A stretch of 64,000 bases of DNA. Source: Agromyces sp. LHK192 (GTDB lineage: Bacteria > Actinomycetota > Actinomycetes > Actinomycetales > Microbacteriaceae). The notes beneath the pieces are model-generated. The model ran no database searches. It had not been told where the DNA came from and saw only the letters and a list, made by a program, of their open reading frames with translations. Positions within the stretch are counted from its first letter, which is position 1. The number at the start of each line of letters is the position of its first letter. The DNA lies in the NCBI RefSeq assembly GCF_004006235.1, contig NZ_CP034753.1:1736001-1800000 (forward strand), read 5' to 3'. Positions 1 through 64,000 of the stretch are shown here, one piece after another. The translations under genes were made by a program, and so were the position numbers.

Positions 1-93
1 GCGCGCCTCGCCCGACGCTGGTCGGAGGACGACGCGATCGCGGCGGGCGTCGACTCGCTGGCCGTGAAGCTCGTCGCCGCCGACCGCGGCTGA
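1..93 (+). CDS. C-terminal fragment of an unidentified protein
   Basis: The window opens inside a reading frame that stays open for 30 codons in frame 1 and stops at TGA 91-93. The visible tail ends in SLAVKLVAADRG. It has the codon bias of a real actinobacterial gene (G or C in nearly every third position), and the next gene starts 73 bases later. Too little is present to name a family; I do not recognise it. Confidence 0.5.
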   Translation, partial: ARLARRWSEDDAIAAGVDSLAVKLVAADRG

Positions 94-166
94 GGGGCTC
101 GCTTCCGGGTCCGGAGGGGTTGCCGACCGCCGGCTGCCGCGGGAAGATGCGCGCGGGGGTGGAGCG

Positions 167-1573
<1,407 letters not shown>

Positions 1574-1625
1574 CCCCGGCCCTGCCGGCGGCCATGATGT
1601 CACCGGGTCGCGGCAGGATGGAGGG

Positions 1626-4600
1626 GTGGACGCGCTCGACGCCTTCTCCGAAGCCACCCGCACGTGGTTCTCGGAATCCTTCCGCGCGCCCACGGCCGTG
1701 CAGTCCGCCGCGTGGGAGGCCATCGGCCGTGGCGCGCACGCCCTCGTGGTCGCGCCGACCGGGTCGGGCAAGACGCTCTCGGCGTTCCTGTCGGCCATCG
1801 ACCGGCTGCACACCGAGCCGCCGCCTCCGGAAGCGGGCACCAGAGTGCTCTACCTGTCGCCGCTCAAGGCGCTCGGCGTCGATGTCGAACGCAACCTCCG
1901 GGCGCCGCTGACGGGGATCGCCCGAGTGTCCAACCGGCTCGGCCTGGAGCCGCCGCACGTGAGCGTCGGCGTCAGGTCGGGTGACACGCCGGCGAACGAG
2001 CGGCGCGCCCTGCTCCGCACACCGCCGGACATCCTCATCACGACGCCCGAGTCGCTGTTCCTCATGTTGACGTCGCAGGCACGCGACACCCTGCGCGCGG
2101 TCGAGACGGTGATCGTCGACGAGATCCACGCGGTCGCTGCGACCAAGCGCGGCGCGCACCTCGCCCTGTCGCTCGAGCGCCTCGACGCCCTCCTGCCGAA
2201 GCCCGCTCAGCGTATCGGGCTGTCGGCCACGGTGCGACCGGTCGAGGAGGTGGCGCGGTTCCTCAGCGCCGCAGCCCCGGTCGAGATCGTGGCACCGCCG
2301 AGCGAGAAGCGGTTCGACCTGCGCGTCGTGGTCCCCGTCGAGGACATGGCGCGGCTGCCGGCGAGCGACGACGCGACGGGATCGATCTGGCCGCACGTCG
2401 AGGAGGCGATCCTCGACCAGGTGCTCGCGAACCGCTCGTCGATCGTGTTCGCGAACTCGCGTCGGCTCGCCGAGCGGCTCACGGCGCGACTGAACGAGCT
2501 CGCGACGGAGGCATCCGAATCGGAGACCCCCGATGCCGAGGGCTCCAGCGCCGGGGCATCCGATCCGGGGGCGGCCGCGCTCGTCGGCGCGGGTCGGCCC
2601 TCGGGGCCGCCGGCCGCGATCATGGCGCAGTCCGGCCAGACCGGGGGAGCGCCCCTCGTGCTCGCCCGTGCACACCACGGATCGGTCAGCAAGGAGCAGC
2701 GCGCCGAGATCGAGGACGACCTCAAGAGCGGCCGCCTGCGCTGCGTCGTCGCGACGTCCAGCCTCGAGCTCGGCATCGACATGGGTGCCGTCGACCTCGT
2801 CGTGCAGGTCGAGGCGCCGCCGTCGGTCTCGAGCGGGTTGCAGCGCCTCGGTCGCGCAGGCCATCAGGTCGGCGAGGTGTCGCGCGGCGTGATCTTCCCG
2901 AAGCAGCGGGCCGACCTTATCCACGCCGCCGTCACGAGCGAACGGATGCTCGCCGGGGCGATCGAGACGATGCGGGTGCCGTCGAACCCGCTCGACATCC
3001 TCGCGCAGCAGACGATCGCGGCCGCCGCGATCGAACCCCTCGACGTCGACGGATGGTTCGACGCGGTGCGTCGCACCGCGCCCTTCGCGACGCTCCCGCG
3101 GTCGGCCTACGAGGCGACGCTCGACCTGCTCGCCGGGCGGTACCCGTCGGATCGCTTCGGCGAGCTTCGGCCCAGGGTCGTCTGGGACCGCGAGCAGGGC
3201 ACCATCACCGGGCGACCGGGGGCGCAGCGCCTCGCGGTGACCAGCGGCGGCACCATCCCCGATCGCGGCATGTTCGGCGTGTTCCTCGTCGGCGACGAGT
3301 CCGGCGGGCGCCGGGTGGGGGAGCTCGACGAGGAGATGGTCTACGAGTCGCGGGTCGGCGACGTCTTCGCGCTCGGGGCGACGAGCTGGCGCATCCAGGA
3401 GATCACGTTCGATCGCGTCAACGTGGTGCCCGCGTTCGGGCAGCCGGGTCGGGTGCCGTTCTGGAAGGGCGACGGTCTCGGGCGACCGGCCGAGCTCGGT
3501 CGCGCCCTCGGCGCCTTCATGCGCGAGATCGCCGGCGCGGGCGAATCCGACGCCCGGGCGCGCGTGACCGCGGCCGGACTCGATGCGTTCGCAGCCGGCA
3601 ACCTCGTCACGTTCCTCGCCGACCAGCAGCGGGCGACCGGTCACGTTCCGAGCGATCGCACGCTCGTGATCGAGCGCACGCGCGACGAGCTCGGCGACTG
3701 GCGCGTCATCCTGCACTCCCCGTTCGGGATGCCGGTGCACGCGCCGTGGGCGCTCGCCGTGGCCGCCCGCGTGCGCGAGCGGCTCGGGGTCGACGGCGCG
3801 GCGGTCGCCGCCGACGACGGCATCATCGTGCGCATCCCGGATACCGGCGTCGACCCGCCGGGCGCCGACCTCTTCGTGTTCGAACCCGACGAGCTCGAGC
3901 AGCTCGTCACCGACGAGGTGGGCGGATCGGCCCTCTTCGCGAGCCGGTTCCGCGAGTGCGCGGCACGCGCCCTGCTCCTGCCGAACTACCAACCGGGCCG
4001 CCGGTCGCCGCTCTGGCAGCAACGACAGCGCTCCGCCCAGTTGCTCGAGGTCGCGAGTGCGTACCCGACGTTCCCGATCATCCTCGAGACCGTCCGCGAG
4101 GTGCTGCAGGACGTGTACGACGTGCCCGCACTGCTCCAGCTCTCGCGCGACGTCGGTGCGAGACGCGTTCGGCTCGTCGAGACGACGACCGACTCGCCGA
4201 GTCCGTTCGCGAGCGCGCTGCTGTTCGGCTACGTCGGCGCATTCATGTACGAGGGGGACTCGCCCCTCGCCGAACGTCGCGCCGCCGCGCTCGCGATCGA
4301 CTCCGCGCTCCTCGGCGAACTGCTCGGCCGGGTCGAGCTGCGCGAGCTGCTCGATCCGGGCGTGATCGAGCAGACCGAGCGCGAGCTCCAGCGGCTCGCC
4401 GACGACCGCCGGGTCCACGGCGCCGAGGGGGTGGCCGACCTCCTGCGCCTGCTCGGCCCGTTGACCGACGACGAGCTCGGCGCGCGCGTCGCACCGGACA
4501 CGGATGCCTCCGCTGCGGCCGGCGAACTCGTCGCCGCACGGCGGGCGGTGCGGGTGACCTTCGCGGGACGGGAGCACTTCGCGGCGGTCGAGGACGCGGG

Positions 4601-6245
4601 TCGCCTCCGCGACGCGCTCGGCGTGCCCGTGCCGCCGGGGGTGGCCGTCGCGTTCGCGGAGCAGGTCGGCGATCCGCTCGGCGACCTCGTGAGCCGGTTC
4701 GCCCGCACGCACGGGCCGTTCCGCGCCGAAGACGTCGCCGACCGGTTCGGCATCGGCGTGGCGGTCGCCAAGGCGGCGTTGCGGCGCCTCGCCGACGAAC
4801 GGCGCGTCGTCGAGGGTGAGTTCCGCCCCCACGGAACGGGTGCCGAGTGGTGCGATGCCGAGGTGCTGCGCCGGCTCCGGCGCAGGTCGCTCGCCGCGCT
4901 GCGGCACGAGGTCGAGCCGGTGCCCCAGCGGGCCCTCGCGCGATTCCTCCCCGAATGGCAGCACGTCGGTCGCCCGCTGCGTGGCATCGACGGGGTGCTC
5001 GCCGTCGTCGAGCAACTGGAGGGCGCACGGTTGCCCGCGTCGGCCTGGGAGTCGCTGGTGCTGTCGTCGCGCGTGTCCGACTTCAGTCCGACCATGCTCG
5101 ACGAGCTGACCGCGACCGGCGAGGTCGTGTGGGCGGGAGCGGGCCCGCTCGCCGGGGACGACGGATGGGTGTCGCTGCACCTCGCCGAGTCCGCGCCGCT
5201 CACGATGCAGCCGGTGCCCGACCCCGAGCTCACCGCCGTTCAGCGCGAGGTGCTCATCGCCCTCGGATCCGGCGGAGCCTTCTTCTTCCGGCAGCTCGCC
5301 GACGCGATCGGCACGTTCGGCAGCCTCGACGAACCGGTCGCCGACGCCGACCTCGTCGAGGCGATCTGGGGCCTCGTGTGGGCGGGGCTGGTCACCAACG
5401 ACACGTTCGCACCCGTGCGAGCCCTCGTCTCAGGGGGTCGAAGCTCGCACAAGACGCCGCGGCAGGCACCGAGGTCCCGGATGCTCCGGGGCAGGTCGCT
5501 GCCCCGACCGGCGGCGCCGAGCCGGACCGGACCGCCGTCGGTGGCCGGCCGGTGGTCCATCCTGCCGCTGGTCGACGACGATGCCACCCGGCGCGCGCAT
5601 GCACTCGGCGAGACGCTGCTCGATCGCTACGGGGTCGTCACGCGCGGCGCCGCGGTCGCGGAAGGGGTGGTGGGAGGCTTCGCGCTCGCCTATCGCACGC
5701 TGCGCGGGTTCGAGGATTCGGGGCGCGCTCGCCGCGGGTACTTCGTCGAGCGCCTCGGCGCCGCGCAGTTCGCTGCGCCCGGAGCGGTCGACCGGCTCCG
5801 CGGGTATGCCGATCGCGACGAGGAGCCGACGGCCGGCGCCACCGCGCGGCGCGCGGGGGAGCAGGACGCCGCCCGCCCGGTGCTGCTCGCCGCGACGGAT
5901 CCCGCGAACGCGTTCGGCGCCGCCCTGCCGTGGCCCGAGCCGCCGGGCGAGAGCTCGCACCGCGCGGCGCGCAAGGCGGGCGCGATGGTCGTGCTGGTCG
6001 ACGGCGAGCTCGTGCTCTACGTCGAACGCGGCGGCAAGACCGTGCTGGCGTACACCGACGACGAGGGCGCGCTCGCCGCGGCGGCCGGTGCGCTCGCCGG
6101 GGTCGTGCGCGCCGGACGGATCCGCCGGCTCGCGGTCGAACAGGTCAACGGCGCGTTCGTGCTCGGCACGCCGCTCGGCCGCGCACTGTCGGTCGCGGGG
6201 TTCGGCGAGACGCCGAGGGGGCTGCGGTTCGATGCCAGAGGGTGA
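1626..6245 (+). CDS. lhr: Lhr-type ATP-dependent DNA helicase
   Basis: 1539 residues from the GTG at 1626, which has GGATGGAGG directly upstream; this matches the usual 1500-1540 residues of Lhr. The longer open frame from 1518 would run into the preceding gene and adds unrelated residues. Superfamily 2 motifs are clear: Walker A APTGSGKT (K49), DEIH box at D165, LSATVRP motif III, then a second RecA fold with ATSSLELGIDMGAVDLVVQ and QRLGRAGH (motif VI). A winged-helix/Lhr core region and a C-terminal domain follow. A low-complexity Ser/Ala/Gly linker lies around residues 295-345 and a basic Pro/Arg linker near 1265-1305. In mycobacteria Lhr is a 3'-5' translocase induced by DNA damage. The gene overlaps nei by 14 bases, the same lhr-nei pairing as in M. 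tuberculosis, which suggests a joint repair role. Confidence 0.95.
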   Translation: MDALDAFSEATRTWFSESFRAPTAVQSAAWEAIGRGAHALVVAPTGSGKTLSAFLSAIDRLHTEPPPPEAGTRVLYLSPLKALGVDVERNLRAPLTGIARVSNRLGLEPPHVSVGVRSGDTPANERRALLRTPPDILITTPESLFLMLTSQARDTLRAVETVIVDEIHAVAATKRGAHLALSLERLDALLPKPAQRIGLSATVRPVEEVARFLSAAAPVEIVAPPSEKRFDLRVVVPVEDMARLPASDDATGSIWPHVEEAILDQVLANRSSIVFANSRRLAERLTARLNELATEASESETPDAEGSSAGASDPGAAALVGAGRPSGPPAAIMAQSGQTGGAPLVLARAHHGSVSKEQRAEIEDDLKSGRLRCVVATSSLELGIDMGAVDLVVQVEAPPSVSSGLQRLGRAGHQVGEVSRGVIFPKQRADLIHAAVTSERMLAGAIETMRVPSNPLDILAQQTIAAAAIEPLDVDGWFDAVRRTAPFATLPRSAYEATLDLLAGRYPSDRFGELRPRVVWDREQGTITGRPGAQRLAVTSGGTIPDRGMFGVFLVGDESGGRRVGELDEEMVYESRVGDVFALGATSWRIQEITFDRVNVVPAFGQPGRVPFWKGDGLGRPAELGRALGAFMREIAGAGESDARARVTAAGLDAFAAGNLVTFLADQQRATGHVPSDRTLVIERTRDELGDWRVILHSPFGMPVHAPWALAVAARVRERLGVDGAAVAADDGIIVRIPDTGVDPPGADLFVFEPDELEQLVTDEVGGSALFASRFRECAARALLLPNYQPGRRSPLWQQRQRSAQLLEVASAYPTFPIILETVREVLQDVYDVPALLQLSRDVGARRVRLVETTTDSPSPFASALLFGYVGAFMYEGDSPLAERRAAALAIDSALLGELLGRVELRELLDPGVIEQTERELQRLADDRRVHGAEGVADLLRLLGPLTDDELGARVAPDTDASAAAGELVAARRAVRVTFAGREHFAAVEDAGRLRDALGVPVPPGVAVAFAEQVGDPLGDLVSRFARTHGPFRAEDVADRFGIGVAVAKAALRRLADERRVVEGEFRPHGTGAEWCDAEVLRRLRRRSLAALRHEVEPVPQRALARFLPEWQHVGRPLRGIDGVLAVVEQLEGARLPASAWESLVLSSRVSDFSPTMLDELTATGEVVWAGAGPLAGDDGWVSLHLAESAPLTMQPVPDPELTAVQREVLIALGSGGAFFFRQLADAIGTFGSLDEPVADADLVEAIWGLVWAGLVTNDTFAPVRALVSGGRSSHKTPRQAPRSRMLRGRSLPRPAAPSRTGPPSVAGRWSILPLVDDDATRRAHALGETLLDRYGVVTRGAAVAEGVVGGFALAYRTLRGFEDSGRARRGYFVERLGAAQFAAPGAVDRLRGYADRDEEPTAGATARRAGEQDAARPVLLAATDPANAFGAALPWPEPPGESSHRAARKAGAMVVLVDGELVLYVERGGKTVLAYTDDEGALAAAAGALAGVVRAGRIRRLAVEQVNGAFVLGTPLGRALSVAGFGETPRGLRFDARG

Positions 6246-7011
6246 CACGGTCTTCCAGACCGCGGCGCGGCTCCGCCAGGCGATCGAGGGCGCCGAACTG
6301 GTGCGCACCGATTTCCGCGTGCCTCGGTACGCGACCGTCGACCTCGCCGGCCTTCGGGTCGACGAGGTGCTGGCGCGCGGCAAGCACCTGCTGTTCCGTA
6401 TCGGCGAGCAGACCGTCCACTCGCACTTGAAGATGGAGGGCTCCTGGCGCGTGTTCCGCCCCGGCGAGCGGTGGAGCCGCCCGGCGTACCTCGCCCGCGC
6501 CGTGCTCGAGACCGCCGACGCGGTCGCCGTCGGGTTCGAGCTCGGCGTGGTCGAGGTGATCCCGCGCGCCACCGAGGCGGGGGCGGTCGGCCACCTCGGC
6601 CCCGACCTGCTCGGCCCGGACTGGGACGCCGACGAGGCGCTGCGACGGCTCACCGCCGACCAGGGCGTTCCCGCGGCTGTGGCCCTGCTCGACCAGCGAA
6701 ACCTCGCCGGCCTCGGCAACGTCTACGCGAACGAGCTGTGCTTCCTCCGGGGCATCCGACCCGACCGGCCGATCGGAGAGGTACCGGATCCGGCGGCCGT
6801 GATCGACCTCGGTCGGCGGCTGATCGTCGCCAATCGCGACCGCGTCGCGCGCGTCACCACCGGCGTCGACCGTCGGGGCGAGCGGCTGTGGGTCTACGGG
6901 CGCGGCGGGCAGCCGTGCCGTCGATGCGGCACGCGCATCGAGCGAGGCGAACTCGGCCGCAGCGCCCTCGAGGAGCGCATCACCTTCCGGTGTCCGCGCT
7001 GCCAACCGTGA
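6232..7011 (+). CDS. nei: Endonuclease VIII-like DNA glycosylase (Fpg/Nei family)
   Basis: 259 residues starting at the ATG at 6232. The N terminus MPEGDTV supplies the catalytic Pro2 and Glu3 of Fpg/Nei bifunctional glycosylases, which excise oxidised bases and nick the abasic site by beta/delta elimination. Other marks are the RGKHLLF lysine region, the helix-two-turn-helix segment LLDQRNLAGLGNVYANE, and a C-terminal four-cysteine zinc finger (CRRC...CPRC). MPEGD rather than MPELP favours Nei over Fpg. The start lies inside the end of lhr (14-base overlap), so translation is probably coupled. A much longer frame from 5581 exists but reads through lhr and is not needed. Confidence 0.95.
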   Translation: MPEGDTVFQTAARLRQAIEGAELVRTDFRVPRYATVDLAGLRVDEVLARGKHLLFRIGEQTVHSHLKMEGSWRVFRPGERWSRPAYLARAVLETADAVAVGFELGVVEVIPRATEAGAVGHLGPDLLGPDWDADEALRRLTADQGVPAAVALLDQRNLAGLGNVYANELCFLRGIRPDRPIGEVPDPAAVIDLGRRLIVANRDRVARVTTGVDRRGERLWVYGRGGQPCRRCGTRIERGELGRSALEERITFRCPRCQP

Positions 7012-7026
7012 CGGTGCCGGCTCGGC

Positions 7027-7419
7027 TCAGGTGACCGGGCCGGTCCACTTCTCGCCGGGCCCCTTGCCGATCTCGTCGGGGATGACGGATGCCTCGCGGA
7101 ACGCGAGCTGCAGCGAACGCAGGCCGTCGCGCAGGGAGCGCGCGTGCATGTCGCTGATCTCGGGGGCTCCCGCGGTGATGAGGCCGGCCAGCGCGTTGAT
7201 GAGCTTGCGCGCCTCGTCGAGGTCGGTCTGATTGTCGGGGTCGTCGGCGAGCCCGACCTTGACGGCAGCGGCGCTCATGAGGTGCACCGACGCGGTCGTG
7301 ATCACCTCGACCGCCGGCACCTCCGCGATGTCGCGCGTGGCCTCCGAGACCTGCTCGTGCTGGTGGTCGGCGACGCCCGCGCCGACCGTCGACTCGTCTG
7401 AACTGTTGCTCACAGACAT
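7027..7419 (-). CDS. DUF1844 domain protein
   Basis: 130 residues. The N-terminal 30 residues are acidic and Ser-rich. The rest matches the small helical DUF1844 family, with a conserved ITTASVHLMSAAAVKVGL core and a D-x-x-x-ARKLINALAGL helix. The family has no assigned biochemical function. In actinobacteria it is typically found divergent from, or next to, infC, as here. The stop lies 15 bases from the end of nei, so the two genes converge. The start is ATG at 7419, with AGAGG just upstream on the minus strand. Confidence 0.85.
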   Translation of the reverse strand: MSVSNSSDESTVGAGVADHQHEQVSEATRDIAEVPAVEVITTASVHLMSAAAVKVGLADDPDNQTDLDEARKLINALAGLITAGAPEISDMHARSLRDGLRSLQLAFREASVIPDEIGKGPGEKWTGPVT

Positions 7420-7442
7420 CCTCTGCTAGACTTCTTCGGGCT

Positions 7443-7590
7443 CCGGGGCTTGTCCCCGGTACGAAAGTGGAGATACTCCCACCCGCGCATACCGCTTCAC
7501 CAAGGTTACCGGGTTGATTGCACTCCGCCGCTCGCCGTAGGCGAGGGGTAGACAGGGTGCCGCGTGAGCCGCGCGGAATCGAGATTCCGC
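7443..7590 (+). promoter_or_regulatory. infC leader with two perfect hairpins
   Basis: The 260 bases between the DUF1844 start and infC hold no convincing gene. Two perfect inverted repeats stand out: 7443-7459 (CCGGGG, 5-base loop, CCCCGG) and 7573-7590 (GCGGAATC, GA, GATTCCGC). The infC-rpmI-rplT operon is autoregulated through its leader RNA in several phyla (L20 or IF-3 feedback). A similar role here is an inference; no known leader family was matched. Confidence 0.45.
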
Positions 7591-7679
7591 CGGGCCGCGC
7601 GTGGATTTCCGCTCTCGTCGTCCGGGCGGCATCCGTCTCCCGTACGAGCTTGAGCACTGTTCGAGTAGAGGAGACACGC

Positions 7680-8300
7680 ATCAGCGATCCGCGTACCAAT
7701 GACCGTATCCGCGTCCCGGAGGTCCGCCTCGTGGGACCTGGCGGGGAACAGGTCGGCGTCGTGAAGATCGAGGTGGCCCTGCGGCTGGCGCAGGAGGCCG
7801 ACCTCGATCTCGTCGAGGTCGCTCCGAACTCCCGTCCGCCGGTCGTCAAGATCATGGACTACGGCAAGTACAAGTACGAGGCTGCGCAGAAGGCCAAGGA
7901 GGCTCGGCGCAATCAGGCGAACACCGTCCTCAAGGAGGTCCGGTTCCGCCTCAAGATCGACAAGCACGACTACGAGACCAAGATGAAGCGCGCCGTCGGC
8001 TTCCTGAAGGCCGGCGACAAGGTCAAGGCGATGATCCTGTTCCGCGGTCGCGAGCAGTCGCGTCCCGAGATGGGCGTCCGCCTGCTGCAGCGCTTCGCCG
8101 AGGATGTCGCCGAGTTCGGCACTGTCGAGCACAACCCCACGATCGACGGCCGCAACATGGTGATGGTCATCGCTCCGCTCAGGAACAAGTCCGAGGCCAA
8201 GGCCGAGGCGAATGCACAGCGTGCTGCGGCGAAGGCCCGACCCGAGGGCGACGCCCCGGCCGGTGCCGAGCCGCAGACGGCCGAGGCCACCGAGGCCTAG
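7680..8300 (+). CDS. infC: Translation initiation factor IF-3
   Basis: 206 residues. The protein begins at an ATC codon at 7680, inside a longer open frame. Homology starts exactly there ([20 protein letters not shown]), and AGAGGAGA sits seven bases upstream. IF-3 binds the 30S subunit, monitors the start codon and keeps the subunits apart. The N domain ends near [17 protein letters not shown], followed by the C domain with [18 protein letters not shown]. The tail of about 30 residues is Ala/Glu-rich and probably disordered. Use of a rare start codon is a known autoregulatory device for infC (AUU in E. coli), because IF-3 discriminates against non-canonical starts. It is followed by rpmI after 54 bases. 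Confidence 0.93.
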
Positions 8301-8354
8301 GCCAACACTGACGTCCGTCACTCGCGTGGCGGCAGAACCAAGGAGAAACACGAG

Positions 8355-8549
8355 ATGCCGAAGCAGAAGACCCACTCCGGGGCCAAGAAGCGCTTCAAGA
8401 TCACCGGCACCGGCAAGCTGAAGAAGCAGCAGGCCGGCATGCGCCACAACCTCGAGGGCAAGTCCTCGGTGCGCACCCGCCGCCTCAACCAGGACAAGGT
8501 CCTCTCGGCGCCCGACGCCAAGGTCGTCAACAAGCTCCTCGGCCGCTGA
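8355..8549 (+). CDS. rpmI: 50S ribosomal protein L35
   Basis: 64 residues, the standard length for bL35, very basic, beginning [20 protein letters not shown], which is diagnostic. The start has AAGGAG upstream. It is the second gene of infC-rpmI-rplT; the 32-base gap to rplT holds that gene's ribosome binding site. bL35 is a late-assembly protein of the large subunit. Confidence 0.98.
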
Positions 8550-8581
8550 GCCGGTCCGAACCGTAAGGAAGATACAGAGTC

Positions 8582-8968
8582 ATGGCTAGAGTCAAGCGCG
8601 CAGTCAATGCGCACAAGAAGCGTCGCGTCATCCTGGAGCGCGCCGAGGGCTACCGCGGCCAGCGGTCGCGCCTCTACCGCAAGGCGAAGGAGCAGGTCAC
8701 CCACTCCCTCGTCTACTCGTACAACGACCGTCGCAAGCGCAAGGGCGACTTCCGCCGCCTGTGGATCCAGCGCATCAACGCGGCCTCGCGTCAGCACGGC
8801 CTCACCTACAACCGCCTGATCCAGGGCCTCGGCCTCGCGGGCATCGAGGTCGACCGTCGCATCCTCGCCGAGCTCGCCGTGAACGAGCCCGCGACCTTCG
8901 CGGCGATCGTCGAGTCGGCCAAGCAGGCGCTCCCGGCCGACACGTCGGCCCCCAAGACCGCGGCGTAA
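8582..8968 (+). CDS. rplT: 50S ribosomal protein L20
   Basis: 128 residues, matching bL20: [20 protein letters not shown], then [16 protein letters not shown] and the [19 protein letters not shown] signature. bL20 is needed for early assembly of the 50S subunit and binds 23S rRNA domain II. In other bacteria it represses its own operon by binding the leader. It is the last gene of the operon, followed by a long perfect hairpin at 8985. Confidence 0.98.
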
Positions 8969-8984
8969 GCACCGCGCAGGTCTT

Positions 8985-9023
8985 CGAACGGCCCCGGCAC
9001 CCACGTGGTGCCGGGGCCGTTCG
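8985..9023 (+). terminator. Strong hairpin after rplT
   Basis: A perfect 17-bp stem (8985-9001 with 9007-9023) around a 5-base loop, with no U tract after it. It lies between rplT and the promoter of the next gene, so it probably ends the infC operon. It is close to symmetric and would also act for the opposite strand. Confidence 0.75.
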
Positions 9024-9034
9024 CATGCCCGCCG

Positions 9035-9040
9035 TAGACT
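9035..9040 (+). promoter_or_regulatory. -10 box of a leaderless promoter for the TrmH-family gene
   Basis: TAGACT, six bases before the ATG at 9047. No ribosome binding site is present, so the transcript probably starts at or next to the A of the start codon. Confidence 0.6.
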
Positions 9041-9046
9041 GGACGC

Positions 9047-9847
9047 ATGCTCGAGAACCCCCGTTCCCCGCGCGTGCGTGCCGTCGCGAAGCTCGCGAAG
9101 AAACCGGCTCGAGTCGAGAGCGGGCTGTTCCTGCTCGAAGGGCCGCAGGCCGTCTCCGAGGCGCTGCGCTTCCGGCCCGAGCTCGTCGTGGAGCTGTTCG
9201 CGACGCCGTCGGCGCTCGACCGGCACGACGGCATCCGGCGGGCTGCGGCCGAGGCGGGGCTCACGGTCGAGTTCGTCACCGAGCAGGTCCTGGAGTCCAT
9301 GGCCGACACGGTGACGCCGCAGGGATTCGTCGCCGTGTGCCGGCAGTTCCCGACCGCGCTGAAGGACGTGTTCGCGAGCGGGCCGAAGCTCGTCGCGATC
9401 CTGGAGGAGGTGCGCGACCCCGGCAACGCCGGCACGATCGTGCGCGCGGCCGATGCGGCCGGAGCCGACGCGGTGGTGTTCTCCGGTCGCGCCGTCGACC
9501 TCTACAACCCCAAGGTGGTCCGGTCGTCGACGGGGTCGATCTTCCACGTCCCGGTCGCGGTGGGTGCCTCGCTCGAGGACGTGCTCGAGCGCGCCCGCGC
9601 TGCGGGGCTGGTCGTGCTCGCCGCCGACGTCAAGGGCGACGACCTCCTCGACGTCCGCAACGCCGGCGTCCTCGCGGGCCCGACCGCATGGCTGTTCGGC
9701 AACGAGGCGCGCGGGCTCCTCGACGAGCAGCTCGCCCTCGCCGACCGCGCGGTCACCGTGCCGATCTACGGGCACGCCGAGTCGATGAACCTCGCCACCG
9801 CGGCATCGGTCTGCCTCTACGAGAGCGCGTTCGCGCAGCGCTCCTGA
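9047..9847 (+). CDS. TrmH/SpoU-family rRNA 2'-O-methyltransferase
   Basis: 266 residues. An N-terminal substrate-binding domain (residues 1-100; [28 protein letters not shown]) is followed by a SPOUT fold with the three family motifs: [28 protein letters not shown] and [18 protein letters not shown]. The last forms the trefoil knot that binds S-adenosylmethionine. Such enzymes methylate ribose in rRNA or tRNA. The position directly after rplT matches the tsnR gene of mycobacteria, so 23S rRNA is the likely target. The start is ATG 9047, with the -10 box TAGACT immediately before it. Confidence 0.9.
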
Positions 9848-9860
9848 GTCTCGCTCACCG

Positions 9861-9876
9861 GTTACGAATCGGTAAC
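9861..9876. promoter_or_regulatory. GlnR-like operator
   Basis: GTTAC-N6-GTAAC, inside the larger inverted repeat CGGTTAC-N6-GTAACCG (9859-9878). This fits the GlnR consensus of actinobacteria (GTnAC-N6-GnAAC). It sits about 60 bases before the proposed start of the ABC importer transcript, a usual place for an activator site. No GlnR gene is in the window, so the assignment rests on the motif alone; the hairpin could instead help end the upstream gene. Confidence 0.5.
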
Positions 9877-9915
9877 CGCCCGCCCGGACTGTGGCGGCGC
9901 GGGGGTGACCGTCCC

Positions 9916-9921
9916 TAGTTT
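9916..9921 (+). promoter_or_regulatory. -10 box for the amino acid ABC importer operon
   Basis: TAGTTT with a 7-base gap to the ATG at 9929, and no clear -35 box. This would fit an activator-dependent, leaderless promoter below the GlnR-like site. Confidence 0.55.
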
Positions 9922-9928
9922 GGGGGAT

Positions 9929-10717
9929 ATGTCCCTGACGCCCGACGCTGCCCCGACGTCCAACATCTCGGTGAAGCGCGGTGAACCGCTCGTCGTCATC
10001 GAGCACGTCGACAAGCACTTCGGCGACCTGCACGTGCTCAACGACATCAACACGGTGGTCAACCGCGGCGAGGTCGTCGTGGTCATCGGGCCGTCGGGCT
10101 CCGGCAAGTCGACGCTGTGCCGGGCCATCAACCGCCTGGAGACCATCGACTCCGGCACGATCACGATCGACGGTGAGCAGTTGCCCGAGGAGGGCGCCGC
10201 ACTCGCGAAGCTCCGCGCCGACGTCGGCATGGTATTCCAGTCGTTCAACCTCTTCGCGCACAAGACCGTCCTCGAGAACGTCACGCTCGCGCCCACGCGG
10301 GTGAAGCGGATGTCCCGGAAGGATGCCGAGGCGAAGGCGATGGAGCTGCTCGACCGGGTCGGCGTCGCGAACCAGGCCAAGAAGCTGCCCGCGCAGCTCT
10401 CGGGCGGCCAGCAGCAGCGCGTCGCGATCGCCCGATCGCTCGCGATGAACCCGAAGCTCATCCTCATGGACGAGCCGACCAGCGCGCTCGACCCCGAGAT
10501 GATCAACGAGGTGCTCGACGTCATGGTCGGCCTCGCCGAACAGGGCATGACCATGATCGTGGTCACCCACGAGATGGGCTTCGCGCGCAAGGCGGCCGAT
10601 CGCGTGCTCTTCATGGCCGACGGCAGCATCGTCGAGGAGGCGACCCCTGCCGAGTTCTTCGACCACCCGAAGTCCGACCGCGCGAAGGACTTCCTGTCCA
10701 AGATCCTCGAGCACTAG
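9929..10717 (+). CDS. Polar amino acid ABC transporter, ATP-binding protein
   Basis: 262 residues from ATG 9929, chosen because a -10 box lies exactly seven bases upstream; a GTG at 9905 would place that box inside the gene. Complete ABC ATPase: Walker [11 protein letters not shown]-loop [18 protein letters not shown], signature [16 protein letters not shown], Walker [17 protein letters not shown]-loop VVTHEMGFA. The sequence fits the GlnQ/GluA subfamily that energises uptake of glutamate, glutamine or related polar amino acids at the membrane. It is the first gene of a four-gene importer operon with a binding protein and two permeases. Confidence 0.95.
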
Positions 10718-10778
10718 CTCGACGTACAGCCTGGGTTGCCACGAGCGGCCGGGACCAACGGAAGAAAGAGGCAGAGAG

Positions 10779-11642
10779 ATGAAACGACGCAGTATCGCCA
10801 TGATCGCGGCTTCGGCCGCAGCCATGCTCGTGCTCGCCGGCTGCGCCGGCGGCGGTTCGGAGGAGGCCGAGCCGACGACCGAGCCCGCGCCCACCTTCGA
10901 AGCCGGAACCACGATGGCCGAGCTGAGCGAGGCCGGCACCATCACGATCGGCACGAAGTTCGACCAGCCGCTGTTCGGCCTCGTCGGGCCGTCGGGAGAG
11001 CCCGAGGGCTTCGACGTCGAGATCGGCAAGATCATCGCCGGCAAGCTCGGCATCGCGCCCGAGAACATCGAATGGGTCGAGACCGTCTCGGCGAACCGTG
11101 AACCGTTCATCCAGAACGGCCAGGTCGACATCGTCATCGCGACCTACACGATCAACGACAAGCGCAAGGAGGTCGTGTCGTTCGCGGGTCCGTACTACCT
11201 GGCGGGCCAGTCGATCCTCGTGCTCGCCGACAACGAGGACATCACCAGCGAGGACGACCTCGTCGGCCAGCCGGTGTGCTCGGTCACGGGCTCGACGCCC
11301 GCGGCCAACCTGAAGGAACTCGGTGCCGAGGTGCTCGAGACCGACACCTACTCGAACTGCCTCGAGCCGCTGCGCAGCGGCCAGGTCGTCGCGGTGTCGA
11401 CCGACAACGTGATCCTCGCGGGCCTCGCCGCCCAGAACGAGGGCGAGTTCAAGGTCGTCGGCGACCCGTTCACCGAGGAGCCGTACGGCATCGGCCTCGC
11501 ACTCGACGACACCGACTTCCGCATGTGGATCAACGACGTGCTCGAGGAGTCGTACGAGGACGGCACCTACGAAGAGGCGTGGAACTCGACGGCCGGCACC
11601 ATCCTGCCGTTCATCGACCCGCCCGCCGTCGACCGCTACTGA
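10779..11642 (+). CDS. Amino acid ABC transporter, substrate-binding lipoprotein
   Basis: 287 residues with a lipoprotein signal: basic MKRRS start, hydrophobic helix, then the lipobox LAGC, making Cys23 the lipidated first residue. An acidic Thr/Pro linker follows. The mature part is a periplasmic-binding-protein type 2 fold of the polar amino acid family ([56 protein letters not shown]). It is anchored on the outer face of the membrane and delivers ligand to the permeases. It lies 61 bases after the ATPase gene, with GGAAGAAAGAGG as a ribosome binding site region. The family resembles GluB; glutamate is a likely but unproven ligand. Confidence 0.93.
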
Positions 11643-11721
11643 TCGTCGGCCGGAGCCGACCAGGGGCGGTCCGGGCCCGACGGGCCCGGACCGCCCACCC
11701 AGTACCACTGAGAGGACCCGC

Positions 11722-12372
11722 GTGGACGTCGTCATCGCGAATCTCCCGCTGTACCTCGAGGGCTTCAGCGTGACGCTGCTGCTGCTCGCCGTCGGCGGCG
11801 TCGGCGCGCTCGTCATCGGCACGGTCGTGGCGGCGATGCGCATCTCGCCGATCGGGGCGATGCGCACGGTCGCGACCGTGTACACGGAGATCATCCGCAA
11901 CACCCCGCTCACGCTGGTCGTCATCTTCTGCGCGATCATCCTGCCGATCCTCGGCTCGCGTCTGCCGTACCTGATCGCCGGCATGATCGCGCTCGCGGTG
12001 TACACCTCGCCGTTCGTGGCGGAGGCGCTGCGCTCCGGCATCAACGGCGTGCCCATCGGCCAGGCCGAGGCCGCTCGGAGCCTCGGGCTCGGGTTCACCC
12101 AGACCGTGTCGCTCATCGTCCTGCCGCAGGCGTTCCGCATGACGATCCCGCCGCTGATCAACGTCTTCATCGCGCTCACGAAGAACACCTCCGTCGTCGG
12201 CGGGGTCGGCTTCGTCAGCGAGCTCTTCGGCGTCGGCAGAACCCTGGCGAACGCGAACGGGGACGCCGTCATCGCGGTGCTCGTGGGCGTCGCATTCTTC
12301 TACCTCGTGATCACGGTGCCCCTGGGCCTCATCGCGACCCAGCTCGAGCGGAAGTGGGTGGTGCAGCGATGA
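11722..12372 (+). CDS. Amino acid ABC transporter, permease 1
   Basis: 216 residues from GTG 11722 (AGAGGA upstream). Membrane segments are visible around residues 10-35, 55-75, 85-110, 155-175 and 185-205. The EAA motif (EALRSGINGVPIGQAEAARSLG), which contacts the ATPase, is near residue 95-120, and the HisM/GlnP-type pattern TEIIRNTPLTLVVIF is present. It resembles GluC of Corynebacterium glutamicum. The stop overlaps the start of the second permease (ATGA), so the two are translated together and probably form a heterodimer. Confidence 0.93.
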   Translation: MDVVIANLPLYLEGFSVTLLLLAVGGVGALVIGTVVAAMRISPIGAMRTVATVYTEIIRNTPLTLVVIFCAIILPILGSRLPYLIAGMIALAVYTSPFVAEALRSGINGVPIGQAEAARSLGLGFTQTVSLIVLPQAFRMTIPPLINVFIALTKNTSVVGGVGFVSELFGVGRTLANANGDAVIAVLVGVAFFYLVITVPLGLIATQLERKWVVQR

Positions 12373-13298
12373 GCGGCGCCGGCGTCCTCTTCGACGCGCC
12401 CGGCCCCCGCGCCCGGCGCCTGTCGACCATCCTCTCCGTCGTCACCGCGGTGCTCGCGATCGCGGGACTCGGCTGGATGTTCGCGACGCTCAACGCGCCG
12501 CGCGAGTCCGGCGGCATCACGCTGCCCGGCATGTTCGACCCGAGCCGGTGGGACATCGTCCTCGACCCGGAGATGTGGGGCTTCGTCTTCGGCGTCGGCG
12601 TCGTGGGAACCCTGCAGGCGGCCGCAGTCGCGGCCGTGCTCGCCGTCGCGCTCGGCATCCTGTTCTCGCTGCTGCGCAGCGCGGCGAACCCCTGGATCCG
12701 CATCCCCACCGCGGTGCTCATCGAGTTCTTCCGCGGCATGCCGGTGCTGCTCATGATGCTGTTCATCCTGCTCGTGGCGGGAACGGGCCAGTACTGGGCG
12801 GTCGTGTCGGCGCTCGCCATCTACAACGGCGCACTCATCGGCGAGGCGCTGCGCGCGGGCATCGTGGCACTGCCCCGTGGCCAGCGCGAGGCGGCGCTGA
12901 GCCTCGGCATGCGGCCGTTGCAGTCGAAGATGCTCGTCGAGTTCCCGCAGGCGTTCCGGCAGATGCTGCCGATCATCGTCGCGCAGCTCGTCGTCCTGCT
13001 CAAGGACACGTCGCTCGCGTACATCGTCGGATACCCCGAGCTGCTGCGCGTGACCCTGAACAACCTCGGCAGCTTCTACGGCAACCGCTACCTCTTCACG
13101 CTGTGGTGCATCGCCTTCGTGCTGTACCTGATCATGAACCTGTTGCTGTCGGGGCTCGCGAGGTGGCTGGCCCGCCGGACGGATCGGCGTTACCACCCCG
13201 GCAAGGTCGGGCAGACGCCGGAGGATCCGAACCAGGCGCTGCTCGTCGCCGAGGCGAACGCGGCCGCTCGCCAGTCGGAGTCGAACGCACCCCGCTGA
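12369..13298 (+). CDS. Amino acid ABC transporter, permease 2
   Basis: 309 residues from ATG 12369, which overlaps the stop of permease 1 by four bases; the in-frame ATG at 12354 is less likely. It is longer than permease 1: the first helix (about 22-45) and a periplasmic loop precede the conserved core. The core contains EFFRGMPVLLMMLFILLV and the EAA loop GEALRAGIVALPRGQREAALS. The C-terminal 35 residues are hydrophilic and charged. It resembles GluD. It is the last gene of the importer operon; a short CCCGCG-AA-CGCGGG hairpin follows at 13305-13318. Confidence 0.93.
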   Translation: MSGAGVLFDAPGPRARRLSTILSVVTAVLAIAGLGWMFATLNAPRESGGITLPGMFDPSRWDIVLDPEMWGFVFGVGVVGTLQAAAVAAVLAVALGILFSLLRSAANPWIRIPTAVLIEFFRGMPVLLMMLFILLVAGTGQYWAVVSALAIYNGALIGEALRAGIVALPRGQREAALSLGMRPLQSKMLVEFPQAFRQMLPIIVAQLVVLLKDTSLAYIVGYPELLRVTLNNLGSFYGNRYLFTLWCIAFVLYLIMNLLLSGLARWLARRTDRRYHPGKVGQTPEDPNQALLVAEANAAARQSESNAPR

Positions 13299-13357
13299 CC
13301 CGCCCCCGCGAACGCGGGCCGACGATCGACACGACGAACACGCCCGCGCTCCGCCGG

Positions 13358-13363
13358 TAGACT
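13358..13363 (+). promoter_or_regulatory. -10 box for pheST
   Basis: TAGACT, eight bases before the GTG at 13372; the alternative GTG at 13366 is only two bases away and would be too close. No T-box or leader peptide is visible upstream of these synthetase genes. Confidence 0.5.
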
Positions 13364-13371
13364 CGGTGCTC

Positions 13372-14412
13372 GTGCCAGAACCCACCGAGATCACCGAGCC
13401 CGCGGTCGACGCGGCCGTCGACGCGGCCCTCGCCGCGATCGCCGCGGCATCCGACTCCGCCGCGCTCAAGCAGGTCCGCGCCGAGCACACCGGCGACAAG
13501 TCCACGCTCGCCCAGCTCAACGCCCTGCTGCGCAACGTCCCGAACGATCAGAAGGCCGCGCTCGGCAAGCTCGTCGGGCAGGCGCGCGGTCGCGTGAACC
13601 AGGCGTTCGCCGCCCGCGAGGGCGAGATCGTCGCCGCCGAGGCGGCCGCACGGCTCGAGGCCGAGGCGGTCGACGTCACGGCGCTGCCGTCGCGCTTCAC
13701 CGCGGGCGCGCGGCATCCGCTCGCCCTGCTCCAGGACCGGGTGAGTGAGGTGTTCACCGGCATGGGCTGGGAGATCGCCGAGGGCCCCGAGGTCGAGAGC
13801 GAGTGGTTCAACTTCGATGCGCTGAACTTCGATGCCGACCACCCCGCCCGGGCGATGCAGGACACCTTCTTCATCGACCCGCCCGAGGCGCACCTCGTGC
13901 TGCGCACGCACACGAGCCCCGTGCAGGTCCGCTCGATGCTCGAGCGCGACGTGCCGATCTACGTGCTCGCGCCGGGCCGGGTCTACCGCACCGACGAGTT
14001 CGACGCGACCCACCTGCCCGTCTTCATGCAGTTCGAGGGCCTCGCCGTCGACAAGGGCCTCACCATGGCGCATCTCAAGGGCACGCTCGACCACTTCGTG
14101 AAGGCGATCTTCGGCGACGAGGCGAAGGTGCGGCTCCGCCCGAGCTACTTCCCGTTCACCGAGCCGAGCGCCGAGCTCGACTTCTGGCATCCGACCTTCA
14201 AGGGCGGCGCGCGCTGGATCGAGTGGGGCGGCTGCGGCATGGTGCACCCGAACGTGCTCCGTTCGGCCGGCATCGACCCCGAGGTCTACTCGGGCTTCGC
14301 CTTCGGCATGGGCATCGAGCGCGGCCTGATGCTCCGCAACGACGTCTCGGACATGCGCGACATGGCCGAGGGCGACGTCCGCTTCTCGCAGCAGTTCGGA
14401 ATGGTGGTCTAG
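13372..14412 (+). CDS. pheS: Phenylalanyl-tRNA synthetase alpha subunit
   Basis: 346 residues from the preferred GTG at 13372. The N-terminal coiled-coil (about 20-85) binds tRNA. The class II catalytic core shows motif 1 (HPLALLQDRVSEVFTGMGWE), motif 2 (RTHTSPVQVRSM, then PGRVYRTDEFDATH) and motif 3 (GFAFGMGIERGLMLR). Together with the beta subunit it forms the alpha2-beta2 enzyme that charges tRNA-Phe. pheT starts two bases after the stop, so expression is coupled. Confidence 0.97.
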   Translation: MPEPTEITEPAVDAAVDAALAAIAAASDSAALKQVRAEHTGDKSTLAQLNALLRNVPNDQKAALGKLVGQARGRVNQAFAAREGEIVAAEAAARLEAEAVDVTALPSRFTAGARHPLALLQDRVSEVFTGMGWEIAEGPEVESEWFNFDALNFDADHPARAMQDTFFIDPPEAHLVLRTHTSPVQVRSMLERDVPIYVLAPGRVYRTDEFDATHLPVFMQFEGLAVDKGLTMAHLKGTLDHFVKAIFGDEAKVRLRPSYFPFTEPSAELDFWHPTFKGGARWIEWGGCGMVHPNVLRSAGIDPEVYSGFAFGMGIERGLMLRNDVSDMRDMAEGDVRFSQQFGMVV

Positions 14413-14414
14413 AG

Positions 14415-16940
14415 ATGCGGGTTCCCCTGAGCTGGCTCGCCGAGTACGTCGAGCTCGTCCCCGGCAGCACGCCCGAGTCGGTGCACGCGGCGCTCGTGAA
14501 GGTCGGCCTCGAGGAGGAGGACGTGCACACGTTCGACCTCACCGGGCCGATCGTGGTCGGCGAGGTCCTCGAGTTCGTCGAGGAGCCGCAGTCGAACGGC
14601 AAGACGATCCGCTGGTGCCAGGTGCGCGTGGCGCCCGACGGCGAGCAGGCAGCCGACGGCGGTGACGCGGTCCACGGCATCGTGTGCGGTGCACGCAACT
14701 TCTTCGTCGGCGACCAGGTGGTCGTGACGCTGCCGGGCGCCGTGCTGCCCGGTCCGTTCCCGATCGCGGCGCGCAAGACCTACGGCCATGTCTCCGACGG
14801 CATGATCGCGTCGGCCCGCGAGCTGGGCCTCGGCGAGGATCACGACGGCATCCTTCGCCTGTCGACGCTCGGTGTCGAGGCGCCGGTCGGCACCGACGCG
14901 ATCGCGCTGCTCGGTTTGAACGACGCGGCGGTCGAGATCAACGTCACGCCCGACCGCGGCTACGCGTTCTCGATCCGCGGCGTCGCCCGCGAGTACGCGC
15001 ACGCCACCGGCGCCGTCTTCCGCGACCCGGTCTCGCAGTCCGAGCCGGTCGCCCACACGGATGCGGGGTTCCCGGTCGTGATCGACGACCGCGCGCCGAT
15101 CCGGGGCCGGGTCGGCTCGGCGGTGTTCGCGACGCGCATCGTGCGCGACGTCGACCCGACCCGTCCGACGCCGCCGTGGATGGTCGCGCGGCTCAAGCTC
15201 GCGGGCATCCGCTCGCTCGGCATCCTCGTCGACATCACGAACTACGTGATGCTCGAGCTCGGGCAGCCGATCCACGGGTACGACCTCGACCAGCTGCGCG
15301 GCGGCATCGTCGTGCGACGGGCCGCCGAGGGGGAGCGGTTCACGACGCTCGACGGCAAGGAGCGCACCCTCCACGTCGAAGACCTGGTCGTGACCGACGA
15401 CCGCGGTCCGATCGGCCTGGGCGGCGTCATGGGCGGTGCCGACACCGAGATGGGCGACGCCACGCGCAACGTGCTCGTCGAGGCCGCGAACTGGGACCCG
15501 GTGTCGATCGCCCGCACGGCCCGACGCCACAAGCTGCCCAGCGAGGCGGCGAAGCGCTACGAGCGCGGCGTCGACCCGGCGATCGCCCCCGCCGCGGTGT
15601 CGCGCGTCGCACAGCTCATGGTCGACCTCGCCGGCGGCACGGCCGACGACGGGGGGTCGCTCATCGCCGAGGCACCGGCCCGCGAGGCGATCCTCCTGCC
15701 GCACGGCTACGCGACCCGGCTCATCGGCGTCGAGTACACCGACGAGCAGGTGCACGACGCGCTCGCCGAGATCGGCGGCACGGTGACCCGCACCGAAGAC
15801 GGCTTCGAGGTCGTGCCGCCGAGCTGGCGGCCCGACCTCACCGGCAAAGCCGAGCTGGTCGAGGAGGTCGCGCGCCTCGTCGGGTACGACCTCATCCCGT
15901 CGGTGCTGCCGGTCGCGCCGCCCGGTCGCGGGCTGACCCGCTCGCAGCGGCTGCGGCGACAGGTCGCCGACGTGCTGGCGGGCGCCGGTGCCACCGAGGT
16001 GCTCGCGTTCCCGTTCGTCACCGACGACGAGAACCGGCTGTTCGGCAGCGCCGCAGGCGGCGACGTCGCGCAGGTGAAGGTCGCCAATGCGCTCGACGCG
16101 TCGCGGCCGTACCTTCGCCGATCGCTGCTGCCCGGCCTCGTGGAGGTCGCCAGGCGCAACCTGTCGCGCGGACTCACCGACCTCGACGTGTTCGAGCTCG
16201 GCCTCGTGTTCACGCCCGAACCGGGTGCGGCGAACGGCTCGGCGGTGCTGCCCGACGGAGGCGCGCTGCCGAGCGATGACGAGCTCGCCGGACTGCAGGC
16301 GGGCATCCCGCCGCAGCCCCGCCACGTGGCGGTCCTGCTGACCGGCAACCTCGTCCGCAAGGCGCCGGGTCAGGCTCCGACCGTCGCCGGCCTCGCCGAC
16401 GCCCTCGACCGGGCGCGCGAGATCGCGCGGGCGGCGGGCGTCGAGCTCCAGGTCGCCCAATCGCGGCGTGCGGCCCTGCACCCGGGCCGCACCGCCGAGC
16501 TCCTGGTCGACGGAACGGTGGTCGGCTGCGCCGGCGAACTGCACCCCGATGTCGCCGAGGCGAACGACCTGCCGCGCGTCGTCGCGGTCGCCGAACTCGA
16601 CCTCGATGCCGTGATCGCCGCGGGCGACCGGCCGGTGGAGGCGCACGGGCTCTCGAGCTACCCGGCCGCCACGCAGGACCTCTCGCTGGTCGTGTCGCGC
16701 GACATCCCGGCCGCCGACGTCGCGGCCGCGGTGCGCGAGGGCGCCGGCGACCTGCTCGAGCACCTCGAGCTCGTCGACGACTACCGCGGCCAGGGCGTCG
16801 CCGACGACGCGAAGAGCCTCACGTTCGCGCTGCGGTTCCGCGCGCCCGATCGCACGCTGACGGCCGCCGAGGCGAGCGAGGCGAAGCTCGCGGGATCGGC
16901 GCTCGCGCACGAGCGCGCCGGCGCCGTCATCCGCGACTGA
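14415..16940 (+). CDS. pheT: Phenylalanyl-tRNA synthetase beta subunit
   Basis: 841 residues from ATG 14415 (MRVPLSWLAEYV, the canonical start). Domains in order: tRNA-binding OB fold (about 40-160; IVVGEVLEFVE, VCGARNFFVGD), B1/B5 regions (INVTPDRGYAFSIRGVARE), the B3/B4 editing domain (SLGILVDITNYVMLELGQPIH), B5 DNA-binding-like domain, catalytic-like core, and the C-terminal ferredoxin-fold anticodon-binding domain (SSYPAATQDLSLVV). The length fits the family. It follows pheS after two bases and is closed by a strong hairpin at 16992. Confidence 0.97.
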   Translation: MRVPLSWLAEYVELVPGSTPESVHAALVKVGLEEEDVHTFDLTGPIVVGEVLEFVEEPQSNGKTIRWCQVRVAPDGEQAADGGDAVHGIVCGARNFFVGDQVVVTLPGAVLPGPFPIAARKTYGHVSDGMIASARELGLGEDHDGILRLSTLGVEAPVGTDAIALLGLNDAAVEINVTPDRGYAFSIRGVAREYAHATGAVFRDPVSQSEPVAHTDAGFPVVIDDRAPIRGRVGSAVFATRIVRDVDPTRPTPPWMVARLKLAGIRSLGILVDITNYVMLELGQPIHGYDLDQLRGGIVVRRAAEGERFTTLDGKERTLHVEDLVVTDDRGPIGLGGVMGGADTEMGDATRNVLVEAANWDPVSIARTARRHKLPSEAAKRYERGVDPAIAPAAVSRVAQLMVDLAGGTADDGGSLIAEAPAREAILLPHGYATRLIGVEYTDEQVHDALAEIGGTVTRTEDGFEVVPPSWRPDLTGKAELVEEVARLVGYDLIPSVLPVAPPGRGLTRSQRLRRQVADVLAGAGATEVLAFPFVTDDENRLFGSAAGGDVAQVKVANALDASRPYLRRSLLPGLVEVARRNLSRGLTDLDVFELGLVFTPEPGAANGSAVLPDGGALPSDDELAGLQAGIPPQPRHVAVLLTGNLVRKAPGQAPTVAGLADALDRAREIARAAGVELQVAQSRRAALHPGRTAELLVDGTVVGCAGELHPDVAEANDLPRVVAVAELDLDAVIAAGDRPVEAHGLSSYPAATQDLSLVVSRDIPAADVAAAVREGAGDLLEHLELVDDYRGQGVADDAKSLTFALRFRAPDRTLTAAEASEAKLAGSALAHERAGAVIRD

Positions 16941-16991
16941 GGGCGACGGTACCCAGGCCAGGGCTCGACGCGCCGACGATCGACGCGCACG

Positions 16992-17030
16992 CGAGGGGTG
17001 GAACCGGCGACCGGCCGGATCCACCCCTCG
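16992..17030 (+). terminator. Terminator hairpin of pheST
   Basis: A perfect 10-bp stem, CGAGGGGTGG (16992-17001) with CCACCCCTCG (17021-17030), around a 19-base GC-rich loop. It lies 50 bases after the pheT stop and just before the next promoter; no U tract follows. Confidence 0.65.
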
Positions 17031-17050
17031 TCGCGACGACGGGGCGGCGG

Positions 17051-17056
17051 TACCCT
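17051..17056 (+). promoter_or_regulatory. -10 box of a leaderless promoter for the DUF1801 gene
   Basis: TACCCT, six bases before the ATG at 17063; no ribosome binding site is present. Confidence 0.5.
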
Positions 17057-17062
17057 GACGGC

Positions 17063-17467
17063 ATGGCCGAGCCGAAGACGAAGCCCACGGATGCCTCCGT
17101 CGCCGAGTTCCTCGCGACCGCCGAACCGGCGGGGCGACGAGAGGACGGGTTCGCGCTCCGCGAGCTGTTCGACCGGGTGACCGGCACGGATGCGGTGATG
17201 TGGGGGCCGTCCATCGTCGGGTACGGCGTGCACCACTACCGGTCCGCGGCGGGCACGGAGGGCGACTGGATGGTCGTCGGGTTCTCGCCGCGGAAGGCCT
17301 CGATGTCGTTGTACGGGCTGCAGCTCCCGGGTGCCGATCCGATCATCGAGCGGCTCGGCAAGGTCAAACGCGGCGCCGGGTGCCTGTACGTCGGGCGCCT
17401 TTCCGGCATCGACGAGCATGCGCTCGAGTCGCTCGTCGACTTCGCCTGGGTGCACACGCGCGGCTGA
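17063..17467 (+). CDS. DUF1801 domain protein
   Basis: 134 residues spanning one DUF1801 (YdhG-like) domain, recognisable by the MWGPSIVGYGVHHY segment, the WMVVGFSPRKASMSLY strand and the C-terminal CLYVGRLSGIDEHALESLV. The fold is related to frataxin-like/iron-chaperone proteins, but the cellular function is not established. It is a single gene between pheST and the arginine cluster. Just after its stop there is a short direct repeat (17459-17473 and 17483-17497). Confidence 0.85.
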   Translation: MAEPKTKPTDASVAEFLATAEPAGRREDGFALRELFDRVTGTDAVMWGPSIVGYGVHHYRSAAGTEGDWMVVGFSPRKASMSLYGLQLPGADPIIERLGKVKRGAGCLYVGRLSGIDEHALESLVDFAWVHTRG

Positions 17468-17497
17468 GGCATCCGCTCGACGCGCGGCTGAGACATC
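17459..17497 (+). repeat. Short imperfect direct repeat over the end of the DUF1801 gene
   Basis: The 15-mers CGCGGCTGAGGCATC (17459-17473) and CGCGGCTGAGACATC (17483-17497) are 24 bases apart and differ at one base. The first copy contains the stop codon and a copy of the dispersed GAGGCATCCG motif. Confidence 0.7.
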
Positions 17498-17539
17498 GGC
17501 GTCGAGATGCGTCCGGCGCGTCGCCGGACGTCACCCGGT

Positions 17540-17569
17540 TTGCACCGCGGGCTTCGCCGTCGCTAGGGT
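17540..17569 (+). promoter_or_regulatory. Promoter of the arginine-rich leader ORF
   Basis: -35 box TTGCAC (17540-17545), an 18-base spacer and -10 box TAGGGT (17564-17569), followed after seven bases by the ATG of the leader ORF. The -35/-10 combination is among the best sigma-70-type promoters in the window. Confidence 0.65.
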
Positions 17570-17576
17570 CGTTCGC

Positions 17577-17663
17577 ATGTCCACGCCTCGGTTCCGCACC
17601 ACCGCACGCGCCACGCGCGTCGTCGTGGTGGCGAGCCGACGTCGTGGCGGTCGCCGAGTCTAG
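17577..17663 (+). CDS. Arginine-rich leader peptide upstream of argC (putative attenuator ORF)
   Basis: A 28-codon ORF between its own promoter and argC. Nine of the 28 residues are Arg (positions 5, 7, 11, 14, 21, 22, 23, 26, 27), with SRRRGGRRV at the C terminus. The last five Arg codons are CGA, CGT, CGT, CGC and CGA; CGA and CGT are uncommon in this GC-rich genome. The ATG follows the -10 box by seven bases, so it would be read from a leaderless message. Its last codons and stop lie in a perfect hairpin (17649-17669). The arrangement resembles ribosome-mediated attenuation leaders such as trpL, here with the product amino acid of the downstream pathway. Function is inferred; conservation has not been tested. 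Confidence 0.55.
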   Translation: MSTPRFRTTARATRVVVVASRRRGGRRV

Positions 17664-17706
17664 GCGACCCCGCGCGCGGCGATGGAGCCGTCCGCAGGTG
17701 TCGCCG
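17649..17706 (+). promoter_or_regulatory. Possible attenuator hairpins between leader ORF and argC
   Basis: GGTCGCC (17649-17655) pairs with GGCGACC (17663-17669) around a 7-base loop that contains the leader stop codon. A second stem, CGGCGA (17677-17682) with TCGCCG (17701-17706), follows. The TCGCC and GGCGA segments are interchangeable, so the two stems could be part of alternative folds controlled by a ribosome stalled at the Arg codons. No U tract follows, so a classical intrinsic terminator is not evident. Confidence 0.4.
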
Positions 17707-17734
17707 GAGCCGATTCCTCGACCGCTACGACCCT

Positions 17735-17740
17735 TAGGGT
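17735..17740 (+). promoter_or_regulatory. Possible second -10 box directly before argC
   Basis: TAGGGT with the same 7-base gap to the ATG (17748) as at the leader ORF. The -35 region is poor. If active, it would give a leaderless argC message that bypasses the leader ORF. Confidence 0.45.
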
Positions 17741-17747
17741 GGATTCC

Positions 17748-18791
17748 ATGACCTACTCCGTCGCCGTGTCCGGCGCGTCCGGTTATGCCGGAGGAGAGAT
17801 CCTCAGGCTGCTCGCCGATCATCCCGACTTCGAAGTCCGCACCGTGACGGCGCACGCGAACGCGGGGCAGCCCCTCGTCGCCGTGCAGCCGCACCTGCGC
17901 GCGTACACGCACCTGACGCTGCAGGAGACGACGCCCGAGGTGCTCTCGGGCCACGACGTCGTCTTCCTCGCGCTGCCCCACGGCGCTTCCGGCGCGGTCG
18001 CGGCGCAGTTGCCCGACGACACGCTCGTCATCGACTGCGGCGCCGACCACCGACTCGAGTCGGCCGACGACTGGGCCGCCTTCTACGGCGCCGACCACCA
18101 CGGAGCCTGGACCTACGGCGTGCCCGAGCTGCCCCGCCTGTCGAGCACGCAGCGGGTGCGTCTCGCGAAGACGCGTCGTATCGCGGCGCCCGGGTGCAAC
18201 GCCTCGACGGTCGCCCTGTCACTCGCCCCAGGCATCCGCGCCGGCGTCATCGAGGAGCGCGACCTGGTCGCCGTGCTGGCCGTCGGTCCGTCGGGCGCCG
18301 GCAAGAGCCTCAAGGCCAACCTGCTCGCGTCGGAGATCCTCGGATCGGCGAGCCCGTACTCGGTCGGTGGAGTGCACCGGCACATTCCCGAGATCCAGCA
18401 GGCGCTGCGCTGGGCGGGCGCCACCGAGCCGTCGATCTCGTTCACGCCGGTGCTCGTGCCGATGGCCCGCGGCATCCTCGCGACGTCCACGGCTCGGCTC
18501 GTTCCCGGCACGGATGCCGCATCGGTGCGCCGTGCCTGGGAGGACGCCTACGCGGGCGAGCCGTTCGTGCAGCTCCTGCCCGAGGGGCAGTTCCCGAGGA
18601 CCGCCGACGTCGTCGGCGCGAACACGGCCCTGCTGGGCCTCGCGGTCGACGAGGCGGCGGGCCGCGTCGTCGTCGTCGCGGCCGTCGACAACCTCGTGAA
18701 GGGCACCGCGGGTGCGGCGATCCAGTCGGCGAACCTCGCGCTGGGCCTGACCGAGAGCACCGGACTCCCCGTGAACGGAGTGGCACCGTGA
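17748..18791 (+). CDS. argC: N-acetyl-gamma-glutamyl-phosphate reductase
   Basis: 347 residues from ATG 17748, the first residues of the conserved protein ([17 protein letters not shown]). Third step of arginine synthesis: NADPH-dependent reduction of N-acetylglutamyl phosphate. The N-terminal Rossmann fold has GASGYAG; the active-site cysteine is in AAPGCNAST, followed by the GPSGAGKSL and [12 protein letters not shown] regions. [14 protein letters not shown] is near the C terminus. It is the first gene of argCJBDFH; argJ begins within its stop codon (GTGA overlap). The in-frame ATG at 17682 would add 22 residues without family support. Confidence 0.97.
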
Positions 18792-19945
18792 CCGTCACCG
18801 CACCGGCGGGATTCGACGCGGCGGGCATCGCCGCGGGCATCAAGCGCACGGGCGCGCTCGACCTCTCGCTCGTCGTCAACCGCGGACCGTCGCAGGCCGC
18901 CGCGGCCGTGTTCACCTCGAACCGGGCGCAGGCCAACCCGATCATCTGGTCGCGCCAGGTCATCCTCGACGGCACGGTGTCGGCGATCGTGCTGAACTCG
19001 GGAGGCGCGAACTGCTTCACCGGTCCCGAGGGCTTCCAGGTCACGCATCGCACGGCCGAGGCCGCGGCATCCGCGCTCGGCGTCTCCGCCGGCGACGTGC
19101 TCGTCTGCTCGACCGGACTCATCGGGGACCAGCTCGACGGCGAGGTGCTCGAGGAGGGCGTGCTCTCCGCGGCGAACCGCCTGGCGAGCGACGACGCTGC
19201 CGGTGCCGATGCCGCGCGCGCGATCATGACGACCGACACGAAGCCCAAGACCGTCGTGATCGACGGCGACGGATGGCGTATCGGCGGCATGGCGAAGGGC
19301 GCGGGCATGCTCGCGCCCGGGCTCGCGACGATGCTCGTCGTCCTGACGACCGATGCGGCGCTCGAGGCGTCCGATCTCGACGCGGCCCTGCGGCAGGCGA
19401 CCCGGGTGACGTTCGACCGCGTCGACTCCGACGGCTGCATGTCGACGAACGACCAGGTGACGTTGCTGGCGAGCGGCGCCTCGGGCGTCTCGCCCGATTT
19501 CGAGGCGTTCACGGCCGCGCTGACGCGGGCGTGCGACGACCTCGCCGGGCAGCTCCAGGAGGATGCCGAGGGTGCGAGCCACGACATCGCCATCGAGGTG
19601 CTCGGCGCCGCCACCGAGGACGACGCCGTCGAGGTCGGCCGTTCGGTCGCCCGCAACAACCTGTTCAAGGCCGCGATCTTCGGCAACGACCCCAACTGGG
19701 GCCGGGTGCTCGCCGCCATCGGCACGACGCAGGCCGCGTTCGACCCGTACCTCGTCGACGTCAGCATGAACGGCGTCCGGGTCTGCCATGCCGGTCGCCC
19801 CGACCGTCCGCGCGACGAGGTCGACCTCACGCCCCGAGCGACCCGCGTGCGCATCGAACTGCATGCGGGCGAGGCATCCGCCACGATCCGCACCAACGAC
19901 CTCACGCACGACTACGTGCACGAGAACAGTGCCTACGCGAGTTGA
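18788..19945 (+). CDS. argJ: Glutamate N-acetyltransferase / ornithine acetyltransferase
   Basis: 385 residues from GTG 18788, overlapping the end of argC by four bases. ArgJ transfers the acetyl group from N-acetylornithine to glutamate (cyclic arginine pathway) and may also use acetyl-CoA. Family marks: [13 protein letters not shown] (oxyanion region), [15 protein letters not shown], and [17 protein letters not shown], where the proenzyme is cut before the Thr of ATML to free the nucleophile. [15 protein letters not shown] is near the C terminus. Carrying argJ makes the acetyl cycle self-sustaining. Confidence 0.97.
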
Positions 19946-19949
19946 GCCG

Positions 19950-20873
19950 ATGACCGAAGAGATCGAGAACGAGAACGCCGCCGCCGTCGCGAAGGCCCGC
20001 ACCCTCATCGAGTCGCTGCCGTGGCTCAAGCGCTTCCATGGCGAGACGATCGTCGTGAAGTTCGGCGGCAACGCGATGGTGAGCCCAGAGCTCCAGCAGG
20101 CGTTCGCCGAGGACATGGTGTACCTGCGCTACGCCGGCATCAAGCCCGTCGTCGTCCACGGAGGCGGGCCGCAGATCTCCTCCATGCTCGAGCGCCTCGG
20201 CATCGAGAGCGAGTTCCGCGGCGGGTACCGGGTGACCACCCCCGAGGCGATGGACGTCGTGCGGATGGTGCTCACCGGCCAGGTCAACCGCGAGCTCGTG
20301 AGCCTGATCAACCGGCACGGACCGCTCGCGAGCGGCGTGTCCGGCGAGGACGCCGGCCTCTTCTCGGGTCGCCGCCGCGGTGCGATCGTCGACGGCGCCG
20401 AGGTCGACCTCGGACTGGTCGGCGATGTCGTCGACGTCGATCCCGCGGCCGTGCAGGCGCTGCTCGACGCCGGCCGCATCCCGGTCGTCTCGTCGATCGC
20501 GCCCGATGTCGAGCACCCGGGGCAGTCGCTCAATGTGAACGCCGACTCGGCGGCCGCGTCGCTCGCCGTCGCGCTCGGCGCCGCGAAGCTCGTCATCCTG
20601 ACGGACGTCGCCGGGCTGTACCGCGACTGGCCGAACCGGGATTCGCTCGTCTCGGTCATCGAGGTGCCCGACCTGCTCGACCTCCTGCCCAGCCTCGAGT
20701 CCGGCATGATCCCGAAGATGACCGCCTGCCTCGACGCCGTGCAGGGCGGCGTGGAGAAGGCCGCGATCATCGATGGCCGCGAACCGCACTCGATCCTGCT
20801 CGAGGTGTTCACGCAGCAGGGATCCGGAACCGAGGTGGTGCCGGCCGGCGCCGGAGCGGGGGCGCACGAATGA
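19950..20873 (+). CDS. argB: Acetylglutamate kinase
   Basis: 307 residues from ATG 19950, four bases after argJ. Amino acid kinase fold: VVKFGGNAM (phosphate loop), [44 protein letters not shown] and GGMI-like [14 protein letters not shown]. It phosphorylates N-acetylglutamate. The N-terminal helix (residues 10-30, [15 protein letters not shown]) is the type found in arginine-inhibited hexameric enzymes, so feedback inhibition by arginine is likely. Its stop overlaps argD (ATGA). Confidence 0.97.
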
Positions 20874-22057
20874 CCGCCTGGCAGTCACGCTTCGACGACC
20901 GCATCATGCGATCGATGGGGATGCCCCTGGCCAAGCTCGAACGCGGCGAGGGTGCGCGGGTCTGGGACGACGAGGGGCGCGAGTACCTCGACTTCCTCGC
21001 CGGCATCGCCGTCAACTCGCTCGGCCACGCGCACCCCGTCTTCGTCGAGGCCGTCTCCCGACAGGCCGCCACGCTCGCGCACGTGTCGAACTACTTCGCG
21101 ACCGAGCCCGCGCTCGAACTCGCCGAACGTGTCGTCCGGCTCTCCGGGGCCGGAGAGGAGGGTCGCGCGTGGTTCGGCAACTCGGGTGCCGAGGCGAACG
21201 AGGCCGCGTTCAAGCTCGCGCGCCTGAACAACTCCGGCGGCGCCCGCACCCGGGTGCTCGGGCTCGTCGACGCCTTCCACGGGCGCACCATGGGCTCGCT
21301 CGCCCTCACCGGCAAGCCGCACATGCGCCAGGCGTTCGAGCCGCTGCCGGGGGGCGTCGAGCACATCCCGGCGACCCTCGAGGCCCTCGAAGCGTCGATC
21401 GACGACGCCGTCGCCGCGCTGTTCGTCGAGCCGATCCAGGGCGAGGCGGGCGTCGTCGAACTGCCCGACGGCTTCCTCGAGCTCGCCCGCGAGCTCACCC
21501 ACCGTCACGGCGCACTGCTGATCATCGATGAGATCCAGACGGGCGCCGGTCGCACCGGAGCATGGTTCGGGTTCCAGCACTCCGGGATCACCCCCGACGC
21601 GATCACCATCGCGAAGGGCATCGGCGGCGGCATCCCGATCGGCGGGCTGGTGACGTTCGGCCACGCTTCGAGCCTCTTCCAGAAGGGCATGCACGGGTCG
21701 ACGTTCGGCGGCAACCCGCTCGCGACCGCGGTGTCGAACGCCGTGCTCGGCGAGATCGAACGCGCGGGGCTCGTCGAGAACGCTGCGACGAGGGGTCTCC
21801 AGCTCCGCGACCGCATCCTCGCGATCGGTTCGCCGCTCGTGACGGGGGTCCGCGGACGGGGCCTGCTCGTAGGGGTCGAACTCGCCGAGCCCGTCGCGAC
21901 GCGCGTGCAGGCTGCCGCACTCGAATCCGGCCTCATCGTGAACGCCGCCAACGACTCCACCATCCGCCTCGCGCCGCCGCTCATCATCGGCGACGCCGAG
22001 CTCGACGAGTTCCAGCAGCGCTTCTCGCGCGCACTCGAACTCGCCGCCCGAGACTGA
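20870..22057 (+). CDS. argD: Acetylornithine aminotransferase
   Basis: 395 residues, class III PLP aminotransferase. It converts N-acetylglutamate semialdehyde to N-acetylornithine. Seen: [64 protein letters not shown], the PLP lysine in [14 protein letters not shown], and [14 protein letters not shown]. The start overlaps the argB stop by four bases. Length and motifs are complete. Confidence 0.97.
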
Positions 22058-24495
<2,438 letters not shown>

Positions 24496-24502
24496 GCAGC
24501 GG

Positions 24503-25165
24503 ATGCCTCGTACCGGGCTCGCGCGCATCGTCGGCGGGCTGATCGACCGGTGGGGACTCGAACGCGCGACGCGTGAGGACCTGGCGCTCGATTCGGTCGC
24601 GCTCGCCCCGCGGCTGCTCGGAGCCGTGTTCGCCCACGAGACGCCCGAGGGCGTGGTCGCGGTCCGGCTGAGCGAGGTCGAGGCGTACCGCGGGGTCGGC
24701 GAGGACCCGGGGTCGCACGCGTTCCGCGGCAGGACCGCGCGCAACGCGGTCATGTTCGGCGAGGCCGGGCACCTGTACGCGTATTTCAGCTATGGCATGC
24801 ACGTGTGCCTGAACGTCGTGGCGGGGCATCCGGGTTCGTCGTCCGCGGTGCTCCTGCGCGGCGGCACGGTGGTCGAGGGCGTCGACCTCGCCCGCGCACG
24901 ACGCCCACGGTCGACGGATCGCGACCTCGCGCGGGGGCCGGCGCGGCTGAGCCTCGCGCTCGGGGTGCCGCTCGGTGCATCGGGGGAGGACCTGCTGGCG
25001 CCGCCGTACGCGCTGCTGTTGCCGGGTGCCCCGGCCGCGTTCGCGACGGGGCCGCGCACCGGGGTGAGCGGACCCGGCGGGGGAGCGGCCTATCCGTGGC
25101 GGTTCCATGTTCCGGACGATCCCGGTGTGTCGCCGTACCGACGGCACCCTCGAGCCGAGGACTGA
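24503..25165 (+). CDS. mpg: 3-methyladenine DNA glycosylase (AAG/Mpg family)
   Basis: 220 residues, a standard length for bacterial Mpg. It removes alkylated purines. Family signs: APRLLGAVFAHET, LSEVEAYRGVGEDPGSHAFRGRTARNAVMFG (with the catalytic Glu) and GHLYAYFSYGMHVCLNVV, where the intercalating Tyr lies. It starts 7 bases after argH; the mpg-tyrS neighbourhood is also seen in M. tuberculosis (Rv1688-Rv1689). The ATG at 24503 lies inside a copy of the dispersed CGGATGCCTC motif. Confidence 0.93.
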   Translation: MPRTGLARIVGGLIDRWGLERATREDLALDSVALAPRLLGAVFAHETPEGVVAVRLSEVEAYRGVGEDPGSHAFRGRTARNAVMFGEAGHLYAYFSYGMHVCLNVVAGHPGSSSAVLLRGGTVVEGVDLARARRPRSTDRDLARGPARLSLALGVPLGASGEDLLAPPYALLLPGAPAAFATGPRTGVSGPGGGAAYPWRFHVPDDPGVSPYRRHPRAED

Positions 25166-25228
25166 CGACGTGCAGGTCGACCGATGCGAGGCCGACTGAC
25201 CCGGGACGCCCGGTCGGTGCCGGTCGGC

Positions 25229-25816
25229 TCAGTGCAGTGCGAGGTGCACCGCGAGGCCGGCTGCGCAGGCCCAGACGAGGCTCGCGAGGGTGCCGATGAT
25301 GAAGCGCTCACGCGCCTCGGGCGCCTCGAGCTCGGTGAATCGGCCGACGCCCTTCACGGCGACGACGATCGCGAGCCCTTCGGGGAATCCGGCGATGATC
25401 GTCCCCGCGGATGCGAGTCGCTCGAGCACGCCGATGGTGAGTCCGCCGCGGAGCACCTCGCGCCGCGGAGCGGCGAGTCCCGGCGTGGGCGGTACCGAGG
25501 TGTCGAGCACGAGGATGCCGCCGTGCAGGCCCGGCGTCGCGCTGCCGCCCATGGCGAGCCGAAGGGCGGTCGTCGCGGCGGGCCCGCCGCCGAAGACGGC
25601 GAGGGCCAGGCCCATCGCACCGATCATTGGAGCCAACGGCTGCGGTGCGGCGACGGTCAGGCCGGCGGCGGCGATGATCGCGATGCCGAGCGCGCCGGCC
25701 GCGAACCAGAACAGCCCGGGCCGCGGCCGGACTGCGGCGAGGACCGCGAAGGTCAGCCCGCCGACGAGCGCGATGCCGAACAGGCTCCAGTTGAACGCCG
25801 TTGCGATGAGCTCCAC
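25229..25816 (-). CDS. SatD-linked membrane protein (DUF3307-like C-terminal part)
   Basis: 195 residues from a GTG at 25816 preceded by GGGAGG on the minus strand; the longer frame up to 25969 overlaps satD and lacks a site. About four or five hydrophobic segments are seen (roughly residues 10-30, 35-55, 60-80, 135-155, 170-190). The C-terminal part (GVLERL...AVKGVGRF...RFIIGTLAS) resembles the end of DUF3307 proteins, which in other bacteria are paired with SatD. It probably sits in the cytoplasmic membrane. Function is unknown; the pairing with the upstream gene, 43 bases away, is the best clue. Confidence 0.7.
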   Translation of the reverse strand: MELIATAFNWSLFGIALVGGLTFAVLAAVRPRPGLFWFAAGALGIAIIAAAGLTVAAPQPLAPMIGAMGLALAVFGGGPAATTALRLAMGGSATPGLHGGILVLDTSVPPTPGLAAPRREVLRGGLTIGVLERLASAGTIIAGFPEGLAIVVAVKGVGRFTELEAPEARERFIIGTLASLVWACAAGLAVHLALH

Positions 25817-25859
25817 GAACCGATCCCTCCCGGCGCCGGCGTCGGCGCGCGAGTCGAGC

Positions 25860-26528
25860 CTAGCGAGGAGGTCCGTCACCGCCGTCGACGCCATCCCCAG
25901 TCGCCGCGGTCTGCTCGTCGAGTTCGCCGAGCAGCGCGACGAGGGCGGGGCGCACCTGCTCGTCCACACTCCACATCGCGGACTTCAATCGTTGGCTGAC
26001 TGCGGCGTCCGAGATGCCGAGCACCTTCGCTGCCTGCTTCTGGCTGGCGCCGTCGGCGACGAGCCCGGCGACCTCCCACCCGGCGTCGGAGCGACGGGAG
26101 CGCATGAGCAGGAACATCCGGACCAGGGCCTCGACGTGCCCGGCCCGGCGCCGTTCGGGAGCATCGCCGTCGGCGCGAGGCGCCTCGACGCGCAGCGCGA
26201 AGCGGCCGTCGGCGCGTTTGGCGGCATCCACGGCGTCGCGGGCGGCGATGAACGCGGGACCGGTCGCCTTTCGCACGGCGTCGGGCAGCGGCGAGCGGAT
26301 GCCTCCGATTCCGAGCCCGATGCTCCAGTGGCCGTCGCGGGCGAGGTCGAGGATGAGGTCGAGCGCGGTGGCCGGGTCGTCGGTGAGTGCCTGGAGCTCG
26401 TCGCCCGCGGTCTGGTCGACCGGGAGCGCGAGGGCTCGTCCGTGGTCGTGCTGCAGTGCCGCCTGCATCGGCGCGGAGCGGTCGGGCGCGGTGCGGCTGC
26501 CGATCTGGTCGGCGGTGATCACGAACAT
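25860..26528 (-). CDS. SatD-family protein with a C-terminal helix-turn-helix
   Basis: 222 residues. The N-terminal 120 residues follow the SatD pattern: FVITADQIGSR, TAGDELQALTDD, a SIGLGIGGI strand and GPAFIAARDAVD. A helix-turn-helix close to the C terminus (QKQAAKVLGISDAAVSQRLKSA, about residues 165-186) suggests DNA binding. SatD was first named in an acid-tolerance locus of Streptococcus mutans; its biochemistry is not established. It is the first gene of a two-gene minus-strand unit. The region before it is unusually AT-rich and holds repeated TTGAA/ATTGAA elements, so autoregulation is possible. Confidence 0.75.
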   Translation of the reverse strand: MFVITADQIGSRTAPDRSAPMQAALQHDHGRALALPVDQTAGDELQALTDDPATALDLILDLARDGHWSIGLGIGGIRSPLPDAVRKATGPAFIAARDAVDAAKRADGRFALRVEAPRADGDAPERRRAGHVEALVRMFLLMRSRRSDAGWEVAGLVADGASQKQAAKVLGISDAAVSQRLKSAMWSVDEQVRPALVALLGELDEQTAATGDGVDGGDGPPR

Positions 26529-26629
26529 CCTGCCTCAATTCAGTCTGTAAACTTCAATCGAGCAATTCAAGGTTACAATATTGATCTCTGCTCGTCCAGC
26601 CCTCGGCCTTCGGCGACGCGACCCGCTGT
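26529..26629. promoter_or_regulatory. AT-rich divergent promoter region between satD and tyrS
   Basis: A 100-base gap, clearly less GC-rich than its surroundings between 26535 and 26590. On the plus strand TTCAAT (26551-26556) and TACAAT occur; on the minus strand, TTGAAT and ATTGAA are repeated. It could serve satD leftward, and a second tyrS promoter rightward. Confidence 0.4.
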
Positions 26630-26635
26630 TACGCT
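26630..26635 (+). promoter_or_regulatory. -10 box of a leaderless promoter for tyrS
   Basis: TACGCT with exactly seven bases to the GTG at 26643. No ribosome binding site is present. Confidence 0.55.
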
Positions 26636-26642
26636 TGCTGGC

Positions 26643-27941
26643 GTGTCAGAGCCCGGGATCCTCGCAACGCAGCAGAACGACGCCTCCTTCGAGGACGTCT
26701 GGGAGGAGCTCAACTGGCGCGGCCTCGTGCATGTCTCGACCGACCAGGCCGCACTGAAGGAGCTCCTCGCAGGCGAACCGATCACCTACTACTGCGGATT
26801 CGACCCGACGGCGCCCAGCCTGCACCTGGGGAACCTCGTGCAACTCCTGACGATGCGCCGCCTCCAGTTGGCCGGACATCACCCGCTCGGGCTCGTCGGC
26901 GGATCGACCGGACTCATCGGAGACCCGCGGCCGACCGCCGAGCGCACGCTCAACACCAAGGAGACCGTCTCGGAGTGGGTCGGTCGCCTGCAGGCCCAGG
27001 TGTCGAGGTTCCTCTCCGCCGAGGGAGGCAACCCGGTGCGCCTGGTCAACAACCTCGACTGGACCGCGGGCCTCTCGGCCATCGACTTCCTCCGCGACGT
27101 CGGCAAGCACTACCGCGTCGGAACGATGCTGAAGAAGGACGCGGTCGCCTCACGCCTCAACTCGGACGCGGGCATCAGCTACACCGAGTTCAGCTACCAG
27201 ATCCTCCAGGGCTTCGACTACCTGGAGCTGTTCCGCCAGTACGGCTGCGTGCTCCAGACCGGCGGCAGCGACCAGTGGGGCAACCTCACGAGCGGAACCG
27301 ACCTCATCCACCGCGTCGAGGGTCGGCACGCGCACGCGATCGGGACGCCGCTGATCACGAACTCGGACGGCACCAAGTTCGGCAAGAGCGAGGGCAACGC
27401 CGTCTGGCTCGATGCCGAGATGTGCAGCCCCTACCGCTTCTACCAGTTCTGGCTCAATACCGACGACGCCGACGTCGTCGAACGGTTGAAGGTCTTCACG
27501 TTCCTCTCACGCGCCGAGGTCGACGCGCTCGCCGAGCTCGTCGAGACGGAGCCGTTCCGTCGGGCCGCCCAGCGTCGGCTGGCCGTCGAGGTCACGACCC
27601 TGGTGCATGGTTCGGATGCCACGGCCGCGGTCGTCGCCGCGTCCGAGGCGCTGTTCGGCAAAGGCGACCTGGCGTCGCTCGATGCGGCCACCCTGCGGAC
27701 GGCGCTCGAGGAACTCCCGAACACGACCCTCGCGAAGGGCAGCTCGGTCGTCGATGCGCTCGTGGCGACCGGTCTGGTCTCGAGCCTCGGCGAGGCTCGC
27801 CGCGCGATCGCCCAGGGCGGTGTGACCGTCGACGGCGTGAAGGTCGAGGCGGATTCGGCGACCATCGAAGGGGTCCTCCCGGGCGGTGCTGCGGTGCTGC
27901 GACGCGGGAAGAAGACGCTTGCCGGCGTCTTCACGTCCTAG
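26643..27941 (+). CDS. tyrS: Tyrosyl-tRNA synthetase
   Basis: 432 residues from GTG 26643, placed by the -10 box and by homology; the open frame extends further upstream through satD without support. Class I synthetase: tyrosine-binding YYCGFDPTAPS, HIGH variant SLHLGN, QWGN region SDQWGNLTSG, and KMSKS variant KFGKSEG. A C-terminal S4 RNA-binding domain (about 365-432; SSLGEARRAIAQGGVTVDG) is present. It charges tRNA-Tyr. No T-box is present. The rrn operon follows downstream. Confidence 0.97.
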   Translation: MSEPGILATQQNDASFEDVWEELNWRGLVHVSTDQAALKELLAGEPITYYCGFDPTAPSLHLGNLVQLLTMRRLQLAGHHPLGLVGGSTGLIGDPRPTAERTLNTKETVSEWVGRLQAQVSRFLSAEGGNPVRLVNNLDWTAGLSAIDFLRDVGKHYRVGTMLKKDAVASRLNSDAGISYTEFSYQILQGFDYLELFRQYGCVLQTGGSDQWGNLTSGTDLIHRVEGRHAHAIGTPLITNSDGTKFGKSEGNAVWLDAEMCSPYRFYQFWLNTDDADVVERLKVFTFLSRAEVDALAELVETEPFRRAAQRRLAVEVTTLVHGSDATAAVVAASEALFGKGDLASLDAATLRTALEELPNTTLAKGSSVVDALVATGLVSSLGEARRAIAQGGVTVDGVKVEADSATIEGVLPGGAAVLRRGKKTLAGVFTS

Positions 27942-28087
27942 GCGGCACGGCGCGACACGCCCGGGATGCAACTGCGATTTGCTCACCGGGGACGGGCCGC
28001 GTAAGTTTCTATCTGTCGCCGCGGCGGCCGGAAGAGATTCGGGTCAGGCGCGGCGGAGATCTTAGCCAAATAACCTCGAAGGCGCAT

Positions 28088-28116
28088 TTGCGACTCGGTG
28101 ATTTCAAGCCTAAGAT
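28088..28116 (+). promoter_or_regulatory. Candidate rrn promoter
   Basis: TTGCGA (28088-28093), a 17-base spacer and TAAGAT (28111-28116), giving a start near 28124, about 330 bases before 16S. The 27942-28087 stretch has no gene I can support. A second -35-like TTGACA at 28227 lacks a good -10 partner. Confidence 0.55.
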
Positions 28117-28286
28117 TGGACCTCCCACCTCTCGTTGAGCGTGACTCGGATGTTGTGTCCGGGTTCCTGAACGATTGCTTGGAGCATCGGACTTCTGGTT
28201 CTGCTTCGAGTGGCTTGGTGGTATGGTTGACAGGTTGCCCTTCTGGGGGCTGGCTCGGTTTTGGGTTGGTTCTGGTTGGTGCGTCC

Positions 28287-28306
28287 GTTTCTTGAGAACT
28301 CAACAG
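28287..28306 (+). promoter_or_regulatory. boxA-like antitermination element in the rrn leader
   Basis: GTTTCTTGAGAACTCAACAG, close to the conserved leader element of actinobacterial rrn operons. A related element (TGTTGAGAACTACATAG) recurs in the 16S-23S spacer at 30300. This places the transcription start upstream of 28287. Confidence 0.6.
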
Positions 28307-28342
28307 CGTGCACTATGTTCAATGCCAATTTATTGAACCCCG

Positions 28343-28359
28343 ACCAACCTTTGGTTGGT
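28343..28359 (+). other. Hairpin in the rrn leader
   Basis: ACCAACC, a TTT loop and GGTTGGT, between the boxA-like element and 16S. It probably has a role in pre-rRNA folding or processing. Confidence 0.5.
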
Positions 28360-28455
28360 GGGATTCCTTTGGATTGATGGACAGTCAGCAATGATTGTTT
28401 CTCAGTCAGAGATCAACTCTTGACCGGCCTCTTTTGGGGTTTGGTTGAATCATTT

Positions 28456-33587
<5,132 letters not shown>

Positions 33588-33794
33588 ACTACACACACAC
33601 GAAGTGTTCATTCATGTAAAGGCCGTGTGTGTGGCCTCAAAGAATTGCTCGCGTCCACTCTGTGGTTCCCAGCAGACGGAACCCAACACATTTCAATACA
33701 GACACGCCCAACCACGGTCGGCACCACGCCACCAGGGAAGGCACCCGAAACCACCCAACACCCCACAACACCGGGGGGTGAACTGGGTTCTAGA
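33588..33794 (+). other. 23S-5S spacer with processing stem
   Basis: About 200 bases without a gene. CACACACAC (33592-33600) can pair with GTGTGTGTG (33625-33633), a likely RNase III-type processing stem after 23S. The remainder is not structured in any way I recognise. Confidence 0.6.
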
Positions 33795-33913
33795 GTTTCG
33801 GCGGCCATAGCGCGAGGGAAACGCCCGGACACATTCCGAACCCGGAAGCTAAGACTCGCAGCGCCGATGGTACTGCAGGGGCGACCCTGTGGGAGAGTAG
33901 GACACCGCCGGAC
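33795..33913 (+). rRNA. rrf: 5S ribosomal RNA
   Basis: 119 bases from GTTTCGGCGGCCATAGC to CACCGCCGGAC, with the usual CCCGAACCCGGAAGCTAAG-like core (here ATTCCGAACCCGGAAGCTAAG) and GGTACTGCAGGGG. The 5' and 3' ends pair (GTTTCGGCGG / CCGCCGGAC). Confidence 0.95.
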
Positions 33914-33926
33914 ATTCATTGAGGAA

Positions 33927-33957
33927 TGGGCCACCCGAAGACGGGTGGCCCATTTTT
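33927..33957 (+). terminator. rrn terminator
   Basis: A perfect 11-bp stem (TGGGCCACCCG / CGGGTGGCCCA) with an AAGA loop, followed by TTTTT. It is the only textbook intrinsic terminator with a U tract that I see in the window. Confidence 0.95.
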
Positions 33958-34043
33958 CGTTAACGGGCCATTCCCACGCGCCCGCAGTAGCGTGGAGTCG
34001 TCGAACTCCACCACACATACTCCACACGGACAGGACGAGCAAC

Positions 34044-35609
34044 GTGACCGATTCGCGCCAGGGCCCGAACGACGAGGACCGGACGAAGCGCTCCGACCGT
34101 CCTCGAGGAGGCGATGATCGCCGCGGCGGGAAGCCGTGGGAGAAGCGCGATGGTGCGCCGAAGCGCGACGGCGGTAAGCCGTGGGAGAAGCGCGACGGTG
34201 CGCCGAAGCGCGACGGCGGCAAGCCGTGGGAGAAGCGCGATGGTGCGCCGAAGCGCGATGGCGCGCCCAGGCGCGACGGCGGCAAGCCGTGGGAGAAGCG
34301 CGATGGTGCGCCGAAGCGCGATGGCGCGCCCAGGCGCGACGGCGGTAAGCCGTGGGAGAAGCGCGATGGTGCGCCCAGGCGCGACGGCGGTAAGCCGTGG
34401 GAGAAGCGCGATGGTGCGCCGAAGCGCGATGGTGCGCCGAAGCGCGACGGCGGGAAGCCGTGGGAGAAGCGCGATGGTGCGCCGCGGCGCGACGGCGGGA
34501 AGCCGTGGGAGAAGCGCGATGACGCGCCCAGGCGCGACGGGCGCCGAGACGACCGCGGTCGCTCGGCCGGGCATCCGGGTGCGGGTGCCTCGCGTGCGCC
34601 GCGCGAGCAGGTCGGAGCCCCGATCAAGGCCGAGCGGCCGCGGCACGACGATCCGATCGTGCCCGACGACATCGAGCCGAGTGATCTCGACCGGAGCGCA
34701 CGCGCCGAGTTGAAGACGCTGTCGAAGGAGAACGCCGACTGGGTCGCGCGTCACCTCGCGGCGGCCGCGGTGTACCTGGAGGACGACCCGGAGCTCGCGC
34801 ACGCGCATGCGCTGTCCGCCTCGCGTCGAGCCGGTCGCGTGGGCGTCGTGCGCGAGACGCTTGCGATCACCGCATACGAGACCGGCGACTTCGCCCTCGC
34901 ACTCCGCGAACTGCGCACCTATCGGCGCATCTCCGGGAGCAACGACCAGCTTCCCCTGATGGTGGACAGCGAGCGCGGCGTCGGCAGGCCCGACCGTGCG
35001 CTCGAACTGGGCCGTTCCGTGGATCGGGCATCGTTGCCGGCTGCCGTCCAGGTGGGGCTCGCGATCGCGATGTCGGGCGCGCGCCTCGATCTGGGCCAGA
35101 CCGACCTCGCGCTGGGTGAGCTCGAGATCCCGCAGCTCGATCCCGATCGCGCCTTCAGCTACAGCCCCGCCCTGTTCTCGGCGTACGCGGAGGTGCTCGA
35201 CGAACTCGGGCGCGACGCCGACGCCGAGGTCTGGCGTGATCGCGCGGAGCGCGCGTCGGCCGCTCTCGCCGGCCCCCCAGACGCAGAGTACTTCGAGGTG
35301 TTCGACCTCGACATGTCCGCCGGTGCTGAGCCGAAGGTTCGCCGGGACGCGGCGAAGGAAGCGGTCGCCGCGGAGGACGCCGGTACCGGGCCGGTCGATG
35401 CGGTCGCCGCTGACGAGGCATCCGCATCCGACGCGCGTGCGGGCTCGGGGGCCGGCGAGGCATCCGATGCCGAGAGCGACCCTGCCGACGCGATCGAGCC
35501 CGAGGTGGCCGCGATCCTCGCCGAGACCGATCCCGACGCCGAGGTTCGGCCTGCTCCCGCCGACGCACCTGAGGACGTGGCCGGTGGGCCTGTTCCGAAC
35601 CAGGACTGA
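34044..35609 (+). CDS. TPR-like protein with tandem N-terminal PWEKRDGAP repeats
   Basis: 521 residues from GTG 34044 (the open frame upstream runs into the 5S/23S region and is not coding). Residues 28-165 consist of eight units built on GGKPWEKRDGAP(K/R)RD; three carry an extra six-residue GAP(K/R)RD. This part is highly charged and surely disordered. From about residue 195 follows a helical domain of some 170 residues with TPR-like spacing (HLAAAAVYLEDDPELAHAHA, ALRELRTYRRISG, ALELGRS, DLALGELEIPQLD). The last 90 residues are acidic. It occupies the place of Rv1691 in M. tuberculosis, next to the HAD phosphatase. Similar proteins are often labelled primosomal protein without evidence. A -10-like TAGCGT lies at about 33987. 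Confidence 0.85.
   Translation: MTDSRQGPNDEDRTKRSDRPRGGDDRRGGKPWEKRDGAPKRDGGKPWEKRDGAPKRDGGKPWEKRDGAPKRDGAPRRDGGKPWEKRDGAPKRDGAPRRDGGKPWEKRDGAPRRDGGKPWEKRDGAPKRDGAPKRDGGKPWEKRDGAPRRDGGKPWEKRDDAPRRDGRRDDRGRSAGHPGAGASRAPREQVGAPIKAERPRHDDPIVPDDIEPSDLDRSARAELKTLSKENADWVARHLAAAAVYLEDDPELAHAHALSASRRAGRVGVVRETLAITAYETGDFALALRELRTYRRISGSNDQLPLMVDSERGVGRPDRALELGRSVDRASLPAAVQVGLAIAMSGARLDLGQTDLALGELEIPQLDPDRAFSYSPALFSAYAEVLDELGRDADAEVWRDRAERASAALAGPPDAEYFEVFDLDMSAGAEPKVRRDAAKEAVAAEDAGTGPVDAVAADEASASDARAGSGAGEASDAESDPADAIEPEVAAILAETDPDAEVRPAPADAPEDVAGGPVPNQD
34125..34538 (+). repeat. Coding minisatellite of 45-base units (some extended by 18)
   Basis: Eight tandem units (lengths 15, 15, 21, 21, 15, 21, 15, 15 codons) encoding GGKPWEKRDGAP(K/R)RD with optional GAP(K/R)RD. 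DNA identity between units is very high, with differences mostly at third positions, so copy number could change by slippage or recombination while staying in frame. Confidence 0.95.
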
Positions 35610-36609
35610 CGCCGTCGCCCCGCTCGATGGGGTCGATGCGCTCCTCGCGGATCTCGACGGCGTGGTGTATCGGGGCGCGGATGCGATCCCGCACGCGGTC
35701 GAGAGCCTGAACGCCGCACGCCGTGATCGCGCGGTCGGCTACATCACCAACAACGCGTCGCGCAGCGACGCCTCGGTCGCGCGGCATCTCGCCGAACTCG
35801 GCCTGCGGGTCGAGGCATCCGATGTCGTCACATCACCGCAGGCGGCGATGCACCTGCTCGCCGAGCGTGTTCCCGAGGGTGCGCTCGTGCTCGTCGTCGG
35901 CGGCGAGGGCATCGTGACCGAGCTCGAGCGGCGGGGGTACCGCGTCAGCCGATCCGCCGACGACGGCCCGGCCGCGGTCGTGCAGGGATTCGCCCCGGAC
36001 GTCGGCTGGACCCAGCTGGCCGAGGCATCCTTCGCGCTGAACGCCGACGGGTTCGCCAACGAGGCGGGAATTCCGTGGATCGCGACGAACACCGACTGGA
36101 CGATACCGGTCGCGCGCGGCATCGCGCCCGGCAACGGCACCCTCGTGGCGGCCGTGCACACCGCCGTCGGCAGGTTCCCGGTCGTCGCGGGCAAGCCCGA
36201 GAAGCCCATCTTCGACGAGGCGCGGCGGCGATTCACCGCGGAGCGACCACTCGTGGTCGGCGACCGACTCGACACCGACATCCTCGGCGCGAATCGCGCG
36301 GGCATGGCGTCCGCCGTCGTGCTCACCGGGATCGACCGCGCGAAGCAGTTGCTCGCGGCAGCGGAGGCGGAGCGCCCGGACTTCATCCTCGGCGACCTGC
36401 GCGGACTGCACGAGCCGTACCCGGTGATCGAACGTGCCCGCGGCGTCGTGCGCGTGGGCCGGGCGAAGGTGCGTGTCGACGAGGCCCGAGTCGTCATCGT
36501 GACCGAAGGCGATGACGAACTCGACCTGCTCCGCGCCGCCTGCCACGCGATCTGGGAGTCGGGTCGGTCGATCCACGCCCTGCATGTGCCGGAGCGGTTG
36601 TACAGCTGA
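35584..36609 (+). CDS. HAD-superfamily phosphatase (NagD-like)
   Basis: 341 residues from GTG 35584, which has GAGGAC seven bases upstream and overlaps the end of the preceding gene by 26 bases. HAD motif I LLADLDGVVYRG (nucleophile Asp in DLD), motif II ITNNAS, a NagD-type cap with GEGIVTELERRGYRV, and motif III/IV GKPEKPIFDEA and VGDRLDTDILGANRAGM are present. It probably dephosphorylates a small phosphorylated metabolite. The C-terminal 80 residues after LHEPYPV are beyond the usual NagD fold. It corresponds to Rv1692, reported to be a glycerol-3-phosphate phosphatase in mycobacteria; activity here is inferred. Confidence 0.9.
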   Translation: MGLFRTRTDAVAPLDGVDALLADLDGVVYRGADAIPHAVESLNAARRDRAVGYITNNASRSDASVARHLAELGLRVEASDVVTSPQAAMHLLAERVPEGALVLVVGGEGIVTELERRGYRVSRSADDGPAAVVQGFAPDVGWTQLAEASFALNADGFANEAGIPWIATNTDWTIPVARGIAPGNGTLVAAVHTAVGRFPVVAGKPEKPIFDEARRRFTAERPLVVGDRLDTDILGANRAGMASAVVLTGIDRAKQLLAAAEAERPDFILGDLRGLHEPYPVIERARGVVRVGRAKVRVDEARVVIVTEGDDELDLLRAACHAIWESGRSIHALHVPERLYS

Positions 36610-36661
36610 TTATCGCGGCTACCGGCGGCGGCGCGCGCCGTGGGGAGTCGGCAGGTGCGGG

Positions 36662-36667
36662 TAGCGT
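36662..36667 (+). promoter_or_regulatory. -10 box of a leaderless promoter before the 55-codon ORF and tlyA
   Basis: TAGCGT with seven bases to the ATG at 36675. It probably drives the ORF, tlyA, nadK and recN. Confidence 0.55.
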
Positions 36668-36674
36668 GGACGGT

Positions 36675-36842
36675 ATGGACGAGGCATCCGACGTGACCGA
36701 GGCGACGAGCGGCACGCCCGGCGACGAGGCATCCGGCATCGAATCCCGCCAGCTCGCCGAACGCGCGCCGCTGTTCCAGGCGGCGGCGGATCGTCTCCGC
36801 GACGACCTCGAGCGTTCCGATCCCGCGCTCGACGACGCCTGA
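36675..36842 (+). CDS. Small hypothetical protein (55 residues)
   Basis: A 55-residue acidic protein starting at ATG 36675 and ending one base before tlyA. The C-terminal half is a predicted amphipathic helix (RAPLFQAAADRLRDDLERSD). It carries two copies of the dispersed GAGGCATCCG motif in its first 20 codons. A small gene sits at the same place in M. tuberculosis (Rv1693, between the phosphatase gene and tlyA), which supports a real gene. No function is known. Confidence 0.65.
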   Translation: MDEASDVTEATSGTPGDEASGIESRQLAERAPLFQAAADRLRDDLERSDPALDDA

Positions 36843-36843
36843 A

Positions 36844-37653
36844 GTGGCCGGTCAACGGCTCGATGCGGCGCTCGCGTCTCGCGGTCTGGCGCGGTCCCGA
36901 ACGCACGCCGCGACGCTGATCGCCTCGGGCGTCGTCACGGTCGACGGGCGCCCGGTCGTCAAGCCCTCCCATCGGGTCGACGACGACGCGCTGATCGACG
37001 TCGCCGGCGTGGACCACTACGTCAGCCGGGCCGCGCACAAGCTCATCGCCGCGCTCGACGGGTTCGGCGTCGATCCGGCGGGTCGGGTCGTGCTCGACGC
37101 GGGCGCGTCCACGGGCGGATTCACCCAGGTGCTCCTCGAACGCGGCGCGCGTATGGTCCTCGCCGTCGACGTCGGTCACGGCCAGCTGGCACCGTCATTG
37201 CACGACTCGCCCGGGCTCGTGCTCGTGGAGGGCTGCAATGTGCGTCACCTCGATCCCGCCGAGCTCGCCCGGCAGACCGGAGTCGACGAACGACCCGACC
37301 TGGTGACCGCAGACCTCTCGTTCATCTCGCTGACCACCGTGCTGCCTGCGCTCGTCGCCACGGCGGCACCGGAGGCCGAGTTCGTCCTGCTCGTGAAGCC
37401 GCAGTTCGAGGTCGGCCGCAGCGGGATCCGAGAGGGGGTCGTGCGCGATCCGGCGCTCCGCGACGACGCCGTGATGGGCGTGCTGTGGGCGGCGTTCGAC
37501 CTCGGCCTCGGGGTCGGCGGCGTCCTGTCCTCCCCGATCGCCGGTGGACACGGGAATCACGAGTACCTCGTGCACCTCGCGATTTCGGCGGCCTCGGATC
37601 CGTCAGAATGGACGGGTCGAGTCGAGCAGTTGACGAGAGGCGGACACGCATGA
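36844..37653 (+). CDS. tlyA: TlyA-type rRNA 2'-O-methyltransferase
   Basis: 269 residues from GTG 36844. An N-terminal S4 RNA-binding domain (1-60; RLDAALASRGLARSRTHAATLIASGVV) joins an FtsJ/RrmJ-like methyltransferase: VVLDAGASTGGFTQVLL is the AdoMet loop, with VLAVDVGHGQL following. TlyA methylates ribose in 16S and 23S rRNA at positions that matter for capreomycin sensitivity in mycobacteria. The tetrapeptide interdomain linker region is SRAAHK. Its stop overlaps nadK (ATGA). Confidence 0.95.
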   Translation: MAGQRLDAALASRGLARSRTHAATLIASGVVTVDGRPVVKPSHRVDDDALIDVAGVDHYVSRAAHKLIAALDGFGVDPAGRVVLDAGASTGGFTQVLLERGARMVLAVDVGHGQLAPSLHDSPGLVLVEGCNVRHLDPAELARQTGVDERPDLVTADLSFISLTTVLPALVATAAPEAEFVLLVKPQFEVGRSGIREGVVRDPALRDDAVMGVLWAAFDLGLGVGGVLSSPIAGGHGNHEYLVHLAISAASDPSEWTGRVEQLTRGGHA

Positions 37654-38570
37654 CCGATGCCGATGCCCGGCACTTCCTCGTCGTCGCGCACACCGGCCGC
37701 AGTACGGCGCTCGAGGCGACCCGACAGGTGTGCACGCAACTGCTCGACGCCGGCGCCGTCCCGGTGATCGCGGCCGAGCACTGGGACGACGTCCACCATT
37801 TCGTGCCCGACCTCAACGGTCGGGTGCGTCGCTTCGAGGAGATCGACCCCTCGGCGATCGAACTCGTCATCGTGCTCGGCGGCGACGGCACGATCCTGCG
37901 GGCGGCCGAACTCGTCCGCGAGGTCAGCGTGCCCCTGCTCGGCGTGAACCTCGGTCATATCGGATTCCTCGCCGAGAGCGAGCGGGACGACCTCGATTAC
38001 ACCGTGACGCGCGCGCTCGCACGCGACTACGTCGTCGAGGAGCGCATGACGCTCTCGGTGCGCGTGAAGGCGGGCTCGGAGGTCGTGTCCGAGAGTTGGG
38101 CGCTGAACGAGGCGACGGTCGAGAAGGCCGAGCGCGAGCGCATGCTCGAGGTGATCATCGAGGTCGACCGTCGTCCCCTGTCGTCGTTCGGCTGCGACGG
38201 CGTCGTCATGTCGACGCCGACCGGATCGACGGCGTACTCCTTCTCGGCGGGCGGCCCCGTCGTCTGGCCGAGCGTCGAGGCGCTGCTGCTCGTGCCGCTG
38301 AGCGCGCACGCGTTGTTCGCCCGCCCGCTCGTCGTCGGGCCCGAGTCCTCGCTCGCCGTCGAGGTGCTGCAGCGTACCGAGGCCGCCGCGGTGCTGTGGT
38401 GCGACGGCCGGCGCATGTTCGACCTGCCGCCGGGGTCCCGCGTGATCGTGCGGCGATCCGACGTGCCGGTGCGCTTGGCGCGGCTGCACGAGGCACCGTT
38501 CACCGATCGCCTCGTGAACAAGTTCGATCTCCCCGTGTCGGGGTGGCGAGGGCCGGTGGGACGCGAATGA
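37650..38570 (+). CDS. nadK: NAD kinase
   Basis: 306 residues from ATG 37650 overlapping tlyA by four bases. It makes NADP from NAD with ATP or polyphosphate. The GGDGTILRAAEL motif (catalytic Asp), LLGVNLGHIGFLAE, NEATVEK and the GSTAYSFSAGGPVVWP substrate loop are all present. It is the standard neighbour of tlyA and recN in actinobacteria. Confidence 0.96.
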   Translation: MTDADARHFLVVAHTGRSTALEATRQVCTQLLDAGAVPVIAAEHWDDVHHFVPDLNGRVRRFEEIDPSAIELVIVLGGDGTILRAAELVREVSVPLLGVNLGHIGFLAESERDDLDYTVTRALARDYVVEERMTLSVRVKAGSEVVSESWALNEATVEKAERERMLEVIIEVDRRPLSSFGCDGVVMSTPTGSTAYSFSAGGPVVWPSVEALLLVPLSAHALFARPLVVGPESSLAVEVLQRTEAAAVLWCDGRRMFDLPPGSRVIVRRSDVPVRLARLHEAPFTDRLVNKFDLPVSGWRGPVGRE

Positions 38571-38580
38571 GAGGTCGAAC

Positions 38581-42804
<4,224 letters not shown>

Positions 42805-42834
42805 AGCGACCGGGGCATCCGCTTCGGAGGCGTC

Positions 42835-43827
42835 ATGACGGACGAGCAGGCGGACCCTCGGGCGGCGGGCGGCGACGAGATCGACGCCCGTGAGCCCGAC
42901 GGCCACGGCGTCGCGGACCGCAGCATCGGGGACCGGGGCGTCGGCGACTACCTGCGCCACCTCGCCGTCGAGCGCGGGCTCTCGAAGAACACCCTCGCGT
43001 CGTACACCCGCGACCTGGCGATCTACGTCGGATTCCTCGACGCGCGCGGGATCGCGGCGCTCGGCGCTGTGACGGAGTCCGACCTCGCCGACTTCCTGCG
43101 CTTCCTGTCGACGGAGCGGGAGCCTGCGCTCGCGACATCGTCGGTCGCGCGGGTGCTCTCGGCGGTCCGCGGCCTGCACCGGTTCCTGCTCGAGGACGGA
43201 CGGATCGGCCACGACGCGGCCCGGGCCGTCGCCCCGCCGAAACTGCCGATGCGCCTGCCGAAGGCGATCCCCGTCGCCACGGTCGAGGCGCTGCTCGCGG
43301 CGACCGACGGCGACGACCCCGGACGCCTCCGCGACAAGGCGCTGCTCGAACTCCTCTACGCCACGGGCGCCCGCGTGTCCGAGGCCATCGGCCTGAACGT
43401 CGACGACCTCGTCGACGACGAGGTCGTGCGGCTGTTCGGCAAGGGCGGCAAGCAGCGCATCGTGCCCGTCGGGCGCTATGCGCGCACCGCGCTCGAGGCC
43501 TACCTCGTGCGCGCCCGGCCGATGCTCTCGGCTCGCGGGCGGGCGACGCCCGCGCTGTTCCTCGGTGCGCGGGGCGGCCGGCTCAGCCGACAGGCCGCGT
43601 GGGAGGCGATCACGCAGGCCGCCGATCGCGCGGGCATCGAGTCATCCGTCTCGCCGCACACGCTGCGCCACTCGTTCGCGACCCACCTGCTCGAGGGCGG
43701 CGCCGACGTGCGCGTCGTGCAGGAACTGCTCGGCCATTCGTCGGTCGCGACGACGCAGATCTACACGCTGGTCACAGCCGACACACTCCGCGAGATGTAC
43801 ACGCACTCCCACCCGCGTGCTCGCTAG
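42835..43827 (+). CDS. xerD: Tyrosine recombinase XerD
   Basis: 330 residues. An N-terminal SAM-like core-binding domain (about 35-130; [23 protein letters not shown]) and the catalytic domain with all key residues: Arg in [11 protein letters not shown], His-x-x-Arg in [12 protein letters not shown], His in [10 protein letters not shown] and the nucleophile Tyr in QIYTLV. It resolves chromosome dimers at dif together with XerC. It is a housekeeping recombinase, not a phage integrase, as its position between the NUDIX gene and parA-scpAB shows. About 25 acidic residues precede the family core. Confidence 0.94.
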
Positions 43828-43830
43828 AAT
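43825..43830 (+). promoter_or_regulatory. -10 box for the parA-scpAB group
   Basis: TAGAAT overlapping the stop of xerD, giving a leader of about 90 bases before parA. No clear -35 box. Confidence 0.4.
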
Positions 43831-43929
43831 CGAGCGAGCACGCGGCCCGGAGGCAGGTTGCCGGACGGGAAACGGCAGGCGCACCGAAGACGTCGCGAGC
43901 CGAGCAGGCGCAGAGGAGATGATTCGCAC

Positions 43930-44817
43930 GTGACCGACCACTTGACGGACCCGGCGGACGGAACAGCCTCCCTGGATCCCGAGGTCGGTCCGACGGGTCG
44001 CCCGATCCGCGAGTTCGACGAACCGAAGCCGCTGCGCTCCCACGGGCCGGCGCGCATCATCGCGCTGTGCAACCAGAAGGGCGGCGTCGGCAAGACGACG
44101 ACGACCATCAACCTGGGTGCCACGCTCGCCGAGTACGGCCGCCGGGTGCTCGCGATCGACTTCGACCCGCAGGGCGCACTCTCGGCAGGGCTCGGCGTGC
44201 AGACGCACGACGTCCCGACCATCTACGACCTGCTGCTCTCGCGCAGCATCGACCCGGTCGATGCGATCCAGCACACCGAGGTGCCGGGGCTCGACGTCAT
44301 CCCCGCGAACATCGACCTGTCGGCGGCGGAGGTGCACCTGGTCACCGAGGTCGCGCGCGAGCAGATCCTCGCCGGAGTGCTGCGCCGCGTCTCGGCCGAC
44401 TACGACGTCATCCTCATCGACTGCCAGCCGTCGCTCGGCCTGCTCACGGTCAACGCCCTGACGGCCAGCCACGGCGTCGTGATCCCGCTCGAGTGCGAGT
44501 TCTTCGCCCTGCGCGGCGTCGCCCTGCTGATCGAGACGATCGACAAGGTGCGCGACCGACTGAATCCCGCGATCGAGCTCGACGGCATCCTCGCGACGAT
44601 GTACGACGCACGCACGCTGCACTCGCGCGAGGTCCTCGAGCGCGTCGTCGACGCCTTCGGCGACAAGGTCCTCGAGACCGTCATCACGCGGACCGTGAAG
44701 TTCCCGGACGCGACCGTCGCGGCGACCCCCATCACGACGTTCGCCCCCGAGCACCAGGCGTCGAGGGCGTATCGCCAGCTCGCCAGGGAGCTGGTCTTCC
44801 GTGGCGCGGTCGCCTGA
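43930..44817 (+). CDS. ParA/Soj-like ATPase
   Basis: 295 residues from GTG 43930 (AGAGGAG about 10 bases upstream). Deviant Walker A CNQKGGVGKTTTTINLG (signature Lys present), Walker A' DFDPQGALSAGLG and Walker B VILIDCQPSLGLLTVNAL. About 35 acidic/polar residues precede the fold. It has no ParB partner beside it and is linked instead to scpA-scpB, as in M. tuberculosis (Rv1708-Rv1710). It probably assists chromosome segregation; it is not the oriC ParA. Confidence 0.92.
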   Translation: MTDHLTDPADGTASLDPEVGPTGRPIREFDEPKPLRSHGPARIIALCNQKGGVGKTTTTINLGATLAEYGRRVLAIDFDPQGALSAGLGVQTHDVPTIYDLLLSRSIDPVDAIQHTEVPGLDVIPANIDLSAAEVHLVTEVAREQILAGVLRRVSADYDVILIDCQPSLGLLTVNALTASHGVVIPLECEFFALRGVALLIETIDKVRDRLNPAIELDGILATMYDARTLHSREVLERVVDAFGDKVLETVITRTVKFPDATVAATPITTFAPEHQASRAYRQLARELVFRGAVA

Positions 44818-45649
44818 GGCCGAGCCGGTCGGGTCAGTCGTCGCGGGTGCCGACGGGGCGTCCGATCCCGGCTTCCGCGTCGCGCTCACGAACTTCGAGG
44901 GGCCGTTCGACCTGCTGCTCTCGCTGATCGCGAAGCACGAGCTCGACATCACCGAGGTGTCGCTGTCGAAGGTCACCGACGAGTTCATCTCGTACCTGCG
45001 CGGCCTCGACTCCGATGAGGAGCTCGACCGGGCGTCGGAGTTCCTCGTGGTCGCGGCGACCCTGCTCGACCTCAAGGTCGTGGGGCTGCTGCCGCAGGGT
45101 GAACTCGTCGACGCGGAAGACGTCGCGCTGCTCGAAGCGCGGGACCTGCTCTTCGCGCGTCTCCTGCAGTACCGGGCGTTCAAGGAGGCGTCGCGCTGGT
45201 TCCAGACGCACTTCGATGCCGAGCAGATGCGGCACGCCCGCACGGTGCGACTCGAGGAGCGGTTCCGCCAGCGGGCGCCCGAGTTGCGCTGGACGCTGAC
45301 CGCCGACGACTTCGCCGCGCTGGCGACGTTGGCCCTCACGCCGAGGGAGCTTCCCGTCGTGGGCCTCGCGCACCTGCACGCGCCGCTCGTGTCGATCCGG
45401 GAGCAGGCGGCGCAGGTCGTCGCGGTGCTGCGCCGCGGGGACCCGGTCACGTTCCGGCAGCTCATCGCCGGGGTCGAGGAACGCGGGGTGGTCGTCGCGC
45501 GATTCCTCGCGGTGCTCGAGCTCTACCGCCACGCCGCGATCGGGTTCGAGCAGCTCGAACCGCTCGGCGAGCTCACCCTGCGCTGGGCGGCCGAGCACTG
45601 GACCGACGATCGACTCGACAGCCTGGGAGCCGACTATGACGACGAATGA
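44801..45649 (+). CDS. scpA: Segregation and condensation protein A
   Basis: 282 residues from GTG 44801, overlapping parA by 17 bases. The kleisin subunit of the SMC-ScpAB condensin. The conserved N-terminal SMC-binding segment FRVALTNFEGPFDLLLSLIAKHELDITEVSLSKVTDEF is clear, and a winged-helix at the C terminus (FLAVLELYRHAAIGFEQ) is present. SMC itself is not in the window. Its stop lies inside scpB (14-base overlap). Confidence 0.95.
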   Translation: MARSPEAEPVGSVVAGADGASDPGFRVALTNFEGPFDLLLSLIAKHELDITEVSLSKVTDEFISYLRGLDSDEELDRASEFLVVAATLLDLKVVGLLPQGELVDAEDVALLEARDLLFARLLQYRAFKEASRWFQTHFDAEQMRHARTVRLEERFRQRAPELRWTLTADDFAALATLALTPRELPVVGLAHLHAPLVSIREQAAQVVAVLRRGDPVTFRQLIAGVEERGVVVARFLAVLELYRHAAIGFEQLEPLGELTLRWAAEHWTDDRLDSLGADYDDE

Positions 45650-46373
45650 GACGGATGCCGCAGACGTGGGCGCAGCAGAGACGGATGCCGCAGCGACGGA
45701 TTCAGCATCGGCGGATGCCTCCGTGCCCGAGCTCTCCGTCGCGACGCCGCTCGACGTGCCCGGACAGCCGCGGCTCGACCTCGACCGCGCGATCGAGGCG
45801 ATCCTGTTCGTCTCCGACGAGCCCGTCGGCCTGGTCGCGCTCGCGGCGGCGGTGGCGCGCCCCGTCGCCGAGGTGCGGGCGGCGATCGCACGCCTGCGAC
45901 AGGACTACGACGGCACCGGCACCTCGGGCGAGCCGCGCACCGACGAGGCATCCGTCGATGCGTCGGCCCGAGGCATCCGACGCGGGTTCGAACTGCGGGA
46001 GGTCGGCGGTGGCTGGCGGTTCTACGTGCGCACGGAGTACGACGCGCTCGTCGCCGACTTCGTGCTCACGCAGACCTCGACGAAGCTGTCGCAGGCGGCG
46101 CTCGAGACGCTCGCGGTGATCGCCTACAAGCAGCCGATCTCACGGTCGCAGGTCGCGTCGATCCGCGCGGTGAACGTCGACTCGGTCGTGCGGACGCTGC
46201 TCGGCCGCGGCCTCGTGACCGAGGTCGACACCGACGCGGAGACCGGGGCGATCCTGTACGGCACCACCGACCTGCTGCTCACCAACCTCGGCATCAACTC
46301 GATCGAGGAGTTGCCGCGCATCTCGCCGTTGCTCGACGACGGCCAGGAAGGATTCGACAGTGACCGGATCTGA
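45636..46373 (+). CDS. scpB: Segregation and condensation protein B
   Basis: 245 residues. The N-terminal 40 residues are acidic, Ala/Thr-rich and carry the dispersed 10-mer; the two winged-helix domains follow (AIEAILFVSDEPVGLVALAAAV and SQAALETLAVIAYKQPISRSQVASIRAVNVDSVV), then LLTNLGINSIEELPRISPLL. ScpB dimers stabilise ScpA on SMC. It overlaps rluB by 14 bases. Confidence 0.95.
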   Translation: MTTNETDAADVGAAETDAAATDSASADASVPELSVATPLDVPGQPRLDLDRAIEAILFVSDEPVGLVALAAAVARPVAEVRAAIARLRQDYDGTGTSGEPRTDEASVDASARGIRRGFELREVGGGWRFYVRTEYDALVADFVLTQTSTKLSQAALETLAVIAYKQPISRSQVASIRAVNVDSVVRTLLGRGLVTEVDTDAETGAILYGTTDLLLTNLGINSIEELPRISPLLDDGQEGFDSDRI

Positions 46374-47229
46374 TCGGGAGACGGGCGCAGGGTCGCCGGC
46401 GCCGCTGTCCACGGCCGGCGAACGGCTGCAGAAGGCGCTCGCGGCGGCCGGCGTCGCGTCGCGCCGCGTCTCGGAGCAGCTGATCGTCGAGGGTCGGGTC
46501 GAGGTGAACGGCAGAGTCGTCACCGAGCTCGGGTCGCGCATCGATCCGTCGACCGACCGGGTCGCGGTCGACGGCGTCGCCGTGCAGCTCGACGCCGCCA
46601 AGCGCTACTACATGCTCAACAAGCCGCGCGGCATCGTGTCGACGATGCGCGACGAGCAGGGCAGGCCCGACCTCACCCGATTCACGTCGACGCTCGAGGA
46701 GCGGGTCTTCAACGTCGGCCGGCTCGACGCGGAGACGAGCGGGCTGCTGCTGCTCACGAACGACGGCGAGCTCGCCCACGTGCTGTCGCACCCGTCGTTC
46801 GGCGTCGAGAAGACGTACATCGCGAAGGTGAAGGGGCGGGTCACCGCGCAGACGCTGCAGCGGCTGAAGCAGGGTGTCGAGCTCGACGACGGCCCGATCG
46901 CGATCGACCGGGGAAAGCTCCTCCAAGCGCAGGGCGACGCGGCGCACAGCATGGTCGAGGTCACGCTGCACTCCGGTCGCAACCGCATCGTGCGCCGGAT
47001 GCTCGACGCGGTGGGGCATCCGGTCGTCGACCTCGTGCGGCGGCAGTTCGGTCCGCTGCACCTCGGCACCCTGCGGTCGGGCGAGCTGCGCGAGCTGACT
47101 AAGATCGAACGCGGCCGGCTGCTGACGATCTCGCGTGCGGCAGGCGCCGAACGGCAGCAGCCGGATGAGCAGCGGTCCGGCACGAACCAGGTCGGCACCG
47201 ATCGGTCCGGCACGAAGCGGAAGGACTGA
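46360..47229 (+). CDS. rluB: 23S rRNA pseudouridine synthase (RluB-like)
   Basis: 289 residues from GTG 46360. An S4 domain (about 20-80; RLQKALAAAGVASRRVSEQLI) and the RsuA/RluB catalytic domain with GRLDAETSGLLLLTNDGELAHVLSHP (catalytic Asp in RLDAET), then SGRNRIVRRMLDAVGHPVVDLVR. The C-terminal 30 residues are Gln/Ser/Thr-rich and disordered. It is expected to modify 23S rRNA near position 2605; RsuA-type activity on 16S is not excluded. Confidence 0.93.
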   Translation: MTGSDRETGAGSPAPLSTAGERLQKALAAAGVASRRVSEQLIVEGRVEVNGRVVTELGSRIDPSTDRVAVDGVAVQLDAAKRYYMLNKPRGIVSTMRDEQGRPDLTRFTSTLEERVFNVGRLDAETSGLLLLTNDGELAHVLSHPSFGVEKTYIAKVKGRVTAQTLQRLKQGVELDDGPIAIDRGKLLQAQGDAAHSMVEVTLHSGRNRIVRRMLDAVGHPVVDLVRRQFGPLHLGTLRSGELRELTKIERGRLLTISRAAGAERQQPDEQRSGTNQVGTDRSGTKRKD

Positions 47230-47230
47230 C

Positions 47231-48313
47231 GTGGTCGAGTCGCGCCTCGCCGGACCCGTGCGCATCGTGGGCACCGGCCTGCTCGGGACGAGCATCGCGC
47301 TCGGCCTCCGGGAGCGGGGGCTCGAGGTCATCCTGGCGGATGCCTCGCCGACCCACGTCGCCCTCGCGATCGACCTCGGCGCGGGCCGTGCCGCGACCGC
47401 CGGCGATGCACCCGAACTGATCGTCGTCGCGGTCCCGCCCGACGTCACGGCGCGGGTCGTCGGCGACGAACTCGCGTCGTTCCCCGACGCGATCGTGACG
47501 GATGTCGCGAGCGTCAAGGCCGGCATCCTCGACGAACTCATCGCCGCAGGCGCGGACGTGGGCCGCTACATCGGGTCCCATCCCCTCGCCGGGCGCGAGC
47601 GCGGCGGACCGCTCGCGGCGCGCGCCGACCTCTTCGCCGGGCGGCCCTGGGTCGTCGCCGCGCACGACGAGATCAGCTACCGGCGCGCGAGCGCGATCGA
47701 CGACCTGATCCTCGACCTCGGGGCGACGCTCGTCGAGATGACCCCCGACGCGCACGACCGCGGGGTCGCGCTGATCTCCCACGTGCCGCAGGTCGTCTCC
47801 AGCCTCATGGCGCGCCGCTTCATCGACGCGCCGAACGCGGCGCTGGGGCTCGCCGGCCAGGGCGCACGAGACGTCACGCGCATCGCAGCCAGCGACCCCG
47901 ACCTGTGGGTGCAGATCCTCGGGGCGAACGCGGCATCCGTCCGCGACGTCCTCGTCGCCTACCGCGCCGACCTCGACCGGTTCATCGATGCCCTCGAGGA
48001 CCCGGCGGCGCCCGGTGCCCGTCGCCGGGTCGCCGAGGAGCTCGCGGGCGGCAACACCGGCGTCGAACGCCTGCCCGGCAAGCACGGCACCGACAAGCGG
48101 TTCACGACCGTGATCGTCATGGTCGACGACCGGCCCGGCCAGCTCGCGCGGCTCCTCGCCGAGATCGGCGAAATCGGCGTGAACCTCGAAGACCTCAGGC
48201 TCGAGCACTCGCCGGGCCGCCAGGTGGGCCTCGCGGAGATCCAGGTGCTTCCCGAGGCCGCCGACCGACTGACCACCGAACTGGCCGAACGCGGCTGGAA
48301 GATCGCAGGATGA
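47231..48313 (+). CDS. tyrA: Prephenate dehydrogenase
   Basis: 360 residues from GTG 47231, one base after rluB. The NAD(P)-binding fold starts at [19 protein letters not shown]; the catalytic His region is [15 protein letters not shown]-terminal ACT domain (about 290-355; [23 protein letters not shown]) suggests feedback control by tyrosine. It oxidises prephenate to 4-hydroxyphenylpyruvate. The stop overlaps cmk (ATGA). Confidence 0.93.
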
Positions 48314-49005
48314 ACGACAACGTGAACGTGGTGCACCCCTTCGTCGTGGCCCTCGACGGCCCCGCGGGCAGCGGCAAGTCGAGCGTGTCCAAGCAGGTCG
48401 CGCGCGAGCTCGGCTGGGGCTTCCTCGACACCGGCGCCGCATACCGGGCACTCGCCTGGCACGCCGAGGCATCCGGTGTCGACCTCGACGATGCGGCATC
48501 CGTCGTCTCATGCCTCGACAGCTTCGACTACCGCATCGGCACCGACCCGTCGGGGTACCGCGTGCACGTCGGCGACGTCGACGTGACCGAGGCGATCCGC
48601 GAACCGGGAATCTCGGCCGTCGTGAGCCGGGTCGCGCGCGTCCCAGAGGTGCGGACGCACCTCATCGAGCTGTTCCGCGCGATCGTGGCCGCCGAGACGC
48701 GTGCCGGCATCGTCGTCGAGGGACGCGACATCACGACCGTGGTGGCGCCGGATGCGCCGGTCCGGATCCTGCTCACCGCCACCGAGGAGGTGCGGATGTC
48801 GCGTCGCGCCGCCGAGCTCACCGGCCAGGATGCCGCGGCGACCGGCGCCCAGTTGCGCGAGCGCGATCGGGCCGACTCGAAGGTCGTGGAGTTCATGACC
48901 GCGGCCGACGGGGTGACGACCGTGGACTCCACCGAGCTCGACTTCGACGCGACCGTGGCGGCCGTGATCGCCGTCATCGCGGACTCTCAGCCGGTCACTG
49001 ATTGA
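48310..49005 (+). CDS. cmk: Cytidylate kinase
   Basis: 231 residues from ATG 48310 overlapping tyrA. P-loop [22 protein letters not shown]-site [32 protein letters not shown] and the lid region RAAELTG. It phosphorylates CMP and dCMP. The tyrA-cmk-der order is usual for actinobacteria. Confidence 0.95.
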
Positions 49006-49069
49006 ATGGTGCAGGGGCCATCGCGCGGCACGACCGCGGAACGCCCCGCTGAGCCTTGAGGAGACACCC

Positions 49070-50626
49070 ATGACCGACCGCGACGACGAGTCGTACGCTG
49101 CCGAGTCCGACGCCACCGAGTTCGACGCGCCGGACGTCGACGCACCCGCCGACGACCTCGCCGAGCGCCTCGCCGACGTCGACGACGAGCTCGCCGAGCA
49201 GCGCGCGGCCGCGCTGCGCAGCGGCCTCGACGACTACGAGCTCGACGAGGAGGACCTCGACCTGCTCGAGCTCTCCGAGGAGGGCGAGGAGGGCATCCGG
49301 TACCTCCCGGCGTTGCCGGTCATCGCGATCGTCGGACGCCCGAACGTCGGCAAGTCCGCCCTCGTGAACCGCATCCTCGGTCGCCGCGAGGCCGTCGTCG
49401 AGGACACCCCGGGCGTCACCCGCGACCGCGTCTCGTACAAGGGCGAGTGGCTCGACCGCCGCTTCACGCTCGTCGACACCGGCGGCTGGGAGCCCGACGC
49501 GAAGGGCATCGACGCCTCGGTCGCCGCGCAGGCCGAGGTCGCGATCGACCTGAGCGACGTCGTGCTGTTCGTCGTCGACGCCATGGTCGGTGCGACCGCG
49601 ACCGACGAGCACGTCGTGCGGCTGCTCCGCAAGACGAAGAAGCCGGTCTTCCTCGTCGCGAACAAGGTCGACGACTCACGCCAGGAGCCCGAGGCGGCAG
49701 CGCTGTGGAACTTGGGGCTCGGCGAGCCGTACCCGGTGTCCGCGCTCCACGGTCGCGGCGTGGCCGACCTCCTCGACCAGGTGTTCAAGGTGCTGCCCGA
49801 GATCTCGGCCGTCGCCAAGCAGGAGGTCGGCGGACCCCGCCGCGTCGCGATCCTCGGTCGCCCGAACGTCGGCAAGTCGAGCCTGCTGAACAAGGCGGCC
49901 GGCGAGGAGCGCGTCGTCGTGAACGAGCTCGCCGGCACGACCCGCGACCCCGTCGACGAGCAGGTCGAGCTCGGCGGCCGCGTCTGGCGCTTCGTCGACA
50001 CGGCCGGCATCCGCCGTCGGGTGCACCTACAGCACGGCGCCGACTTCTACGCCACCCTGCGCACGCAGGCCGCCCTGGAGAAGGCGGAGGTCGCGGTCGT
50101 GCTCATCGACGTGACCCAGGCGATCTCCGAGCAGGACGTGCGCATCATCGACATGGTGCTCGAGTCGGGCCGCGCGCTCGTCATCGCCTACAACAAGTGG
50201 GACGAGCTCGACGACGACCGCCGCCGCTACCTCGAGCGCGAGATAGAGCAGGACCTGCACCACGTCGCCTGGGCGCCGCGCGTCAACATCTCCGCGAAGA
50301 CGGGGCGCCACCTCGAGAAGCTGGTGCCCGCCCTCGAGACCGCGCTCGACTCGTGGGACACCCGCATCGCGACGGGCAAGTTCAACGCGTTCCTCACCGA
50401 GCTCACGCAGGAGCACCCGCACCCGGTGCGCGGCGGCAAGCAGCCCCGTATCCTGTTCGGCACGCAGGCCGCGACGCGTCCGCCGACCTTCGTGCTGTTC
50501 ACCACCGGGTTCCTCGACCCGGGCTACCGCCGGTTCATCCAGCGGCGCCTGCGCGAGATCTACGGCTTCCAGGGCAGCCCGATCGTGCTGAACATGCGCG
50601 TCCGGGAGCGTCGCCAGCGCAAGTGA
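49070..50626 (+). CDS. der: GTPase Der (EngA), 50S assembly factor
   Basis: 518 residues. The two G domains are in tandem: G1 [14 protein letters not shown] (about residue 88) and [15 protein letters not shown] (about 264), with DTGGWE and DTAGIR switch regions and NKVD / NKWD motifs. A KH-like domain ends the protein (RPPTFVLF..., [15 protein letters not shown]). About 80 acidic residues precede the first G domain, more than in E. coli. Der acts in late 50S assembly. The gene starts 64 bases after cmk with TTGAGGAG as the site. Confidence 0.96.
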
Positions 50627-50677
50627 GCGGATGCCGCGGGCGGCGCTTCGCCGTCGCCCACGGCTTCCCGGGCGGGA

Positions 50678-51292
50678 TCAGCGCTCGAACGAGACCTGCA
50701 TGACCACGCGCGACGCGGTCGGCCGCGCGACTTCGGCGAAGCCGGCTGCGGCGTACATCGAGACCGTGCCGGGGAAGAGCTCTGCGGCGCTCTTCTTCGC
50801 GCCCGTCGTCGGGTCGACCGCGTATGCCTCGACGACGGTCGCTCCGCCGGCCCGCGCCGCGTCGACGGCCGCGCGGGCCAGCTCGGTCGCGACGCCCCGG
50901 CCGCGATGTTCGCGCGGCACGACGAAGCAGGTGACGGCCCACACGGACTCGTCGTCGAGGTCGGGCTGCGTGGTGCCCGACTTCACGATGCGCCGCGTGC
51001 GCAGTCGCGGCAGTCGAGGTCGCGGCTCGACCGCGGCCCAGCCGACGGGTTCGTCGCCCTCGTAGGCGAGCAGGCCCGGTCCAGGCCCTGATTCGGCGAT
51101 CTGCGCCTCGAGCCGATCGCGGAGCGCGTCCTTCCCGACGCCTCGCCAATCGGCTCCGGGGATCTTGTACCACTGGCACCAACAGGAGGCGGGGTCGCCG
51201 CGGGTGCCGAACACGCGCTCGACGTCGCCGAACGGCGCTTCGGCGGCGGGGATCACGCGCAGCGGGGGAGGGGTCGCATCGTCGTCGGCCAT
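50678..51292 (-). CDS. GNAT-family N-acetyltransferase
   Basis: 204 residues. The acetyl-CoA pyrophosphate loop is HRGRGVATELARAAVDAA. The N-terminal part has a cysteine pair, SCWCQWYK, typical of a GNAT subgroup of unknown substrate in Actinobacteria and Bacilli. The C-terminal part (MYAAAGFAEVAR) is conserved. The substrate is unknown. It is a single gene, convergent with der, with a GC-rich hairpin between them near 50638-50659. Confidence 0.88.
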   Translation of the reverse strand: MADDDATPPPLRVIPAAEAPFGDVERVFGTRGDPASCWCQWYKIPGADWRGVGKDALRDRLEAQIAESGPGPGLLAYEGDEPVGWAAVEPRPRLPRLRTRRIVKSGTTQPDLDDESVWAVTCFVVPREHRGRGVATELARAAVDAARAGGATVVEAYAVDPTTGAKKSAAELFPGTVSMYAAAGFAEVARPTASRVVMQVSFER

Positions 51293-51361
51293 CCGCCCAC
51301 GCTAACGCGAGCCGGCGACATCCGTGGGCGGGTCGGATGATCGTCAGTCGCCCGGTGCGGC

Positions 51362-52795
51362 TCAGCGGACCGGCTCGGCGACGCGGTCTCGAGGCATCCA
51401 GGCGGATGCTGCGAGCATCAGCACGGCCGTCACCGCGGTGGCGATGAAGACCGCGGCGGACGCCGGAACGATCGTCGCGGCATCCGCTTCGCCGCCGTTC
51501 GCGGCGATCACGTTGTTGGCGATCGAGCCGAAGACCGCGACGCCGAGCGCCGAGCCCGCCGAGCGGGCGAACGCGTTCGTGCCGGTGACGACGCCGCGCT
51601 CGTTCCAGTCGACCGACGCCTGCGCGGCGATCAGCGTCGGTGCTGCGACCCAGCCCAGACCGAATCCCATCACGAACGCGATGGCGGCGACGATCCACGG
51701 GCTCGGGTACGGCGCGCTGACCGCGAGCGCGACGGCGCCCGCGGTCGCGATGACGGAGCCGATCACCGCCGTCGACCGGAAGCCGATGCGCAGGTAGAGC
51801 CGGCCCGACAGCGACGCCGAGAGCGGCCACCCCAAGGTGAGCGCGGCCACCGCGAGCCCCGACAGCAGCGGGACGACGCCGATCGCGGTCTCGAGGTAGC
51901 TTGGGACGAAGCTCGTCACGCCGGTGAGGAGCGCGCCGACGCCGAGGGACACCAGCGTGGTCGACGCGATGAGCCTCCGCCGGAAGATGCGCAGGTCGAG
52001 GATCGGCTCGGCGGCACGACGCTCGACGAGCACGAAGCCGACGAGGGCCGCGGCGCCGACGGCGAAGCATCCGATGCTCTGCGGCGAAGCCCACGCCCAC
52101 GCATTGCCGCCCTCGAGGAGGCCGAGCATCACGGCCGTGAGCCCGACCGTCAGGAGCGCCGCACCCGCGTAGTCGATGTGGTGTCGACGTCGTTCGACCG
52201 ACTCGCGGTAGAAGCGGATCAGCGCCCAGCCGGCGACGAGGCACAACGGGATGTTGACCAGGAAGATCCACCGCCACGACGCGAACTGCGAGAACACGCC
52301 GCCGAGCGCGGGCCCGACGACCGACGAGATCGCCCACACGCTCGCGATGTAGCCCTGCACCTTCGCGCGCTCGGCCACGGTGTACAGGTCGCCGATGATC
52401 GTCATCGACATGGGCGCCGCGGCCCCCGCCCCGAGGCCCTGGATCACCCGGAACACGATGAGCGCCGTCATGTTCCAGGCGAACGCGCACAGGATCGAGC
52501 CCACGAGGAAGAGTCCGACGCCGATCAGCACGATCGGCTTGCGCCCGACCGTGTCGGCCAGCTTCGAGTAGATCGGCACCGAGACCGCCTGCGCGAGCAG
52601 GTACACCGAGAACAGCCACGGGAACTGGTCGAACTCGCCGAGGTCGCCGACGACCGACGGCACCGCCGTCGCGAGGATGGTCGCGTCGATCGCGATGAGG
52701 CCCGTCGTGAGCATCAGGGCGATCAGGATCGGACCGCGCTCGGATCGGAAGCCGACGGAGGTCTCGCCGGCGCCGGCGGTCTCGGAACTGCTCAC
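51362..52795 (-). CDS. MFS exporter, DHA2 (EmrB/QacA) family
   Basis: 477 residues from GTG at 52795 (rather than the longer frame from 52993). Some 14 hydrophobic segments. Motif A-type KLADTVGRKPIVLIG and the motif C region VVGPALGGVFSQFASWRWIFLVNIPLCL (antiporter signature of DHA2) are clear. It probably pumps a drug or metabolite out in exchange for protons. No regulator lies beside it. The divergent CHAD gene starts about 190 bases away. Confidence 0.9.
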   Translation of the reverse strand: MSSSETAGAGETSVGFRSERGPILIALMLTTGLIAIDATILATAVPSVVGDLGEFDQFPWLFSVYLLAQAVSVPIYSKLADTVGRKPIVLIGVGLFLVGSILCAFAWNMTALIVFRVIQGLGAGAAAPMSMTIIGDLYTVAERAKVQGYIASVWAISSVVGPALGGVFSQFASWRWIFLVNIPLCLVAGWALIRFYRESVERRRHHIDYAGAALLTVGLTAVMLGLLEGGNAWAWASPQSIGCFAVGAAALVGFVLVERRAAEPILDLRIFRRRLIASTTLVSLGVGALLTGVTSFVPSYLETAIGVVPLLSGLAVAALTLGWPLSASLSGRLYLRIGFRSTAVIGSVIATAGAVALAVSAPYPSPWIVAAIAFVMGFGLGWVAAPTLIAAQASVDWNERGVVTGTNAFARSAGSALGVAVFGSIANNVIAANGGEADAATIVPASAAVFIATAVTAVLMLAASAWMPRDRVAEPVR

Positions 52796-52959
52796 CCTGA
52801 CGCCAACTCCGGCGGCGTTCGGGGTATTCCGCTCAGGGCGAACGGGCCTCGGGCGCCCCGGTGTCGAGGCAACGCGGTCGTCGACGCATCCGCTGTTACG
52901 GTGGTGCGACCCGCGCCGGCGGTCGCTCGGGCGCAGCGACGACGATTCGAAGGAGAACC

Positions 52960-52989
52960 ATGCAGCCACCGGATCGGCCGCACTCGTGA
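52960..52989 (+). CDS. Nine-codon ORF upstream of the CHAD gene (possible coupling ORF)
   Basis: ATG 52960 has a strong AAGGAG site upstream; the frame encodes MQPPDRPHS and its TGA overlaps the GTG of the CHAD gene (GTGA). The CHAD GTG itself has no ribosome binding site, so translation could be delivered by this mini-ORF. This is inferred from position only. Confidence 0.35.
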   Translation: MQPPDRPHS

Positions 52990-53876
52990 CCACGCGTGAG
53001 GCCTTCGTCGCGGTGCTCGCCCGCTACTCGGCCGAACTCCCGGCGCTCCTCCGCGCCGCCGCCGCAGACGAACCCGATGCGGTGCACCAGGCCCGCATCC
53101 TCGTGCGACGCACCCGCGGGGTGCTCGCCGCCGGACGACGCGCACTCGGACGCGAACGCGCCGACGCCCTCCGCGACGAGCTCGAACCGATCGGGCAGGA
53201 CCTCGGCGTCGTGCGCGACCTCGAGGTGCGCATCGCGCAGTCGGAGGCGCAGGTGACGGCGGGTGCCGACGCGGCCGTCGTCGACCGCTTGATCGTCCGC
53301 GAGCGCGACCGCTACCGGGACGCGCACGCGGTGCTCGTCGACGACCTCGAAGGCGCCGATCGAGGACTCGATGCGCTGGCGGCGTTCGTCGCGGATGCGC
53401 CAGGGGGTTCGCACGCCGAGCGGCCGGCGCCGCGCGGGGCTGCGGCCGCGCTGCGGCGCGAGATCCGTCGGGTCGGCCGAGCCGAGCGCGCACTGCTCGG
53501 CGACCTCGACTCGTTGCACCGATACCGGCGTGCGACCCGCCGCCTCCGGTACGTGGCCGAGGCGTTCACCGAAGACCCCGCGGTCGTGTTCCACGGCGAC
53601 GACCACGATGCGGTCGTCAAGCTCGCCGAGGCGGCGAAGGCGGTGCAGGACGTACTCGGCGACCACCGTGACGCGATGCTGTTCGCGCTCGACGTCCGCG
53701 AGATCGACGCCGAGGCGCGCGACGCGGGCGACGGGTCGGCTGATGCCAGGGCGGACTTCGCCGGCATCGCGGCGTCGTCGTTCGCGGAGGCGGCTCGCCT
53801 GCTCGATGGCCTGCCCGACGCCGTCGCCGGGCTCCACGAGGCGATCGACGCGGTACCTGATTCCCTCGGCGGTTGA
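52986..53876 (+). CDS. CHAD domain protein
   Basis: 296 residues from GTG 52986. Helical CHAD fold with conserved His/Arg patterns: DAVHQARILVRRTRGVL, LEPIGQDLGVVRDLEV, HRYRRATRRLRYVAEAF and VQDVLGDHRDA. CHAD domains bind inorganic polyphosphate and can be attached to polyphosphate granules. There is no CYTH partner domain here. It is a single gene. An imperfect 25-base repeat spans its 3' end. Confidence 0.9.
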   Translation: MTTREAFVAVLARYSAELPALLRAAAADEPDAVHQARILVRRTRGVLAAGRRALGRERADALRDELEPIGQDLGVVRDLEVRIAQSEAQVTAGADAAVVDRLIVRERDRYRDAHAVLVDDLEGADRGLDALAAFVADAPGGSHAERPAPRGAAAALRREIRRVGRAERALLGDLDSLHRYRRATRRLRYVAEAFTEDPAVVFHGDDHDAVVKLAEAAKAVQDVLGDHRDAMLFALDVREIDAEARDAGDGSADARADFAGIAASSFAEAARLLDGLPDAVAGLHEAIDAVPDSLGG

Positions 53877-53923
53877 GCCGTCTCGGCGGCTGACGCGGCT
53901 CGGCGGTTGGGCCGTCTCGGCGG
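53865..53923 (+). repeat. Imperfect 25-base direct repeat at the CHAD gene end
   Basis: Copies at 53865-53889 and 53899-53923 differ at one base. The first copy contains the last codons and the stop of the CHAD gene. The segment lies between two convergent genes and could contribute to termination. Confidence 0.75.
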
Positions 53924-53937
53924 TCGACGCCGCGAGA

Positions 53938-55692
53938 TCACAGCCCCGGCAGGTGCCGCACGTTCGACCTCGCCATCGCGACCGCCTCCGCGGCGCCGCC
54001 GTGCAGCACGATCTTCGACACCGCGAGCGCGAACCCCTTCACCTGCTCGCCCGTGATCGCGGGCGGCAGCGACAACGCGTGGGGGTCGGTCTTGATGTCG
54101 ACGAGCGCAGGGCCGTCGTGCGCGAACGCGGCGTCGACGGCGTCGCGAAGCAGCTTCGGATCCTCGACGCGCTCCGCGTGGAACCCGATCGCGGCGGCGA
54201 CGCCGGCGAAGTCGACCTGCGGCACGTCGACGCCGAAATCGGGGAATCCGTCGACCAGCATCTCGAGCTTCACCAGGCCGAGCGTCGAGTTGTCGAACAC
54301 GAACACCTTCACCGGCAGGTCGTACGCCGTCGCGGTGATGAGTTCGCCGAGCAGCATCGACAGCCCGCCGTCGCCGGCGATGGCGACGACCTGACGGCCG
54401 GGGTACGCGACCTGCGCGCCGAGCGCGTGGGGCAGCGCGTTCGCCATCGACCCGTGGATGAACGAGCCGATGATGCGCCGCTCGGATGTCGGCGTGACGT
54501 AGCGGGCCTGCCAGACATTGCCCATGCCGGTGTCGGCCGTGAAGATCGCATCGGATGCCGCCGCCTCGTCGATCACCGAGATGGCGAACTCCGGATGGAT
54601 CGGCGCGGTCGTGTCGACGTCGGTGTATGTGCCGACGACCGAGGAGAGCAGCTTGTCGTGCTTCTTCAGCGTGCGGTCGAGGAACCTGCGGTCGGTCTTC
54701 TCGGCGACCAGCCCGGTGAGCGCGGCGAGCGTGGCGCGCACGTCGCCGTGCACGGGGTAGGCGACGCTGACGCGTCGGCCGAGGTGGGAGGCATCCGAAT
54801 CGATCTGCGCGATCACGACCTTCTTCGGGTCGGGCAGGAACTGCTCGTACGGGAAGTCGGTGCCGAGCAGGAGCAGCAGGTCGGCGTCGTGGATGCCGGC
54901 GTGAGCCGCACCATAGCCGAGCAGGCCCGTCATGCCGACGTCGTAGGGGTTGTCCCACTGGATCCACTGCTTGCCGCGCAGCGAATGCCCGATCGGCGCC
55001 TTGATGCGCTCGGCGAACGCGATCACCTCGTCGTGCGCGCCCTCGACGCCGGCACCCGCGAAGATCGCGACGGTCTTCGCCGCGTCGATCGCCTCGGCGA
55101 GCCGGCGCACGTCGGTCGCGGCGGGGACGAGCGTCGGTTGATCGGTCAGCACGAGCGACGGGAACGAGGCGGATGCCTCGAATTCGGCGATGTCGCCCGA
55201 CAGCACCACCACGCCGACGCCGGGGCCAGCGATCGCATGCCGAAGCGCCGCGTTCACCACGCGCGGCGACTGCGCCGCCGTCGAGATCAGTTCGCAGTAG
55301 TTCGAGCACTCGACGAACAGGCGCTCGGGATGCGTCTCCTGGAAGAACCCCTGCCCGATCTGGCTGCTCGGGATGTGGCTCGCGATCGCCAGCACCGGCG
55401 CCTTCGACCGGTGCGCGTCGTACAGCCCGTTGATGAGGTGCAGGTTGCCGGGGCCGCAACTGCCGGCGCAGACCGCGAGCTTCCCGGTGAGCTGCGCCTC
55501 GGCCGCGGCCATGAATGCGGCGGCCTCCTCATGGCGGACGTGGATCCAGTCGATGCCGCCCTTCGCCTTCCCGCCCGAGCGGCGGACGGCGTCGACGATG
55601 GGATTCAGCGAGTCCCCGACGATGCCGTAGATGTGATCGACGCCCGCGTCGATGAGCTGCGCGACGAGCTGGTCGGCGATGGTGCGAGCCAT
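53938..55692 (-). CDS. poxB: Pyruvate dehydrogenase (quinone) / pyruvate oxidase, PoxB type
   Basis: 584 residues from ATG at 55692 (GGAGGGGG upstream on the minus strand). Three-domain thiamine-diphosphate enzyme: the N-terminal Pyr domain (ADQLVAQLIDAGVDHIYGIVGDSLN, with the Glu of the TPP site in HEEAAAFMAAAEAQ), a central FAD-type domain, and the C-terminal PP domain with GDGGLSMLLGELITA...DNSTLG. It oxidises pyruvate to acetate and CO2, passing electrons to the quinone pool. A C-terminal membrane-binding helix is not obvious. A stand-alone gene. Confidence 0.92.
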   Translation of the reverse strand: MARTIADQLVAQLIDAGVDHIYGIVGDSLNPIVDAVRRSGGKAKGGIDWIHVRHEEAAAFMAAAEAQLTGKLAVCAGSCGPGNLHLINGLYDAHRSKAPVLAIASHIPSSQIGQGFFQETHPERLFVECSNYCELISTAAQSPRVVNAALRHAIAGPGVGVVVLSGDIAEFEASASFPSLVLTDQPTLVPAATDVRRLAEAIDAAKTVAIFAGAGVEGAHDEVIAFAERIKAPIGHSLRGKQWIQWDNPYDVGMTGLLGYGAAHAGIHDADLLLLLGTDFPYEQFLPDPKKVVIAQIDSDASHLGRRVSVAYPVHGDVRATLAALTGLVAEKTDRRFLDRTLKKHDKLLSSVVGTYTDVDTTAPIHPEFAISVIDEAAASDAIFTADTGMGNVWQARYVTPTSERRIIGSFIHGSMANALPHALGAQVAYPGRQVVAIAGDGGLSMLLGELITATAYDLPVKVFVFDNSTLGLVKLEMLVDGFPDFGVDVPQVDFAGVAAAIGFHAERVEDPKLLRDAVDAAFAHDGPALVDIKTDPHALSLPPAITGEQVKGFALAVSKIVLHGGAAEAVAMARSNVRHLPGL

Positions 55693-55808
55693 GGTTCCCC
55701 CTCCGGATGGCGTGCTCGCGGCGAACCGCGAGGAGTTCCAGTCTTGCGGGGCGCGTGGCGGACGTCGAGGGGGGTGGGTGCGTGTACGAGCACCCCTCCG
55801 GATGCCGC

Positions 55809-55814
55809 TATGAT
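55809..55814 (+). promoter_or_regulatory. -10 box for tRNA-Pro
   Basis: TATGAT, 36 bases before the tRNA; -35 region not clear. Confidence 0.4.
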
Positions 55815-55849
55815 GGTCAAGTTGTCTTCGACGGGAACGCCGGGGACAT

Positions 55850-55923
<74 letters not shown>

Positions 55924-55927
55924 CGGA

Positions 55928-55960
55928 AAGCCCGGTGAGCAGAACTTCTCACCGGGGCTT
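55928..55960 (+). terminator. Hairpin after tRNA-Pro
   Basis: AAGCCCGGTGAG (55928-55939) pairs with CTCACCGGGGCTT (55948-55960), with one bulged G and an 8-base loop. Confidence 0.7.
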
Positions 55961-56010
55961 CGTCGTTCTCGCGAACACCCCTCGCGTCGGTGAACCGCGC
56001 CCCCAGCCGG

Positions 56011-56751
56011 TCATTCCCATCGGAAGAACCGTGCGGCGAGTCCTCCGCAGACGGCCGTCCATCCGAGGAGCACGAGCACGTGGAGCGGCTGGAGTCCGCT
56101 GCCTGCGGTGGCGTCCTGCAGCGCCGCCACGGAGGCGCCCAGTGGGGAGAAGTCGCTGATCGTGAGGAGCATCCCGTCCATCGACTGCCTGGTGATCCAC
56201 AGGCCCCCGAGGAAGAGCAGCGGGAAGAACAGCACCGTCCCGATCGCGCCTGCCGCCGTTCCCGTCGGTGCCAGCGATGCCACCAGCAGGCCGAGGGAGA
56301 GCATCGCCGCGACGCAGAGGAGGTAGGCGAGAAGGTACGCCGGCGCGTGCAGCGGGAGCGGCACCCCGAATGCCAGCAGCGCCACCATGAGCACCACGGT
56401 CGTCGTCGCTGCCGACAGGAGCAGGCAGAGCAGGAGCTGTGCTCCGAGCATCCGCGCCGGGCCGACCGGCGTGACGCGCATCCGTCTCAGGATCCGCTTC
56501 TCACGGTAGGTCGCGAAGCGCTGCGGCAGGGTGAGCAGGGCCAGCGCGGTGACGCCGACGGCGACGATGATCGGCGCGTAGAGGTCGATGACCCGCCTTC
56601 CGCCGAGCCCGTCCTGCGGTTCGCCGAATGCGGGGACGAGCCCCAGGATCACGAGGAGCAACGGCGGAAGGACGAGGGAGAACCCCCATTCCATCGGCTC
56701 CCTGCCGAACAGGCGCAGCTCGGTCGCGGTGAGCCGGAGCAGTGCCGTCAT
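56011..56751 (-). CDS. ABC-2 type transporter permease
   Basis: 246 residues from ATG at 56751. Six hydrophobic segments (about 22-40, 55-75, 105-130, 135-158, 165-190, 215-238) and the ABC-2 signature region YREKRILRRMRVTPVGPARMLGAQLLLCLLLSA, with FPLLFLGGLWI before the last helices. It is the membrane half of an exporter of the DrrB/YadH kind. Its start overlaps the stop of the ATPase gene by four bases (ATGA), so both are made in equal amounts. The substrate is unknown; drug export is common for this group. Confidence 0.9.
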   Translation of the reverse strand: MTALLRLTATELRLFGREPMEWGFSLVLPPLLLVILGLVPAFGEPQDGLGGRRVIDLYAPIIVAVGVTALALLTLPQRFATYREKRILRRMRVTPVGPARMLGAQLLLCLLLSAATTTVVLMVALLAFGVPLPLHAPAYLLAYLLCVAAMLSLGLLVASLAPTGTAAGAIGTVLFFPLLFLGGLWITRQSMDGMLLTISDFSPLGASVAALQDATAGSGLQPLHVLVLLGWTAVCGGLAARFFRWE

Positions 56752-57701
56752 CGGGGATGCTCCTCGGTGTCGATTCGCCGTGCATCGTCGTGCCGGGAGT
56801 CGAGGTGCCGGCCGGTGAGTCGGACGAACGCGTCCTCGAGCGATGCCTGCTCCAGCCGAAGCCCCGCAGCGGTGATCCGACGGTCGGCGAGCACCGTCGC
56901 GACCGCGAGGAGCAGATCCCCATCGCCGGTCACGACGATCTCCTCGCCCGAGCGCTCGACTGAGGCGACCTGCGGGAGGGCGCTCAAGGCGGCCGGGTCG
57001 AGTGGTGGCGACGGGCGGAAGCGGAGCCGCTGCGTGCCGTCGACGCGTGCCACGAGCCCTGCCGGGGAATCGATCGCCACGATCCGGCCCGAGTCGATCA
57101 CCGCGAGTCGGTCGCACAGTCGCTCGGCCTCCTCCATGACGTGCGTGACGAGGAGGACCGTCACACCCTGCTCGCGGATGCCCTCGACGAGCTCCCACGT
57201 GTCTCGCCGGGCGTTCGGGTCGAGTCCGGTCGTGAGCTCGTCGAGCACCGCGACACGAGGGGCGCCGAGCAAAGCCAGCGCGATCGCCAGCCGCTGCTGC
57301 TGCCCGCCCGAGAGCCGCCGGTACTGCGTGTCAAGGGTTTCGGTGAGGCGCAGGCGCTCCAGCAACTCCCGCCAATCCGCAGGTGCGGCATAGAACGAGC
57401 TGTAGAGCCGCATCGCTTCGCCGACGGTGAGCTTCGCCGGCAGTTCGCTCTCCTGGAGTTGCGCGCCGAGGACGAGCCGAAGCTCGGACTCCTGGGCTGC
57501 CGGATCGATGCCGCAGACCCGGATCCTGCCGCCGTCCGGCACGCGGAGGCCATCGATGCACTCGACCGTGGTGGTCTTTCCGGCACCGTTCGGCCCGAGG
57601 ATGCCGAAGATCTCACCCCGGTCCACGGTGAATCCGACGCCGTCCACGACGGTTCGGCCTTCGTAGCGCTTGACGAGGCCGTCCACCTCGATGGTCGTCA
57701 T
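56748..57701 (-). CDS. ABC-2 type transporter ATP-binding protein
   Basis: 317 residues. Walker A GPNGAGKTTTVECIDG, signature [17 protein letters not shown], Walker B RVAVLDELTTGLDPNARR, H-loop VTHVMEEAERLC. The C-terminal 80 residues (TAAGLRLEQASLEDAFVRLTGR) are typical of DrrA-like exporters. It is the first gene of a two-gene operon divergent from the TetR gene, so the regulator probably controls it. Confidence 0.93.
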   Translation of the reverse strand: MTTIEVDGLVKRYEGRTVVDGVGFTVDRGEIFGILGPNGAGKTTTVECIDGLRVPDGGRIRVCGIDPAAQESELRLVLGAQLQESELPAKLTVGEAMRLYSSFYAAPADWRELLERLRLTETLDTQYRRLSGGQQQRLAIALALLGAPRVAVLDELTTGLDPNARRDTWELVEGIREQGVTVLLVTHVMEEAERLCDRLAVIDSGRIVAIDSPAGLVARVDGTQRLRFRPSPPLDPAALSALPQVASVERSGEEIVVTGDGDLLLAVATVLADRRITAAGLRLEQASLEDAFVRLTGRHLDSRHDDARRIDTEEHPR

Positions 57702-57765
57702 GCTGTCTCCGTTTCGCTCCGTACGGCCGGATCTCTCGAGGAGGCATCCGTACGATCCGCCAAGA

Positions 57766-57783
57766 TTCGACCGTGCGGTCGAA
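57766..57783. promoter_or_regulatory. TetR operator candidate
   Basis: A perfect 18-bp palindrome, TTCGACCGTGCGGTCGAA, in the 120-base gap between the divergent ABC exporter and tetR genes. It lies next to the -35 region of the tetR promoter (TTAGAC at 57786) and upstream of the exporter start, so one bound dimer could control both directions. Confidence 0.65.
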
Positions 57784-57809
57784 GTTTAGACTGCTTGGAC
57801 GAACCTCGC

Positions 57810-57815
57810 TAGACT
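57810..57815 (+). promoter_or_regulatory. -10 box of a leaderless tetR promoter
   Basis: TAGACT, six bases before the ATG at 57822, with TTAGAC (57786-57791) 18 bases upstream. Confidence 0.6.
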
Positions 57816-57821
57816 CCGCCC

Positions 57822-58412
57822 ATGGCATCGATGACACGCACCCGCCGAGCTCGCCGTGATGACCTGATCGCAGCGACCGTCCGCGTGATCGTCCGGGAGG
57901 GCATCGCAGCGGCATCGATCGAACGGATCGCCGCGGAGGCGGGCACCAGCAAGGGAACGGCGCTCTACCACTTCGCCGGCAAGGAGGAGCTCTACGCCGC
58001 GGTGACGACCAGCCTGTTCGACGCGGGACGAGCGTTCATGACCGAGCGGATCCTGTCGGCGCCGGACACCCCCCGTGACCGGATCGAGGCGTACCTCGAC
58101 TCGAACCTGCGCTTCATCGCGGACCACGTCGACCACGTCGTCGCGACCCAGGAGATCGTCCGGCGCACCGGCGCCGTGCCGGATGGCGACGCGATTGCGC
58201 CACTGCGGGCCATGCTCGAGGCCGGCCAGCGCGACGGCAGCTTCGGCGCCTTCGACGCCGACTTCGTCGCCCGGATGATCCGCGATCTCGTCGACGGCGC
58301 TGCCTACTACTACCCGCAGCGTCCGGGGCTGGACCGCGAGCACTTCGTCGCCGAGGGGGTCGGGCTCGTCCTCCGCGCCATCGGCGCTGCGGACCGTGCC
58401 GGGCCTAGGTGA
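57822..58412 (+). CDS. TetR-family transcriptional regulator
   Basis: 196 residues. The N-terminal helix-turn-helix (about 12-55: RDDLIAATVRVIVREGIAAASIERIAAEAGTSKGTALYHFAGKEELY) is typical of TetR. The remaining helical part binds an unknown ligand. It probably represses the divergent ABC exporter and itself through the 57766 palindrome. Confidence 0.92.
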   Translation: MASMTRTRRARRDDLIAATVRVIVREGIAAASIERIAAEAGTSKGTALYHFAGKEELYAAVTTSLFDAGRAFMTERILSAPDTPRDRIEAYLDSNLRFIADHVDHVVATQEIVRRTGAVPDGDAIAPLRAMLEAGQRDGSFGAFDADFVARMIRDLVDGAAYYYPQRPGLDREHFVAEGVGLVLRAIGAADRAGPR

Positions 58413-58508
58413 TCTCGCGGCGAGTCCTCGGGAACGCCGGAGGTCGCCCTGCCCGCGCGGGCACGCCCTGCTGCACCGTTCGGTGCCCGAACCGACTGGA
58501 CGCCCGGG
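58413..58508 (+). other. Short intergenic stretch with hairpin
   Basis: 96 bases without a gene. GCACC-GTTC-GGTGC (58473-58486) is a short hairpin. No clear promoter or ribosome binding site for the next gene is visible, so it may be read through from tetR. Confidence 0.4.
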
Positions 58509-61500
58509 GTGCCGCGCGCGGTGATGGTTCTGCAGTACCCCAGGGAGGACCAACCGATCCACGAGCACGGCGGACGGAGCGTGCCGGGCGCGCACGTCGA
58601 ACGGGGCGGCCAACGTGCGGACGCGATCCGCGCGAGGCGCGCCGCCGCCCAGCGTGCCGTCGCGCGTGCACGCAAGCCCGCCGACACCCGCCGGCTGAGC
58701 GCCGATGACGTCATCGACCTCCAGCGCGACGCCGGGAACCATGCGGTCGCGCGCCTCGTCCAACGCGAACCCGCCCCGGACTCCCTCGCGGGCCGCCACG
58801 CCCGCGAGCCGATCCCGAAGCGCGGCCCCGAGGTCCGCCCGGCCCTGCAGGCGAGGTATCCGGCGCTCCTCGGCGCGCTCACCTCGGCGCAGCTCGACCG
58901 ATGGCAGCAGGTGGTCGACCATTACACGATCGGCTGGCACATCGACGGCCGTCTCAGGCGGCTCTGGGACGACTTCTCGTACTACGGGACCGTCCGCGCG
59001 CAGCATCCCGACTATCTGAGCGAACGTCGACGACTGCTGGCGGCCGTCCCGCCGAAGCCCGACGAGCGCCTCACCGTGGATGCGCGGCTGCTCTTCGCCG
59101 ACGACGTGCATACGCCGCCCGAATGGGACGCGAGAGCCGAGACCGGGTTCCGCCAGTGGGCGGTCGAACAGATCGCCCGACAACCCATCGAGCTGAACCT
59201 GCGCCCGGCGCCGGGCGAGGCGCTCGGCCAGCACCCGATGCCGGGGATCGTGCGCAAGACGAAGGGCTTCATCACCGCCGACGACCTCCGCAACGAGTAC
59301 CCGGAGGAGTACGCCCGACGAGTCTCCGATCGCGAGGAACTGCAGAAGCTCCGGGAGGCGCTCAAGGAGACCACGGCGGTCTGGCACGAGCTGCAGCCCA
59401 TGCACCTCGAGCGCAGCGCGATCAACGCGCGGCGGATCGGCTTCGGCGCCATCCGACATGTCTCGGAGGCGCTCGGCGAGGGCAGCGCTCCATACCCGTC
59501 GGTCCGCATCTGGGACGAGCCGCGCGCCCTCATCGAACGGGCGTGGCCGCTCCTGCGCGAACGGAAGGTCGAACTCGCCGTCCCGCTCATCGCGATGGCG
59601 GAACAGTCGACGGCCGAGGCGGCGAAGCGGTTCGGGGCCTACGAGAACCGCGTCATGACCGGCGCGGGCACCGCGGTGAAGTGGCTCAACCGCCTGAAGA
59701 CCGCGGGAACGATCGCCGCGGGCATCGCCTCAGGCGGGCTCGGCCTCACCGGCTCGGCGCTCGTCGCCGGCGGCTACACGCTCGCGCAGGAAGGACTCGG
59801 ACGCGCCGCCGAGATCCACTACGGGCAGCGCACGAGCCTCGGGCTCGCGAGTCTCGTGCAGGCCGCCGGCGTCAGCGCCGTCATGACCTACCTCGGCGGC
59901 GCTCTCCAGGCGCGATTCCAGGTCGCCATCAAGGCGCGGATCGACCGGATCCCCGACCTCGCGGGCACCAAGCTCGCCGAGCTCACCTCGAGCGCGATGG
60001 CCGCAGGAACCTCATCGGTCTACCTGACGGCGACCGAGACCGTGCTGAAGTCCGTCGTCGAGGGCAAGGCGCTCCCGAAGAGCGCGGCCGAGTTCGCCGA
60101 CCTCATCGTCGACGGCGTGGTGCAGAACGTCGCCATGGACCTCGGATTCGCCCGGGTCAACAGCCGCGTCGCGAAGGAGTACGACGCGTGGCGCGGGGGA
60201 GCGCGCTCGCCGGCGGTCACGCTCCCGGGCTCGACGAAGACGGATGCCGCCGCCGGCGCCGATGGCGGTCGAGCGGCCGCAGGGGCCGTCGGGGCCGCCG
60301 ATCGCGCGCGTGCGGCGACCGGCGAATCCGCTCGGCTGTCGGACGTGGCCGTGCGGTCGCTGCTGTCGGCGCCGGGGGGCTGGCCACGGCTCCAGTACGA
60401 ACTCCGCTCGGGAACCGGCCTCGGGGCGAATCTTCCGCTCACCGAGCGACAGTCGCTGATCGCACGGTTCGAGGCGCACCGGGAGGGCCTCGCGCGGAAC
60501 GCGGGCGCCGTCTTCGGCGGCGAGGTCGTCATCGTCGACTCGGACGCAGGGCGGCGCGTCGAGGTCAGGTTCGTCGGCGACGGCGCGGCGCAGACCGTGC
60601 AGCACGCCACCGAGTACCTCGACGCGAAGTCGCCGGGCTGGGCGCGCGAGACCGACGTGCGGCTCGTCGCCGATCCCGCGTCGACGCGGTCGCCGACCGC
60701 GACGGATGGCCCGGGTGGACGCGATCCCGCGCGTGTGACGGAGCACCTCGGCGCGGAGGCGCGTGCGCTCGCCGCAGACCTCGTGCCGCTGTACGACCGG
60801 TACCGCCGTATGGGCCCCGAGGCGAGGTTCGACGCGATCCTCGAGGTCGTGAACCGCCGGCTCGTCGCCGCAGGAGCGCCGCCGCTCATCCCCAACCACC
60901 TCCACCGCCCGACTCGCGACCAGCTCGGCAAGCAGCCGTCGTCGTCATGGGAACTGCACATCAACCGCGACCTCGTCAACCACCGCGATCCGACACCCGA
61001 GCAGTTCGCCGAGGCGTGCGACACGATCGCACACGAGGGGCGACACGCCCTGCAGTGGTTCCGGATGGCACGGCTGCACCTCGAGCGCACGTTTCCGGGC
61101 CAATCCTTCGCCCAGGTCCGCGCGGCGGCATCCGGCGATGCGGTGCTCGCAGGATTCGACCCGCAGACGGTCAAGGCGGCGTGGGAGGCGCAGACCGGGG
61201 CCCGGCCCGCCGAGTCGTTCCGGGCGGGGGAGTTGCACCATGCCGAGGCCGCCGCGTTCTACGACGGCGTGTTCGGTGCGAACGGGGATCGACGCCGTGA
61301 GATCTACGCCACGGGAGAGATCCGTCGGAACGAGCTGGGGGTCGCCGCGCGCCGACTCGACTTCATCGAGCGACTCGATCTCCCGCCCAACGACCCCCGG
61401 CTCGTCGACGCCCGTGCACGGTACCGGGAGGCGATCGCCGCGAACGACCGCGCGCACGAGGCGTACGAGATGCTGATCGAGGAGATCGATGCGCGCACCC

Positions 61501-61781
61501 ATGGCCGGGATGTCGCCGCCGCGATCCTCGCCGATGCGCGGATGCTGCCGCAGGCGCGGGATCGGGCACGCGAGGCCTACCGGGCCTTCATCGATGCGGA
61601 TCGCGCGACGAGGAACCCGGCCCGCACCGGGCGCCACTTCCGCGCGTCGACGAGGGCGGCCGCGTTCACGCGATACGAGGAGGCGATGGAGGCGCTGCGT
61701 CGCATCGAGCAGCGCGTCGAGCGCGCGGCGGAGGCCGCGAAGCGCGCGTCCGCCAAGGCGGGGCGGCCGAGCGGAAGTTGA
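58509..61781 (+). CDS. Large putative metallopeptidase toxin (HEGRH), eCIS/DUF4157-like N terminus
   Basis: 1090 residues if started at GTG 58509; ATG 58524 is an alternative. No signal peptide. Residues 1-70 are charged and disordered. LQRDAGNHAVARLVQR at 71-86 matches the LQR-x-AGN-xAV motif seen near the start of many DUF4157 and contractile-injection-associated actinobacterial proteins. A helical region to about 390 is followed by a Gly/Ala-rich hydrophobic stretch (397-466), possibly a membrane hairpin. Residues 842-846 are HEGRH, a gluzincin-type zinc site in TIAHEGRHALQWFRM; a third ligand could come from HHAE at 910-913. The last 150 residues are Arg/Ala/Glu-rich helix. It probably is a secreted or injected peptidase effector. 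No phage-tail-like, immunity or secretion gene is in the window. Function is inferred. Confidence 0.6.
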   Translation: MPRAVMVLQYPREDQPIHEHGGRSVPGAHVERGGQRADAIRARRAAAQRAVARARKPADTRRLSADDVIDLQRDAGNHAVARLVQREPAPDSLAGRHAREPIPKRGPEVRPALQARYPALLGALTSAQLDRWQQVVDHYTIGWHIDGRLRRLWDDFSYYGTVRAQHPDYLSERRRLLAAVPPKPDERLTVDARLLFADDVHTPPEWDARAETGFRQWAVEQIARQPIELNLRPAPGEALGQHPMPGIVRKTKGFITADDLRNEYPEEYARRVSDREELQKLREALKETTAVWHELQPMHLERSAINARRIGFGAIRHVSEALGEGSAPYPSVRIWDEPRALIERAWPLLRERKVELAVPLIAMAEQSTAEAAKRFGAYENRVMTGAGTAVKWLNRLKTAGTIAAGIASGGLGLTGSALVAGGYTLAQEGLGRAAEIHYGQRTSLGLASLVQAAGVSAVMTYLGGALQARFQVAIKARIDRIPDLAGTKLAELTSSAMAAGTSSVYLTATETVLKSVVEGKALPKSAAEFADLIVDGVVQNVAMDLGFARVNSRVAKEYDAWRGGARSPAVTLPGSTKTDAAAGADGGRAAAGAVGAADRARAATGESARLSDVAVRSLLSAPGGWPRLQYELRSGTGLGANLPLTERQSLIARFEAHREGLARNAGAVFGGEVVIVDSDAGRRVEVRFVGDGAAQTVQHATEYLDAKSPGWARETDVRLVADPASTRSPTATDGPGGRDPARVTEHLGAEARALAADLVPLYDRYRRMGPEARFDAILEVVNRRLVAAGAPPLIPNHLHRPTRDQLGKQPSSSWELHINRDLVNHRDPTPEQFAEACDTIAHEGRHALQWFRMARLHLERTFPGQSFAQVRAAASGDAVLAGFDPQTVKAAWEAQTGARPAESFRAGELHHAEAAAFYDGVFGANGDRRREIYATGEIRRNELGVAARRLDFIERLDLPPNDPRLVDARARYREAIAANDRAHEAYEMLIEEIDARTHGRDVAAAILADARMLPQARDRAREAYRAFIDADRATRNPARTGRHFRASTRAAAFTRYEEAMEALRRIEQRVERAAEAAKRASAKAGRPSGS

Positions 61782-61831
61782 TGGAGCCCCGGTCCTCGGC
61801 GCTTCCACAGGAACGACCCGCCCCGATCGCC

Positions 61832-61837
61832 TAGGCT
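61832..61837 (+). promoter_or_regulatory. -10 box of the terC transcript
   Basis: TAGGCT, placing the start near 61844, exactly at the 5' edge of the riboswitch aptamer. Confidence 0.55.
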
Positions 61838-61842
61838 CGGAA

Positions 61843-61944
61843 CCTCAAGGGGAGTACTCCGACACGGTCGGCTCGTCATTACGGATGCACCGTCGCATCC
61901 CGGGCCGCCGGTTCCCGACCTCGGGAACGGAAGAGACCTTGGCG
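61843..61944 (+). ncRNA. yybP-ykoY (manganese) riboswitch
   Basis: Conserved blocks are visible in order: CAAGGGGAGTA (61846-61856), CGTCATTACGG (61874-61884), an 8-bp hairpin GTTCCCGA-CC-TCGGGAAC (61911-61928), and AAGAGACCTTG (61931-61941). CAAGG (61846-61850) pairs with CCTTG (61937-61941) to close the aptamer. It precedes a TerC gene, a classical partner. It should turn on expression when Mn2+ is in excess; the remaining 30 bases up to the TTG start would hold the expression platform. Confidence 0.8.
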
Positions 61945-61976
61945 CCCATCCGTTCGCGCCCAGGTCTGGAGCATCC

Positions 61977-62990
61977 TTGGAGATCACCCCGCTCGTGTGG
62001 ATCGTCACGATCCTCGTCACGATCGCCTTCTTCGTCTACGAGTTCTTCGCGCACGTGCGAAAGCCGCACGAGCCGAGCATCGGCGAGTCCGCCCGCTGGT
62101 CGGCGTTCTACATCGGCCTCGCATTGCTGTTCGGCGTCGGCATCGGCATGGTCTCCGGCTGGACCTACGGCGGTGAGTACTTCGCCGGGTACCTCACCGA
62201 GAAGGCCCTTTCGGTCGACAACCTCTTCGTCTTCCTCATCGTGATGACCGCGTTCGCGGTGCCGAAGATCTACCAGCAGAAGGTGCTGATGATCGGCATC
62301 GTGATCGCGCTGATCCTCCGCGGCGCGTTCATCGCGGTCGGCGCCGCGCTGATCTCGAACTTCTCGTGGATCTTCTACCTGTTCGGCGCCCTCCTGCTGG
62401 TGCTCGCGTGGCGCCAGGCCTTCGGCGACCACGAGAGCAATCCGGCCGAGTGGAAGTCCATGCGGTTCGTCCGCCGGCACCTTCCCGTCACCGACGAGTA
62501 CCACGAGGACCGGCTGACCGTTCGCAAGGACGGCCGGCGCTTCGTCACGCCGATGCTGCTCACGATCATCGCGATCGGCTTCGTCGACCTGATCTTCGCG
62601 GTCGACTCGATCCCCGCGATCTACGGGCTCACCGATCAGGCCTACATCGTCTTCACCGCGAACGCGTTCGCGCTGATGGGCCTGCGTCAGCTGTACTTCC
62701 TCATCGGGGGACTGCTCGAGCGGCTCGTGTACCTCGCGCAGGGGCTCGCCGTCATCCTCGCGTTCATCGGGGTGAAGCTCGTGCTGCACGCCCTGCACGT
62801 CAACGAGCTCCCGTTCATCAACGGCGGCGAGCACGTGGAGTGGTCGCCCGAGATCCCGATCTGGTTCTCACTCACGTTCATCGGCGCGACCATCGCGGTC
62901 GCGACGATCGCGAGCCTCGTGAAGACCCGCCGCGACGGGACCACCGTCGAAGACCAGTCCGCCATCGAAACCGAGAAGGAACCTTCGTGA
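61977..62990 (+). CDS. TerC-family integral membrane protein
   Basis: 337 residues starting at TTG 61977, with TGGAG five bases upstream. Seven to nine membrane helices; the TerC signature EKALSVDNLFVFLIVMTAF and the second copy FVDLIFAVDSIPAIYGLT carry the acidic residues (VDN, AVDS) thought to bind metal. TerC proteins export manganese or metalate secreted proteins. The riboswitch supports a role in Mn2+ homeostasis. It is followed by a coupled 32-codon ORF and a CNNM-type gene. Confidence 0.93.
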   Translation: MEITPLVWIVTILVTIAFFVYEFFAHVRKPHEPSIGESARWSAFYIGLALLFGVGIGMVSGWTYGGEYFAGYLTEKALSVDNLFVFLIVMTAFAVPKIYQQKVLMIGIVIALILRGAFIAVGAALISNFSWIFYLFGALLLVLAWRQAFGDHESNPAEWKSMRFVRRHLPVTDEYHEDRLTVRKDGRRFVTPMLLTIIAIGFVDLIFAVDSIPAIYGLTDQAYIVFTANAFALMGLRQLYFLIGGLLERLVYLAQGLAVILAFIGVKLVLHALHVNELPFINGGEHVEWSPEIPIWFSLTFIGATIAVATIASLVKTRRDGTTVEDQSAIETEKEPS

Positions 62991-63085
62991 CCAGCACGAG
63001 CGGCGCCACCACCGCCGACACCCCGGACCAACCCGACGCCCGGAAGACCCCGGGCACCCTCCTCGACGCCGAGGCCCGCCGATGA
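62987..63085 (+). CDS. Small coupled ORF between terC and the CNNM gene
   Basis: 32 residues, GTG 62987 overlapping the terC stop (GTGA) and ending in an ATGA overlap with the next start. The product is polar, Thr/Ala/Asp-rich, with a charged end (LLDAEARR). It may be a real small protein or only a coupling device; codon bias resembles coding sequence. No homologue is recalled. Confidence 0.4.
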   Translation: MTSTSGATTADTPDQPDARKTPGTLLDAEARR

Positions 63086-64000
63086 CCGCCGACCTCGTCT
63101 GGAACATCGTCCTCGTGTTCGTCTTCGTCCTCATCGGCGGCGTGTTCGCCGCGACGGAGATGGCGCTCGTCACCCTTCGCGAGAGCCAGATCAATGCGAT
63201 CGCCGCCCGTGGCCGTCGCGGTGCGAAGGTCGCGAGCCTCGCCCGCAACCCGAACACGTTCCTCTCGGCAGTGCAGATCGGTGTCACCGTCGCGGGGTTC
63301 GCCTCCGCGGCCTACGGGGCGACGTCGATCGCGCCGTCCGTCGCGCCGCTGTTCATGGCGATCGGCGTGCCGGATTCGGTCGCGTTCACCATCGCCACCG
63401 TGCTGCTGACGCTGGTCATCGCCTACCTCTCGCTGGTGCTCGGCGAGCTGGTGCCGAAGCGTCTTGCAATCCAGCGCAACGCGTCGTTCGCGTACGCCGT
63501 GGCGCCGGCACTCGACGGCTTCGCCACGATCATGCGACCGGTCATCTGGTTGCTGTCGGTCTCGACGAACGCGCTGGTGCGCCTGCTGGGCGGCGACCCG
63601 CACAAGACCGCCGATGAGCTGACCGAGGAGGAGATCCGCGACATCGTCGCAACCCACGAGGGGCTCCCCGAGGACGAACGCAAGATCCTCGACGACGTGC
63701 TCTCGCTCCGTGGCCGTCAGGTCAGCGAGGTGATGCGACCCCGACCCGAGGTGATCGCGCTGGACGAGCGGTCGAGCGTCGCCGACGCGGTCGCACTGGT
63801 GCGCGAGCATCCGTTCTCGCGGTATCCGGTCGTGGACCGGTCGATCGACGACATCGTCGGGTTCGTGCACGTTCGCGACCTGTTCGAGGCGGCGGCGGAT
63901 GCCCCGGACCGGTCGCTCGAGCACGTCATCCGCCCGATCTCGTTCCTGCCGTCGACCGCCCGCGTGCTGCCCACGCTCACCCGGATGCGCGCGGACGGCG
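63082..64000 (+). CDS. CNNM/CorC-type transporter (hemolysin family, CBS domains), 3' end outside the window
   Basis: Starts at ATG 63082 and runs open to the last base (306 codons seen). A CNNM transmembrane domain of about 180 residues has the conserved AATEMALVTLRESQI, SAVQIGVTVAGF and LVLGELVPKRLAIQ segments. A first CBS domain begins near residue 205 (VMRPRPEVIALDERSSVADAVALVREHPFSRYPVVD), and a second is just starting at the window end. Family members move Mg2+/Co2+ or related ions. It overlaps the preceding small ORF and probably belongs to the riboswitch-controlled terC transcript. Confidence 0.9.
   Translation, partial: MTADLVWNIVLVFVFVLIGGVFAATEMALVTLRESQINAIAARGRRGAKVASLARNPNTFLSAVQIGVTVAGFASAAYGATSIAPSVAPLFMAIGVPDSVAFTIATVLLTLVIAYLSLVLGELVPKRLAIQRNASFAYAVAPALDGFATIMRPVIWLLSVSTNALVRLLGGDPHKTADELTEEEIRDIVATHEGLPEDERKILDDVLSLRGRQVSEVMRPRPEVIALDERSSVADAVALVREHPFSRYPVVDRSIDDIVGFVHVRDLFEAAADAPDRSLEHVIRPISFLPSTARVLPTLTRMRADG

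Follow-up and report, generated by a model that had tools for sequence, protein, structure and literature searches.

The window, a stretch of 64,000 nucleotides from Agromyces sp. LHK192, carries a cluster of arginine genes headed by argC and, directly upstream of it, an Arg-rich leader ORF (uORF) preceded by promoter-like hexamers (Table 1). This ORF had been picked out in a sequence-only reading of the same DNA, an observation that is confirmed here; gene names beyond argC are taken from that reading and from the translations, ArgC being the one protein for which searches were made. The uORF translates as MSTPRFRTTARATRVVVVASRRRGGRRV followed by the stop codon, with Arg at nine of its 28 codons, and its 3' end reads CGA CGT CGT GGC GGT CGC CGA GTC TAG, the TAG occupying 17661-17663. 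A further 84 nt separate the end of the uORF (17663) from the argC ATG (17748). Elsewhere the window contains an rRNA operon (16S, 23S, 5S; 28456-33913) and a tRNA-Pro gene (55850-55924).

Table 1. Features of the argC leader of Agromyces sp. LHK192, in window positions
Feature	Position	Strand	Basis
-35 hexamer TTGCAC	17540..17545	+	sequence reading and comparison across leaders
-10 hexamer TAGGGT	17564..17569	+	7 nt upstream of the uORF ATG
Arg-rich leader ORF (uORF), 28 codons	17577..17663	+	sequence, conservation, frame, codon usage
Arg codons 21-23 (CGA CGT CGT), proposed sensing site	17637..17645	+	conserved offsets, third-base variation
Segment 1, can pair with 17663-17669 (7-bp hairpin)	17649..17655	+	sequence; weakly conserved
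Arg codons 26-27 (CGC CGA)	17652..17657	+	conserved offsets
Segment 2 GGCGACCCC, shares one base with the stop codon	17663..17671	+	alignment, covariation
Segment 3 GGTGTCGCC, partner of segment 2	17697..17705	+	covariation, swap test
Candidate segment 4 CGACCCT, may pair with 17696-17703	17728..17734	+	window duplex -12.1 kcal/mol; marginal family-wide support
SD-like AGGGTGG of argC (often AAGGTGG or AAGGTAG in relatives)	17736..17742	+	SD-like core pattern in 60/62 leaders
argC, first cluster gene	17748..18791	+	match to ArgC protein in 293/299 family genomes

On direct reading the upstream elements are spaced as TTGCAC-18 nt-TAGGGT-7 nt-ATG (17577), and the short distance from the -10 hexamer to the start codon makes it probable that the uORF transcript is leaderless. 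The length, Arg content, coordinates and -10 spacing given for the ORF in the sequence-only reading hold. Its description of the promoter as strong was a judgement: both hexamers are present and have comparative support, but a scan with an E. coli-type consensus returned no promoter in 17450-17850. The promoter call rests on comparison among 62 leaders (defined below), in which TANNNT lies 6 or 7 nt 5' of the start codon in 61 and 9 nt in one, and TTGNNN lies 15-20 nt 5' of the -10 in 52, at a spacing of 18 nt in 46.

Distribution of the leader ORF and of ArgR

The named loci used for comparison are the best 80 of 252 argC matches, all from genera of the Microbacteriaceae and an uneven sample. 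Two scans were applied: a strict scan, which demanded an Arg-cluster ORF with TANNNT 4-9 nt before its start codon, and a structural scan, which demanded a -10, an Arg-box ORF and the pairing of segments 2 and 3 (helix 2:3). The strict scan found the Arg-cluster ORF and -10 ahead of argC in 61 of these best 80 loci, which together with the window constitute the 62 leaders, a selection that is independent of the helix. Many of the added loci are copies of named ones, with 33 duplicates in a total of 229, and counts were therefore restated over distinct loci, with L103 left out as too short: among 162 distinct family loci the strict scan was positive in 113, the structural scan in 111 and either scan in 119. 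With repeats included, the structural scan was positive in 141 of 195 family loci; on dinucleotide-shuffled upstreams it was positive in 10 of 960. The sequence-only reading had held that an alignment across the Microbacteriaceae should reveal a conserved short ORF with Arg clusters together with covarying stems, and both are present, the ORF at the named loci just counted and the covariation in helix 2:3. The outcome that it named as contrary, an ORF or Arg codons without conservation in relatives, is not what was observed among the distinct loci.

Within Agromyces, the uORF precedes argC at 31 of the 32 named loci, the exception (L024) being a contig that ends before the promoter, and at 11 of 11 distinct loci beyond the named ones. 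It is also found at all 15 Microbacterium and all 7 Leifsonia named loci, and in Okibacterium, Labedella, Mycetocola, Amnibacterium, Schumannella, Glaciibacter flavus, one of two Frigoribacterium and one further family member. The strict scan found no uORF at the named loci of Leucobacter (11), Cryobacterium (2), Naasia (2), Glaciibacter superstes, the other Frigoribacterium and one MAG. Three loci that were missed by the strict scan (L166, L182 and L188) carry a leaderless GTG ORF with fewer Arg codons. When distinct loci were drawn over the genera of the family, either scan found the uORF in 34 of 55, leaving 21 without it. In other families of the order neither scan found a uORF at any of 34 loci; at 14 of these the assumed argC start is not a start codon, and at one the upstream sequence is only 90 nt long.

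On an ArgC tree of 60 rows, built by a quick method with 26 Agromyces rows left out and with weakly supported deep forks, the uORF is scattered over the family and six changes are needed, which fits an old feature of the family that was later lost several times. The closest named relative of the window's ArgC is that of Agromyces agglutinans (93% identity, the best named argC match). No Rfam family reached its gathering threshold in the leader, with only sub-threshold matches in 17400-17900. A covariance model gave one strong match in the LHK192 genome, at the argC leader (E 1.1e-7); the next two matches (E 0.0019 and 0.0056), which seem to lie inside coding DNA and are followed by 52 weaker ones, were not accepted as second copies. 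Matches of the model in 30 of 297 genomes of other families (E 2.7e-4 to 0.01) were taken as chance, the calibration being rough. In three Agromyces loci (L004, L013 and L025), the stretch from segment 3 to the argC SD is seemingly duplicated in tandem.

The lack of argR in the cluster, which the sequence-only reading had pointed out, extends to the whole genome and to the family: ArgR (PF01316) gave no match in the LHK192 genome or in any of 299 Microbacteriaceae genomes, and scored above the cut-off in all 39 genomes examined from the order's other families. Among the 48 genomes of the named loci, none had a match over the cut-off, and the one sub-threshold match came from a Frigoribacterium without the uORF. 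A GTATnnTnnTG-like motif, which we take to resemble the ARG box, lies near the argC -10 in 22 of the 34 upstreams from other families (L197-L230), as against 0 of 195 in Microbacteriaceae, and perhaps represents ArgR sites. Since family members without the uORF likewise show no ArgR, the uORF is not the sole answer to ArgR loss. Loci of Leucobacter, Cryobacterium and Naasia (L036, L038, L044, L050, L054 and others) show neither ArgR nor uORF, and some of them have a leaderless-looking argC. In the LHK192 genome argG lies about 2 Mb away from the arg cluster. This gene was rejected as a second target, the upstreams of eight Agromyces argG genes (L258 and seven others) being leaderless-looking, with a -10-like hexamer immediately 5' of the ATG and, on inspection by eye, no Arg uORF.

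Probable translation of the leader ORF and RNA pairing

By all signs in the comparison, the uORF is translated. The distance from start codon to segment 2, as taken from the alignment, leaves a remainder of 2 on division by 3 in all 62 leaders, so that the frame is kept, although this agreement is only partly independent since the uORF scan required Arg codons and a -10. The spacing between segments 2 and 3 is spread over the three frames (21, 18 and 23 of 62 leaders). In a set of 115 distinct leaders, segment 2 was assigned to GGCG within the Arg box in 22, and the frame count uses the alignment instead. Within the three consecutive Arg codons (RRR) it is the third base that varies most, with a summed entropy of 4.15 versus 1.48 and 1.93 over the 62 leaders and of 4.93 versus 2.56 and 3.24 over 24 leaders. 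Arg makes up 26.8% of uORF residues, compared with 5.0% in ArgC, and occurs at offsets -26, -23 and -20 from 17663 in 51, 58 and 49 of the 62 leaders and at offsets -11 and -8 in 56 and 62. CGA accounts for 33.2% of Arg codons in the box (n=358), 1.4% in the 5' part of the uORF (n=142) and 1.7% in argC (n=1076, 62 loci). The sequence-only reading had called both CGA and CGT uncommon, which holds for CGA and less so for CGT (6.6% of the same argC Arg codons). The CGA eight bases 5' of segment 2 is invariant across the 62 leaders, perhaps with its paired first base as an additional cause.

The leader as a whole folds better than all of 200 shuffles (z -5.2). In helix 2:3 (17663-17671 with 17697-17705), each of the six inner pairs is present in 58-62 of the 62 leaders. 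Over all 52 representatives, 85% of cells are paired and 17 cells are changed on both sides, the pairing percentage being biased upwards because about half of these representatives were found by a scan demanding five of the six 2:3 pairs. None of 500 shuffles was as high on four of five measures, the covariation score included, and 38 of 500 were as high on the fifth, the number of pairs with a double change. A hand-chosen 42 of the 52 gave 89% paired and 17 double-changed cells, values matched by no shuffle out of 500 on four measures and by 5 on the fifth. Sliding the helix by -3 columns yielded as many changed pairs (18 cells) at lower pairing and score. In swap tests, the native pairs were matched by 0 of 5000 permutations for 24 leaders selected independently of the helix, stood above all 10000 permutations for 52 leaders, and stood above 9944 of 10000 for 16 strictly distinct leaders (z -2.7, compared with -2.0 for the 2:4 comparison).

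The sequence-only reading had drawn a different pair of competing stems. Its 7-bp hairpin (GGTCGCC, 17649-17655, with GGCGACC, 17663-17669), which encloses the stop TAG, is exact in the window, but across leaders this 1:2 pairing is weakly conserved: only the four loop-proximal pairs are common, the swap test gave no signal (z 0.2), and slides of +1 to +3 columns scored higher; the pairing did surpass shuffles on some measures, none of 500 reaching its covariation score. Its second stem (17678-17683 with 17700-17705) can be drawn, yet has a counterpart in just 11 of the 62 leaders. The conserved, covarying partner of 17700-17705 is 17663-17668 rather than the stem proposed. A helix between segments 3 and 4 was rejected as a family-wide terminator or sequestor. 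It was overall non-significant against shuffled targets (median z -0.18, with z < -1.65 in 9 of 62 leaders), and in the swap test it was marginal and did no better than the 1:4 comparison (z -2.2 versus -2.6 for 1:4); it is good in some lineages, for example L002, L027, L042, L065, L076 and L077.

Proposed mechanism and alternatives

The argC leader is probably an arginine-responsive, ribosome-mediated leader-peptide attenuator of the argC-headed cluster in a family without ArgR. The comparison supports the attenuator interpretation already offered in the sequence-only reading as regards the translated Arg-rich ORF, its spacing and helix 2:3; the arginine response itself, with its ribosome stall, its direction and its output step, is what we infer. 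Transcription would start at or next to the uORF ATG, with a ribosome beginning on the leaderless message. With ample Arg-tRNA, this ribosome would reach the stop codon and cover segment 2, so that helix 2:3 could not form and the downstream genes would be held down. Under Arg-tRNA shortage, it would wait at Arg codons 21-23 and cover segment 1, leaving segment 2 free; helix 2:3 would then form and the arg genes would be expressed, given that in a biosynthetic operon the 2:3 state under arginine shortage should be the ON state.

In a simple footprint model (16 nt ahead of the P site and 14 nt behind), a ribosome stalled at an Arg codon can reach segment 1 while segment 2 stays free in 61 of the 62 leaders, mostly at offsets -26, -23 and -20. 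A ribosome that has arrived at the stop codon covers three or more of the first six segment 2 bases in 59 of 62. When segment 1 is masked, predictions for helix 2:3 exceed 0.5 in 59 of 62 leaders if folding ends at the argC ATG and in 53 of 62 if 28 nt of argC are included; for the window itself the prediction is about 1.0 with the RNA ending at the argC ATG and 0.007 with the 28 nt added. The absence of helix 2:3 in the stop state follows from the construction of the mask itself.

An intrinsic terminator is a less likely output than Rho or access to the argC start site, since neither a T-tract nor a terminator hairpin is seen: between segment 3 and argC none of the 62 leaders has a T run >3 (longest 1-3), no terminator-like site was found in the window at 17450-17850, and the leader has no GC hairpin with U-tract of the trp-attenuator type. 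Between segment 3 and the SD the sequence is rich in C and poor in G (45% C, 22% G; 24 leaders), which would suit Rho. Predicted access to the argC start differs little between the stall and stop states, and sequestration of the start by state-dependent folding was set aside as a weak trend only (stop tighter in 12 of 24 leaders, stall tighter in 7). The leader was also rejected as an N-terminal extension of ArgC from an in-frame ATG at 17682, as the distance from segment 3 to argC falls in all three frames among relatives.

Other readings of the leader account for parts of these observations. It is unlikely that argC is served by a leaderless promoter of its own (TAGGGT or TAAGGT before the ATG), with the uORF transcript a side product that has no control over argC. 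A TANNNT does lie 5-9 nt before the argC ATG in 56 of the 62 leaders, and several family members without the uORF have a leaderless-looking argC; however, only 2 of those 56 have TTGNNN 15-20 nt farther up, six leaders are without TANNNT, and an SD-like core occurs before argC in all leaders except the window and L001, so that the TANNNT-like sequence fits better with an SD than with a promoter. A minor promoter directly at argC may nevertheless exist.

The remaining two readings dispense with arginine sensing or with translation. A uORF that constitutively supplies argC with ribosomes, or protects the RNA from Rho, would be in keeping with the C-rich stretch before the SD, but it leaves the Arg excess of the uORFs over ArgC and the enrichment of CGA unexplained, and is considered quite improbable. 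That the leader is a structured or protein-binding RNA, with untranslated Arg codons as a by-product of GC-rich helices, is very improbable indeed: the covariation of helix 2:3, the folding of the leader relative to shuffles and the position of segment 1 inside Arg codons are as this reading would have them, but the frame is kept throughout the 62 leaders (Arg codons and -10 being preconditions of the scan), Arg codons vary at the third base and the start codon stands directly behind the -10.

For the leader-peptide attenuator a broader evolutionary scheme can be proposed, in which the whole family lost ArgR and arginine synthesis came under a leaderless, Arg-codon-sensing attenuator without an intrinsic terminator, which would be ancestral and later lost several times; the chances of this scheme being correct are judged to be about even. 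Arginine synthesis is a classic example of control by a repressor, ArgR. In the Microbacteriaceae, no repressor was found in the 299 sampled genomes, and many have a candidate ribosome-read sensor at the same operon. If the proposal is true, protein control would have been replaced by ribosome-based control, which is testable in culturable strains, and arginine would be added to the list of amino acids that leader peptides monitor at actinobacterial biosynthetic operons.

Relation to known systems

In attenuators of the trp/his type, a leader ORF carries regulatory codons and the position of the ribosome picks between mutually exclusive RNA structures. The sequence comparison suggests that the argC leader adds to such leader-peptide attenuators, for an amino acid and a family with none described in the literature found. 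The one paper found on point for Actinobacteria, a comparative study from 2005 that includes Leifsonia xyli (PMC1262725), reports in its accessible part no conserved RNA structure upstream of arginine operons, in agreement with the statement in the sequence-only reading that no arginine attenuator had been described for this group. No attenuator of an arginine operon in bacteria was found in the titles and abstract openings of the open-access literature.

The argC leader is like the classical attenuators, including ilvB1 of M. tuberculosis (PMC13236596), in that a ribosome at the stop codon would mask the anti-structure. It differs from them in the lack of long T runs, in its leaderless-looking start and in the amino acid. 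The nearest known system in form is that of the mycobacterial polycysteine leaderless uORFs, for which attenuation by elongation speed is reported (PMC4633059, Shell 2015; PMC9031893; PMC13236596). These also belong to Actinobacteria and combine a leaderless short ORF, a cluster of product codons near the C-terminus and matching genes downstream; they differ in controlling cysteine rather than arginine genes, and the likeness is one of overall layout.

The nearest known system in signal is orf34 of the Salmonella speF leader, in which, according to the accessible part of PMC6386406, two consecutive Arg codons sense low arginine through ribosome pausing and no Rho-independent terminator was found. 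Consecutive Arg codons in a leader ORF and the lack of an intrinsic terminator are shared with the argC leader, whereas orf34 controls ornithine decarboxylase, has a long leader and an SD-led ORF, acts through Rho and RNase G and belongs to another lineage. Repression by ArgR shares with the argC leader the same kind of target operon and the same signal, but ArgR is a DNA-binding repressor.
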